From: Polytrichum commune
Taxonomy: Eukaryota > Streptophyta > Polytrichopsida > Polytrichales > Polytrichaceae
NCBI GenBank assembly: GCA_950295325.1
Contig: OX485804.1
Coordinates: 30,938,001 to 31,002,000 of the forward strand
Direction: 5' to 3'
DNA length: 64,000 nt
Position numbers and translations under genes: made by a program. How positions within the stretch are numbered: the stretch's first letter is position 1; every line of letters begins with the position of its first letter. The notes beneath the pieces were generated by a model that had not been told where the DNA came from, made no database searches, and saw only the letters and a program-made list of their open reading frames with translations. This document shows, one piece after another, positions 1 through 64,000 of the stretch.

Positions 1-150
1 TTCCCGTGGCCGACACCTTCGGCTTGGGCCTTGCCACCTAGGTGAGTGGTAGGTAGTCTATACTTGTAGGTGAGGTATAGGTTGAGGTTTACTTGGGAGG
101 TGTTAGGAATTGCAGATCTCCCATTTATTCATTTTTGATTTTTTAATGTA

Positions 151-183
<33 letters not shown>

Positions 184-341
184 TTTTAAAAAATAAGTTT
201 TTTTAAAAAAATCTTTTTGTGACCATATCAACAGAAAAAATCAACAAAATTGTGTTACATCATGTCCAAGTCAACACGTCCTAAGTAACAACCGCGACCA
301 ACGCCTTTCTGTTGATCCGGACGCAGAATTTTCTACTAGTG
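1..341. mobile_element. Right end of a CACTA (En/Spm-type) transposon
   Basis: The stretch ends at 341 with CTACTAGTG. Read from that end on the minus strand it starts CACTAGTAGAAAA, the typical terminus of plant CACTA elements. The other end lies outside the window, so neither the target duplication nor the length can be checked. It contains an (AT)n tract at about 149..179 and no transposase reading frame. The retrotransposon coding region begins directly after it, so the CACTA element probably cut the 5' part of that retrotransposon off, but the order of events is inferred. Confidence 0.6.
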
Positions 342-489
342 TAAAGTACCGAATAAACCAAGAACTGAACCCCTAGCAATCCACATCTTTTGTACTCACC
401 ATCAAAACCATAACATAGGCACAACCAACCAAATAAACACAATCAAAACAATAATTGAAAACTTACAAATAACACAATACCACCTACAA

Positions 490-1233
490 GTGGCCCCACC
501 CACACCGGGCGAAACATCAGTATATAAAAATCACAAATGGAATAAACTACTCTACCCACTTCATACCAACCCCCCACCCACACAAACACCTCCCTTGCCA
601 AACTACGATATTAGTACTACATTAAAATTCCCACCACAATATAGCTACTATACAGACGGATCGTTTATCCCCCCTAAAAAAGCAGAGAATGGACACTGGA
701 AGAAAGAAAAAGCTGGATACGGAATCTACAACCCTACAAAACCAGAAATTCAAATATCAAAAAGATTACCTGGACTCCAAACCTGCTTCAAAGCCGAATT
801 AATGGCCATACACAAAACACTCCGACTAATTACCACCAAATACACTAACGAACCTGCCCACATATTCACCGACTGCCTCAACTGTATATATGTACTCAAC
901 ACCCAAATCAAGCATCCAACTCAACACAACAATCACGCAGATAAAACTATACTTACATCTATGGTCGAAATGTTAAAAAAACGCACACAACCCACTACAA
1001 TATATAAAGTCAAAGCTCATACAAACATTAATGGCAATGAACAAGCAGACCAACTTGCGAAAAATGGAGCCAAAAAGAGATACAGTTTCGCTACCAAATC
1101 ATACGAATTCGCACACACCACACTGTATTTTTTTCAAAAGACACATGGCCTGGACCAAGTAAAAGGCCGGACAAAGGCCCCGTCAGATGCCTTCAAACCT
1201 ACATCACTAAATACGACCGCGAAAACAATCTAA
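490..1233 (+). pseudogene. Retrotransposon RNase H domain (frame 1 part)
   Basis: The reading frame carries an RNase H fold. YYTDGSF at about residues 52-58 supplies the first catalytic Asp, CFKAELMAI at about 99-107 the Glu, FTDCLNC at about 125-131 the second Asp, and VKAHTNINGNEQADQLAKNGA at about 172-193 holds the His and final Asp. All four catalytic acids are present. In non-LTR retrotransposons this domain removes the RNA strand after target-primed reverse transcription. The frame runs off into a spurious tail after about 1134. The homologous continuation is in another frame, starting at the T run 1128..1134, so the stop at 1231 is probably not the original end. The true N-terminus (reverse transcriptase) is absent. 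The first codon given is not an ATG. Confidence 0.8.
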
Positions 1234-2099
1234 AAATAATGGCAGAACAATTTCCCAACATTAGCAAATGGACAATGAACCCAGATATAGATAAGGATAT
1301 ATCCAATAAATTCTGGTCTAACCCGGCAATCACTGACTCACAAAAAACCAGCATACTAAAATTTCGTACTGGACAATACATGGGGAACGCCAGAAAACAA
1401 CTATTCTTCGGCATAGACAGATTCCCATCAATAACATGCCCAATATGCAACTCCTCTGATGCAAACACATGGCTACATGTACTCTTAAAATGCAACCAAC
1501 ACCACATACATGCCCTTAGAACCAAAAGACATAACAGAGCAGTATGGGAACTAAGAAAATTAATCCTATCAACACAAAAATCAAGATGTTACACCCTCAT
1601 GAACGCAGGAACTTTTAACAACAACCCACAAGAAAACACAGTCCCCACATGGCTCCTACCATGTACATGCAGACAACACAGATGTCATTGCAACGCTAGA
1701 TTCAAACCCGATCTCTTATGTATTAAAGGATTCCCACACCAAAATACCCCACCATCACAACCAACGGACAATCTCACGGTACAGTTTATCGAATTCACAT
1801 ACACAAATGACAGATTCCCACAAGACACAATCAATAATAAAACCCAAAAATACCAACCACTAATTAATGACATCACCCAACAAGGCTGGAACGTTGACCC
1901 AATAATTATCATCACGGCTGGAGCTAGAGGAACCACACACGCCCCATCAATGAAACAACTAGAACACTCATTCAAACTATCTGCAACTTCAATCCAAAAT
2001 ACATTCAAGGCAATCAACACTAATGCCATACAATATGCCAGCTCAATCCTTTTACACAAAAGACGCATTGAAAACAACCAAGCAATACCAACAAAATAA
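1135..2099 (+). pseudogene. Retrotransposon C-terminus: CCHC knuckle and PD-(D/E)XK-like endonuclease
   Basis: This frame continues the RNase H protein after a one-base change at a T run; it is open from about 1136, and the first ATG is at 1239. It shows a zinc knuckle CPIC-x9-H-x4-C (about 1437..1494), then KRHN (about 1527), then RFKPDLL (about 1699..1719) and FIEFTY (about 1786..1803) followed by a Lys and Tyr about 20 residues on. Knuckle, (K/R)HN, PD and a later E and K resemble the restriction-like endonuclease tail of R2-type retrotransposons. After it comes a conserved-looking block, GWNVDPIIIITAGARGT. The function as endonuclease is inferred from motif order only. The frame is otherwise intact, so the copy may be fairly young. 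Confidence 0.6.
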
Positions 2100-2273
2100 A
2101 AGATAGGTCAAGATAACTAAATCAATATATATATATATATATATATATATGCATATATAAAATAATCATAACAAACAAACAATACAAAATTACCAATAAA
2201 ATAATAATCACAAAACAAATAATATAGAATTACCAATAAAATAAAATAAAAAAATAAAAATAAAAATAAAAAA

Positions 2274-2490
2274 AACTTTTTTTTTATTTTATTAATGACA
2301 CCAGTAGCTCAGGAAGATGGGTAGATGCTGGTTGGTAGATACAAATTTCCTGCCTTAACTCACTAGCAGTACCAAGTCATGGAATACACATTAAACGCTC
2401 AGACGAATCCAACGGGAGTCGAACCCGGACCGCCTAAAGTGTAATACAAACATCCTCTCTCAACCAACCGAGGAGCCATGACTTGGTGTC
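2274..2490 (-). repeat. tRNA-derived SINE-like repeat
   Basis: On the minus strand this begins near 2487 with a tRNA-like head: an A-box-like CTCGGTTGGTTGAG (about 2459..2472) and a perfect B box GGGTTCGACTCCC (2414..2426). It ends in an A+T-rich tail (about 2274..2296). The two ends of the presumed acceptor arm do not pair, so this is not a working tRNA gene. A 12-bp inverted repeat ACCAAGTCATGG brackets the head (2371..2382 and 2476..2487). No clean target duplication was found. Confidence 0.5.
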
Positions 2491-2564
2491 CATATACACA
2501 GTAAGACACAACTTATACTACCACACAAAGATCACCACCGGTTAAAATACCTAAGAAGGGCTAC

Positions 2565-2722
2565 CGTTATACTCTGGTTACTAAAGTGTCTATTCTCGAA
2601 AGAGGAGAGTAGTTCTGTACCAAGGTCCCTTTGCCCGGTGGGCACTGGCCCATTGGCAGAACGAACAGACACTCTATTCACGCCGGCCCCGAAAGGGGAC
2701 CGGAGTTTCTATCTATCTTGGC
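2565..2722 (+). repeat. SINE 3' domain, copy 1
   Basis: The stretch matches the 3' half of the complete SINE at 21951..22323, with many differences. Shared landmarks are a GTGTCTATTCTCGAAAG-like start, a GACACT(C/T)TATTCACG(C/T)CGGCCCC block, and an ending GGAGTTTCTATCTATC. No tRNA head in the same orientation is visible upstream, so the copy is truncated or has a different head. The short CTAT repeats at the end are the SINE tail. Confidence 0.65.
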
Positions 2723-5700
2723 AGTAAGTTCATTTTAATGAGACCGAATGCAGTGCACGAGCATAAGCACAACCATAGTCAATATTCTTGCATGTAGTAT
2801 CATATTTGAGTGTATTTAGCAAAGCCAAGGGCACTTTGACTATGAGATAATTAATTATCTCGTGTTGATTAACCCTTTTTGATTCAACTTGAAAAGTATG
2901 TCAATTTATCCTTTTGGTGTTGTAGTGTTCCTTAATCAAATATTTAATAATAAATTATAGTCCGGCTATGGGTATTTCATTGATGTATCACCACAACATC
3001 CACTTCTTATCCCAAGAATTGTTGGAATCGGTGTACCAAATTGGTTGGAAGACCATGAATTAGTTCTTTACTATACCCTTCGTTAATCTTAGACTCAACT
3101 TAAGAATTCATTTTAGTAGTCCATTATGTCTCATCACCTTAATCTTAAGTCATTTCATGGATTGTGCAAAAGTAATTTAACTTTTACTTATGTGAGTGCA
3201 TAGGGTAATCTATGTAGTTACTTAGTATGAGGTAGATTTATTGTTTTTCAAGCCTTGGTATATTTTTGGCTTCAAGCTCCTCTGGACAATCAATGGTCTC
3301 AACCACTTGACCTTTGAGTTCCTATCAACAGCCACCAAGAACACACAAGATATCTAGCTAACACATGACAATGGCCCTTTGAATTCCGAGGTACTTGTAT
3401 CCTCAAAACTCTCTAGATTTTGCACTCGAGATAAATCATTCGCATATTATAGCGACAATGCTCTTAATTGAACTCATGTGATTTTTAATTGTGGTATGAC
3501 TATATTCCCTCTCTAAGATTTGCCTTCACTCATTCAACGACTCGGTTCAATGATGCAATTCCTAAGAAATCACTCATAATTGTTCTTGCACACAAAATAA
3601 TGTAGAATTTCTCCAATCAACAATCAATTGTCTCTCTTATCTTTGACTCTTGCTATATTAAAAAATTAGTCTCTATGAAAATCTCTTCTCGTAGAGTCCC
3701 TAGATTGTTTTACATTCAGTATACTCTCCCTAGTGCTCTTCCCGAATAGAGGCCATTGACTTCAAATTCAATCTCATACCAGAGAGATATACACTCTTGT
3801 GAATTCCTAACAAGATCTACGCAAGACAATAGACCAACAAGCTCAACCTCTCTTTTTGTCTCCTCTTTAAAAACTGGTATCAATTCCTTCAACTAAAAAT
3901 ACCTAGGCTCATAGACAATACACATACAATCAGTCTACCTCAATCTATCAAGGCATTCATAAATCAAATTCACTCAATGGTTCAAAGACCATAGAGTTGC
4001 ACACCAATACATACAAATGTGACAAGGTTCATTCTAATTGAAGGCTCTTAACCAAACACAAAAAGGATAAGAAGACATTGGATTGAAAAACCACTCTTTA
4101 TCCACAAATCCACGAGCAATCACATGCTCATGTAGATTTACTTCACAAAAAGGATCACTATGTGATCTACACTAAGTACAATATCTTTTATAAGTCAATT
4201 GTCAAAACTAGTAGAGTTTTGATGTCAAAAAGATTATGGTCTAAGACCCTTCTTCAATAAAACTTGGCCTATAAATAGCAACAATTAGCATGTGCTATTT
4301 TTCTATGGTTATGGCCACTTCTATCAATTCCTAGCCTTCCAAAATTCCTCCTTCTATATCTCATAGCTCATGTCTTCATTTGTCACATGTTAATTAAATG
4401 AATAGCTCTATTTTATCTCTTTTCATATTATTTTTCTAATTGAACCATAAATTCAAAAATTTTGACTTCACAATTTGCCACATCTTTTAATGATGAATGT
4501 AATATGCTTTCAAGCACATGTGTTTTCAAAATTGTGGTCCAATTGCTAACGCATACACACAAATTTTCATACATAAATTTGTGAATTACAATTGAGTGTC
4601 TTTGAACTACTTAGCCTCAAAGTTCAGTTGTACATGGTGGCTGAGCAATTTAGTCTTGATATAAGGGTGCAATGCGTGATAATGAAATAATACACACATT
4701 AATGTGTAGAACGATCGTGCTTTATTCAATAGAATTAAGACCATGAAAAAACAATTCATAACCAAAATCAACATCTATTTGCATTTGCCTCATCTTTTAT
4801 GTACAGATTGCGAACCAACCGTTAGGACCTTTGAGGAATGGGTGTTGAGGTTGTTGCCATAACCTTAGTTGCACACTTTGTATATATAGGCAATTTCACT
4901 GAAATAATAGGTGATGTGGCTTATTTTATCATGATTTTGCAAACACCGAATCCAACAATTAGATGTTGGAACCAATACAAGATAGAAATCCACTATTGCA
5001 TCCAAGCCAAATTGATTTTTAAATAAACATCAAAATTTACTTATTGACGTGTGATTGTTTCACCACCTTCCGAATAGGTGCATCCTCATCTAAGAAGAAT
5101 TTAGTTTGAGGCACACTTCCACATGTCACAAAGGATTAGCTTTGCACAAAGGTGCTATTAATGCCTTGAATACATTAGGGTCTCTCTTTAATGCCACCAA
5201 GTGTTGTCCGCTTTGTTTACAAACATGGATAGAAGCCCGTGGAAACCATAATAAGAACCACCAATTAGCAAATTGGACTAAATCCAAACACATGCAATCA
5301 AATGAATGCAAAGCCAGGGTTGTCATCACATGTGGATGCATATGCATTAAGAACCACAACACCACGTTTAGTTAGTGCTTGAATGAAGAGTTCAATGGAT
5401 CTAGAGTCTTTCTCCCATGCACCTCTCCAAGGGACACCTTGTTGTGGAGTTGAGTATCAATAGTGGTCACATTTGACAAAATGTCGGTGTATCCAATATT
5501 CATACCCGGGATAGAATTATTTTGTAAATAATAGATGCCGTGGATTTTGTCTTGTGTTTGAACACCAATTTGAGAAAAACAATGAGTCTATATAAGGCTT
5601 ATAAATACATTAGAATAAATGAACAATTGTTCAAAAGACAATAACAATGGAATTTAGAATAACCAAGTCACACAATGAAAAACGTGAAGTCTATACCATG

Positions 5701-8404
5701 AGAGTCTTATCAACACCCAAACATAAAGGTATTTCATCGATGCCTCACCAATCCTTCATTATTACAAAATCATAGGTCGTTACATACGTCATAGCATATT
5801 GCCTAACTTCTTTAACTACCAACATAAAGACAAACATGCATGCATCTTTATGAAGGTATGGGCCTTGATGTGAGAGGATGAATGCGAACTCTATTTGGGA
5901 ATGACATTGGAAGGTGATGAAATGAATGGAACTAGGAGCCCTTTTGGCAAATCTTCAACAATAAGGTCAAATGTACAAAGTGCTAGAGGATGCATGCAAT
6001 GTAAATGGAAACATATATCAGCAAACAACCAATTTGACAAAGGAATATTGGCGAAGGTTATTAAGTTTTATTCTATGTAAGTTCTACCCGGGCAGTGGCA
6101 TTTAGCTCATTTTGCAACCAAGCTTGGGAAGGAGCTCAAGTAGTAAGTTCACAAGTTAAAGTAAATGGATCTGAAATGTTTACGACTAGCATGTTTATCC
6201 TAGGATATGCAACGTGTGATTAGCTTGAGATGGTTAGCAAATCTAAATCGAGGGCATAGTAACTTTCGTCATTATTTTCGGAGCTCGTATGAAGATCTTG
6301 TTCATTGTGAAAGTAAGGATTCTCATGCCTATTGATTTATCATATATGTCCCCTTCATTATGTTGATTGTTGAATTTATATTGGTTATTACAATTTGAAC
6401 ACATGATCCAATCTTTTTCACACACACACATATATATTTCTATGTGGGTGCAAGCATGGTAAAATGGACCAAAATAGTACTCCGGTATACTTAAACCATC
6501 ATTTCTTGGTCAAAGGCCTAAAAGTAGTAGCAAAGTTTTGTTTAAATTGGATTTCTTTTCACGACGATCTTTATTGTTGTGTTGAATAATCAAATGTAGA
6601 ATATCAAGTTTAGATCTTCAAAAAATTTATCATTAAAAGTGATGCTCAAAAGCAAATGGTTGATTCTAGTTTTGGACGTAAACTTCAAGACCTTCAATAA
6701 ATTGAAGTTGGATTTAAAAAATAATAATAATCCTTGAGTTTATTATACACTTCAAGGCATCATCATAAAATTTTGTAAAAAACATCAATTTAATGTACTT
6801 TTATTGTATTGTAAACAATTTTTAGAAAATTGCTTGTTCAATATCACCTACTTGCACACCACTTGCACCGTCTTCTAGGTAATGTAGACTTTTATTGGAA
6901 TTGTTTTTTGTCATCATCAATTGCTTGGCTTTATATATCTGTAATTTTTTTTCAATATCTATGATTTTTTCTTCACAAAGTTCAAAGCTAGTGTATGGTT
7001 TTGAATCACTTCCACTTAACACTAGGCAAGGATAAGGAGTTGTCCACTTTACCGTGCTTGCCTCCATGTCTATTTTTGGAGCCATACCAAGTCACATGCC
7101 ATTCAAATATAGGTGTCCCAATAAGAAAAACAACTAAAGGGTTGTCTACATTAGATGAGAGCAAGTGCAAAGATCAACCAAGGTATTACAAGGAATCCCC
7201 CCCCCCCCGCAATTTGAAGAATGCATGTATTAAATAATACAAGTACATGATATTATTAAATAATTGGATTACAATGCTACTACATTGTCAAATGAATCTA
7301 ATATATCCATTAGGTAAGGTTATCCGGAGATGGATTCACCATAATGTTGAATTAGAAAGGTTTAAGATTGTACATCTTCTCCGTCCTTTGAGAAATTATA
7401 GTGGACTGATTTTTGCAACTGCCATATATTTGTGTTCTCGTTGTAAAGCTCCACCATCTATATATGAACCGTCCATTCCAATTGAACCGGTTTGAGGCTC
7501 ACCCTATATCATTGTATTTCCATAATTATGACATTTTTTTGGTTTTCTCCCCCTCGCACAACATGTTGTGATCTCCATAAGATTTATGCTTATACGGTTT
7601 AGGAAGTGGTTTTGATTGTCATCACCAAGCCTTTATTGTTGTTTCAAGTTGTGCCAATGTCATGATTCTAATTAACTGTGGTCCTACATACCATAGGGTC
7701 AAAAAAAAAAAAAATTATTAAATTTTAATTTGAATATCCTAAATTAACATTATGTTATTAAATTTCAACTTCAATGAATCATAGTGTAATACATGCTTGT
7801 GAGATACTCGTGTTTGCACTTAAGCCTATTGCAACCTTATTTGTGGGATTCCATGGCTTCCTTATACCCAAACCTTCTCCTTGGCATGTTGGATTAAGCT
7901 GGAGCAATATGACTACTAGCGTGAGGTGAAGAAATATGTCTAGTGATCAATCGAGGTTGGAAGGCATATTGGAGCTTTCCTTATGGCATTCAATCTCCTA
8001 ATTGATCATTATATACGTTCTTCACCTATAGTTTTTGTTACATCTATCACGAAGAAATTTTGACTCGATTCAATATGTATTTCATTCAACTTTGCGAATT
8101 GACTTTGGCTTTGTGGAAGATCCTCCACCTCTAATGTGTTTGCACTTAATACCCCCCTCACTGCTGACCTCCGTTTTATGTTCAAGCCATAAAACCATGT
8201 AGGTACATTACCGCTTGGTACATATATATAAAATATGCGAAACAAATTCCAAAGGGTGAGGATGAAAATGTTCCTCTTGACTACATCTCATCTATAAAGA
8301 CTACCCAATCTATGTCAATATCATGGTTGTCAAGGATATTGTCCTCAATTACGTCATTCATTTCTACTTTAATATCTTCAATACATCGTAAGCTTCTAAA
8401 CCCT

Positions 8405-8442
<38 letters not shown>

Positions 8443-8650
8443 TCAAGGTTTGGATAGGGCATCTTCGACCTTTAAGGATTAAGTTACACAAGAGCATTGC
8501 ATGGGATTTGTACGGAAGTGGTGTCCAAATGTTGTTACGGTGTTATTGCTTATGACCCATTTAGCATGGACAAGTACAAAGAAACATAAAACATCATCAC
8601 ATAGTACATTTTTTTAACGCATAGAAGTTTCTTTACGATGTCAAGAAACA
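2723..8650. other. A+T-rich stretch without a recognised gene
   Basis: I see no convincing coding region in this 5.9-kb stretch; the open frames are short, scattered and unlike known proteins. The first part (about 2722..2900) is similar to 55540..55735, so it belongs to a dispersed repeat, perhaps a decayed LTR element. A TATA-like TATAAATAG sits at about 4269 without a gene behind it. A C run lies at 7198..7209 and an (AT)n run at 8407..8440. The sequence near 7105 matches the repeat motif CAAATATAGGTGTCC found again at about 30074, 39115 and 40027. Confidence 0.5.
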
Positions 8651-8657
8651 CAACCTA

Positions 8658-8904
8658 CACTAGAAGGAAACTTGTTCATTGCAACCATCTGTTGCAACTT
8701 TGGCCATTGCAACTCATGATGAGAAAATGTATAAACAAATCATTTCGGTTGTCAACCCAAGGGTTTTGGTTACTTATTGTCCAAAAACCGCAACCAAAAA
8801 CCTTAGGTTGACAACCAAAATGATTTACTTATGTATTTTCTCACCATGAGTTGCAATGGCCAAGTTGCAACAGATGGTTGCAATGGACAAGTTCACTTCT
8901 AGTG
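8658..8904. mobile_element. CACTA-type MITE forming a long palindrome
   Basis: The 247-bp element starts CACTAGAAGG and ends with the reverse complement CTTCTAGTG. It is flanked by the 3-bp direct repeat CTA (8655..8657 and 8905..8907), the size expected for the CACTA superfamily. The two arms of about 110 bp are close inverted copies of each other, so a transcript would fold into a long hairpin. There is no coding capacity, so movement would need a transposase from elsewhere. The terminus resembles the CACTA end at 341 only in the first bases. Confidence 0.85.
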
Positions 8905-8907
8905 CTA

Positions 8908-9863
8908 AGAGTAGACAACCACAAGGAATTAGCACATAGAAGTCATGAACACAATGCCAAGAGGCTCCTAATTTATTGTTGAATATAGAGCAGTCATGCA
9001 CCACTGATATTATGTCCAGTGGACATAATACCAGGGATGGGTTGAACGGGCATTTCAATCACATTAATTCCACTAAGATCAACGTTTCTTCTCTTCTCTT
9101 CTCTTCTCTTGGATACAAAGCTATTGAATATTGAGACCATTGTTTTGGTACATTTAGAACAACTAATTTCCCAATGCACGTGCGATGTAATGTCAATTCG
9201 ATTTCGTCTTTGTTCACTACCCGAGTGAGAGAGCGCATTTCTATTGACGTGAATGTGAAAGTGGAACGAGTTTACAGAACAAGGCTATGAGGCACGTGCT
9301 GTAAAAGCCTATACGTAATGAAAAGGAGAATGTGAGAAGAGGAAGTCATGAATTGAATGGCGACTAGAAACCAATTATATCATAGGTATGCATTTGCTCA
9401 TGATTGGTCCTCAACACATATAATTTGCTCTTTGGCCAACGTGGAGTGCTGCATGCCCTGAAAATAAAAAGGAAAGCAAACGAAACACACACGGAGGTCT
9501 ATTATTTCCAGCGACCGAGTTGAATTCATCATAAAGGTGAGTCAGGTGGCATGGCATGACATGTCAATTGAAGTCAGAAATAATTAGGGCATTGGCGGAT
9601 TTAACGGGCCCGGTGATGAAGACATTCATCCCCCCCCCCCCCCCCTCCCTCCCCCCTCCCCGGATTTGAAGTTCCACACCACAACAAAAAAAATTCAGTT
9701 GTTCATTGCCGCACAAGTTGTATGAGAGTGATGTTTGAAAGCAAGAAAATGTTGATTATTGGGAGTACTATTTATAACCAACCAAACACATAAATACTAG
9801 GCAAATGTCCCGTACGAGATACATTGCTTAAGGTGAATATTGTGGGAATATTTGTAGCGTGAC
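8908..9863. other. No gene recognised
   Basis: No coding region or complete element is recognised. A TCTTC-type microsatellite lies near 9088..9111. A C-rich run (about 9631..9660) interrupts otherwise A+T-rich sequence. Confidence 0.5.
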
Positions 9864-9866
9864 TTA

Positions 9867-10365
9867 GGGCCATTCCAAACAAAGGACTGAGGGTCCATGA
9901 CCATTGCACTTCAAGCAGTCTTATTGGTGAATCAGGAGGAGCTAGTCCAAGTTCGCTTCACACTATTCTTGAGGGACCAACAAAATAAGTGAATGCAAGA
10001 TGGATGTGAATTTTACATGGATTCCTGTATGGTATCAATTGGATCATGTTTAATGGTCATTTGGATTGTTTTCAAAAAGCACGTTTTGGAGGTAGGTCTA
10101 TGACAAGATTGGGAGACCATAGCACTTTGAAATGTCACAACCATTGATTCATTATGTTTATCATGTGTGAGGACCCCGCATGAATTCGAATTCATTGGAA
10201 GAGCAATGGTTGAGGGGTCAGTCATAGATGCCTTGACACTACATTGGAGGACATGTGACCACAATGCATGATTTTTGGCAGTGTCTTGGGACAGCCTTTC
10301 GAAACCTTTTTTGGGCTCTCACAATTTCATGGTCATGGGTCTTGGCTCATGTGTGAAAAGGGCTT
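9867..10365 (+). mobile_element. PIF/Harbinger-type MITE, GGGCCACTTCACAC family, copy 1
   Basis: The 499-bp element is flanked by TTA (9864..9866 and 10366..10368) and bounded by degenerate terminal inverted repeats beginning GGGCCA at the left. It is homologous along its length to 39443..39937 and, inverted, to 23368..23870. TTA target duplications and short inverted ends fit the PIF/Harbinger superfamily. It has no transposase. This is the most diverged of the three copies; its right terminus is AAGGGCTTTTA where copy 2 has GTGGCCCTTA. Confidence 0.75.
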
Positions 10366-10369
10366 TTAT

Positions 10370-11605
10370 TCTTTAATGCATTGCAGTGTGGTCAACAATA
10401 TACACCATCACGCATTGAAAGAGTGTGGAACTTATTCTTGAGGGAATTGTTTTTGCTTCAATCGCGCTACATATCCAAAGTTAATGGAATTTGTATTTCT
10501 AGAAAAACAAATTGTAAAGGAACATTTTGTGGAAATGATTACATTATTTTGGTTGCAATTAGTTTTGGAGATGATTGAATTATTCAATTTTTAGATTTCA
10601 AATTGTCCAAGTAGGACGAGTATGAACTGGACCTCACTTTATTGGAAGTCTCTCAAATACACACTAGTTTTCATCCAATTAAAATATTGTGACTTGCAAC
10701 ATAGGCCTCCGATGTTAAACATTGTGGGTTGGAATATAATGTGCACCCGCACTATTATTCAAGTTGCTTTTAGTGTTGGTTTCATTGTACACGATGTGGT
10801 CCACAATATATACCCATAAACAACATAGTTCAATGAGGCTGAAGTAGGATGAATCAACAACAAACTTATAGGGACATGTTTTCACCACAGTCCCCATGGT
10901 AGATGTTGGGACAAAAAATCCTCGATGATCATATCAAACTCAAGTGCTATGTCCTTGCAACTTTTTGCATATGATTTCTGTTCCTTTTTGCTACTTTTGT
11001 CGTGTCCATCACTATTACCAAGGTAAAAATGATCTAGTAAAAACTTGATTCTTATTTGTGGTTATTTGATCTTTAGTGAGTCTCTCTTGACTAATTCGAA
11101 GCCTTTGATACTCATTTAGGAGTCAAATCGTTTGAAGAAAAAAAAGAATATATGTCATATGATAATCGACTACGGCTTTGGTAATGTCAGTGGGAGCCCA
11201 ACTCAAAGAGGTGGGTGTTGAGCCATGATCACTAATAGGACCAAGTAGTGTAGTTGTCATGAACCAAAATGCCAATAAGAACACCATGGCCTCTAGCATG
11301 AATACCTTGACCAATAAAGATTGTCCGATTGTGGCCAAGCATCAAAAAACAACACTTTACACAAACAACTTCTAAGTCCTTGATTCTTAAGTTCCTTGTG
11401 TGAGACGTACTCATGGGCATATTCCATGGAATCATGCAACATGCAGCACTGACTCCATGATTTGGAAGACATGGAACATGAACAAGAGAACATGCACTAA
11501 GTTAAGTAGTGACCAGGTCTGCATGGAGAGTGTCTCATAGTGCTACAAGATAGGATGTGCTTCAAGGGGCTTATCCTGAGGAATCAACTGTTTAATTCCC
11601 AACTC
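10370..11605. other. No gene recognised
   Basis: Only short open frames that resemble no known protein are present. A stretch near 10620..10900 shares short motifs with the dispersed repeat seen in the EXO84 introns. Overlapping minus-strand frames around 11123..11493 have no recognisable domain. Confidence 0.4.
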
Positions 11606-11608
11606 TTA

Positions 11609-11997
11609 GGGTGTGTTTCCATGTAAGCCGCTTGCCCACTAGATTCTAGTAGAAAATAGTGTGTTGAAGTTTGTTCGCATGTAGTTAAGCACAAGCCGTC
11701 ATCCAACCACATGTTGGCGGTCCGCTAAAATGTGGAGGGCTGTGGAGATGGGTCGCTAGACTTCCATGCGTCCACTGAAGTATCTTTAACCTACAAGTTT
11801 CAATCATTGAAGAATGGAAGACCCGGTTTTAGAAGGAGGAGGAGGAGGTTAGAAGGTGTGCCTAGATTGAGGAGTTGAGAGTTGCTAGTTGGCACATATG
11901 AACCCTGCCCCACTAGATCCCCCCTACATTTGGACGGGTTTGTCCTTATTTCACACTAGAATTTGATGGGTGAGTGGCCTACAAGGAACTCTCCCCC
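11609..11997. mobile_element. TTA-flanked MITE, GCCGCTTGCCCAC family, long form
   Basis: The 389-bp element lies between TTA (11606..11608) and TTA (11998..12000). Its ends are imperfect inverted repeats of about 45 bp; the left contains CCATGTAAGCCGCTTGCCCA and the right contains the complement of GTAGGCCACTCACCCATC. The same termini bound the 120-bp hairpin element at 37224..37343. Target size and end structure fit PIF/Harbinger. No coding capacity was seen. Confidence 0.7.
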
Positions 11998-12263
11998 TTA
12001 TTGCACCTCACCTTCAATGCTTGCTCATGCCCCGATCACACCAAACTTTCCGTTCGGTTTCAACCGTGAAATTATTGGGGACTATGTTAAGAAATAGAGG
12101 TTGGCCCACCACTTTTCACACTATTAAACCAGAGATGTTGTTGGATGGTGCCAGTATTGGCCGGTGTGATCAACCCCTCATGGCCACTGGATGCTAACTT
12201 CGAGGTTAAGTTATGTTCAACACAAGTTGGCAAGTCCACAAACCACAATGATAACTTAACTTA

Positions 12264-13775
12264 GGGCCGCTTTACACTACGGCCCTAAGTTAATCTACCG
12301 GTCATGAATTATAGGGAAATTCTGAAATTTGATTGGCCAAGAGTGACACTCTTGTCTAGTGGTGGTTTACACTACGACCCATAGTCCTTTGGTGGAGAAC
12401 TTTTGTACATGGATGAAAAAATGACATGATTGCCGACGTGACGACACTTTTTTGAAGGGGAGTTCTCCGGAGATCAAGTTTCTTGGGCAACCTCGAAGCC
12501 TCGGACAAGAAACTTGGCCTCATGAGAACTCCAACTTGAATTAAAAAAAAAAATTCTTGGAGAAATCTTTGCGCTATTGTTCTCCCTCTTTAGTATGACA
12601 CGTTTGGGAAACACACAAAAAGTTGTATTATCGAGGTGTCGTCTTCTCATTAATATGACAAATGATGTAAAGTTGTTGTATTATTGAGGGAATACGAAAA
12701 CATAAGTAATATGAGCTTTAAAATATATATAATGAATTTAAGCAATATAGATGGTATGAAATAATAACTTATAACTCCAAACAAACACAAATATTCTCAA
12801 GAACTCTTGAAATAGGAGTCCAAAGATCTTTGGTGTTGCCTACCCAAGTTAACAACTGTCATCTTACCTAAATTCCCAACTAACTTTTGGAAACTAATAA
12901 TTTCATTAACACCAAAATATAAAGAGTTCTTCAATAAGAAACTAGACAACAATGATGCATGACATTTAGCATCAAGATATTGGTGATACTATATCACCCA
13001 TGTACAAGGCAACAAACTAGGCCAGAGGCACTCTAACTCTAACCATGTCCATTCTACACTCGTAACCCTAATTATCATTAAGTACCCAACAATAAGTGAA
13101 GTTCCCAAGTAGTTCCCAAGTGAATATGGATGTATTTTAGATGTACATAATATAGATGAAAGGAATTCTAGCATTAACTACCTCTAAAATACGACAAAAT
13201 GGAGGTTCTAAATGTCGCATCATCGAGTGTTGTAGTTGTATAAAAGAGGGAGTTTTGAACTAAAATGTTTGGTCTCGCAAAAATGTGCCGTAATATCGAG
13301 GGTGTCATATTAACGAGGTTAGATTATACCAACACGTAATTTCTTTAAAAATCAACAAGAAAATAGTGTTAGCTACTTATTTACCTTAATTTGGATGTAT
13401 TATAGAGGTGGAACATTTTCAAATAAAATCTTGTCATGAAAGAAGTTCTAAAACATTGCCATATACATTTTATATTTTTGATCAATATGATTTTTTAAAA
13501 TTTTAATACAATGGTCATTTAAGGGGTAAGGTTTCTATTATGGCTAGCTATAACCGTTATGTGAAGTTGTCCGGTGGACTTCTCCTCTTGGTGAAGTTGT
13601 GCACTACACTTCTCTTATAGGTGATTACACTACAGCCGGTCAGGACTTCTTAAGGCATCTTTTTATTATCTTTTCATCTTCTCCAACATACCATCCCTCG
13701 CCTCAAATAATCACGTCTTGGGCTTAAAATTCTTGATCGACCGGTGCACTTCTCCACTGTAGTGTAAACTGGCCC
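12264..13775. mobile_element. TTA-flanked element with GGGCC(G/A)(C/G)TTTACACTAC ends
   Basis: Inverted ends GGGCCGCTTTACACTAC (left, from 12264) and GGGCCAGTTTACACTAC (right, complement, ending 13775) are flanked by TTA at 12261..12263 and 13776..13778. The interval of 1512 bp has no transposase and may itself be composite: an internal GGTTTACACTACGACCC at about 12365 repeats the terminal motif. The ends and target size suggest a non-autonomous PIF/Harbinger-type element. Confidence 0.6.
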
Positions 13776-13778
13776 TTA

Positions 13779-14935
13779 GTCCACTTGCATCTTAGAACCT
13801 TGGCAAAATCTAATCTAATGATATATCATAGACATTGGATTAGTACGTGGCTAGTTCCTCACAATCCTTCCTTCCTTTTTAGGTATGGGATGCTACGGCC
13901 GACTGGGCCCGGCCAATTGCAAGTGGCCAACACACAATGTTGATTAGGTATCATGAAATTGGCAGTGGTTTTTCTATCAAACTTGTCTATCTTTAGAAAG
14001 CAAGTGCAATAATTGCCACACTTAAGATTGTACGTGTTTTCATCACCTAGACCAATAATCACAAAATAATAAAAATAAACATCGGTGTTTCGTTCACTGA
14101 GTCATATGACTGGGAGACCGTTCCCCTTACGTTGTTCATATTGTTCTATCGAGCTTTAGGGTAACGGTTATACCTCTCTTTCCGAAGGTGCTCTTCATGC
14201 ACTTAGACCAACCCCTATGGTCATTGTAAAATAGTTATCTTAGCATACAAATTATTTGATTTCAATGCCACATGCTCATCTCACACATAACAACCATGTA
14301 TATCATAAATATTCATTTACTAAGGATCATCAATAAAAAGAGGACTCTCTAAAATTCTTTGGCATTTAATTTGCAAGGGTGGGAAGCAGAGTATGGGGGA
14401 TTTTGTAAAGAAAACGGATAATTTCTTAGCTTCTAGGAGGTCCCTCGGATTTTTCAAATTTTACCCAGAAGTGGACCTAGAAAGTGCAATTTTTTATCGG
14501 TTGATATCCCCCATTTTCTAATGTATTTAGGCCGACATTTCTTTGTTCATCTATCTAGTTTCCTAAATATCTAAAATGGGGTTGGTTTTGTATTTTGGTG
14601 GTGGATGTTTATTCCCTCCCCATTTTTTTCTCTTTTAAATTTTATTGCCATTCATTCCCCTTTCTCTTTTCAAGTGTTCGGGGTTAAAGAATGTTGGCAT
14701 TCGGTCCCTATTTTTTTTATCTAAATAATATCCTTAGCAAAAGTTGAACCTGGCAAAGCCCCTATCATCTTAGGGCCAAGGACGTAGCCTTCAAAATACA
14801 CAAGATTCGCTAAGGGTCCAAGTATTTTCCGGAGGTTGGTTGGTATTGAAAGTCACAAAATTTGTGTACCATTACTATTAGTATCAATTGCCTTTAACGA
14901 ACAAGACACATCACTCACACTCGGTGTATTAGGAG
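13779..14935. other. No gene recognised
   Basis: This is A+T-rich DNA with no supported gene or bounded repeat. A short open frame on the minus strand (13859..14062) resembles nothing I know. Confidence 0.4.
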
Positions 14936-14938
14936 AAT

Positions 14939-15230
14939 TCAATTAAGATTAACATACAAAAAATGGTATTTACTGTCATTCTTCCAAAGTGGGACAACGT
15001 CGCTGATAATGTCATCTACCCCCTCATCTAACCCTCCCAAGGCATTTTGTAGCATTGCCTTGAGATTCTTACTGCCCAACCTATTTCTAACTTTAGTCTT
15101 CATCAAATTCTGCACACTAAAAGCACGCTCACACATTGTTGTAGAAACACATTGCACATGAGCTAACTCTGCAAGAATGAGGAGGTTGGGGTGTCAGGCT
15201 CGCAAAGCATGATTCCAAGTTATCATGCCC
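14939..15230 (-). pseudogene. hAT transposase C-terminal remnant (dimerisation region)
   Basis: The minus-strand frame 15157..14939 reads VSTTMCERAFSVQNLMKTKVRNRLG and so on, the hallmark of the hAT C-terminal dimerisation region (S-x-x-x-C-E-R-x-F-S, then K-x-x-x-R-N-R-L). The frame extends upstream past its first ATG into PNLLILAELAHVQ, as in full transposases, to about 15230. The rest of the protein, with its RNase-H-like catalytic core, is not found nearby, so this is a relic. Terminal repeats were not identified. Confidence 0.8.
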
Positions 15231-16090
15231 CACAAATCCCTAAAATTCTTATGCCCCCATTCCATGGTGCATTGAAGTTTAAAGGCTAAAAATTCACACT
15301 TACATGCTGCATGGTCCACAAAAGGAGGGAGTTTGAAGCTTCCATGTGAGCGGTAACTCCAACTATGCATAGTATTAAAAAAATCCTAAAAAATATATGT
15401 ATGGTCGGCTGTCTGCCATAAAAATGCCTTTCAATCGGTAATTTGATGTGGATACTCTAGGGCAAATTGCCTAAATGCCGGCATTTTTTTTCCTAATTGG
15501 CTCATTTCCGAAAACCTTGATTTTTCTTCTAGAACCCCTTCCTAAACATTTCTACTTCATTCGGAAATTCTCAAAATCAACCGGCTAGCTTGTAACTAAC
15601 TACCAGCACTCCCTGTTCATTGGTGAGAAGAGGTTTAGAGGGTTGCCTTGCTCAATAATTAATGGTAACAAGGACTTGACTGTATGGATGGAATGAGCAT
15701 TCGGTCTTGTCTCTTTAAAAAAAATTATGATTTTTATTAATAAGGACATTACTTTTCTATGACTATAGGAGAATCTCTTAGTGGCGATTCTCACAAGTCA
15801 AACCGCTTGCACATCTTGGAAGAAACTCAAAATTACAACCTCTCATGACTATTGATTTGACCAACATACATGTCCATGAGCACATGTCCTACATGATTAA
15901 AAGAATTACAAATCTACCAATATGATAGAGTTAAAAAAAGAAAAAGAAAAAGTAACACCCGTATCCAGGTACCGGCATGAATGTGAGTCCGTTAACCTTA
16001 TGTTGATCAGGGTTGACCATGACGCAGCGTAAGATGTTATTCCTCCTTTGAGAGGTATGATAGAGTTACAAGTCAGCATGTTGTGTGTGA
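15231..16090. other. No gene recognised
   Basis: The first 150 bases may hold more of the hAT relic in broken frames. The rest shows nothing identifiable except an A+G-rich run near 15935..15953. The sequence at about 15960..16010 resembles 54045..54100, a short dispersed repeat of unknown type. Confidence 0.4.
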
Positions 16091-16287
16091 CATGTCCGGT
16101 ATCTTCAAGGCACTAGTGGCTAGCTAGGAACTTGTATAGTGTGTCACTATAGTGTCCATCCTCGAAAGGGGAGAGTAGTATTTGTCCCAATGTCCCCTTG
16201 TCCAGTGGGCATCGGGTCATTGGCATTACGAACGGACACTTTATTCACGTCGGCCCCTTGCTTGAAAGGGGTTGGAGTTTCTATCTA
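16091..16287 (+). repeat. SINE 3' domain, copy 2
   Basis: From CATGTCCGGTATCTTC to GGAGTTTCTATCTA this is nearly identical to the complement of 21955..22151 in the complete SINE. The tRNA-like head is missing; homology starts abruptly at 16091, so the copy looks 5'-truncated, as is usual for LINE-mobilised sequences. The high identity suggests recent activity of the family. Confidence 0.8.
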
Positions 16288-17880
16288 CACATGACTCCGG
16301 AGCAACACAACCCTCAGAAGTTGCGTTATTCACACAAAAACTTCTTCGCCACTAGGGTACGAGTATTAAAATCATTTGCACACTCGCGAGTGAAGCTGAG
16401 TCATTTAGGACTGCAACATATTCTTTTCCTCAAGTTCTACTGTGACTTTCTTCTCTAATCCCTATTAAATATTACAATCTTGCTTCTCAAAAGTAAGAGA
16501 CTTCTACTCCCAGTCTATCGCTTATGTTAGCCTTATCTTATCCATAATTTTCTACTGCATATCCTTGATGAGTAAAATACCCTGGTTAACAATTTATAGC
16601 TGTCTAATTACTGCTAATAGATACTCCGGTTAACAGGACGAATTCATCCCTCGACCAAAAACGGGTTGTTGGGGAAGTTAGGGTTTAAATTGCACATTGT
16701 CACAAGTCCTTATTAGGAAATTATACTTGACAATATTGACATTCACTGTGTTGATAATATAACAACTTATCCGCATTACTAGTTATAATTAGTGTAGTCC
16801 TTACTTTGTGTGTGTGTGTGTGTGTTGGGGGGGGCACTCCTTTATAGTTAGTGGAACACGCGACAACATAAGGTGTTTTAAAGGGGTTATTATGTTGGAG
16901 ATGGTGAATATTGTGGGCCCTACTCTTATGTGATTTTCTAGCATTCATTAATTTTGAGGACCCTATGAGTAGGTTAACTCCGTATTTATTTTTCTTTTAC
17001 ATGGGCTTATAGTAGATAAAAATTATAGTTTTTGTTGATGTCATATAAAATCTAACACTTACACATATAAGATCATAATTCACACATCAACATACACACA
17101 ATTTAGCTTCAAAGTATACATTCTACTCATTCAGAACACACATACATGGAAATGGTGATATCATGCTTGTGTTTAAAAACACATGCAAACGGTTCCAAAA
17201 TTTATGTATAAAAACAAAATTGCATACATACATGTAGCATTAGAGTACAACAACCAATAACATTCACAAAGTTTATCTAGGGTTTACACATTCACACATG
17301 AAGCAATTTTATTTTATCAATGTTCAAGTTTAGGTGGTCAAAATCACTCAGTACATGACATCCGACTTTCTATGCTTGAGATAGAAAGTCCAAGCCCTAA
17401 CTCTAACCCCAATACTGCAAACTATATTATCTGAAACAAACATTGCCACAACTTCTACCTAATATCATGTCCAAAACATTTCAATGAGCAACTGGAGGTT
17501 TGTACTCCCGCATTTCCTTAAACAAACCAATTATATAGTTCACCTCCATGTCATAGTAGGAATCACATAGGGCATCTTGGAGAACCTTCAACTCAATGAC
17601 ACTCAATTGAGTTACTTAGACAACAACCGCAAATTTCAGTCATTTTGATAAGCGACAAATATTCTTGAACTAACCCACGTATCTGCACATATTGGTTGCT
17701 CATGTACTCACTTGTTGTCATTCACAGTGCCCCTAGACTTAGAGGCTAGTGATTGGGGATGATCACTGAATTAGACCCCTTTCTTTGGCACCAATCTCAA
17801 ATATGTATGTTAGACATGAGGTGACTTTAAAATAAAAAAATTGGCAATCATGTTGTGGATTGTGTTCTTGGAATGATCTA
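16288..17880. other. No gene recognised
   Basis: A (GT)n microsatellite (16808..16824) followed by a G run is the only clear feature. No open frame here resembles a known protein. Confidence 0.4.
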
Positions 17881-17884
17881 TAGT

Positions 17885-18415
17885 GGTGGATCTAAACTTT
17901 TTACAACACTCCACACATTACACCTTTACTATAGCCACATAATTATGGTCCGGAGAAATCAAGTGCCATTGGCGATCCTCCACGTTTACTAGTTTCATAT
18001 CTTTCGTAAGTTTCTCTTTGGCCAACAAGTATCTCACCATAACCTCCGCACTCTCCAATGGGGACTTCAACTTAGATGCCACACGGTTAGTGCTCTCACC
18101 ACTAAGTCTAGAACCAATAAGTGGAGGCAATGGCTAGTAAGAGTCATCAAGAGGGGTAACATCTTGGATTTTAGCCCCTACTGCTATGCACTTTAGAGTT
18201 TGTTGGGATCCATAAACAAAATCTAGGTCAACCACACACACGCACTTTCCAGGATCCAAGTTGGGATCAACTAGTGGCATAACATATACATCCGAAAAAA
18301 CTCTATTGAGCCCCTTAAGGTTGTAGTTAATCTTGCATCTTGTCTCAATATCAAAAAATTGAAAGGGCCAAGTCACAATACGAATGCCTTCAAGCAATGG
18401 TTTTGAGTTTTGCAT
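17885..18415 (-). pseudogene. Degenerate coding-like region, unknown protein
   Basis: Two adjacent minus-strand frames (18415..18134 and 18130..17918) read through one stop into each other and look protein-like. The second ends near ISPDHNYVAIVKV, and beyond its stop the sequence CVECCKKF followed by H hints at a zinc-binding motif. I do not recognise the family. The mix of a plausible Cys/His cluster and scattered stops suggests a decayed transposon protein, but this is a guess. It could equally be chance open frames. Confidence 0.25.
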
Positions 18416-18419
18416 ATGT

Positions 18420-19660
18420 GCCGCCTCAACACATTTACAAGATCCATTGAGTTATGGAGTAGCATAGGCATCAACAAGTGAGAACAATTTAAACTTCAAA
18501 TATATTGCAAACATGGCTTGTGACCAACAACCTCACTAGAATTAAGTACCTAGAGTCATAGTCAGTATCGTTAATACTCCTACTAATGTTGCTCCCTCCT
18601 ATGTGTCGCCAATACTCCCAATAAATGTGAGAAATCACATCAAGAATTCAAAACCTTAAACCCTACACATATACCAAGCGAGCAAGAGACCGAAAGTAGG
18701 AAATATGAAGTTTGGGATGGGCACACCTGAGGAATACAACTATGCACTTGCACTTAATGTCCAACCATCAACAATCAACCATCAACATTTGCCAAGTTTG
18801 CAAGATGGTGGGAGTTTGCACACATACGAAAACTTCGAAGAGCTCCCACATACTCTAACTAGGAAGTCACAAAAGCCAAACATAATGCGCACACCCATTG
18901 GGAGCCCTTCCCATACATAACTGGAAAATTCTAACTACCAAGAGACATCCATGAGATGTCATCCCCAACGGTGCTCATCCATACTGTAGGGGCCCTAATC
19001 TATATTATCTTCAATCCCCAACCTACTTAAATCCTATGGTATATTAGTTATAAAACTTCTCTAACATAATCAACTTGTAAAAGCCCTAAGGTAGATGAGG
19101 CTAATGTGGACACCTCCAAGTTTGTGGAATCATCCAGCCAATGGACTCAAGCATTAGAAGCTTGAGCGGGTTAGCAATTGCAAATCAAAACCAAAAATAT
19201 TGAAATATGAGTTGAGGAAGGTGTTAATCTAGTCTCTAGAATCAAAGATTCGTTACTTCCCAATGTGGTGTTACAGGGGGGAAACCCTTTTGTCATTCAA
19301 TGTTGTGTAAGTGGACAACATCGATAGCAAATTCTACATGGGTGGTTTCCTAATGAAATCAAGTTTAATGCCAATATTGGTTGTGTTATGTCACTAAAGT
19401 GGTCACATGTAAGATAAAATGTTGCCAATTGGTTTTTTATTATAGGATACCCACAATACAAGTTGGTCGGCACCTCATAGTCACATGCCGCCTCCTAATT
19501 TGACCAAGTTGCCATCTCCTAATTTACCCATCTAAGGCAAAAAAATCAAGTGTGTCATAGCTTGGTAGATAGAACTCATTATGAAGGATGGTGGGTGTAG
19601 TTTGACTTTTGTGTAGGTGACCAACCCAAATATCATCAAGGTTCCGGCTAAATCACCATG
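18420..19660. other. No gene recognised
   Basis: This is A+T-rich DNA between the degenerate coding-like region and the Tc1 element. One plus-strand open frame (18705..18920) has no recognisable domain. Confidence 0.4.
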
Positions 19661-19662
19661 TA

Positions 19663-21032
19663 CAGTTTTGAACAAAATTGAGTACGTTGTACACAAACTC
19701 AACTTCGACTCCCATTGTCAATTGATTTAAATCAAAAAAACAAAGTGATGAAATGATCAAAGCAAGAGTCCAAGTAATCAATTACATAGATGTGAAACCA
19801 AAAAGTGAAAAGGGTTTAGGGATTTTGGTGCAACTTAAAAGCGGTGGTTTGACTCACAAAGTTGTCGTTACAGTGGACATGAGCCAATATTTTGTAGCGC
19901 ATCCGAGGAAGGATTTAGGGGGCGAGATTGAGAGACAAAGAATATGGCGCCCAAAACTTCTTACAAACTAAGAGAAGAGTCATTGTGTCATTCATGATAC
20001 TGAAGGTCGACTTGGAACTAAATATGTGACAACAAAACAACTTTGATTTGAAACATGTAAATTGTTGTTTAACATCATTGTGAGGCGTGCTTTGAGAGAG
20101 GTTGGATTGGGTGCACAAATGCAACAAAGGAAGTTGTTTATGAATCGTAAACATGTTCTTGTACGCCTAAGGTTTGCTTAAAGGTTGACAATTGGACCAT
20201 TGATGATTGGAAATGCATGATTTTCAGTGATGAGACAAAACTAAATAGGTTTTAACTCACATGGTAGGTCATGGTGTTGGATTGGAGATGGAGAACACAT
20301 TGGACCTCAACATGTCCATCAGACCATGAAGTATGATGTTGGGTCGGTGATGATTTGGAGATGCACGACAAAATTTGGGCAGGGAGCATGGTACAAAATT
20401 GAAGGAATGATGGATAGGAATTTGTACAACTTTATCTTAGAAATTTTCTTGTGGTCCACTATTCAAAATTATAATATGGATCCAAGTAGGTTGGTATTTC
20501 AGCATGATAATGATCCCAAGCACACAAGCAAGATCATGCAAGAATGGTTGGCATACCAACCATTTCAACCCCTTTAGGGGCTTGTACAATCTCCGGATTT
20601 GAATCACATTGAACACTTATGGGCACTTCTCAAACAACGCTTAAACGAATTTAGGACACATCTGAGAGGTATCCAAGAATTGTGGGAGCATGTGTGTTCA
20701 ATGTATCCCAATTTTAATGAACATGATTGCATGGCGCTTTATGAGTGCATACCACAAAGAATTGACGTTGTGTTGAAGAGTAGGGGTAACTGGACCCATT
20801 ACTAAAGATTTTGTAAGCAACTTGAACAAAATTGAGTATTTGTATATATTTTCTCATTTAGCTTTGTAGCATACTTTCTTACTATCAATGTAATGTGAAA
20901 TTTTGCATTCATGTGCCCAAATTTGTGCAGTATCATATCCAATTTTTGAATCTGAAAAAAATCTTTGAATTATTTGTGGTTTTCCGTTGAAGACGATTAT
21001 GTTCAAAGAATACTCAATATTGTTCATGACTG
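19663..21032 (+). mobile_element. Complete Tc1-type transposon (DD34E), decayed
   Basis: The element of 1370 bp is flanked by TA (19661..19662 and 21033..21034). Its ends are inverted repeats: CAGTTTTGAACAAAATTGAG on the left and, on the complement of the right end, CAGTCATGAACAATATTGAG. Weaker similarity continues for about 30 bp inward. It contains a transposase pseudogene in the same orientation. Length, TA target and CAGT ends are typical of Tc1 elements. Both ends and both TA copies survive, so this is a genuine insertion and not a stray protein match. Confidence 0.9.
19753..20805 (+). pseudogene. Tc1-family transposase, DD34E, inactivated
   Basis: The N-terminal part (19753..19971) plausibly covers the helix-turn-helix DNA-binding region, though weakly conserved. 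The catalytic core follows: IFSDET with the first Asp (codon 20229), GSVMIW (about 20341), FQHDNDPKHTS with the second Asp (codon 20506), and SPDLNHIEHLW with the Glu (codon 20611). Exactly 34 residues separate the second Asp and the Glu. Tc1 proteins have this DD34E spacing, while plant mariner-like elements usually have DD39D. The gene has at least four in-frame stops, including a TAG at 20575, and frame changes on either side of the first Asp. It cannot make a full protein. Confidence 0.88.
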
Positions 21033-21034
21033 TA

Positions 21035-21938
21035 TTACTCACCCACCATATTAAGGCAATTGTATTGCCAATGAGGAGCCAACAATAGTGTTTGATTAAG
21101 GAAGCTAACTAGATTAGCCTCATCTACCTTAATTTATTTATACCATGGAGGTCAATATATAACTTGAACTATGTTAGAAGTACATGTTTTATAATTTGCT
21201 TGTTCTAACTTTAAAGTGGACCCTATATTTGTTCTCACATAGTATTCTAAAATATGGGAGTGGACTCCCTGGGAGTCCTTAGTGCTTTCACAATGCATAA
21301 GGCTCCATGGCCAACTTACACATGAATAAATTATCTATCCATGGATGTTAACTTCCACAAAGATATGTAGTGAATATGTTTGCTAAGATTATAAATCTAT
21401 ATTAATATCAATTATATGATTCTTGAAAACTACAAGGGTGCATCTCATTGGTTGAGTCAACGCTCAACATAATTTACTTGAGCCTGGTCCTATGTAACCA
21501 CTTTAGATCACAAACATTGACTTTCCATAAATCATATCTTCATTACACGATGTCAATATTTTACGAATTCGATTGCATATATTAACTTCCTTGTGGATTT
21601 GATTTAACTTTAACACGTTAACTTCTAACTGCACAAACCCTTGAGAGTACCCATAGAGCTTTCGTTGGATACATGTTGCTAAGCATGGTCAAAGTGCTAA
21701 CTATAAATTGAAGTAGAATTAACTAAACCGATAATATGGATCAAAATGGGTGCCAACAATAGATTGAAGTAGTACATACCAAAGAGACACTAAACCAACA
21801 AATAGATAGGAGTTGGTTATAACCAGGCCATTAAAAGATCACACAGACCCTACCACTTGTGTTAATTAGTACACCTACAATGGTGTCTATGTTTGGAGCA
21901 CACAGTGTGATGTCATTGTGAACACATGTCATTTTGAT
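21035..21938. other. No gene recognised
   Basis: No coding region or repeat boundary was identified in these 0.9 kb between the Tc1 element and the SINE. Confidence 0.4.
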
Positions 21939-21950
21939 GTTTATCAACCA

Positions 21951-22323
21951 GATAGATAGATAGAAACTCCAACCCCTTTCAAGCAAGGGGCCGGCGTGAA
22001 TAAAGTGTCCGTTCGTAATGCCAATGACCCGATGCCCACTGGACAAGGGGACATTGGGACAAATACTACTCTCCCCTTTCGAGGATAGACACTATAGTGA
22101 CACACTATACAAGTTCCTAGCTAGCCACTAGTGCCTTGAAGATACCGGACATGATATCCCCCCAAAGGGCTTTGAGGTACCCATACAACAAGGTCCAAGG
22201 ACCCCCCACCATAGTTGGGTGGGCTAAGGTGGTGAGCACCACGCCGGCATGGGGAATAGAACCCACAACCTCCTCATTGGGGGCCATGAGCCCTAACCAC
22301 CAAGCCAAGGCCCGTGGTGCCTA
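21951..22323 (-). repeat. Complete tRNA-derived SINE with 12-bp target duplication
   Basis: The 373-bp element lies between two copies of GTTTATCAACCA (21939..21950 and 22324..22335). On the minus strand it begins with a tRNA-like head: A box TTGGCTTGGTGG (22297..22309) and B box GGGTTCTATTCCCC (22251..22264), the internal RNA polymerase III promoter. The body follows, and it ends with GGAGTTTCTATCTATCTATCT. The target duplication and the short ATCT-repeat tail show integration by target-primed reverse transcription. The 3' half is shared with 2565..2722 and 16091..16287; the partner LINE was not found here. Confidence 0.92.
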
Positions 22324-22435
22324 GTTTATCAACCACATAAATAGTGTGATCTTGTCAAACATACATAGATGCCCAATTAAGAAGGCCCACATTTTTGAAG
22401 GCAAAGATTGCGGAGATGGATGAGTGGACCAGTGG

Positions 22436-23150
22436 TAGGGGAGATTTTTGAGCATGACTGGTCAAAACCCTAGTGCTTCGAGTTCAACCAGTTACATGTT
22501 GTGATCGATTGGTATTTTGATAGAATTCGAGGTATATTCCATACATTCCTCTAAAATGGTCAGTAATTTTCCTCGAAGTCTTGAATGTCAACTGGTCATA
22601 ATACACTCTAAACTCCGTAGTATCACACCTGTGGCAACCAAAGTGCACGTGATATTACGGAGTTTTGTAGTGTTAACATGCATGTGTGATATTATAAAAT
22701 TAGTGTAGCATGTGACACTATGGAATAACACAAAGGAGATGTGAGGACAATTTGAATTCGTTCTCCTGTCACCTACACTAGTGTGGTCCACTCCACTTGG
22801 CCTTCCCGGGCGATGTGGCAGATGCATGCACCAACATTCAACAAGTGAAGAAGAAGAAGAAGAAGAAGAAGAAGAAGAAGAAGAAGACACTCCACATGTT
22901 GACACATGGCGCAATGCAAAGGTGTGGGTTGACTTCTTTGGTGGTTTGCATTAATGACAAGTTTCGTGATATAAGGGAGAGAAATGTGACAATAAAAAGT
23001 GAGATTTGAACTACAAACATCCGTTCTGTAGGGTTTTGGGGTATTAGAGAGTGTGTGACAGTATGGATGTTGATATTATGGAGTTTATGGTGTATCCGAA
23101 ACTCAAGTGGTTCGTCTGTAACTAACGGTAGGTTCTCCTTGTTGATTGGC
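22436..23150 (+). mobile_element. Mutator-like MITE, split by a nested insertion
   Basis: 22436..22601 and 23095..23150 together match the intact 225-bp MITE at 60086..60310. The left end reads CAGTGGTAGGGGAGATTTTTG; the right end reads GTTCTCCTTGTTGATTG. The interval between is a second element (22604..23092). The flanking 9-bp target copies are no longer clear. This copy is older than the nested one. Confidence 0.7.
22604..23092 (+). mobile_element. TA-flanked MITE, CACTCTAACCTCC family, copy 1
   Basis: It is bounded by CACTCTAAACTCCG and the complementary CGGAGTTTATGGTG-like end (GGAGTTTATGGTG), flanked by TA at 22602..22603 and 23093..23094. It is homologous to 48260..48584 and 50465..50790 but longer, because of a (GAA)n expansion (22848..22888) and extra sequence. 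Next to the left end lies a stem-loop: AACTCCGTAGTATCAC pairs with GTGATATTACGGAGTT around a conserved loop containing GGCAACCAAAGTGCAC. It carries no coding region; the Phe-rich and Lys-rich frames across the microsatellite are artefacts. Confidence 0.8.
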
Positions 23151-23203
23151 GTGGCCAACAACAAGAGAGGACTTTCCTTCTTGCTTCCCAATCACAAAGT
23201 GTC

Positions 23204-23242
23204 CGTACAGACAGACAGATAGACAGATAGACAGGCAGACAG
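23204..23242. repeat. (GACA/GATA)n microsatellite
   Basis: Tandem GACA and GATA units are visible directly. The preceding CACAAAGTGTCCGTACA recalls the SINE 3' region, so this may be the expanded tail of a SINE fragment; that link is weak. Confidence 0.7.
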
Positions 23243-23367
23243 CACTGACTAGTGCCTTATAAGTGGACTTTACGAGCATCACGCTGGACAGGGTTTCCTT
23301 TGCGAATCTCCTGGGCTGTGAAAATCTGAATAATTGTGAACAAATCAGGGCATACTGCAGTAAGTCA

Positions 23368-23870
23368 GGGCCACTTCACACCCGAGCCAAGAGCTGTGAC
23401 CATGAAATTGTGAGAGCCCAAAAGAGACTGTTCAAAGGCCGTCCCAAGACACCTCCAATACCCTGTAGTGTGGTCGCGGACCCTCGAGTGTAGTGTTGAA
23501 GTCATATGTTACTGGACCTCAACCAAACGCTATTTCAATGAATTTTTATTCATGTGGGTCCTCACGCATAATAAAATAGAATAAATCAACGGTGGTGAGC
23601 GCTCAGGGTGCCATGGTCTCCCGGTTTTGTGTTAGGCCTACCTCCAAGAGATGGTTTTTGAAAATAATCCAAGAGATCATGAAACATGATTTGTTTGATG
23701 ATGCCATGTAGGACTCCATGTAGAGTTTATGTCCATCTTGCATTCACATAATCCATTGGTCCCTCAGAGCGTAGTGCGAAGCGAACTTGGACTGGCTCCA
23801 CCTTTTCCACCAATGACAGGGCTTGAAGTGTAATGGTCATGGGCTCTCAGTCTCGTGTGTGAAGTGGCCC
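23368..23870 (-). mobile_element. PIF/Harbinger-type MITE, GGGCCACTTCACAC family, copy 3
   Basis: The 503-bp element has perfect inverted ends GGGCCACTTCACAC / GTGTGAAGTGGCCC and lies in the opposite orientation to the copies at 9867 and 39443. The flanks are TCA (23365..23367) and TTA (23871..23873), a TTA duplication with one base changed. No transposase frame was found; open frames inside follow no known family. Confidence 0.85.
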
Positions 23871-23873
23871 TTA

Positions 23874-24525
23874 GAAGCAGAGAAAAAAACAAATGACTTA
23901 TAACCGAAGACTGACCGAGTTATCCTTGGAAGGTCGAGACTCGGGATAGAGGGTGGAACACAAGGAAAAAAAACCCCGGGTTTCATAGTATTTATATTTG
24001 TGTATAGCTTGCCTGCCCCATGTTAAGGCTTATAATTTTATTTTATTTAAAAAAAACTGTAGAAAAGAAATTCTTCTTATTCTTGGTTTAAATGGAATTT
24101 TAGTCTTGACCCAATTTTTGAGTATTGATCATTTTGTCTCGAGAAGATGTAAATTGAACTTGGAAACTTCTTGAGAACGTGAGGTTGGTGGGCATAACAT
24201 GTCTTTATCATGAGTAAGTGTTGCAACTAGAGAGTATCCAACAAGCAAACCAAAGACAAGATGCACCTCCAAATAATTTAGTGTTTCTCCTGACCTTTTA
24301 AGGATAATTTTAATCTGTCATGTTGAACAACACTTACACATTCATGAGGAATACAGAATGGGAAAGAGTATTTTCATTGATTGAAGCGGGATTTCCACAT
24401 AGTATTTACATATGAGGAGCACTCAGCCCGTTTTTTGGAACTTTGCCTAAGTGGTTGTAACTATTTACTATTATTTGTAGGCAGTTAAGCCCCAGTTGTC
24501 TTTAAACTTGGGTAGGTAACTTCAT
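23874..24525. other. No gene recognised
   Basis: This is A+T-rich DNA with no supported feature between two MITEs. Confidence 0.4.
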
Positions 24526-24528
24526 ATG

Positions 24529-24907
24529 CTACACTAAATATGATATTTATTGTCATATGGTATTTTATGTCACTATGGTAGCTTTTCATATGACACTTCT
24601 TATCAATAAGTGAACAAATATTGTCATGATTGATGGATGAGTTCATCCATTGGCCAAAAGCCTACCTCCTCTTGTCAGCAGCTTGTGATGAAATATTGTC
24701 AAGGATGCTTGAAATTTGGATGAAGAATCACTTGGTAAATGACAATAATTGCAATATTGTAAATCTATAATCCCCCAAAAAATTCACAAGGAATGACATA
24801 TAATGTTGAGGGTTGACATTTAGTGGTGGTGACACTATACCATGGTTTACAATTAGCATTGAGCAAGATAATTAGAATTGGTGACACTAAATATCATGTT
24901 TAGTGTA
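24529..24907. mobile_element. MITE with CTACACTAAA(C/T)ATGATATTTA ends
   Basis: The left end CTACACTAAATATGATATTT is matched by the complement of the right end, CTACACTAAACATGATATTT, giving inverted repeats of about 28 bp over a 379-bp element. The end motif is itself partly palindromic. A longer, more decayed relative begins at 54239. The target duplication was not resolved, so the superfamily is unknown. Confidence 0.6.
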
Positions 24908-24909
24908 GT

Positions 24910-26400
24910 TCCAAGGGTTAACATCTAATTGAATTTCACCTAGTTGAGTATTTGTCCTTTCAGTTTGACAAAGGGTGTGGTGGAGTGTAATGTCTCAACA
25001 TGTCATTCAACCGTAATTATTAAATATCCAAAATCATAACCCAGTGTTCTATTAGTGTTCTATTAGTGTATAAATATGATTTATATATGGTCACTCGTTC
25101 CCCAACTTGATAATCTGATGGAATCAACTCACTTCTGAAGGATATTTTTGCATTTGAGCTTCGTAGTGCAAACTTGCACGCTTGCAATGATTCACCACTT
25201 ACTTACCCCATGAAGCCATGCAACAATGACAACATGACTATCATACAACCATTGACACTATCCTCCACACCCATGAATAAGTCTTTGAGATCCTCAAAGA
25301 CTCAATGCATTAAAATGTGACTACTTTAAACTTGAGAAAGGATAATACCTTCATTCATCATTAGAAGTACATTCAAGCAACTTAAGTGACCTCAATTTAT
25401 GGATGATTAAGTCTCAAAGGCTTAAATTATGATACTTGACAATGTCAACACTGCTTCTGTAACACACAAGATGCAAACATGTTGTCATATCTACCTCGTC
25501 ACTCTCTGAAAACAATTTTTAGGCTTTCAATTTCATGTTGTCTTACCCATGGGACCCATAATTTATGTCAACTTGAACCCCTTGACTTTACAATGTTCCT
25601 CATGGATCAACAAAATTTGTACATGACTCTAGAAAGGAGTTTGAAGAATACAAGGTTGGTGAATGCCATTTTTCTAAAAAGAGATGTCACTAAGTTTAAT
25701 GAACATGTTGCAATGATTGGGTGCTTTATTTCCAAATGACACTTCTAGGGATGTTAATTCTAGTGCGTCATAATAGCAAGATGTTACATGCATCATTCGA
25801 ATTCGACGGTGTCCTATGTGGCGCTTGCATGGGCCCGACCGTCCCCGCACCCTTGCCGCGTGCGACTAGCCGAACCCATGGCTCCACGACCCTAACCTAG
25901 CAACTCCGGAAGCATGTGCCTCCGTCGACAAAGATCACCATCGTCGTCTCGTAACTCCAATGGGACGTGCTGCACCGCACCGAGTGGGACGTCATTAGTG
26001 ACCATGTCCTTCATTACTCAAAGCAATCATCGATTTGCATGTTAATCTCGTTGGAAATATGGCTTAGGTTGCAGTGCCTCATTTTTGTGTTTTTGTTGTA
26101 TTGCATGTTGCGTGTTTCTACTACACTGAGATGTTTTGGGGAGTGTTTCTACTATGGTTTGGGGGTTCAGGAAGTGTTTTTGCTACATCGAGTTGTTTTA
26201 AGGAGTGCTTCTGGTGCAGTTTTGGGTTTAGGGAATGTTTATGTTGCGGATGTCTTTCACAGTTGATGCATGCAAGTTCAGGGTTTGAAGCGCACCTCTC
26301 AATTTGTGTAGTCATGTATTGTAAATAGCCAAGGATTGTGGATTATTGGATTTATTTATGAGAATAAAGTGAAACATTCATAGGAGGACAATGGACATTC
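24910..26400. other. No gene recognised; short GC-rich island
   Basis: A 190-bp GC-rich island (about 25800..25990) stands out from the A+T-rich surroundings. It is followed by T/G-rich sequence with overlapping open frames (25967..26328). None resembles a known protein. The island may be a transposon fragment or an ancient exon; nothing in the sequence decides. Confidence 0.4.
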
Positions 26401-26404
26401 ATAC

Positions 26405-26827
26405 TTACAATATAAATTGACTAGATAAACAAACCCGTGGGAATGCTAGCATTCTATGATTGTTTCTCCGTCGCACTCGTCTGTTGAATTTGCAAGGGAA
26501 GTTAGGGTTTTGTTGTCCTCCTTGCACTAAGTCTTCCAATTTGTCCCAAGGAATTGATGTGATTTGGGAGTCGATGTAGGTTCCCTTCCCTATGGTTCTA
26601 TGAGGTAGCCAATTGAGATTATCATCCCGGATTAAACCGGGTTTAGGGTTTTGCATTGTGTCCTTCAATGCTTGTAGGGGTTCCGCCTCCATTTGTGGAT
26701 CATAGGGTGTATCGGAGTTGGGCTTGTCGTCTTGAAATGGAGACGTTTCAATAGCGTTATGTAGTACCATTTTGCTTGCAAAATAAGGTAGGACTTTAAA
26801 GTGAGAGGAACTACGAAACATAATCAC
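26405..26827 (-). pseudogene. 140-residue open frame with a basic FPCKFNRR motif, unknown
   Basis: The minus-strand frame 26827..26405 is the longest open frame outside the recognised genes. Its second half reads IPWDKLEDLVQGGQQNPNFP and then CKFNRRVRRRNNHRML. This W-D-K-L-E-D spacing followed by a basic cluster looks like the N-terminal DNA-binding segment of a plant transposon-derived protein, but I cannot name the family with certainty. No continuation with a catalytic core is seen downstream. It may be a truncated transposase or a small unknown gene. Confidence 0.35.
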
Positions 26828-26829
26828 CT

Positions 26830-28376
26830 CTAAACCTAAAATTGTTGTGAATCAAGATCGTACCCTAAACCTTAAAACTCTAAACGGTGTGAAAGGCAAG
26901 GAATACATAGTACCTCAAGCGAATGGCGAGCAAGCCTTGTTCACATGAAGATTGCCAGTTGTTGTAAACCCTATCTTGCAACCACACGATCAGTATGACG
27001 CGCTGCAACCACACCTTGGATTTGATGCAGTGCATGAAGGAGATTACATAACCCCAAAAATTGTTGCCCTAAACTCCTAAACTATCTTTAGTTTTGAGGA
27101 CCCGCAAACATAGGAGAATTTGAGATGGCCTTACAACACACAACAAAGGCATGCCGTTATAAATGTCTTCAATAATGACAACCCGGAAACTAAGGAGATT
27201 TTGAAATGGTTCTACAAGACAGAGCAAACTGTAGAACACAAATGAGACGATGACAACGATCTTAGTCGATGGAGGCGCAAGTTGCCGGAGCTGCGACATC
27301 GTGGGTGAGCTCTATCAGCATTGGGGGACGCATGTCGGACCAGGTCGGGAGGGCCCGACCCTGCCCTGGCCGGGTTGCGGTCGCAGCCGGTTGTGCGCAA
27401 CGAGGGCACAGGGCGGATTTGTGGAAGGACGGGGCCATGCCAACGCCACGTAGGAAGCCATTGAGTTCGAATGACATGTTTAACATTGTGCATCATAATA
27501 GGTAGTAGAATATTTGCCTCAATTAAGAAGTGGAAGCATGCCGATGGTTGAGACAGAGCCATGTAAGCCATCCACTAATACTTTTCTACTAGACTCTTCA
27601 AATTCTTTATTGCTCATATTGTTTTGGCAGATTTGCTGATTACATAGGGTTTTGCATAGATTAGATAGGTACCATATATTGGCCAAAAGTAAGTCGGGGA
27701 CTCGGGGTTCCATATTTCAACCAGGGCGGGGGATTTAATAGAACATCCCAAAGGTGGAAAGTTTGACTTTCCAATCATGACGACTACATACAACATGTCT
27801 AGCACCCCAAGTATCACTTACCAAATTTGTTAATGTAATGTACAAGGGGAATGGAATGAAGTATCACTTACCATAATTGTAGTTGAGGCAAATATCCTCC
27901 ATGGGTGCTCACATGTACTGGCTATCTCTAGAAAAGTATTTGATGTGTATGTTATTCGGTTCGCGTTTCATGTCTTCCGAGTTGTACCAATAAATTTGCA
28001 TAACAGAACTTGTGTTGTGTTAGCAAATGTATGATGAAACATCACCAAAACCAGATTGGAAATCAGACCCCTCTACTTCAGTTATGGTTAATGGAGGCGC
28101 ATGTTTCTTAGTTCCTTAAAAGTATACATAGGTCCTCCCAATTGTGTTCACTATCATGGAGTAGTAAATAATATTTGAAGACTTCATATGAACTTGTGTC
28201 TTTTTGGTGTTTGTTTTTTGATCCTCACCTAACCACACACCAATCCAACAAAGGTGTCCAATCAAGAAAAGTAACTGGATAACACCCACATACCTTAGGC
28301 CTAGATAGTTCTTGTAGCAAGGATGTTAAACCTAATTGAAAGAATTGTTGGCATGTTATGCAGAACCCTCATTCGG
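26830..28376. other. No gene recognised; GC-rich island and dispersed repeat
   Basis: A GC-rich island lies at about 27260..27450 and yields overlapping open frames on both strands, none of them convincing. 27990..28330 is, on the minus strand, a copy of the dispersed repeat also present at about 32900..33200 in EXO84 intron 3; both include the stretch around GATAGTGAACACTCTTGGG or its relatives. Confidence 0.4.
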
Positions 28377-28930
28377 GTTCAACAATGACCCTGAAATGCT
28401 CTGATGGCACATGCATGGGCCTTCTTGGCTTACATAGATATATGTTAATTAATTCCCAACTTCCATTTCCCTGTTGGAAGCCACAGTATTGATGCAACTT
28501 GCTGTTGACAAAGTTTGTCGGTGATCTGAAGTCCGCAGCAACAGACTTGAGAGGACTTAAATTTAAAAGTTGTTGGAGTCAATGTATGTATTAATGCTTC
28601 AAATTAAAACACCACTTCGGCATTGAGAGGATGAGTCATCCTCTTGAAGATTGTTCAACAATGACCCTGAAATGCTCTGATGGCACATGCATGGGCCTTC
28701 TTGGCTTACATAGATATATGTTAATTAATTCCCAACTTCCATTTCCCTGTTGGAAGCCACAGTATTGATGCAACTTGCTGTTGACAAAGTTTGTCGGTGA
28801 TCTGAAGTCCGCAGCAACAGACTTGAGAGGACTTAAATTTAAAAGTTGTTGGAGTCAATGTATGTATTAATGCTTCAAATTAAAACACCACTTCGGCATT
28901 GAGAGGATGAGTCATCCTCTTGAAGATTGT
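28377..28930. repeat. Exact 276-bp tandem duplication
   Basis: The unit starting GTTCAACAATGACCC at 28377 repeats from 28653 without a difference that I can find, ending at about 28930. On the minus strand parts of the unit read as open frame (for example RSPTNFVNSKLHQYCGFQQG), but no gene is recognised. Complete identity indicates a very recent duplication or an assembly error. Confidence 0.9.
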
Positions 28931-29679
28931 GCACGGACACACTTTTCTCTGTTAAAATTCAACAAGAAGTTCCATGTTAGGAAGCTTCATGTGGGGTGAG
29001 TACATCATTGTCCTTTTGAAATGCACTGAAAAGTTTGTCTGCAACTGAATCATATTGTCGTCAAGGTGGATGATCAAGCTTGTGAATTTTATCCTTTCGA
29101 AGCTTGTGCTGAGATGCTTGTTGCCCATGTTACAAGCTGTGACTCATAGTACACTCTAGCAGTACTATTAAAGTTCTTACTGTTTCATAACCCACTGCGC
29201 AGTTCTCTAGATATCCACTTCATGTCAGTTGGAGGTTGTCGAAATGACATTGACATTATATAACATATGGTATTGTGCATATTGCACAAATACATAATGC
29301 TGGAGTTGATAACGTGAGTGTTAACAAATCACCATAAATCTGCACAAAGGCCGCGACATGTTAGCTCCAAGAGAGGAATTTGTTTCAAATTCTTTTGGAA
29401 GTAATTCTTCAGTTCCTTCTACAAAAGATTATGGGTTCTAGGAGTTTCCAGAAATCCCTCCAGAAAATGTGAGACATAAATCTTGGCATGGAGGGTTAAT
29501 TACAATATAGTTTTTTATTCACTAGGTTTCACTTATAACACATCATTTTACTTATGAATGGAACATTGACAACAGTCTACTATAGTAAGGCACCTCATAC
29601 CTAGCATGTTATTAAATTGTACCTTTTGAGTCATGAATTCGCCTAGATTTTCCACAATATTTAGCTGGTTTGGACAGGT
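28931..29679. other. 3' flank of EXO84
   Basis: This region is downstream of the EXO84 stop codon on the minus strand. AATAAA on that strand (29514..29519) lies about 160 bp after the stop and is a candidate poly(A) signal. No other gene is recognised. Confidence 0.4.
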
Positions 29680-32600
29680 CTAAGATGGTAATAAGCCTTG
29701 GTTTGGTGAATCCACAGTTGCTTCACCCATGGTAGACAACTTCTGGAAGGCAATGCTGGCAGCTTCTAGAAACCAGTCATCACTTGGTAACACTCTGCCA
29801 TCCAAAGAATGGTATACATACATGAGAAATTTCAATTTTGTAGAGAAGGCTCAATTTTGAAAGCACATAATGTGACTGAATGGAGGCTCTGTATTCTGTT
29901 GATGTTGAACGTATCTCTACGTTGATCAGACAAGTACAATTTGAACACAAACACATGAATTCAAGCACATGTCCAGTTCTTGGTATGACTCCTAAATTGT
30001 GATGTTAGTGTAGGCAATCTCATTGTAACAAATGTATTTTTGGTGTTCCTTCTTAAGTACAATCCTGGCCATAAACCACTCAAATATAGGTGTCTGATTA
30101 AGAGCCACCACATAATCCGAAAAAAAGAATATAAAGGCTAAGAAATCTGACCTCTCAGGATCAGCACCAGTTGCAGCAAAGGCATTCACTGCTCGAGAAG
30201 TTAGCCCTTGTATCAAAGAACTTAAAATTGGTGAATTGCAATTGTTGCTGGAAGCCATTTGGGCCACAAATTGCATGTCCAGTACAAACTAACAAGCACA
30301 TGATGGTGCAATTCAGCTTCACTCCAGAGATAATTCAAATTTCAGATTCAAAATGCACAAGTGAAAAGCCAAAAAGAATAAGCATGTTAAATTGGCGCAT
30401 CTGAGAATATCTGTTATTATTTTGAGTAATCTGGGGTCACTTGTGCAAAGGAATCATTGTACTATACTTGTTGTAGACCAATAGGACCAAGCAGTTGAGG
30501 GCCATCTTCAATTCCACGCCAAAACTCCGTCTCGTCCAACCAAGAAGCAAAGACTTCCAGGAGGTGTGACATGAATGGAATCACAACCGTTTCCTTGCTA
30601 ATTGATGCCTCCTCTCCAGCCCGTTGTATGCGAATTAACCTATGGAACAATGCCTATCCGACCATGAAGTGAAAACCTTGTCAGGTGTCTCCAGTCTCAT
30701 AACTCAAAAACACTACCTAATGTCAATCTTGTAAGGTACTCTGATCAATTGGAACTCTACATTTGAGTGGTATATGGCAAGGGCTTGTGGTTAAGAGTGG
30801 ACACCAAAACGACATGTGTTACAATGAGATTGGATGATGTGCTCAGAATATAGACACCGTTTTAAGGTCAATAGTGGACACAATTGGGAGGGCCTTTGTG
30901 GTATTCAAAGAGAAAGAGAATCTCCACTTTCACTTCTTATAACTTTTGTACTCATATTCTGATTCTAAAACTTCAAATGATAATTCATTTGATTTGTACT
31001 TGCTAACAAGATGAGGCAAGTTTCAATCTGACCCAACCGCAAAAATTTATGCAGAGTTGGAATTGCCCGCAATTGGGTCACAATACATTGTATTCTTTAC
31101 TTAGCATTTCCTTTGGATATTCACACTTCACATTGAAGTTTTGGAATATAAGAACTACCCCTTATTTTTGAAGTTTTAACAAAGAGGAAATTAGCAATGA
31201 ATGGTGTAGTCAAACCTGGAAGATGTCTGAAGGCATTCCATTTTTGTTTGACCCCGGGTTCTGACTTCCTTCAGAATCGAGATCAATGTATGTGGCGGGG
31301 GTGGGGACAAATTTCACCTTATAGGCAGGATCGAGCAAGTATTGGAGACTATGTTTGCAAATAGAGTATTGCAAACGCTTGACTGCGGTTCGTAGCTTTT
31401 GTTGCCATTCTGACTTGTTAGGGTTGTAGTTCAGTGTGTTGGAGGCCACGCTGAAGCTAGATTGTCGGATGAGTCCCATACTCCAGGACTCTTTGTCCTT
31501 TGGTAACACCTTTGGAGCCAACGGGGGTAATAATTCATAGGCAAGTGTCGTTGCGTTATTTATAAGAGCAAGTTGCCGAGTCTCTGTATTTGTAGTGTAT
31601 TCCTACGTCCAAGTGTTGAAAAACTGTCATCTACGTGCTTCATAAGTGATGTTTCTCTTAGCAAATGATATACTTAAATATGATTGATTTGATGGGCCAC
31701 ATTCCCAAGAATAATGGGCCATTCCTCACCGACTTGAACATTGAATACGCAGGGCATTTCACACCATTTCAAACCATATTCATCCCTATACTCGAGAGGG
31801 CTCCCCACTATCTTAACAATATTATGGTATCCTAAAACATAGTAGACATTAGGTTAATTTACTACATTTATTTTAGGTTGCAAGCAATATTTCTGGAATG
31901 TAAGTCACACTCACTTTTCCATCTCTGGCAAGACCTGGCACTGCCTTGATCAGCATGGCGATGTAGTCGTTGAACAACAAACATAGGCCTTCCAGTACAA
32001 ACCCAGCTAGATGTAGGCTTATGAGTGGATATACCCCTTCCATCAAGTCCTACAAAAATGGCTATGGTAAATGTCAGAAACCATAATCCTACCATAGAAG
32101 GCTCTCTATTCCTACTAGAATAATGATTTTCTATTCAAATCATGCCACATGTCAATCTCACATTTGTTGAGGTCCACTTGAATCCCCTCTGGAAACTACA
32201 TTCCAGCACTAGTTAAGATAGATAGAGCGCCCTCTTCAGCACCTTATTTACTGGTACCCATGCATTCACCTATACACTGATCCAACATTGGCATAAACCC
32301 ACCCTTGGTACTGTAAAATAACTACTGAAACCACGAGTGAATATTGTGCAGGTGGAAACCAGGAAGGCACCTGCACCATGGAGATGAACTGATGGGCGCT
32401 GCTGGAGAGCTTGACAGTCCGTGAACTTTGGCTTCGGTGGATTAGTGTTCGTGAGGAAGTAGAGAGCGAGCGCAATCGTAGGGACGGTGTGGACTGATAG
32501 AATGTGAGCACCCAGTCATCGGCCGATGCCATGGCCGCCACACTTTCCTCGATCCGCTTCATGTTCGCCTCCATCGCCTGTTCCACACTGGGACGGAACT

Positions 32601-35600
32601 TCTTGGCCAACATGGGACACAGAATCAAGCCATGGGATTCCAGGAGCGAGCAATACCCAAAGGCAATCTCGACGCACTCAGCGGCCCCCCGCAATGCGCC
32701 TGTTGCGGCCGCAGAAGACAGCACGTGCTGCTTGATCAGGCGGGCATAGAACTCCGTGACTTTGCAAGCCCACACCACAATCTCGGATGCGAACTCAGGC
32801 ACGTCCCCAAAAACCATCCTTGAATCTCTTGCCGCCTGCAATTATGTACAGTATGCAGGTGTTACTCGGTTACTTTACTTAATCGGACACCTAGGTGAGG
32901 ATCAAAGAACAGACACCATAAAGACACATGATGTTTGATAGATTTTGGCCTACGTCTTCAAATTTTATTACCTACTCCACATTCGATAGTGAACACTCTT
33001 GGGAGGACCTGCATATTCAATTAAGGAATCAACAAACATGCACTTCCGATCACCATGACTATATCAGAGGAGGTTCGATTTGCAATCCAATTTTGTTAAT
33101 GCTTCATTGTAGATTTTGCTCATGCAACACAAGTTTTGTTGTGCAAATCTAACTGGTAGAAGTTGGAGAACATAAAAGAACAAATTGAAAAACACCCACA
33201 CACCTTATGTAGGAAACAATTTAAATAAGAGAGACTTAAGGTGGATTTAACATTTGGGTCCAAGACCAAAGAAACTCCCAAGTCAAGCAATGTAAGGGTT
33301 GAGAGTAATAATTTGAACTCAAGGCGTTTACACAAGGGTCCGAATCCAACGTTGAGATCAAGAAGTGCTAATGTGGCACTACTTTTCTGCCAACGCTTGT
33401 CCGTCCCAACTTAAGAAAATACTCCACCCAATTTGAATAACCAAATTTCAAGCTTGGACCCAATCTTGAGTCCAAATATAAGGTCCATTAAGGGGTGTTT
33501 TAATCCCCAAGTTTCTTGAACCCAAACCCTAATGTAAGCACATCCTTGGTAATCAAGGGACAAATTTTGCTTCCCTCCTCCAATTCTGAAACTTGAATTG
33601 AGGATCTCCGTGACTTGTAATTGCTAACCACATGAGACAATTCACAGTCCGACCCAACCACTAAAATTGACTGTGGAGTTGGAATTGCCCATAATATGGG
33701 CACAAACCTTATCCACATACCAACAAGAATAACAAGCTCGGAAGTCTATCAGTAGATGCTTGTTCACAGCCTTCTGAGGTTATGAAATTTGAACAGTCTG
33801 AAGATCGCTACAATTTGGAGACCAAAAGTATTTACCCTACACCCGTGTCAGTTTTGTAAATAAATAAGCAACATTTGAAGCATGTGAGTCCAAATGTTGA
33901 TGAATTCGGACACCAATGTCCAATAAAGAAATACATACATACACTTTTAACTCGTCTTTGTGGTGTATGGCTCCATATTTAGTCCAGAACATTGAAACAT
34001 GCTGTCTGACTTCAAGCCCCAAATTTCAATATTTCGACTCATATGTGTTGACCTTAACTGACCTAAAAAGGGTAGAGTTAGCTTGCCTGCTTGATAGTGG
34101 AGCATGCCATTTGTGACAACGCAGCGGTGAGTGCCCTGTGTTAGGATGTTCTGATGAGGTGAAGCTCGCAGCTGTTGTGCTTGAAGCTTGAATTAAAGAT
34201 TGACATTTTGCACCATAACATTGTTAAGCTCCTTATAGGGCCACCCCTGGATGAGGAATCAAAAGCCAATGCAGCGAGAAAAATGGGCCACTTCCATACG
34301 CATTAAGCCTAGATCTAGCTTACCCAACTTTTGCTTCGGCAAAAGAGTTCGAATACCCAGGTCCTAACAATGTTGAGACTTACTGAAGTCCAATCCCATA
34401 TCAAATTGTTTCAACACAGAAGTGTTGACCTTAACTGACCTTAAAGTTGTACTGTACGCTTGCCTGCTAGATTGTGGAGAACGCCATTGGCAACAATGTG
34501 GGCAGTGAGTGCCCTGTGGTAGGACATTCCGATGGGATGAAGCCCGCGCAGCTGTTGTGCTTAAAGCTAGAATTCGATAATGATATTTTGCACCATAACA
34601 TTGTAAAGCTCCTTATAGGGCCACCCCTACGTAAGGAGTTGAAAGCCATTGCAGCAAGAAAAATGGACCAATTCCATAAGCATACAGCGTGCATGTGGGT
34701 TACCTGCACTAACAATGTTAAGACTCACTGAAGTCCAGTGCCAAGTCAAATCATTTCGACACAGAATTGTTGAGCTTAACTGACCTCAAAAGGATTTATA
34801 CGGTTAGCTTGCCTGCAAGATTGTGGAGAATGCCATTTGCGACAAGGCAGCTGTGAGTGCTCCCCGGTAGGAAGTTCCAATGGGGTGAAGCCCACGGCTG
34901 TTGCGCTTGAAGCGAGCGTAATGGGCATAGAGCAACATTGTGTGCGCATGGGCACCTTCTCCCAACTGATCCATGTAGGCCACGATGGCGCGGAGCTCGA
35001 CGCCACGCACAGACGGCTGTTTGCTCATGTAGGCCAAGTAGTCAAGAAGCGCATTCTTGCGTTTCTTCAACGCGGCTTGCAAGAACACACTCGTGACAGG
35101 CGTGAGGAGGCTCAGGTTGCCATCCTTGCTCGTGCACGCGTCGCAATCGCGCACCAGATTCTCGCCTTCTTCCAACGTCGCAAGTGCCAACTCGATTTTA
35201 CGCTCCGCCAGAAGGCTGTCAAAGATGTTCGGAAGGGAAAATGCGATGTATTCGGGGTTGGAACGAGATGATGATGATGATGATGGATTAATGATCTCTT
35301 TGGAGTACATATTGGTCTTTGCGGCGGAGTTTGGGAGAGTGCGTATTGGGTCAATCCACTCGGCGAGGTTTCGGACAACACCTGTTCGAGTGCGCAATAG
35401 TGAGCGCAATTTGATTATGCCCTGCTCCATGCTCGCCACTTCTCGAGACATCCTGTAAAAAAGACGTATGAAGTTTAGGGTCTTCCAAAATCAATAGTCG
35501 TAGTTCACCTGTATCATCCACATTAGGTTTATCTAAAAGCATTAGAAATTACCAGCACCATGACCTCTCATAACTGCCAAAAGAGTCAAGCCGGTTTGAC

Positions 35601-36867
35601 ACAAATTACATACTCTGAGAATTCGATACTCCCCGAGTTATATCAAAAATCTTTCACACCTGCTTTTAAAGTATTGACAAATTCCGTACAAAACATCTAC
35701 AGCTTGGTTCACAGTATAATGGAGCATTCTGTCAACAACATGATGCTCAGGTTGTGTCACTCAATTTCCCTTTTTCCTTTTTCACAAGTGTCAAACCTGA
35801 GGATAAATTTCAAAAGATGAAGTTGCTGCACATGTGTCTAACATTTAATACAATTTCTATGATCTCTCATAACTCCCAAACTTTCAAGCCTTTTTGACAC
35901 AACTTACTCAAGGGTTTGCTACTCCCAGGTTGTATCGAACAACTTGGACACTTGCTTCTCAAATATTGGCAAAATTCCATTACAAAAGATCAACGGATTG
36001 GTTCACAGTACTCCTAATGAAGCACTCTGTGAACAACATATTCTAAGCTTGTGTCACTTATAAGTTCTCCTTTCTCCTCATCTGAAAATTGACATGCCTA
36101 AGGCAAAGCAGGGGAAAATTTGACCGTATCTTACCGAAGGAAAGTAGCATGATGAGTTATCAAAGACTTTATCACTTGCTTCGCAGAGACCTGTTGGAAT
36201 TGTTTCAGGTCCACTATAAAACGACGAAGCTCCTGTAAAATGATTGAAATATATATGTTTGAGCAAAAGATAAAGCAACGAACGAGAAGAACAAGGTTAC
36301 GGTCATATTGCTGCAAAACAAATGATTCCAACATGAATGCTGATTGTTCTGTAGCAGGTCTAGCATTTCTAGGTTTGGATATCTGTGAACACATAGGAGG
36401 AGTCCACTTGAATTAATTTTAAACTGGGAGAGGTGATTGCTCTTACAGCTTTCGTCTTTGATGCGTAATCTTCTTTGCTTTTGGCTCCGAAAATGTATGC
36501 AGGTATAGTAATTCCACATAGTCGGGACTGGAAGTTGTGACGAGCCACCTATCAAATTCATTCACTTTGCCAATGAAATTGCAGTACACGTGCATACAAA
36601 ACATGTCATCAAACTTCAAAATTACAGTCCGCAATTTTGCAGAAATATTTGGATGGGAATTATGATATGGCTTACCTCTTCTTCCTCTTCCATAAAGTGA
36701 ATCCTTTCAAAGACATATGACTCTGGATGGAAACTGTCATCCTCGAAGTCTTCAAGCTCAAGACGCGGAGGCCGATTTTTCTCAAGGAAGCTATGGTTGA
36801 TGCACGAATTTGGCCAATTGTATGTAATAATATCATCTGCCGAGGGATCAAAGGACGATGTTGGCAT
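29680..36867 (-). CDS. EXO84: Exocyst complex subunit EXO84 (plant EXO84B-like)
   Basis: The predicted protein of 777 residues is close to the usual plant length of about 750. EXO84 is one of eight exocyst subunits that tether secretory vesicles to the plasma membrane before fusion. Exons, in order on the minus strand: 36867..36676, 36232..36135, 35452..34813, 32835..32371, 32049..31915, 31581..31216, 30653..30468, 30288..30152, 29794..29680 (stop TAG). All junctions keep frame. Residues about 40-130 match the conserved N-terminal region (ELRRFIVDLKQ, MSREVASMEQGIIKLRSLL). Residues about 220-470 match the EXO84 C-terminal domain (RGVELRAIVAYMDQLGEGA, AATGALRGAAECVEIAFGYC, FRPSVEQAMEANMKRIEES). 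GPQLLGPIGLQQ and LPSDDWF mark the C-terminus. A Ser run at about 155-160 comes from a trinucleotide repeat. Intron 3 has a GC donor. Family identification is firm; the start ATG is the first in frame. Confidence 0.95.
31582..31914 (-). other. EXO84 intron 5
   Basis: This is a canonical intron with donor GTGAGT after GGAAAA and acceptor ACAG/AG before ACTCGGCAA. The acceptor two bases further upstream would break the frame, which fixes the junction at 31581. Compared with Arabidopsis-type EXO84, the protein lacks a short spacer here, so the missing residues may be a real lineage difference or a small unrecognised exon. Confidence 0.6.
32095..32240. repeat. Short inverted-repeat element in EXO84 intron 4
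   Basis: The sequence from GGCTCTCTATTCC to the complementary GGAGATAGAGCGCC-like end (AGATAGATAGAGCGCCCTC) is homologous to 37450..37600. More distantly it matches the complement of 48630..48700 and 48838..48910. The shared core includes GCCACATGTCA and CTGGAAACTACATTCCA. The ends are imperfect inverted repeats, which suggests a MITE. It lies wholly inside intron 4 and does not touch a splice site. Confidence 0.5.
34045..34420 (-). pseudogene. Decayed duplicate of the end of EXO84 exon 3, copy A
   Basis: The sequence aligns with the true exon/intron boundary region starting at 34766. Both have the intronic TGTTGACCTTAACTGACC, then GTTAGCTTGCCTGC at the donor, then the coding stretch with GTGAAGC...CAGCTGTTG. 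Frame is destroyed by many substitutions and gaps. It lies 3' of the real exon within intron 3, about 378 bp from copy B, so the three form a tandem series. Confidence 0.75.
34421..34765 (-). pseudogene. Decayed duplicate of the end of EXO84 exon 3, copy B
   Basis: This copy is closer to the real exon than copy A. Its minus-strand frame still ends in MAFSTI, as does the real exon (SQMAFSTILQ), and the GC donor context GCTTGCCTGC is kept. The spacing to the true exon is about 345 bp. Expression as an alternative exon is unlikely because the inner sequence has lost the conserved motifs. A plus-strand frame over it (34474..34731) is incidental. Confidence 0.75.
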
Positions 36868-37220
36868 AGTCAATATCCATAAATGGCAAAATTTTCTTAT
36901 GTTGGAACCTCCTTCGCAATCTTCCTCATTGATTCACCACAATGTTGGGGTTCAACAATCATAGCAAAGTCATGCAATTTCATGTTTGATTGCTTGGGTG
37001 ACGTAATCAAAGATGTTACCTTTCAATTTCTGAGTACACATAGACACAAGTTGTAGAAACGCACTAACAAACCCTAATTTCAAGGAACCAAGGACATTCC
37101 CATAGATAATGAATGAGAGAAAATCTTGAGAAGGATGAATGTGTATATAGAGGTTTGTTTGACTTCATCATAGACTTAATAGGCACCTAAGGGTCCAGCC
37201 GCACCACCTGGTGTAGAGAA
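36868..37220. promoter_or_regulatory. Upstream region of EXO84
   Basis: These bases precede the EXO84 start on the minus strand and should hold its 5' untranslated region and promoter. I cannot identify a TATA box or transcription start with confidence. Confidence 0.3.
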
Positions 37221-37223
37221 TTA

Positions 37224-37343
37224 GGGCTAATTCCATGTTAGCCGCTTGCCCACCAGATTATATTGGAAATGTGGATTCCACCACATGAAATCTACATTTC
37301 CACTAGGATGTGGCGGGCGAGCGGCCTACATGGCAACTAACCC
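37224..37343. mobile_element. 120-bp hairpin MITE flanked by TTA
   Basis: Almost the whole element is a palindrome. The left arm has CCATGTTAGCCGCTTGCCCA and continues to GGAAATGTGGATT; the right arm is its complement with few changes. TTA flanks both sides (37221..37223, 37344..37346), as for PIF/Harbinger. The same termini bound 11609..11997. A transcript would fold into one long stem of about 50 bp. It lies about 350 bp upstream of the EXO84 start. Confidence 0.88.
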
Positions 37344-37444
37344 TTAGCTAACTTATGAGTTTGTGAGGGTAAGCTAACGAAAATTCTATCCACTCAAAAT
37401 CGTCGCCACACCACCCAGCTAGGAGAATTACCTAAGTTAGTTAA

Positions 37445-37605
37445 ATCAACTACCGTAAGGGCTCTCTATTCCAACACAAAATAATAAGTTTTTCCTCAAT
37501 TTTGCCACGTGTCATGTTTACATTCACCACAACCCACTTGTATCCCATGTGGAAACTACATTCCAACACGTGTAAAGATGGAACAGGGGGCCCTCTATAA
37601 TAACT
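37445..37605. repeat. Short inverted-repeat element, second copy
   Basis: Homologous to the element in EXO84 intron 4 (32095..32240): GGCTCTCTATTCCAACA at the left, GCCACGTGTCATG and GTGGAAACTACATTCCA inside, and CAGGGGGCCCTCTAT at the right. The outer parts are imperfect inverted repeats. The target duplication was not resolved. Confidence 0.5.
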
Positions 37606-39105
37606 CATATGTGAGCTAACCGATCGCACAACCACACATCCCGGTTATTACTAACCAGAGGTTGACCAATTTAAGAAAGGAGTTAAGGTTGGCTAACCAA
37701 AGTTTTGCTAAACTTGTCCAAATTTTGAACATGACACTAATTATGATACATTATAATTAGGTGGCCCACACCATTTGTGTTTCATTATGATTCAAATATA
37801 TTCAAATATATTTATATAATATATATTTATCTAGATTTGAATGTTTACCAAAATATTGTAATGATTAATATAGTATGTTGTGATTTAAAACATATGCTAA
37901 TTTAGGACAATTTAAGAAATAGTGTGGTCCACCTCGTAGCATAATAAAGAAGAGATGAGGAAAGTAAAAAGGCGGGCATTTAAGACAAAACCCATGCTAC
38001 TCATTTGTAAAAGTTAGTTAGCATCGGGGGTATAGATGAGTTAAGATTTCTTCACAAAAGCAAGGTCCCAAAAGTTAGCTAACTTCTATTTTGATAGCTT
38101 TTATTTAAATGTTCATTTCAATTAGGTGGTGCACTCATGAGATAGATTAGCTCTCATATAGGTTAGCTACCTTATATGTTAGACAACTCTCTCAAAGGGT
38201 AGTGGATGCATAATATAACTAATTTGAGTGGTTACTTACTCTAATGGAAGTCTTACCCATGATGTATGGTTGGGAAAAAATAGTCCTCTCAAAAGTTTGA
38301 CAAGAAGTTTAGGGTTTGTGGAACTAGGCACCCAACCAAAAGATTTTGGACACTTGACAACCAAATTGGTATAATCTTATGTATTTGTTGGATGAAAGTT
38401 GCAATGGAACAATTCAAATAAACAATCATTCTTCAAGTGCATATATAATGAGGTATATGTCCCTATTGTGGGCCCTTCCAATGCCACATGCAATTCTAAT
38501 GGTTGGATTGAATTTGAATTCTCACCGTATGTTTATCAATAATGAATATCATAAAATTTAATTTGAAACATCATAGTTGAAACCGAGTTTCAAAAGTTAT
38601 GGGAGGTCAAAGTGAAGATTTTCTTAAATTTTAAGTGATCGCATAGGCTCTCACAATCATGTCTTTAGGTGTGGATCTGAGAACGGACATCAAAATGGCA
38701 TGTGCTTAACAAAGATTGGACACCATGAGCCTACAAATCCCGGACAATTGTGATGCGTCTCTGAAAAAACTTGTAATCCTACATCAATGGTAGATTTGCA
38801 TCTATCTTTCACTAACCTGGGACTCATATGCTAGTAGTGGGACTTCGCGCTAAGATGTGTTCATTATTCTAGGCTCAATAGACACGAAGGATTATACAAT
38901 AAGAAAGAGAGTATCCACTTTGATGTAGTGATTAAGATATTCACATGAGCCATGAAATCATGAGGAAAGTTTCTATGGCATGATTTGCATGACTTGGATT
39001 TGCTAATTATCTTGTATTAATTGTGATATGTTTCATAGCACATGAGAAGTGGGTCCATAGCTAAAAGTGTCCGTTTAAGGCATGCTTACAACACGAACCT
39101 TGTCA
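37606..39105. other. No gene recognised
   Basis: A+T-rich intergenic DNA. An A+T-rich direct repeat of TTCAAATATAT lies near 37795..37815. The part from about 38650 on shares motifs with the dispersed repeat in the EXO84 introns. Confidence 0.4.
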
Positions 39106-39107
39106 TA

Positions 39108-39231
39108 CACCATTCAAATATAGGCATCCAATTAAGAAGAGTGACCACATAAAGGTCCACATAGTTGTCGCCTTTAGAGTATGCGGACCTTACTTGAATA
39201 CTTTTTCTGATACCCCTCAATTTGAATGGTG
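39108..39231. mobile_element. Small TA-flanked inverted-repeat element
   Basis: The ends CACCATTCAAATA and (complement of the right end) CACCATTCAAATTG are inverted repeats flanked by TA (39106..39107, 39232..39233). A further inner inverted repeat involves AGGTCC...GGACCT. The left-end motif with CAAATATAGG(T/C)(G/A)TCCAATTAAG recurs near 7105, 30070 and 40025. It is a probable MITE; TA targets occur in Tc1/mariner-type elements. Confidence 0.55.
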
Positions 39232-39442
39232 TACGGTTAGGTGCAGCTGAAAGAACATACACCAAGAAGACTTGTGTTTAAAAGATTGGACTACATGCTC
39301 AATTTTGTTGACCATCTAGACTCAGTAGTGAACATCATTGGGAGGACCTATGATAAGTTCAAGAATCTTCACTTTGATATTAATTAACATGTTCCTACGA
39401 GCTCTAAGACATTGTGAGGAAAATGGCTATGGCCAAGATTTA

Positions 39443-39937
39443 GGGCCACTTCACACAAGAGACTGAGAGCCCATGACCATTACATTTCAAGCACTCTCAT
39501 TGGTGGAAAAGGCGGAGCTGGTCCAAGTTCACTTCACACTACGCTTGAGGGACCAACGGAGTATGTGAATGCAAGATAGATGTAAAGTCTACATGGATCC
39601 CTACATGGCATCAAATGGATCATGTTTTGTGGTCACTTGGATTGTTTCCATAAACCACCTCTTGGATGTAGGCCTAACACAAAACCAAGAGACCATGGCA
39701 CTCCGAATGTTCATAACCGTTGATTTATTCTAATTTATCATGTGTGATGACCCATATGAATAGTAATTCATCGAATAGCATTTGGTTGAGGGCCCAATCA
39801 CATATGGCTTCACACTGCACTTGAGGGTCGGTGACCACACACTACATGATTTTGGGGGTGTGTTGGCCTTTGGACACTTTCTTTTGAGCTCTCACAGTTT
39901 CATGGTCACGGCTTTTGGCTAGTGTGTGAAGTGGCCC
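39443..39937 (+). mobile_element. PIF/Harbinger-type MITE, GGGCCACTTCACAC family, copy 2
   Basis: The best preserved of three copies: 495 bp, inverted ends GGGCCACTTCACAC / GTGTGAAGTGGCCC, TTA on both sides (39440..39442, 39938..39940). It has no coding capacity. It ends about 300 bp before the ACT gene. Confidence 0.88.
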
Positions 39938-40238
39938 TTATTAGATTTGTCAATCAACTTGTACTATTTTGTGTGTTTAAATAACATACAAGAACTGACC
40001 TATTAGAAACCTTGCAAAATATACCACTCAAATAGGTGTCCAACTAAAAACGAGTGACCATACAAGGCCCACATAACGATAAGTTCCTCCACTTGGTTCC
40101 CAGACTTGGTTCTCTGCCAGCGTGTTGTCTAGGATTAGGGTTGTGCCATGCTTGAGGCATTTTAGGGTTTGGTGCTGCCAAGGAAGCAGAGAGGAAGACG
40201 AAGAGGAAGAGGCGAAGGAACAAAAGGAGGCAGGAATC

Positions 40239-43048
40239 ATGCTTAGAGCCAGACAATGCCAACGGCTATGGCGCCTAGCCGCCTTCACGCTACAGCATCC
40301 GCTTCTTCCACGCCCGCTCGCCACTCCACCTGCACAGCTTGGTACTTGAAACGATTCAACAGTAAACCATAGCAGCTTCGTTTCAGTTAGGGTTTATGAC
40401 ATTTAGGGTATGAGCTTGTTACATATGTAATGGTACATTTTATGTATCTGCAGGTTCCAGGACGAGGCGAGAATTATGCACGTCAACGTTCGAGGGGCTA
40501 CGGTCCTGGGATGCAGGAAAACAGAGCATTTCCGCATTTCAACGTACGAAACAACTTCTTAATGCTTGTGAATGCATCTTTGTGGTGTAGAATATCTATT
40601 TTTGTTTGTTGAAACATGATGTTATTAAAACTACTTGTAGCAAGGTGTTTTGTTGCACTCCTTCATTTCCATACTCTCAACTACAATCTCAAACTTTTGT
40701 GTCGGATGCGTTGGTTGTTGTTAACAGCTATCCAGCAACTAGTTGTGACGGCTTCAGGTCCCGACAGGCCTGGTATTGTGGCCAGGCTGAGCAAACGTGT
40801 TCTCGACTGTGGCGGCAATGTCGAATTGAGTAGGATGGCAAGGCTGGCGGGCGAATTTTCAATTTTGATGCTTATCACCTTCAATGTGACGTAAGTGCAT
40901 TTCTGATCTGTATTATCGCAGTGTCTTTATCCCCATCATATGTATGGGTATGCGAGATTTAGCAGAACTGAATGTTGCATCATGATTATAAAGAATAATC
41001 AGGTTATCTGTAGATACACATGCTTCCTTTTAACTAGGTCTTTGTATATACATGTATATCTTGTTCTGCGATAGCGGCAAGTCTTGTGGTAAACTTGATT
41101 AGCAAATTTTGTAAGTAAATCTCTTAAAGCTTTTCACAGGGGTGTTCAGTACAGCAAGGAAGGCTGAGCAGCTACGGAACTCCCTCCTACAAATTGAAGG
41201 TCTTCAGGTCTACTTCTTGCATCCATGACCAGAGCCTTATTATATGAAGAAGGCTTGTCTGTCGTTGTTGTTGACACACAATTAGGTTAATATGTCCTCG
41301 TCTGAATGATAAATTATTCCTTGGATTCCACTTTACTGTTGCGGTGGTGTTTATTACATGTTATTGCTGGTAGCCAATTGTTATTGATTATTTTACTTAT
41401 GCTTGATTTCAGGTAAGCACGAGGTGGACGTCGGATGATCTTGTGAAAGAGAAACATGCGTTTCAAAAATTCCGCAAGATAATGTTACGAGGCGTTGATA
41501 ACCCTGGTATGTTATCTACCGTAGATTTCGAGCTGTGCAGTGTGTAAAACTCACAATAATGATTTTATCTCTATTGGGCCGATTATCTTGTGCTTGTTGT
41601 ACTATAATTTTCAGGCTAATCTGGTGGCAAATTAGCCGGTCACATAATTGTATTGTCAGCGTTGTTTGACATGCTACATTAACATGTGATTGGTCAGTCA
41701 GATCACCAATAGACATGAGCAGATTTCTTCCTCAATTCATCTCCAGACTTTGTTGTCTCTTGGTGTGAAGCTTTTGCCTACATCGTTTACACCCCCCTAC
41801 TCTGTCTATGCCATCCTTTCAGATGGTCTATAGAACGTTACTAAATTGTGATTTTATGATAGTGACCTTTGGTAATGCAGCTTCTGTGAAATGTTGTCGC
41901 TCTTTGCTTGCCAATGATGGGTTATGCACATGTTAGAGCCCATACAGAAAGTGACCGATATTAGTGACTGGTGGCGAATTAGCCTATCGCATGATTGTGT
42001 TGTTGGCAAAGGTTAGCCTTTGTACAAATGAAACCGCTTTTACATGTGATTGGTCAGTCACCAACATACTGCGCACTGTGCTTTCTCATTTGTTTATCAA
42101 GTTTATCTTTTTTGACGTGAAAGCACTTGGCAGCATTCTCAAGTTTTTTTTGCATTCTCAAGGACTTTCCTGCTCTATAAATATGATGTGGATTTTTCTC
42201 TTTGCTTCTGGATCTAGAGGGTGTAATAATAGTTATTTAGATCCTCTCTGTACAATAGTCTTTTGTGGTGCTGATAGTAATCTTTGCAGTGGTCCTGCTT
42301 GAATGGTGACAAATTAGCCTTTGACATGACTGCATTGTTGTCGAAGCTGTAGTCTTTAACAGCTGTGCTGCGTTCACATGTGATAGGTCAGTCAGTTCAC
42401 CAATAGAAAATGCAACATGCATCTATACTGTCGGTGAAGGTTATTTTACCGGTGCTGTGTACTTGCCCACAATCCCTTAGTACTGATCATGCATTATCCT
42501 GTGTAGATTTTGCCATGATATTCTGTTCTATTTGAAAGGTTATGTATGAATATATGGTATTCACAATATTCTTCCTGGTAGTGAGGTGGTGGTTTAGGGT
42601 ATAATGAAAATCTGAACATTAGAGGAGCTGTTGGTGCAGGTTTGGTTTATAACGTTGCTGAGTACCTCTCATCACTTGGCATAAACATTGAAAGCCTTGA
42701 AACGTATACTCGAGAGGTAAGCTTTTCAATAGGTATCATATCAGAATATAGTTACACTGCGCATGTTTTATGTTCTTGGCCTATATTGGATAGCTTCGTG
42801 AATAGCTTTTGGGTTCCCAATCAATGTTGGTATATAATGAGTATATTGATTTTCAGGAGTCTTCTGGAGGACCCATGCTTTTTATGATGGAGGGAGTTAT
42901 CGCAATGCCAGTGAGTGTATCTACAAGCAAGCTTATCCACAATCTGGGCACCTTGCAAGCCACGTTGGGTGTTGAAATTGCCATCTCCAACCTCCCCAAT
43001 CCTGCCCACTATGATGCAACCACTCCTAGTCCAGAATCCGTTATGTAA
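40239..43048 (+). CDS. Double ACT-domain protein, GcvR-like, mitochondrion-targeted
   Basis: Seven exons: 40239..40341, 40454..40543, 40728..40890, about 41141..41207, 41413..41506, 42640..42716, 42857..43048 (stop TAA), about 261 residues. The Arg-rich N-terminus MLRARQCQRLWRLAAFTLQH looks like a mitochondrial presequence. ACT domain 1 (about 67-140) has VVTASGPDRPGIVARLSKRV and GGNVELSRMARLAGEF. ACT domain 2 (about 165-240) has GVDNPGLVYNVAEYLSSLGI and GGPMLFMMEGVIAMP. ACT pairs bind small ligands, often amino acids; the nearest relatives are glycine-cleavage-repressor-like proteins, but no bacterial-style repressor role should be assumed. One problem: the acceptor before exon 4 (CACAG/GGGTGTTC) leaves one base too many for the conserved frame. 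A frame-preserving ATG at 40122 would give a longer acidic leader; 40239 is preferred for its presequence. Candidate poly(A) signal AATAAA at 43518. Confidence 0.85.
40891..42639 (+). other. ACT gene introns 3 to 5
   Basis: Intron 3 (40891..41140) has donor GTAAGT. Intron 4 (41208..41412) has donor GTCTAC. Intron 5 (41507..42639) has donor GTATGT and is the longest. Intron 5 carries three spaced repeats of a short motif, roughly CACATGTGATTGGTCAGTCA (near 41682, 42041 and 42374, with changes), which suggests a small local duplication. No coding sequence is hidden here. Confidence 0.6.
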
Positions 43049-44240
43049 GAATACTTGTATTAGATAGGGGATCCGTGTGTAGGAACCAGATGTCCTTTGT
43101 ACATAGATTGCCTCAATAGATTAGTTTATATCTGGAAAATATTTTTTCATCGTGTATGATAATCGTCATCATGCTAATGTTGAATGTCGGTCAGGAATGT
43201 CTGCTAATGATTTTCTTCCTTCCAGTGCACATTTTTCTATGCAGTGTTCTTATCACTGGTATCATATATTCGTAACGTTATTAATATTGAGGAGCCCAAG
43301 GGGTTCTTAGTTCAGTTATGGTACAGGTATTAGGGCTTTTTGAGGGTTTTCCATTGTTATTTTGACCATTCTAGCTTCAATTGTCAAAACAATTGGGGTC
43401 ACTGTAATTACTTCTATTTCGATCTCAACTCAGATTCTGAAACGGCTTACGTGATTTGCAATAGCTAGCCGGGTTACTATTCTGCAAAAATGACGCCTCC
43501 ACATGTTCTCGCTTCTTAATAAAAGCGATGCCCTGTTCCACACGTGTCATAGACTGAAATCGTGATTTGAGAATGTGAGCACATTTATTCCCAGCCGTTT
43601 GCTAAATAACTCTCATGCTGTAAGTGGCAGCTGGAGATTAATAATGTTATGACCCAAAACAAACTATTGCGGATATGGGTTGTAGTGATGTTTTATATCA
43701 ATGTGGAAACTTTTCTATATAATATGACTTAATCTGTATTTCTGAAATGTAATTTTGCGAGTACTATCATCCCAACTTATGGTTTCATCCAGATGCGAAT
43801 TATTGAAACGTATTTTGGTATATGTTGAAATACATGGCATGGTAGAATGAGATTTGGATGGAGAATCACTTACTTGCAACATTGCAAATCTGCACACATT
43901 AAGCGTTCTACAAAGATTGAGAAATCATGTGACATTTTCTTCCAGTTTTGATGACACGACACGGGCTGTTTACAATTAGCATTGGAAGTGCCCACATTAG
44001 AGCCACAAAGCAAGACATAAACATACATGTTTTGTTGCGGCATTAAGAAGAACCCCACCACACGCGGCAGGGGAGAGATCAATAGTATATCGGGTACTTA
44101 GGTATCTGTACTGCCAAACACCGAGGTCCATCAATGTTCACCCCACCCTAAATTTGTGCCATTGCAGGTACAATGGCAGCAAAGCTCCGCCACAAATGGC
44201 CTATATGATGTGCCTTCCCCGGCCCTTCAAGGAACTCATT
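43049..44240. other. 3' flank of ACT gene; MITE fragment
   Basis: The first 470 bases should include the 3' untranslated region. 43760..43900 resembles the inner part of the element beginning at 54239 (ATCATCCCAACTT and GGATGGAGAATCACTTAC...AACATTGCAAATCT). The rest is unrecognised. Confidence 0.4.
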
Positions 44241-46941
44241 TAATAGTAGATATTGTTTTGCACTGTTTTGTTCTATGCCAGAAATGAGATGGCAGCATGT
44301 TATTGGTTAAGCTCTCATTATGGCGGGGGCATGCCCAGCTATTGGTGGACTTTGACTCATGATAAGCGGTCCCGCCCAAGTAGGCAACCTCCCAAAACAC
44401 ATATAATACTATTTTTTTGTTTGGCGTTTGTGTATTCTGGTGGGGATGTTTTAAGAGCATGGTGATATGCAATACACCAAACACTGACACAAAGGGGTAC
44501 TAAAATGGGAGCTAGAATTTTACAATACACAAGGCTTTACATAGAAATAGTTGAAACTAAGATTTTTTTTGGTCAAAGATTGTGAGATAATGAAAGTTGA
44601 TTCCCTAATAAGGGAGTTGAAACTAACTCCTTTAAAAGTTGCATATTGGAAGGGGGCAGAGAGTTTTATTTATTTTTATTTTTTGGGGGGGCACCACTCA
44701 AGCGGTGATAATGAGAATGTGTGGGAAATATTTTGTCGAGCTTTACCTTTTAATTGGCAGTTTCCATATCAAATTACTCAAGTGCAACTAAGCTTCTATG
44801 CGGGGCCATGAATCACTGGGACATTATTGCCCCATTATCTTGGGAGCCAACCACATTTGCGCTTTAGTTAGCGTGGGTACTATAGCCATTGATGCCTACA
44901 TATATTGTTTTGATTGCCACTTGCTGGGCATGTTGAACCCTAGTTGCCACCTTCAACTCCTAGTTTCCTGCCTGCTAGGTCTTATTTCATTGCCTTTTCT
45001 AAGACTTGTGCTCCGGTATGGGACATGCCCCCCCCCACCCACCATATCTCCGAACCCTACACAGAGTATTATATAGAAAGATTGGGCTAGGTTAAGCAAG
45101 GAGTGGACCCCCGAGCTGCTTAGTAATGTTACGTGGGTTTTAAAAACCATCCGTATTGATAACGTGTGATTGAAGCGGGCTTTAAAGGATGAGAACCTTT
45201 TTATTCCCAACCCTTGTCCGTATTATTCTCTCGTGCCTAAAACAAACGGTAGGCGAAGGCCGGCAATGCTATGACCATAAGAACACACTACTTCCTTCCT
45301 TGGAAGTGACCACATTAGGACCACACACCTAACAACAAGTGAGGGCCTAGCTAGCTATGTGGTGCGTTTGCGCAATGGTCGCACTTTTGGGTGGTCATCT
45401 ATCCTTCACATGGGGGCCCTTGGGAGGCGAGCCCCCTTGAGAAGAAACAAAAACCAAAACAGGAGTAAACTAGGGGGGGAGATTCTTGGGGAGCAAGCCT
45501 TGGCGCCTGCGTGCATCCAACGGCCCACATCCTACCATATTCCCAAGCCGCTGGGATCCGACGGCCCAGGGTGCCCAGTCGTGAAGGCTCGTGGGCATTA
45601 ATGTCGGAAAGATGCGGTGTTCGCGGAAAGGAAGGAACGACATAGAGACAAATTGTCGCCCGTTTGGGGAACCTGAAGTGGAAAGAAATCTTTCCCGGGC
45701 CTGTCAGAAGTCAACCTGACCGTCGCAGGTCGGGGGGAAGATACCCACCTGAACTCACCTGCGATGTCGCACTTTTTACTATACTTTATGCCTTCGGATG
45801 ATTCACTCTACTGATTACAAAGGCATTCGTGTGCACTTTGTAAACAAAAACAAACACACAAAAATCAGTTTTCAGGAATATCTATATGTTTATATTTATA
45901 TTTATATTCATATTCATTCACTTCACTTCACTGAATTACGGCCAAGGATTTGTGGCCGCCATGTTACCTCAAGATGTACACCATCGTTCAATGGCTACCA
46001 ACAATCCTCCGTTCTAATAATACTTAGTGACAAGTGCTTCGCCTGAGTTTAGTAGGCTGAATCATTGATAACAATGTGGGTAAGAGAAATAACCATGGCA
46101 GAGTTCCCAACTAGTATATGACTTGTTCCCAACTCCACCTACCCTCCACACTCAGCTGGATGATGTTATGAACCACGTACCCGCTTGTTTGATTGAAATA
46201 AAAGGAATCATTGTTTTGGCCTTGGAACTAGCATCAGGGACCTTGAGTTGATCTAGCGAGGGTAAATTGCAAGTGAATCAACCATAATTGAAAAGGGGTA
46301 AAGTGTTTTCCGGATGCCCTTACATGGTTGTCACAAATCTTGAGCCTTTGATTTGTGTTATCTACATATTCACCCTTATTGATAATATTTCCAAAAATAA
46401 TATAGAGAAACTACATCATCATAAGGTTAAAGGATGACTAGGTACACGTGATCTAACATGACAAGTAGAACACATCTTGCTCGTTGTACTTACTTGCTAC
46501 CTCTCTTCCTCCTTCCTTTTCATTCTCTTTGTCTTCCTCTTTCCTTGTTTCTACTTCGTGCATGTTTTGGGTCTTCCCTTGCCCTCATATACGTTGTGTT
46601 CATTGAAGCTCCAGTACCTTCCAAAACTATGATTGCGACTTCAAAGGTAAAAAAAACAAAATAAAAAGAGGCATGCAAAAGAGGCATGCAAGAGACAATA
46701 AATTAACTAAGGAAAATATGATACATGTACCCACTAGCTCACACATGAATACTACATTGACATCCTTGATTGTCCAATGATTGTCCAATGATTGTTCAAA
46801 GCATTTGCATATGACCTAATATTGTAGATTGATATCCCATTTCTTCCCCTTATTTCATACCCGCCACTACCCCTTGTTATCCATGGTTGTTGTTGTTTAA
46901 CTTCCAAATATTTGTGGGGCTTCATAAACGAATGACCTCTC

Positions 46942-47001
<60 letters not shown>

Positions 47002-47905
47002 CATAGGTTAAGAGGAAAATTACTCTTATTATAATTCTACATAGTAATGATATTGAAAATTGAGGGATTAATTGTTGATAATTTACAATGTGAAGTAAAT
47101 CTCCAACAATGTGAATGTTCACATAATTCACATAAGTCTGGTTTTTACAACATATATCAAATTAAGTACACTAAAAATTTGATTTACTGTAACATTAAAA
47201 TTGGCGTGCCAAATGTATAAAAGCAACCTCCATGACTCATCATATAGCACCAAGTGTTGGAAGACGCCCTCTCTTCGATTGCCAATGGTGATTGCAAGGC
47301 AATTAGTGTGAGTGGATGATGAGTATCGTTAGTCACGCTAAATCGGGTATTCAGTGCAGTCGTACAAGCCCACTGACGGTCTACGCTAACTTTTTTCTTC
47401 TTTTCCAGATGGACCCCTCATGCAGACTCGGAGGAAGAGGTTTTGAAGTTGCCTCATTCTATTCTAGAGTTACTAATGTTGGTGTGAAAACTCGGAATCT
47501 TTAAATGTTGTTTAAGGTGTATGATTACTATGGTGCTATTGGGCTACGGGGGCTCTGGAGTGCTTGAACGGTCTATCGAGGATGTTGACTTTCGATTCAA
47601 GTCAATGGATAAGATTCGATCGAAATGCATTCGGATGGGCTCAAAACAATGGCATTCAAGGGAGCTAGATGTGTCTGTTCGCCGCTGTTAATATAAATGT
47701 GTGTTTATGCACCCACCTCACACACATAGTACAAAACCGGAAAGTTAAGAATCCTTTTTGGTGGGAATAAGTGAAGCTGAATATTCGTTATGTGCATGAC
47801 CATCAAAGACTACAGTGGGCTGGCCTTTCAGCGAGAGATTTTGGGCACGCAAGAAACTGCCATCCACATATTAATCATAGGTTGAAAGTGTGGTAGTTGA
47901 AGACA
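44241..47905. other. No gene recognised
   Basis: Open frames are short and unlike known proteins. A GC-richer part (about 45240..45780) has no recognisable exon. A run of 5'-GA repeats (46944..46998) is a microsatellite and the Ser/Leu-rich frame over it is an artefact. A pyrimidine-rich stretch ending in TTTTCCAG near 47409 looks like a splice acceptor but no matching exon chain is found. Confidence 0.4.
46944..46998. repeat. (GA)n microsatellite
   Basis: About 27 uninterrupted GA units are visible. Confidence 0.95.
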
Positions 47906-47911
47906 GGATAA

Positions 47912-48136
47912 AATTTATTATGGCGCTCTGGAGACAGGGAGGGAGTCACGAAATTAACATGGTGTGGCGTGTATACAATCTGGGGAACCTCATTGAACTT
48001 CCGGGATGTGGAGATTCGTCCAAAAGTTCCACAAGTTAAAGCTAATTTTGAGGCTGGTGGCAGCAGGGCTGGGGCCTGGATTCTGAATCCTGATCATTCG
48101 GTACTGCACTGTTTCCCAGTTCCGTATGCACATTAA
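47912..48136 (+). pseudogene. 74-codon coding-like remnant, unknown
   Basis: The frame between two stops is open for 74 codons and has no ATG near its start. It has protein-like composition, including FRDVEIRPKVPQVKANFEAG and GAWILNPDHSVLHCF. I do not recognise a family. The codons upstream in the same and other frames contain stops but also protein-like pieces, so this may be the last piece of a decayed gene or one exon of an undetected gene. Confidence 0.25.
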
Positions 48137-48259
48137 CTTATATACTTAAGTGGCCGCTCAATTATCAACACGCGCTTTGCATTCAGAGTACGAAACACGA
48201 TTCGTTTTAGAAGGGAATCCGTGTCTTGTGCTATCCATCCCATTGTACACCGTAGATTA

Positions 48260-48584
48260 CACTCTAACCTCCCCAATATCATGCCTGTGGCAACCAAAGT
48301 GCACGTGATATTAAGGAGATCCGCGGTGTTAACATGGGTACATGATAATAGAGGATTAGTGTAGCATGTGACAATATGGGAGAACACGAAGTCCACGTTA
48401 CAATAATGACGACATGATGCGCACGAGGGTGGGAATTGAAATCTTTGATGGATTAGTTTAATGTCAAAATCCATGAGATATGAGAGGGAAATATGACGAC
48501 GAGGAGGGAGATTTGAATTGAGCACATCCGTTTCCTAGGGTTTCGGGATATAAGAGAGGGAGTGACGTTACAGAGGTTAGTGTG
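48260..48584 (+). mobile_element. TA-flanked MITE, CACTCTAACCTCC family, copy 2
   Basis: 325 bp from CACTCTAACCTCC to GAGGTTAGTGTG, flanked by TA (48258..48259, 48585..48586). About 80 percent similar by eye to 50465..50790. The hairpin near the left end is present but less perfect; its loop GTGGCAACCAAAGTGCAC is identical to that of copy 1. Confidence 0.85.
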
Positions 48585-48586
48585 TA

Positions 48587-50160
48587 CTTCTATTACTGCG
48601 TCAGCTTTAAAAATAGGACTATTCCTTGAACGGTGCCACACGGCAAAATCACGTTGGTTGAGGTCCACATGGAAGTTGTAGTTCAGCAATATCCCAAAGG
48701 ATGAATCAACTAAGCATGTCTGTGCCTGGGCCAGTGTATAGAGATCCGGATATTGGAAGTTAATTAGCCACTTGATAAAAGTAAATTCCTTGTCACAGCT
48801 CATGCTTCCTGCTGTTGCCTTGAACAGATGATTACTCTTGAAACGTTGCCACATGGCACTCCAACATTAGTTGAGACATATGTGGGAATCGTAGTTCAGT
48901 GTCCAAAGCGATTAACCAAACAAGCACCTTAATTACAATAGCTCTATAACACGTATAGAAGGCTCGATCCAGATTTGTAAGGTTAGCCACTGTTCTCTGT
49001 AAAAGCCTTGTCAAAGCTCATGCATCCGGCTTTCTTTGTCGGGGAGACAACTTAACTTACATCTAAGTGGAGACAGTGGATCAAACCCTAAAATCTGTGT
49101 CATGAATTCCATGTGTTAAAAAAAGAATCTAAATCTAAACTACCACACTAAATTAAACACAGATACAATTGGGGGCCGTGTACACACAACCTAACCCAAA
49201 ATTAGCTCTTGTTGATGTGCTTGATGTCACGTAAGTATAAGGATGTCCTTGGTAGGTGCCTGCCTAAATGCTCGTGAGACAGACCACCACTGCCATGCTG
49301 CCTTGGGAGCTGGAATTAAGTAGAGAGAAGGTGGGGTGGTATGGTTCTCGATTGAGTCGAAAGGGAACAAACTCACGAGACCACAAAGCGATGGCATATG
49401 TATATATATATATATATACACACGCACACACAATATGTTCTCAGCATCTGATATCACAAATTCTAGCATGTACCGATCATAACATTATTCAACCTTGTGG
49501 GTCAATTCCACTCACCCTAGAATATTTTGTGGGGACCCTGAACAATGTAGTAAGATTCATTTGCTATTCATGCATTCGTACTAGCACTTGCGTGGAGTTA
49601 TATATACTCCCGGTCTACTCACAAGAATTATTGTTCATCTTGACACTATTCACAAAAAGCATTGTTTATTTGGGAATTATTCATTAAAAATACTAATCAT
49701 AGCAACATTATTCATTGACAATACCGACACTATTCACAATATTCTTACTGTTATATGTGAACTATTCACTATTCATACCGGCATCAATTTCTTTCTATTA
49801 TTTTAAGTTTCTTCCCCATGAAGGTAAGATAGTGGAGGCCCATGTAAAATGCTAAATATAGAATGGAACACAACTGTGCAACAACATATTGTTATTACCA
49901 TAGACGGGGCATGCACAAGCCATGCACACTTTGATAGATATGTTTACATTCACATGAGCACTTTTGTTACCGGGGTGTAAGAAATCTTGTTGGGGGCTAT
50001 ATATCACCATGTGCATCCATCCCTGGCCATGGTGAGTGGGTCACCCAACAATCCCAAACATGACAGGCATGTAGGACACTCTTCATGTGACAACCCGGTC
50101 CTATGAAATCAATAGATTGTATGACACCTCTTACAACTATGAAATGTCTATTATTGTGTA
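48587..50160. other. No gene recognised; short repeats
   Basis: 48625..48700 and 48835..48910 are two similar segments related, on the opposite strand, to the element in EXO84 intron 4. A short (TA)n/(CA)n run lies at 49403..49430. No gene is recognised. Confidence 0.4.
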
Positions 50161-50164
50161 TGGG

Positions 50165-50375
50165 GAGGATGTTGGACATAATCGGTCAAAGGAGTCCTAG
50201 TGTTTCCAAGTCCACTGGTTACATGTGGTGATCTTTCAGGTTTTCTTCATTAATTTGAGGTATATGTAGTAGATTCCTCTAAAATGAACATTTATTGTCC
50301 TAAAGTCTTGAACTTCAACCGGTTATCAGTTCATCTGTAAGTAGCGGTTGGTTCGTCTAGTTCATTGGTCTATTG
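50165..50375 (+). mobile_element. Mutator-like MITE, diverged copy
   Basis: Shares the internal order of 60086..60310: AATCGG, CCTAGTGTTT, GGTTACATG, TCCTCTAAAATG, GTCTTGAACTTCAACCGGTTA, and an ending near GTTCATTGG. Its terminal inverted repeats are worn and no 9-bp duplication could be read. Confidence 0.65.
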
Positions 50376-50464
50376 GTGTTTCATTGTTAGATTAAAAGGT
50401 AAGAGCATGGGGGACCCTCCTTAATTTAATGATTCGCAAATGTAACAGTCCCTTTATGTTGATA

Positions 50465-50790
50465 CACTCTAACCTCCTTGATATCATGCATATGGCAACC
50501 AAAGTGCACATGATATTAAGGAGGTTTGCAATGTGGATAGAAATATGTGATAATAGAGAATAAGTGTAGCTTGTGACATTCTGCACTAACACAAAGTCAA
50601 CATCATAATAATGACAATGATGACAGGGTGATGTCTGTGATTTGAATTCTTTGATGGATTATTCTAATGCCAAAACTTGTGACATATGGAAGGAAAATGT
50701 GACAACAAGGAGGGAGTTTCAAACTGAGCACATCCGTTCCCTAGAGTTTCAGGCTATAAGAGAGGGAGCGGCATTACGGAGGTTAGGGTG
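50465..50790 (+). mobile_element. TA-flanked MITE, CACTCTAACCTCC family, copy 3
   Basis: 326 bp from CACTCTAACCTCC to GGAGGTTAGGGTG. TA precedes it (50463..50464); CA follows, one base off a TA duplication. An almost perfect 18-bp stem lies next to the left end: AACCTCCTTGATATCATG pairs with CATGATATTAAGGAGGTT around a loop with GGCAACCAAAGTG. No coding capacity. Confidence 0.85.
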
Positions 50791-50891
50791 CACCTTGTGT
50801 CAAGAGTCCACCACTTGGCAAAGAATGTTCATATTTGACCAGACGGGCGACCCTCCCATAACAATGATGAGATGAGTCAAGATTGCCAACC

Positions 50892-51120
50892 TATGATCAG
50901 GGAGAACCGGCAGTTAGTTACAGATGAACCATGTGAGTTTGAGAAATAACCGGTTGAAGTTCAAGAGTGCAGGATAATTACCGATTGTTTTAGAAGAATC
51001 TATAGAATGTATCCCCAATTTAGTAAAGGAAAACTGAAGGATGTCATAAACATGTAATCGGTTGGACTTGCAAACACTAGGATCTCAACCGATTATGCCC
51101 AAAAATCTCCCCAATCACTG
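50892..51120 (-). mobile_element. Mutator-like MITE with exact 9-bp target duplication
   Basis: The 229-bp element lies in inverse orientation to 60086..60310, between two copies of TTGCCAACC (50883..50891 and 51121..51129). Terminal inverted repeats are TATGATCAGGGAGA and the complement of TCTCCCCAATCACTG. A 9-bp target duplication is the signature of the Mutator superfamily. It has no transposase. Confidence 0.9.
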
Positions 51121-51199
51121 TTGCCAACCCACCCATATGGTTCACCTCATTGTATTCCTGTTGGCAAAACCAACATACCTCCGCAACTGCTACAGCATA

Positions 51200-51385
51200 T
51201 AGACCAATGAACGGGGATAGCTGTCCCCTGGTTGAAGTTTGAGACTTTGGGGAAATAACCGGTATTAAAATATACCTCAAATTAACAAAGGAAAACCAAC
51301 CTGTAACCAGATGGACTTGGAATCACTAGGACTCCTTTGATCGATTATGCCCAAAAATCTCCCCAGACACTGATGAAGGCTACAC
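51200..51385 (-). mobile_element. Mutator-like MITE, partial copy
   Basis: The end AAAAATCTCCCCAGACACTG and the internal GATTATGCCC, GGAAAACCAA and AATAACCGGT match 50892..51120 in the same orientation, with a large internal deletion and a scrambled left end. Its closeness to that element (about 80 bp) may reflect local insertion or a duplicated segment. Confidence 0.6.
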
Positions 51386-51391
51386 CAAATG

Positions 51392-52012
51392 ATCTTATTA
51401 GTGTGGGTTACCATTTGGAGTTACTTGTTGTTATGGTTTCTCACCGAGATCAAATTTTATTTACTCACATAGGATGAAAACTGCACCGTTTGTGGTATTT
51501 AGTATCAAGCACACTATTACACATATGACACTAAATAACAGATCCGGTGGACACCGTCTAAACCTACTACTGTAGGGTGAAAGTCAGTGTGTGTAGATAA
51601 TAGCGTGGTTCACTGTATTTTTATGTGTGGGTTGACAATTAGGGTGGCTTGTAAGAAATGAAATAAGATTACTTGAATACATAAACATAGATATTGGCAT
51701 TTTTGGTTTAGTGTTGATATTATATTGTTATTACAAATTTCAACCACAGTAATTCACTTTTATGCTAAAAAAATGATTCCATATTCCTAGTTTTGAACAT
51801 GTGATAATGTGAACCAAAAAAAACTATGTGGGTCAAAAAAGTTACAATGACCAACATTATTGTGATATGTCAAAATTATAGTGGGCACAATAGTAGGTGT
51901 AAAAGGTGTAGTATGCACGTCAAATCACTCACTTGGTAGAAAATGATATTCGCAATAAATTGTAATGGCGACTTGTAACTCTAAGTTGTAACCCACACTA
52001 ATAGGACTAATC
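51392..52012. mobile_element. Element with TATTAGTGTGGGTTAC ends, long form
   Basis: Left ATTAGTGTGGGTTACCATTT and the complement of the right end, ATTAGTGTGGGTTACAACTT, form inverted repeats of about 30 bp, followed by GGAGTTAC / AGAGTTAC. The interval is about 620 bp, with no coding capacity. The same ends bound the shorter element at 53653..53840. The target duplication was not resolved. Confidence 0.6.
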
Positions 52013-52015
52013 AAT

Positions 52016-53650
52016 GTTGCATGCCCATGGATATTGCATGTTGTATGTATAACTATCTTTAGCAATTTGGAGAAGACCCTAGACCAACATTCTCCAGAGA
52101 TGATAGTCGTTCTCAATATGAGAATTATCCATTAATCTGTTAACAAACTTCGATCTCCTCTACAAAAGGTAAACGAACTTCAACTTTGAAAAATGCAAAG
52201 TCTCACATGTATTGTGATAGTCTACAAGGATTCTTATTTGTGTCCACCTTGCGCTCATTCATGCCAAAATCAAACCAAAAAAAAAATCACTAGAGGTCCC
52301 AACTTAAAAACTTCAAGTTTCATAGAATCATTTCAACAATTAAATCTTCTTTCCATGTTTTGTTGAAATCCAGAATTTCCTCTCCCACATCTTTATTGTG
52401 AAATTGGCTTCCATGTACAAGTAGTCAACCAAGATAGCATTGGTGAAAATGAACTCAAATGTCCTTGACACCAAAGGTGGTTGAAATAGCTCAGTTAGTT
52501 GCATGCACCCTCAAGGACATTTTGTTTTTTGGAACACAGGGGACGCTTGACCACCTGGCTAGTTTCCGTCAAGTAGAGAGACGGTTTCACACACCCTCAA
52601 GGATAAAATGGCTCATAGTGGACCTTGTCTGTTTTATGAAATCTTTGCGATTCTCTCCAAAATTGCCCTACCCCCCCCCCCCCCCCAAAAGAAGGAAAAA
52701 AAAGCCACTGGAACTTTTTCTCCTCAATGCTCGATAAAAAGTCACAAAATTCTGAAGTAAGGCGAGGTTATGATCTCAGATTCCAAGATGGACAGGAGGA
52801 AATAAGGGGGCTTATATTCAGTCCAAGAAACAAGGAAGCTCAGCATCCCTAAGTCCCAAATTCTAGCATCATGTGCCCTTAGTCCCCGGAGCACATATAA
52901 CAACAACACAGGAGTTGCTAAAGAATGTTATGGTCACATAAATAGCCAGAATGAAACAAGACTACACATGCATGTTGAAAATCAGCCAAAATAAAGTGAA
53001 ATGAAGAAAGCATTCAGTCTATTACAAGTCCACGTACACTAGTGTATTTTCTGGTGGAGTTAAGATGTATGGTGTGTGCAATGTCAGGGTTGCTTTTTGC
53101 ACCCGTCACAATCCATTTCACAATCTCACCGTCACTGGCTCCACCAGACCCGTCAAAAGACCGAGGGCAACAACCTTCACTCCATCACTTGACATACCAC
53201 TCTCAAATTGTCCGTCATTTGACTACATATGAAATTTCAGAATACATGTCAACAACTTATCGTCATGAATTGTCAATGCAGTATGCTTTGGAGCTTTGTG
53301 CATTCACCTTCGTAGTTGTTTTGGAGGCCACAACTTATCGAGCTCACAATTCGCGTGTCTTTGCTTGTTGTGAAGCGGCAAGTGGGTTAATTTTCCAATC
53401 ATTGATGATTATTCAACATTGCTTTGTACTTGAAGCATAGATACGTTTCGGTGTCAATTTTCAAGAAACCCTCAGTGGTAAAAGAGTTTTGTCCTACAAA
53501 ACTCACAAGTGTTTTCTCCCAATTTCCACAGAGTCATGGTTATAGAGGTCATTGACAACTTCATAATGAAAGTGATGTAATTGCCTATTGTTTCAATTTG
53601 CACTACTTCTATATGTTGTTGTGATTTAAAAAAAAATTGGAAACTACGTT
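52016..53650. other. No gene recognised
   Basis: Apart from a C run (52671..52687) there is no clear structure. Open frames at 52459..52737 and 53042..53440 on the plus strand have no known domain. Confidence 0.4.
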
Positions 53651-53652
53651 GA

Positions 53653-53840
53653 ATTGTCCTATAAGTGTGGGGTTACCATTTGGAGTTATCCGTTGCTATA
53701 ATAGCTTCACGAGTGCATGGATTTTTACTGGAGCTACATAAATAGTTAGTATGCACATGCAAGAACACGATATAACTTACTTGGTAAAAAGTTATAGCAA
53801 CACGTAACTCCAAATGGTAACCCACACTAATAGGGCAATT
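53653..53840. mobile_element. MITE with TATTAGTGTGGGTTACC ends, short form
   Basis: A 188-bp element with inverted ends of about 45 bp: left GTTACCATTTGGAGTTATCC, right (complement) GTTACCATTTGGAGTTACGT. A transcript would form a long stem. The outermost bases AATTG(T/C)CC are also inverted, so the exact boundary and target duplication are uncertain. Confidence 0.7.
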
Positions 53841-54238
53841 TAATGTAGTAAAAGTTTATAAAGCCATCAATTTGAAAATTCAAGTGTCAAAAGACATGTT
53901 GAAATTTGACCATCACATTAAAGGCACGACCCTTTGTCAAAATTCAACACTATACAATGTGTTTTCCTGTTGTTGCTCATGATTTATTTCTCAACACCAA
54001 TGTTAGTAAAAGAAAAAAGAAAAAAGAAAAAGAAAGTGTTGGTTTTATGTACCGACATGAATTTGAGCCCGTTGACCCCAATGTTAGTACATATTGTGGT
54101 CATCAACTTTTAAGGATTGTTGTAGTCTGACTTGTGTCACCATAACTTCAATACCTGATGACAAGAAGAGACAATTTTTTTTTCTTTACAAACTCATATG
54201 TGAATACAAGGATCAAACATTCATTTATTGGAAAGGAA

Positions 54239-54840
54239 CTACACTAAATATCGTGTTTAGTGTCATATGATAATTTATGTCCCTGTGATGAAAAAATTAA
54301 TGACACCTCTTATGAATAAGTTTATAAACACCATCATCCCAACTTGCTTGTAGTTTATATCACTATATTCGTTAATTAGAGACTTTGGAAAGTCTCAAAA
54401 TAAATGCAAATGTTTGAATATCTAGTTCAATTTCTTATTGTGATGACATGTATTTGTGCCAAATTGGTTAGTGCCGCCCATGCAAATCACTTTATTAAGT
54501 CACACTGAATATATTTTTTGTGTTTTTCTTGTTCTATATTTGAAAAACTATGTTCTTAAATAGTCTCAAAATCATGAAAAAATCTCCGATTACCGAATAT
54601 AGTGATTTATCCAAATGTCAATTATTAAAACAAAGTTTGGTGTATTCTACATCATAAGACTTTTGTATGGGAATGTTGTCATGGATGATTGAAGTTTGGA
54701 TGAAAATTTACTTAGTAAGTGACAGTAATTACAACATTGTAAATCTATAATGCCCAAATTTTTTTACAAGGAATTAAAAATCATGTAAGGTTTACATTTA
54801 GTGTTGGTGATCGGGCAGTATGACACATGACATTTTGTTA
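54239..54840. mobile_element. Decayed relative of the CTACACTAAA-ended MITE
   Basis: The left end CTACACTAAATATCGTGTTT and several internal blocks (GACAGTAATTACAACATTGTAAATCTATAA-like, CATTTAGTG(T/G)TGGTGA) match 24529..24907, but the right inverted end is lost. The right coordinate is approximate. Confidence 0.5.
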
Positions 54841-55734
54841 ACTATATTAGACTATCATGGCATATAGAATTCTCTCAAAAGTAAATGCAGAATGTACTAA
54901 GACCTCTTCATTGAGTGTTCCACAAGTTCTTTCATTGCTGCTTTGGAGTAGGAGTTGAAAGAAAATATGGCAGCAAGGGTGGAGATGACCTAAGAGTGTG
55001 CCCAATCAAGGTCCACCACCACAATCCCAAGACAAGCATATTTGGTCCCTTTGGGTGGCCGGTATAGGCAAGTAGAGCATGCCAACTTCAATTTCACATG
55101 GTTCCAACTAGGATAATGGGTGGCTATGTGCATGCGCTATTGTACACATAGATTTTGGCCTTGTTTTCCAACCATGAGTTGAAGCCATGTCTTGAACCCC
55201 TTTGAGTAACTTGAATTGAGGTTTGTTTAAGGCATGAATGCCTAATTTAGTTACTTATCTTAATTGAACACATATTTACGTATTGATTGGTCTCTACGGT
55301 TTAGTTTTTGGTTAAGGAAAACCCAAGAAAACATTTAGCAAAGACTTAAAAGGTGACTTGATCAAATTCAAATGTATTGGATAAGTTTAATTATGGTAGT
55401 TTTTAAAAAATTAGGTTATTTAGGATTTAAACAAACATCATGAAGGTTATTTCTTCAATGAATACTCAAGGTCTCTCAGACTATAGTACATGTAGTTGTG
55501 GTCATCATTCATACTCACTTTATTTACCCAAAAAATATTCTAGTAGTGAATTCATTTTATTTGGGTCTTGTGCAATGTACACTCATAGGCACAACCATTG
55601 TCAAGCATCTTGCATTTTAGTATCCCATTTGAGTTCTTTTTCCAAAACCAAGGGCACTTTAGAATAGTCAATTGTTTTTTTTATTAAACCCATTTAACCT
55701 AACTTGAAATTTCAATGCAGTCACCCTTACATGG
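54841..55734. other. No gene recognised; dispersed repeat at right end
   Basis: 55540..55734 is similar to 2722..2900 (shared AAGGGCACTTT and AGCACAACCAT-like blocks). This repeat copy was the target of the MITE at 55738. The rest shows nothing recognisable. Confidence 0.45.
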
Positions 55735-55737
55735 TTA

Positions 55738-56123
55738 GAGCATCTCCACCGTTGGCTGGGAGGCTGACGCCAACGGTGGAAACCGCGTCCGTTGGCCGGG
55801 TTTAGGGCCCACCGGCGACGCGGCAACGGTGAAAGGAGCCCCGTTCACGTCAAAAACTCTCCCGCTGCCGCTACCTTGCCGAGACCATTTCTTCACGGCA
55901 AACTGATTCTCTCGGCAGGTGTTCTCTCGACAGTTGGTTCTCTCAGTGCCGGAATTAGGGTTTTCGGGAGCTTGGAGCCCGATTTAGGTTTGCAGGGTTT
56001 AGTTCGCCGTGAGCCGGAGTGTCGACGATGGGGGGGTTGCCGGGCCCCGCGACCGGCCACCTGATTTGGCACTGGCCCAGCCACCGTTGGCGTGCACGTT
56101 GCAGCCAACGGGTGGAGATGCTC
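55738..56123. mobile_element. PIF/Harbinger (Tourist-like) MITE, GC-rich
   Basis: A 386-bp element with ends GAGCATCTCCACCGTTGGCT and (complement of the right end) GAGCATCTCCACCCGTTGGC, flanked by TTA (55735..55737, 56124..56126). The GAGCATCTCC terminus with a TTA target is typical of plant Tourist-like elements. It is far richer in G+C than its surroundings, which is why overlapping open frames occur on both strands; none is a gene. Confidence 0.9.
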
Positions 56124-56126
56124 TTA

Positions 56127-57020
56127 GGAGTTTTCTTTGTTGAATTCTTTTACTAGTTAGACTATGAGATTTCACCTGGCTTTGGCTACGATATCTGAAT
56201 ATCCATAAGATGTAAGCATAAACCATACCACATGCTAGATTAAGAGCCATGATCTGGTTCTTACATTTACCATTAGTTGGTGTAATTGTGGGTTCAATTT
56301 AGACTTTATTGTTTCCTATTCAGTTAAATTATCTACACAAAATACCACAAAAAATACATAATTGGGTAGAAACACAAAGAATACAAACATTTGTATTTGT
56401 CTTTCCTCCTCACTACCACATATGTCTTTCTTCAACTGTTGGTTTACAAACAATCAAATAAGTCTGATTCAACTCAGGATACTAGGGACAAGATGGAGCA
56501 GACAAGGAGCTTCATGATTGTTGAATTCGTGCAAACACTCCCTAATTTGTCTGCTTACCATAGTAACATGTCTCTCCAATTATTTTGAAACAAGTTGTGC
56601 TACCCCCTTGACAAAATGATCCTCCAAGATATTAGAAGAGTGATAAGGATAGGAAGAAATGTGGTTAGGGTTTTTCAACCTCACCCTCCTACAACTGCTC
56701 AGGGCATTCCATCCAAGCTCCAAGATTAAACTTTGTATAGATCACAAAGTATAGATCCAAGAGTTGCACATGTAATTGGCGATGATGAGGAGAAACATGG
56801 TTGAGCAAATTAGAATCAGTGCAAGCTTGCTTTCCACATATTGGAGAATCATTAGATTGCATACCAATGTGCATTTTAAATGTTAAGCCGACTAATTCAC
56901 CTTTCTTAGCTCCTTGGATTCTCACCTCTTTGGATCGATTGCCAAGCTTCTCATCAATACCATAACGATAGCTAAGTAAAGTTGAGGAATCACTCGCATC
57001 AGCTAAAGTTCAATTGCTGA
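56127..57020. other. No gene recognised
   Basis: A+T-rich DNA with no supported feature. Open frames at 56391..56588 (plus) and 56925..56689 (minus) have no known domain. Confidence 0.4.
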
Positions 57021-57025
57021 CCCTA

Positions 57026-57360
57026 AAATGTGATTAACCAACTATGGATGTTGTACATGATAAGTATTCACTCTATCTATTACAGAAGCATTAGTGGCAA
57101 CTACAGACCTCTTGCACAATGATATATACAATGAGGATTTTCCTAGGAAAATTAATATGTCGAAGATTTCTCTTAAGCAGTTAAAATAATAATAATAATA
57201 ATAAATGTGATTAACCAACTATGGATGTTGTACATGATAAGTATTCACTCTATCTATTACAAAAGCATTAGTGGCAACTACAGACCTCTTGCACAATGAT
57301 ATATACAATGAGGATTTTCCTAGGAAAATTAATATGTCGAAGATTTCTCTTAAGCAGTTA
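57026..57360. repeat. 177-bp tandem duplication
   Basis: The unit from AAATGTGATTAACCAACTAT at 57026 repeats from 57203 with one visible difference (CAG to CAA). An (AAT)n run ends the first unit, and A-rich sequence plus a (CA)n run (57385..57408) follows the second. Confidence 0.9.
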
Positions 57361-57611
57361 AAAAAAAATTAAAAAAAAATTAAAACACACACACACACAC
57401 ACACACAAACTCGATGATTTCATATTTTAGAGGTGGGAATGGGGAGGTGCCAACCAAAAAGAAGGATATGGAAAACATATGCTTTGAATTCAATAGAACA
57501 CTTCACAAAGGCCAACAATCTTCAGAAGAAGCCATAGCATAGGTTCTAAATGGCTTACCCATCTCATTTACAAATGCAATGAATGAGGATTGATAAAACC
57601 TTTTACCATTC

Positions 57612-60060
57612 TTGATTTTTTTCCTTTTCAAAGTGGTTAAGGGTGTGGCAAATGGCAAGGCCCCATGTCCTGGCAACATACCCATTGAATTCTACAGAAG
57701 TTGGCATATAGTAGGAGAAGACTTCTTCAATATGATCACCCGGGCCTTGGAGGTAAGAGAATTCCATTCAAGAATGCCTAAGGGTTTGGTTACTCTCATC
57801 CCTATAGAGGGTGATTTGAAGGACCCAACTATTAAAGGCCCAACACCCTCCTTACTATCAAGTATAAGATCTTTGCCAAGAGATTCAGCTCAAACTTCAA
57901 CCTCCCCTCACGGAATTCATTAGCTTATAGCAAACATCCTTCATTTCATTATGATGCATTCTTGACAATGTTGTTTTAGATTAAGAAAACATTGCATATT
58001 TCCAATCAACCCACAATTTTTTTGAAGCTTGACTTTTCCAAACTTTATAATAAAGTGCCTTGGTATATTCTATTTGAAACTATGAGTAGGTTAAAGATGC
58101 ATGAGATTTTATCAAGTAGACTAAGATGCTATTTGGCAACACATGGGCATCCGTGTATCTTAATGGCAACCCATGCAATGAGTTTAAAATGGAAAGAGGA
58201 GTCAAGCAGGGGGGCCCTAGCACCCTACAACTTCCTAATAGTAGGAGAAGTCCTCAATCACATCATTAGGGAAACAATGAGAGAATGGAGCACCTTGGGT
58301 GTTAAACCCTTGTGAGGAAGTAAGCAACAATGTATTTCACAATACGCTGAAGACTCTTCCTTTCTCATTAGAGGGGAAAAACCATTCATGAGATAGTCCA
58401 TCCCCTACAAAGTTTTAGCATGGCATCAAGCATGAAGATTTATTGGCATAAATATTGTGCCTATTGGTTTGACTATTACACCCCCAAACATGATTGGCTT
58501 GGTCTTTACAATTGGACTTGGGCAGAGGAAAATAACATGTCCAAGTTTCTTGGAACTCCTTTTGGACTCAATCTCAAAATGGAGGATGTGGATCCATTCT
58601 TTATTAACAAAATTTCAAAGAAACTTGACTATTGGAGCATGACAAAGCTTAGCCTTGCTAGCAGGGCAATCATTGTTAACCAAGCCTTGCTTTCCACAAT
58701 TTGGTTTTTTTAATCATTGTGTGGAGGGTTCATGTAAAACACTTAGGGAAATACGCAACAATTATAGGAACCACATGTGGTCGGGAATGGAGAAAAGAGC
58801 ATGCACTAGGATGGCATGGAATGAATGTTGTAGAAAAAAAAAATGGAGTACTTGCCCTTGTGGATCCAGAAGTTGCTAAAAACATACTCATGTGCAAATG
58901 GATAATCTATGCTATGGACATGATGTTTACGAATGGTTTAGGGTCCATAGCATAGATTATACCATTCATAAACATCAAAGTTTCTTAGGTTCTAAGGATT
59001 GGGGATACAATTCCAAAGCATGCCACATAATTCACTCACTAGTCCAATGCCACCTAGAGATTTTGAAATTATTCTTCATTCTAGCATTTGGTGGTCCAAT
59101 GACATTCAACGTATTGGGCATGACTTTTCCCATGCCAACACCAAAACAATCTATATGAATGGCCTCCACTTGGTTGATGATATCTGGAACATGGAACATA
59201 GTAAATTTGTCTCGTGGTAGGAGACCCCATAAAATTTTGGATTCTTACACGATGAGTCTAAAACCTAAGACCTTATCATAAGGTCAATTATGCATGAATG
59301 GCATAATATTCTAGAAAAGGATAGAGAGAGGGTCAAATATGGAATGTGGATTGGATTCTTTACGAACCACCTCTTAGACCTTGTATGATTTAAAAAAACA
59401 AAGCCGCGCAATTTGTAGACTATACTAGTTAGATAGGCCAAAACCTTCTTGATTTCCCCCCTCACCACCCCACTGGCCCTCAATAAATGGCAAGGAATTC
59501 TCCTAGATATCTAACAAATCAAATGGGTTTATTTTTGGGACATATAGAGAGTTGGTAAAGACGTGGCTTTCATTTGGTCCATTTGGCACCATGTCAATGA
59601 ATGGCGTGCTAACATTTCCATTCAATGCTCCTATTGTCTCCTTTTCACTAAGGGATTCCTCTAACACAAATTCAAGGATTGCATTCAAGCTCAATAGATT
59701 TGATGATGGGCTTTACATATCCACTTTGAGCTTAGTGGCAAATGCCAATACCTGTTTCAAGAATTTAATTGGCAAAACGGCTTGTTTGGCCACGACATCC
59801 AGAAGAAATACAAACCTTGGTTTGAAATATGGCACCTTCTTTGGGGCATTGTCCTTTGGACCACATGGATTGAACATAACAACAATGTTTTCAACCAAGA
59901 TCAGTGGCATGACCTCAAGGTTAAAAATCTTGTCTTGGATGAATCCATCATTTATGGCAAAGTCTCCTAGGAAAAGGCCCTTAAATGAATTAAGGAATAT
60001 CCTACAACGAAGGTTTCCATTATTGGGGGATTTGACTTGTCATGGGGGGCATGCGGTATC
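57612..60060 (+). pseudogene. LINE reverse transcriptase and C-terminal region, inactivated
   Basis: 57640..57780 encodes GKAPCPGNIPIEFYRSW and GLVTLIPIEGDLKDP, the RT fingers region. 58018..58070 encodes FLKLDFSKLYNKVPW, where the usual A-Y-D-K is altered. The YADD box near 58340 reads YAED, a damaged catalytic site. 58585..58680 encodes NKISKKLDYWSMTKLSLASR, typical of the region after RT in plant L1 elements. 59580..59700 matches zf-RVT in a broken frame. 59850..59960 encodes WTTWIEHNNNVFNQDQWHD, the plant LINE C-terminus. Clearly non-functional. Confidence 0.85.
58902..58975. repeat. Interlocked inverted repeats inside the LINE relic
   Basis: The perfect 18-bp pair ATAATCTATGCTATGGAC / GTCCATAGCATAGATTAT (58902..58919 and 58942..58959) is followed by a second pair, GATGTTTACGAATGGT (in the loop) and ACCATTCATAAACATC (directly after the second arm). 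The order A-B-A'-B' is that of a pseudoknot, not of a simple hairpin. It lies in a part of the LINE that normally codes for the CKWI segment, so it arose by a local inverted duplication. Confidence 0.75.
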
Positions 60061-60085
60061 TTGTGTCACCGCCATGGGCTCACGG

Positions 60086-60310
60086 CAGTGATCGGGGAGA
60101 TTTTTGGGTATAATCGGTTGAGATCCTAGTGTTTGCAAGTCCAACCGGTTATATGTTGACATCCTCCGGTTTTCCTTTATTAAATTGGGGTATATTCTAT
60201 AAATCCCTCTAAAATGGTCGGTAATTTTCCTACAGTCTTGAACTTCAACCGGTTATTTCTCAAACTCAACCGGTTCATTTGTAACTAACTGCCAGTTCTC
60301 CCCGATCATT
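60086..60310 (+). mobile_element. Mutator-like MITE, intact reference copy
   Basis: 225 bp with inverted ends (C)AGTGATCGGGGAGA / TCTCCCCGATCATT and a 9-bp direct repeat GGCTCACGG on both sides (60077..60085, 60311..60319). Related copies are at 22436, 50165, 50892 and 51200. It interrupts the 3' part of the LINE relic, so it is younger than that LINE. The repeated internal CCGGTT/AACCGG motifs (at least four) are a family feature of unknown meaning. Confidence 0.9.
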
Positions 60311-60544
60311 GGCTCACGGTGCCGTGGAACTAGAAGATTATGGCCAAGTAGTTTGTTTTGGCCTTGGGGGTTAGGGTGGGTTGGTTGTTCTTGTGTTTGT
60401 TAGCCTTTTTTTTTTACTCTTTACATGGTGGTGTGACAAACTTGAAGGGTCTGCCTCCCCTCCAAGTGGGTTTGTCTTTAATTCAATTTCTCAATTCATT
60501 GGTATTGATTGTTTGGCTTTTTGTCTCAAAACATTCATTTTAAA

Positions 60545-62700
60545 AAATCAAACTCACTTGAAGACCATCGGCCAAAGCATTGCATCTTCCAAAAGGTTGA
60601 AAGGTCTAATAGAACCGTAAAAGATTTGATTGATGTTGTAGAACAAGCTACAGACTTTTCTCAAGTAGATCATTCAACTAATATGATTTCATATTGTAAT
60701 CTCAAATACTACAATGACAACCCTGATTTACACATGACGGAAGCATACATCACGTACCAAGTGGTTCGAGCATGGTGATAGTTGTCCAGAGCAACCACAA
60801 AGGAGGGCATGTACAGTTTGGTTGAATGGTTGGGGTTCTAGCATTATCGGTATGGACAATGGGGAGGACACATACTTATTGTAAGTTTATTGTTGTGCTT
60901 GATTTGTTCTCTCATTATCTGTACTTTAACATGTAGTGTGTTTCATATTTGAATCACATGTTTTCATTTCCATCGTTCATTACAAAATATTACTTTGAAT
61001 CAACGTGCCAAGATGCCAATCTAGAACCTCATGGAAACAATGCATAACAAGTGATTACAATACTTTGGCAACTAATGACATGCATGTAAAAAACAATGGT
61101 GGATGACACAGTCCAAGCATTCATGCAAATGGCTATTTACTCCATTTGTGGCTTAAAGCGGGCTCTTTGGGGAAAGGGCTTGACCATGTGTGTCAGCCTT
61201 AAATCCCCACCCTTGAGCGTCGTAATCCGGGTGAGAGCCTAGGGCCCACATGCAATCAATGAATGTCACTGAACCTTTGGCATCAGTCGCTAGTCAATCC
61301 CATGGCATAATCATGAACTCACAACTTTTATTCAAATGGCATGAAGTTGAAGTATTAAGAAATATTGTGGGGTCTCATGGTCATGACAACCCCAATTCCC
61401 CATTGATTCCTTAAACCCTATTCATAACTCTCACTAACCCGCTAATTTCCACTAAATGCTAATGGTCATGGGCCCTCAAGTGCACCTATGGCTGCCCACA
61501 ACCATCAACACCCTTGCTTCATCACCTAACCTAAACTAATAAATCAACCCTCATTAAGTCTTTGAGGTTGCCCCTCCTTAGCTCCTGGGCCAATTCACCT
61601 TCTGGGCAGCCGTGAGCTTAACACCGCACCACTGGTCTCCGACCTCAGTCTGTTGGCCTGGCCCATGGTTGCGGTTGTGGCTTCCTCAACCAGCCCCTCT
61701 CACCCATGCCTACTCTGTTCCTGCCACCGAGGCAAGCTTCTTAGTCCACTGTGAACACATCGCCCTCTTACCAGCAACCTCCTGGCACAAAATGGATGCC
61801 ACCATTCCAGCAGCTCACTCCCAATTTAGCCTTCAAGGTTGGCCTCACAATTCGCCTGAAACAGAAGATTCTACCACTCCTTCCTAGATACTTCCTTCAT
61901 CCACCCTTCTGCCACCATAATTGATCAGGTCACCCACATTTCAGTCTGCCCCAACTACTCGCATCAGTTTCTGCCGTAATGTGGCAATTCTCGGCAGCTA
62001 TCCTACCCAGTTTGGTGTAGCAGTCTACAAAGTTTCTCCTGCCTTAGTTTTCTGATGGTTTGCTAGTGACTCCTGGGTCGGCTGAGCCTGGCTCTTGCCA
62101 AGTCCACACCGATTTTTTTCCTTCTCCTTGATGGTCGAAATTCACAGCTTGGCCTGTCATCTTCCCACCCACTGGAATCCTCAATCTCTTGAGGCTCATG
62201 TGTTTTCACACTCCTTCAAGCTGCCTCCCCTTGCGGTTGCTTCATGTCCTCTCTTCTTCCTGATTCCAAACTGCCGCATGTTGTCACATTCTTGCGAAAT
62301 CAGAGACTGGCAGGGTTCCGCCCTTCTGGAGGATGCCGCCGTTGCCGTGAGAGAGAGTGAGTTCTCTGGGCTAGCCGCTTACGGCCTCCCCTGGATCCGA
62401 CAATTGTGCACCTAATCCGCTCGGGAAGGAGACCCCCCTTCCTAATTCGAACACTCCTCAACTTAAACCAGAAAGCAACCACGCTTGCAATTCCCACTAC
62501 CCCCGGCCTTAGAACAAACAATAACTTAGCCTAAGCCTTAACCCGTCATTTAACCAAAGCTCAAGTCGTAAATCTTCTCACTCAATGCTATCTGTCCCAT
62601 AAATTAATTCCAAAATACATGCCTCAAGATAAAAGTACTAAACAACTCCTATTCAAATGTTCAATCCAATCTAAATTCCAACGCTAAAGTTCCACTCTTT
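60545..62700. other. No gene recognised; GC-richer part
   Basis: 61580..62420 is richer in C and carries open frames on both strands (61612..61887, 62095..62415), none with a known domain. The region may be a transposon fragment or a gene without recognisable exons. Confidence 0.35.
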
Positions 62701-62739
62701 TTATCTTTTTGAATGTTTGAACAATGTCAAAGTCTAGGT

Positions 62740-63470
62740 TCTAATAGTTTTTTGAGATTAAGGACACATGTGGGCACCAAATTGGGCTCACAATGTGACA
62801 TTGGAGCTGCAGCTCACACCAATGATCGCAAGCTTCTTGAGAAAGCAATGAGGTCATACCCAAGGCAAAGAATCTCAATAAAGCAAATTGTGCTATGGAG
62901 GGGTCTCAATTCTTTGCATCAACCAAGAGAATACTAGACTTGCCTCCAGACTTTGGGTATGACTCTCATCGTCCAGACAAAGTGAAGTTCTACATGCTCT
63001 AGGTCTAAGGTACATAATAAGCAATCCCTTACACATGATGAGACTGTGGTGTCTCATAGCACCAACACTTTGGAGTCAGAGTGCCCTGAATCACAATGGC
63101 ACAATCTTGGATTTCCTATCCACCAAAGAAAGATTGTCAAGCATCGTAGGCCTACAGAGGGTATCCATGCATGGGCAAAGCGGGGAAGAATAAATATGGT
63201 ACACCCGCAACAACTTACAAAGGTTTATAGGAAGGAATTATTTTCTAACAACCACGTGCCTATTATATTTTGGTTTCACGAAGATGACATAATTTGATGT
63301 GTCAAGGGTAGCAATAAGTAGGTGCTTCATTGGCCAAATCTTCCAATTGTGTGGCCAGTGAAGGTTGGAACAAATATTACATGGGAGGAGGTTTTTGCGT
63401 TGGATGATGTTGGATTTCCATTTGCAACAATGGGAGGCCATGTCACCACATCGTTGTATGGTACATGGGT
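62740..63470 (+). pseudogene. Degenerate coding-like stretch, unknown protein
   Basis: One plus frame reads protein-like sequence over about 240 codons with a handful of stops (62935, 62983, 63295, 63319). Recognisable pieces are SIKQIVLWRGLNSLHQPREY, VYRKELFSNNHVPIIFWFHE, HWPNLPIVWPVKVGTNITWE and VFALDDVGFPFATMGGHV. I do not know the family. A second stretch near 63880..63995, in another frame, repeats the pattern FWFFHDDIKKCVSNN ... W, so the unit may be present twice. A decayed transposon protein is the likeliest explanation. Confidence 0.35.
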
Positions 63471-63479
63471 ACAATAGCC

Positions 63480-64000
63480 AACCTTGCCATGCCTAGATCA
63501 TATTTTCATATTCTAGCAAACCCAAATGCTCACTCCAACAAGGTTTTCCAAGGCAGTTCGTCGTAATATGGCCATGCCATTGTTGGCGTACTAAAATAAA
63601 GGGGAGAGCACATTACATATGGATGGGTATTATGTGGGTGTGACGGCCATCCCACACGTTGGATACAACATGCATAGAGGAATCTTTCAATTGTGGAGGG
63701 CATGGTGTGGCACATACCACATTGATGGCCATAATTTCCAATGGCACCTTGTAAGATTATCACCAAAATTTGCCAAAAGATGTTGGGCAATGCAAGTCAT
63801 TGCAGGGGCTTTGTGCAAGAGTGAGAACTGGAAAACATGACACCTTTGCTCCAACATATAAAGAGACGAAGAGGAAGTTCATTTTGATCATCAATGTGGA
63901 ACATAAGTTTTGGTTTTTCCATGACGATATCAAAAAATGTGTGAGCAACAACAAAATGAACATGTTATGGACTGGCCTATTGTACCCCAACACATGGCCA
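63480..64000. other. Second part of the unknown degenerate unit
   Basis: An open frame at 63619..63840 and a different-frame segment to the window end contain the repeated FWF-x-x-DDI pattern. No gene can be named; the region runs off the window. Confidence 0.3.

Follow-up and report, generated by a model that had tools for sequence, protein, structure and literature searches.

The window analyzed here, a stretch of 64,000 nucleotides from a contig of the moss Polytrichum commune (OX485804.1), carries at positions 19663-21032 an internally deleted member of a DD34E Tc1-type transposon family, inserted into a high-copy dispersed repeat. A previous, sequence-only reading had proposed a DD34E Tc1-type element at this position, with inverted ends, TA flanks and 34 positions between the second catalytic Asp (D2) and the catalytic Glu (E), and each of these attributes was recovered in the present analysis, the ends being CAGT...ACTG. 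The features of the element and of its host repeat are listed below.

19162..19662, + strand: left flank, part of the high-copy dispersed repeat hosting the insertion (41 genome matches)
19661..19662: left TA target-site duplication, from the sequence; TA in 5 of 8 unoccupied paralogs
19663..21032, + strand: whole element, 1,370 bp, a DD34E Tc1-type family copy with an internal deletion
19663..19684, + strand: left terminal inverted repeat, starting CAGT, from end pairing and family comparison
19821..19826, + strand: junction left by an internal deletion of 218 columns, private to this copy, that removed 5' untranslated sequence, the start codon and the first few codons
19826..20805, + strand: transposase pseudogene without a start, with stops and frame changes
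20047..20178, + strand: HTH_Tnp_Tc3_2 helix-turn-helix piece (Pfam PF01498, E=3e-4, under the gathering score)
20178..20249, + strand: frame-shifted segment with FSDET; the first catalytic Asp (D1) is 20229-20231
20506..20508, + strand: catalytic D2 (FQHDNDPKHTS)
20611..20613, + strand: catalytic E (SPDLNHIEHLW), 34 positions after D2 (DDE_3, E=8e-4, under the gathering score)
20823..20840, + strand: second, internal occurrence of the left-end sequence, oriented towards the right end
21011..21032, - strand: right terminal inverted repeat, ending ACTG, from end pairing
21033..21034: right TA target-site duplication, from the sequence and the empty-site alignment
21035..21145, + strand: right remainder of the host repeat, whose similarity ends roughly there, as judged by identity in 30-column bins

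The end sequence of the family reads CAGTTACGAACAAAA(C/T)TGAGTAC. In the window copy, pairing of the inverted ends extends more weakly beyond the 22-bp core, out to about 50 bp, and the alignment of the first against the last 50 nt of the element scores 42, compared with a maximum of 28 among 2,000 random window pairs with the same spacing. The left-end motif that recurs internally (at most 4 mismatches of 17) is found in the same region in 37 of 40 aligned copies and is therefore a feature of the family, not a nested insert; the presence of a second small element at 20823-20840 was rejected on these grounds.

The transposase motifs FSDET, HDNDPKHTS and PDLNHIEHLW are legible in the window copy, as previously noted, and the 34 positions separating D2 from E include one stop codon, whereas the residue located 39 positions after D2 is a Leu. 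Two of the four open pieces of the window copy match Pfam families, HTH_Tnp_Tc3_2 and DDE_3, in both cases below the gathering score, and no Pfam family was matched by the piece bearing D2 or by the most 5' piece. The element had also been described as complete, a description that does not hold: the window copy lacks 218 columns of the family alignment (columns 160-378), among them the start codon of the family, contains four in-frame stops and has D1 in a different frame from D2 and E.

The family was characterized by aligning the window copy with the 39 other copies obtained in the first genome search. The resulting alignment spans approximately 1,588 columns, and its column majority contains a single 338-codon frame at 344-1360. 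The deletion seen in the window copy is common to none of the 39 other aligned copies, two of which (L042 and L044) present different gaps overlapping the deleted columns; an amplified, non-autonomous deletion derivative (MITE-like) was rejected on this basis. All 40 copies carry at least one in-frame stop on the family frame, with 1 to 11 stops per copy. Deviation from the column majority is essentially the same at the three codon positions (10.7, 10.6 and 10.3%), denoting decay without codon-position bias, and reaches 14.4% outside the frame, a difference from the roughly 10.5% within it that may reflect alignment error or something else. The readability of the catalytic residues could be taken as the signature of a domesticated transposase gene or some other functional locus, but a deleted start codon, four in-frame stops, a frameshift and a family-wide deviation that is equal at all codon positions make such a role scarcely credible. 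The window copy is an ordinary fossil, dead and without any present activity.

The ends of the family have also decayed, with an exact CAGT left end in 11 of the 40 copies and an exact ACTG right end in 10, the remaining ends being variant or damaged. TA is found on both sides of 24 copies, and decay, truncation or misalignment account for the other 16. In a tree of the family, 94.8% of the total length lies in the tips, and this star-like shape makes the copies look like the product of one burst. Copies diverge from the column majority by 11.9% on average (10.6% for the window copy), a value that drops to 9.65% (8.3% for the window copy) when CG and CHG sites are left out. C-to-T changes affect 26% of CG positions (1002/3859) and 26% of CHG positions (653/2534), compared with 9.2% of CHH positions (1805/19707). 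CHG methylation is typical of plants, and the observed pattern is the one expected from plant DNA methylation. At 1% per million years, the rate given in the accessible part of PMC4054914, the family would be roughly 8-10 million years old, a figure to be read as a yardstick only.

The residence of the element in the moss genome was assessed by searching the assembly (G000; 407.8 Mb in 64 contigs, seven of them large, at 42-78 Mb) for further copies, as the sequence-only reading had suggested. At least 58 places match the element, the window copy included, and they are spread over all seven large contigs; this count combines a first search, in which the best 40 of 173 candidates were scored, with a search using the right end, in which the best 40 of 97 candidates were scored and 18 were new. 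The left-flank repeat was searched in the same way, yielding 41 matches with the best 40 of 887 candidates scored. Eight of the 40 scored host-repeat copies were fetched, and all eight cross the insertion point without the element, presenting a single TA in five cases and TC, TG or CA in the other three; just to the right of this point, L071 has six additional bases and L074 lacks four. Identity between the window and these unoccupied repeats is 83-85% on the left side and only 41-49% over 500 bp on the right, because the similarity of the repeat stops there after about 110 bp. The window element is an ordinary TA insertion into a resident repeat. The alternative that the element reached the assembly as fungal (or arthropod) contamination draws on accessible reports in which related elements of moss have their nearest relatives in fungi (PMC7466625, PMC4905642), but it is at odds with the presence of copies on all seven large contigs, with the location of the element inside a repeat of the genome itself that exists unoccupied elsewhere, and with a CHG decay that fits plant methylation, and we consider it extremely improbable. 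The earlier view of a bounded, decayed insertion in plant DNA is thus upheld by the contig distribution and the eight empty sites.

Several other features were observed in the window and in the genome. At 340-2096 (+ strand), an RNase H domain (E=9.6e-17) is overlapped on its right by a 352-codon frame without a Pfam match, perhaps the remnant of a LINE-like retroelement. Recent tandem duplications lie at 28377-28930 (276-bp unit, 2.0 copies, 100% matches) and at 57026-57363 (177-bp unit, 1.9 copies, 99% matches), and a 197-bp dispersed repeat occurs as inverted copies at 16091-16287 and 21957-22153, 99% identical, with a third, approximately 80% alike, at 2568-2718. The stretch 32266-35490 (- strand) may contain exons of a plant gene resembling exocyst EXO84, with Exo84_C matching 32269-32841 below the cut-off (E=0.018); the segment 34807-35490, which we take to be exocyst EXO84-like, matched no Pfam family. 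Elsewhere in the genome, three LEAFY-type genes (6 matches) are of two kinds. One kind comprises L077 and L078, which have D and C residues as in PDB 4bhk, presumably the Physcomitrella LEAFY, where 2vy1, presumably the Arabidopsis LEAFY, has H and R; the L077 piece scores 213 bits against 4bhk and 171 against 2vy1. The other, L076, has H and R as in 2vy1, yet is closest to 4bhk (199 versus 181 bits). D and C being the moss-type residues, these genes point to a moss as the most likely host, with L076 as an exception in its residues, and a chromosome number of seven would agree with Polytrichaceae.

In all 15 window and genome rows examined, which were picked for a readable D2 motif, E is located exactly 34 positions after D2, and none has a D at 39. 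A piece of the window family (L014) scores 131.5 bits against the transposase of Sleeping Beauty, an animal (fish) element, and at most 22.9 bits against that of Mos1, and a relative of the family (L054) matches both HTH_Tnp_Tc3_2 (1.9e-12) and DDE_3 (6.1e-7) above the cut-off. In a tree built without mariner, pogo or fungal rows, the window family groups with Sleeping Beauty, apart from two further groups of the same genome (D and E, below). A misread mariner (DD34D) or plant DD39D mariner-like element would share the superfamily and the TA target, but the position of E in the 15 selected rows, together with a Sleeping Beauty score far above that for Mos1, leaves almost no room for this interpretation; identity with the DD39D plant mariners (PlantMar) in particular was rejected, given E at 34 and L at 39 in the window copy. 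The mariner Transposase_1 profile gave no match in the moss genome, a weak test since it equally gave none in 14 control genomes. Relatives outside the moss were sought in viral contigs, where one scan returned no pattern match and another returned 69, none of them confirmed, and in prokaryotic genome contigs, where none of 82 pattern matches was confirmed.

Taken as a whole, the locus is very probably the product of a Tc1-type DD34E transposon that spread in the moss genome, apparently in one burst, and of which the window holds a copy inserted at TA, deleted, decayed and dead. Judging from the family to which it belongs, the transposase would have attached to the inverted ends, cut the element out and integrated it at TA sites. 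The copy seen here would have landed in a TA within the high-copy repeat (19661/21034 in the window), subsequently losing 218 bp and decaying, as the substitutions of the family suggest, by mutation that includes methylation-driven C-to-T change.

The diversity of related elements in the same genome was explored with the HTH_Tnp_Tc3_2 profile, which produced at least 150 matches (150 of 337 candidates scored), this domain alone being no proof of DD34E. A few of the matches fall below the family cut-off, and two on the small contig C59 resemble repeats of two on C1. Twenty loci were fetched (L048-L067, on contigs C1-C7). Their transposase stretches run for 232 to 405 codons without a stop, and the loci define at least five groups: A, to which the window family and L054, a diverged relative, belong, and B, C, D and E. 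The rows of the tree were chosen for readable frames (L048, L049, L050, two from L052, L053, L054, L056, L058, L062, L063, L064 and L066), and L051, L055, L057, L059, L060, L061, L065 and L067 were assigned to groups by eye from their translations. A branch with 100/100 support splits A, B, C and Sleeping Beauty from D and E. Sleeping Beauty (PDB 5cr4), which is likewise a DD34E element and is 35-40% identical to groups A-C, falls outside the A/B/C group, but this split is weak (82/85) and the tree is limited by long branches. Among individual loci, L054 is open over 359 codons (338 from the first ATG) and is 69% identical to the L014 piece; L053 has lost D1. The group D locus L048 has 218-bp ends that start with CAGT and differ at 4 positions, a near-identity that suggests recent activity. 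Long ends without clear CAGT termini are also present in L049 (303 bp, 11 mismatches) and L053 (176 bp, 7 mismatches), and 24-nt ends pairing at 22 of 24 positions were identified in L056 and L061 (group B) and in L064 and L067 (group C); a search for ends in L050, L058, L063 and L066 produced none that was convincing. That a single moss genome harbours five or more DD34E groups is somewhat new.

DD34E elements in plants had been presented as an anomaly against a DD39D norm, a view that the accessible portions of the literature show to be outdated, since such elements were reported from a moss and nine angiosperms in 2014 (PMC4054914). In the angiosperms, a complete element was described in rice, and mostly fragments in the eight other species. 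The DD39D norm itself applies to flowering plants: in the available text of Dupeyron et al. (2020), DD39D PlantMar elements, which share with the window family the superfamily and the TA target and differ from it in having D as the third residue, at 39, are recorded in flowering plants and in some oomycetes but in no bryophyte (PMC7325037). Two elements are documented in Physcomitrella in the portions of Liu and Yang (2014) at hand: PpTc1, of 1,584 bp, with a 338-aa transposase and 33-bp ends, whose copies are approximately 2% diverged and include nine with intact frames, and PpTc2, of 1,709 bp, also with 338 aa, whose transposase is 26% identical to that of PpTc1 (PMC4054914). According to the accessible text of Castanera et al. 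(2016), Mariner2_PPa lies near a Pleurotus element, with the moss sequence inside a basidiomycete clade (PMC4905642), and in that of Vendrell-Mir et al. (2020) both Physcomitrella elements are closest to fungal ones, transfer from fungi is proposed, and similar elements are reported absent from Marchantia, Arabidopsis and rice (PMC7466625). DD34E elements in a moss have thus been in print since 2014, with a fungal link since 2016 and 2020, and the phenomenon was already known for one moss; in the titles and abstract beginnings of open-licence papers, no DD34E element was found for any moss besides Physcomitrella.

Like the window family, PpTc1 is a multi-copy DD34E element of a moss genome, with CAGT ends, a TA target, a 338-residue frame and a length of about 1.58 kb, as far as its partially available description goes (PMC4054914). 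The window family is likely its counterpart, a match drawn from length, frame and CAGT ends only. The two differ in condition, PpTc1 with its approximately 2% divergence and nine intact frames contrasting with a window family that lies approximately 12% from its majority and has no stop-free copy among 40. Vertical inheritance among mosses, with PpTc1 descending from the same old lineage and no separate transfer into the present one, would explain the agreement between 1,588 columns and 1,584 bp, the common 338-codon frame and the CAGT ends (PMC4054914), and the 69% identity of L054 to the L014 piece attests to older diversity within the genome. It sits less easily with the star-like burst, with published trees that, in their accessible form, put the Physcomitrella elements with fungal ones, and with the reported lack of similar elements in Marchantia, Arabidopsis and rice (PMC7466625, PMC4905642), and we regard such descent as a serious possibility, if on balance somewhat doubtful.

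PpTc2 and Mariner2_PPa likewise belong to the moss Tc1-mariner elements for which, in the same partly available sources, a close relationship to fungal elements is reported (PMC4054914, PMC7466625, PMC4905642), and they may match other groups of the present genome. We tentatively propose, with belief and doubt nearly in balance, that mosses in general, beyond Physcomitrella, are long-term hosts of several fungal-type DD34E Tc1 lineages, of which this genome would hold at least five, ranging from the window family, a dead burst, to elements that look younger, having long open frames and ends that are nearly identical. Such a history, if true, would imply either that these lineages came in from fungi more than once or that mosses have maintained a deep reservoir of them. 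With the present results, a second moss genome joins the one for which DD34E elements had been published, and its groups outnumber the two or three described for Physcomitrella in the accessible accounts. Whether fungus-to-moss transfer was single, repeated or followed by vertical descent thereby becomes testable.
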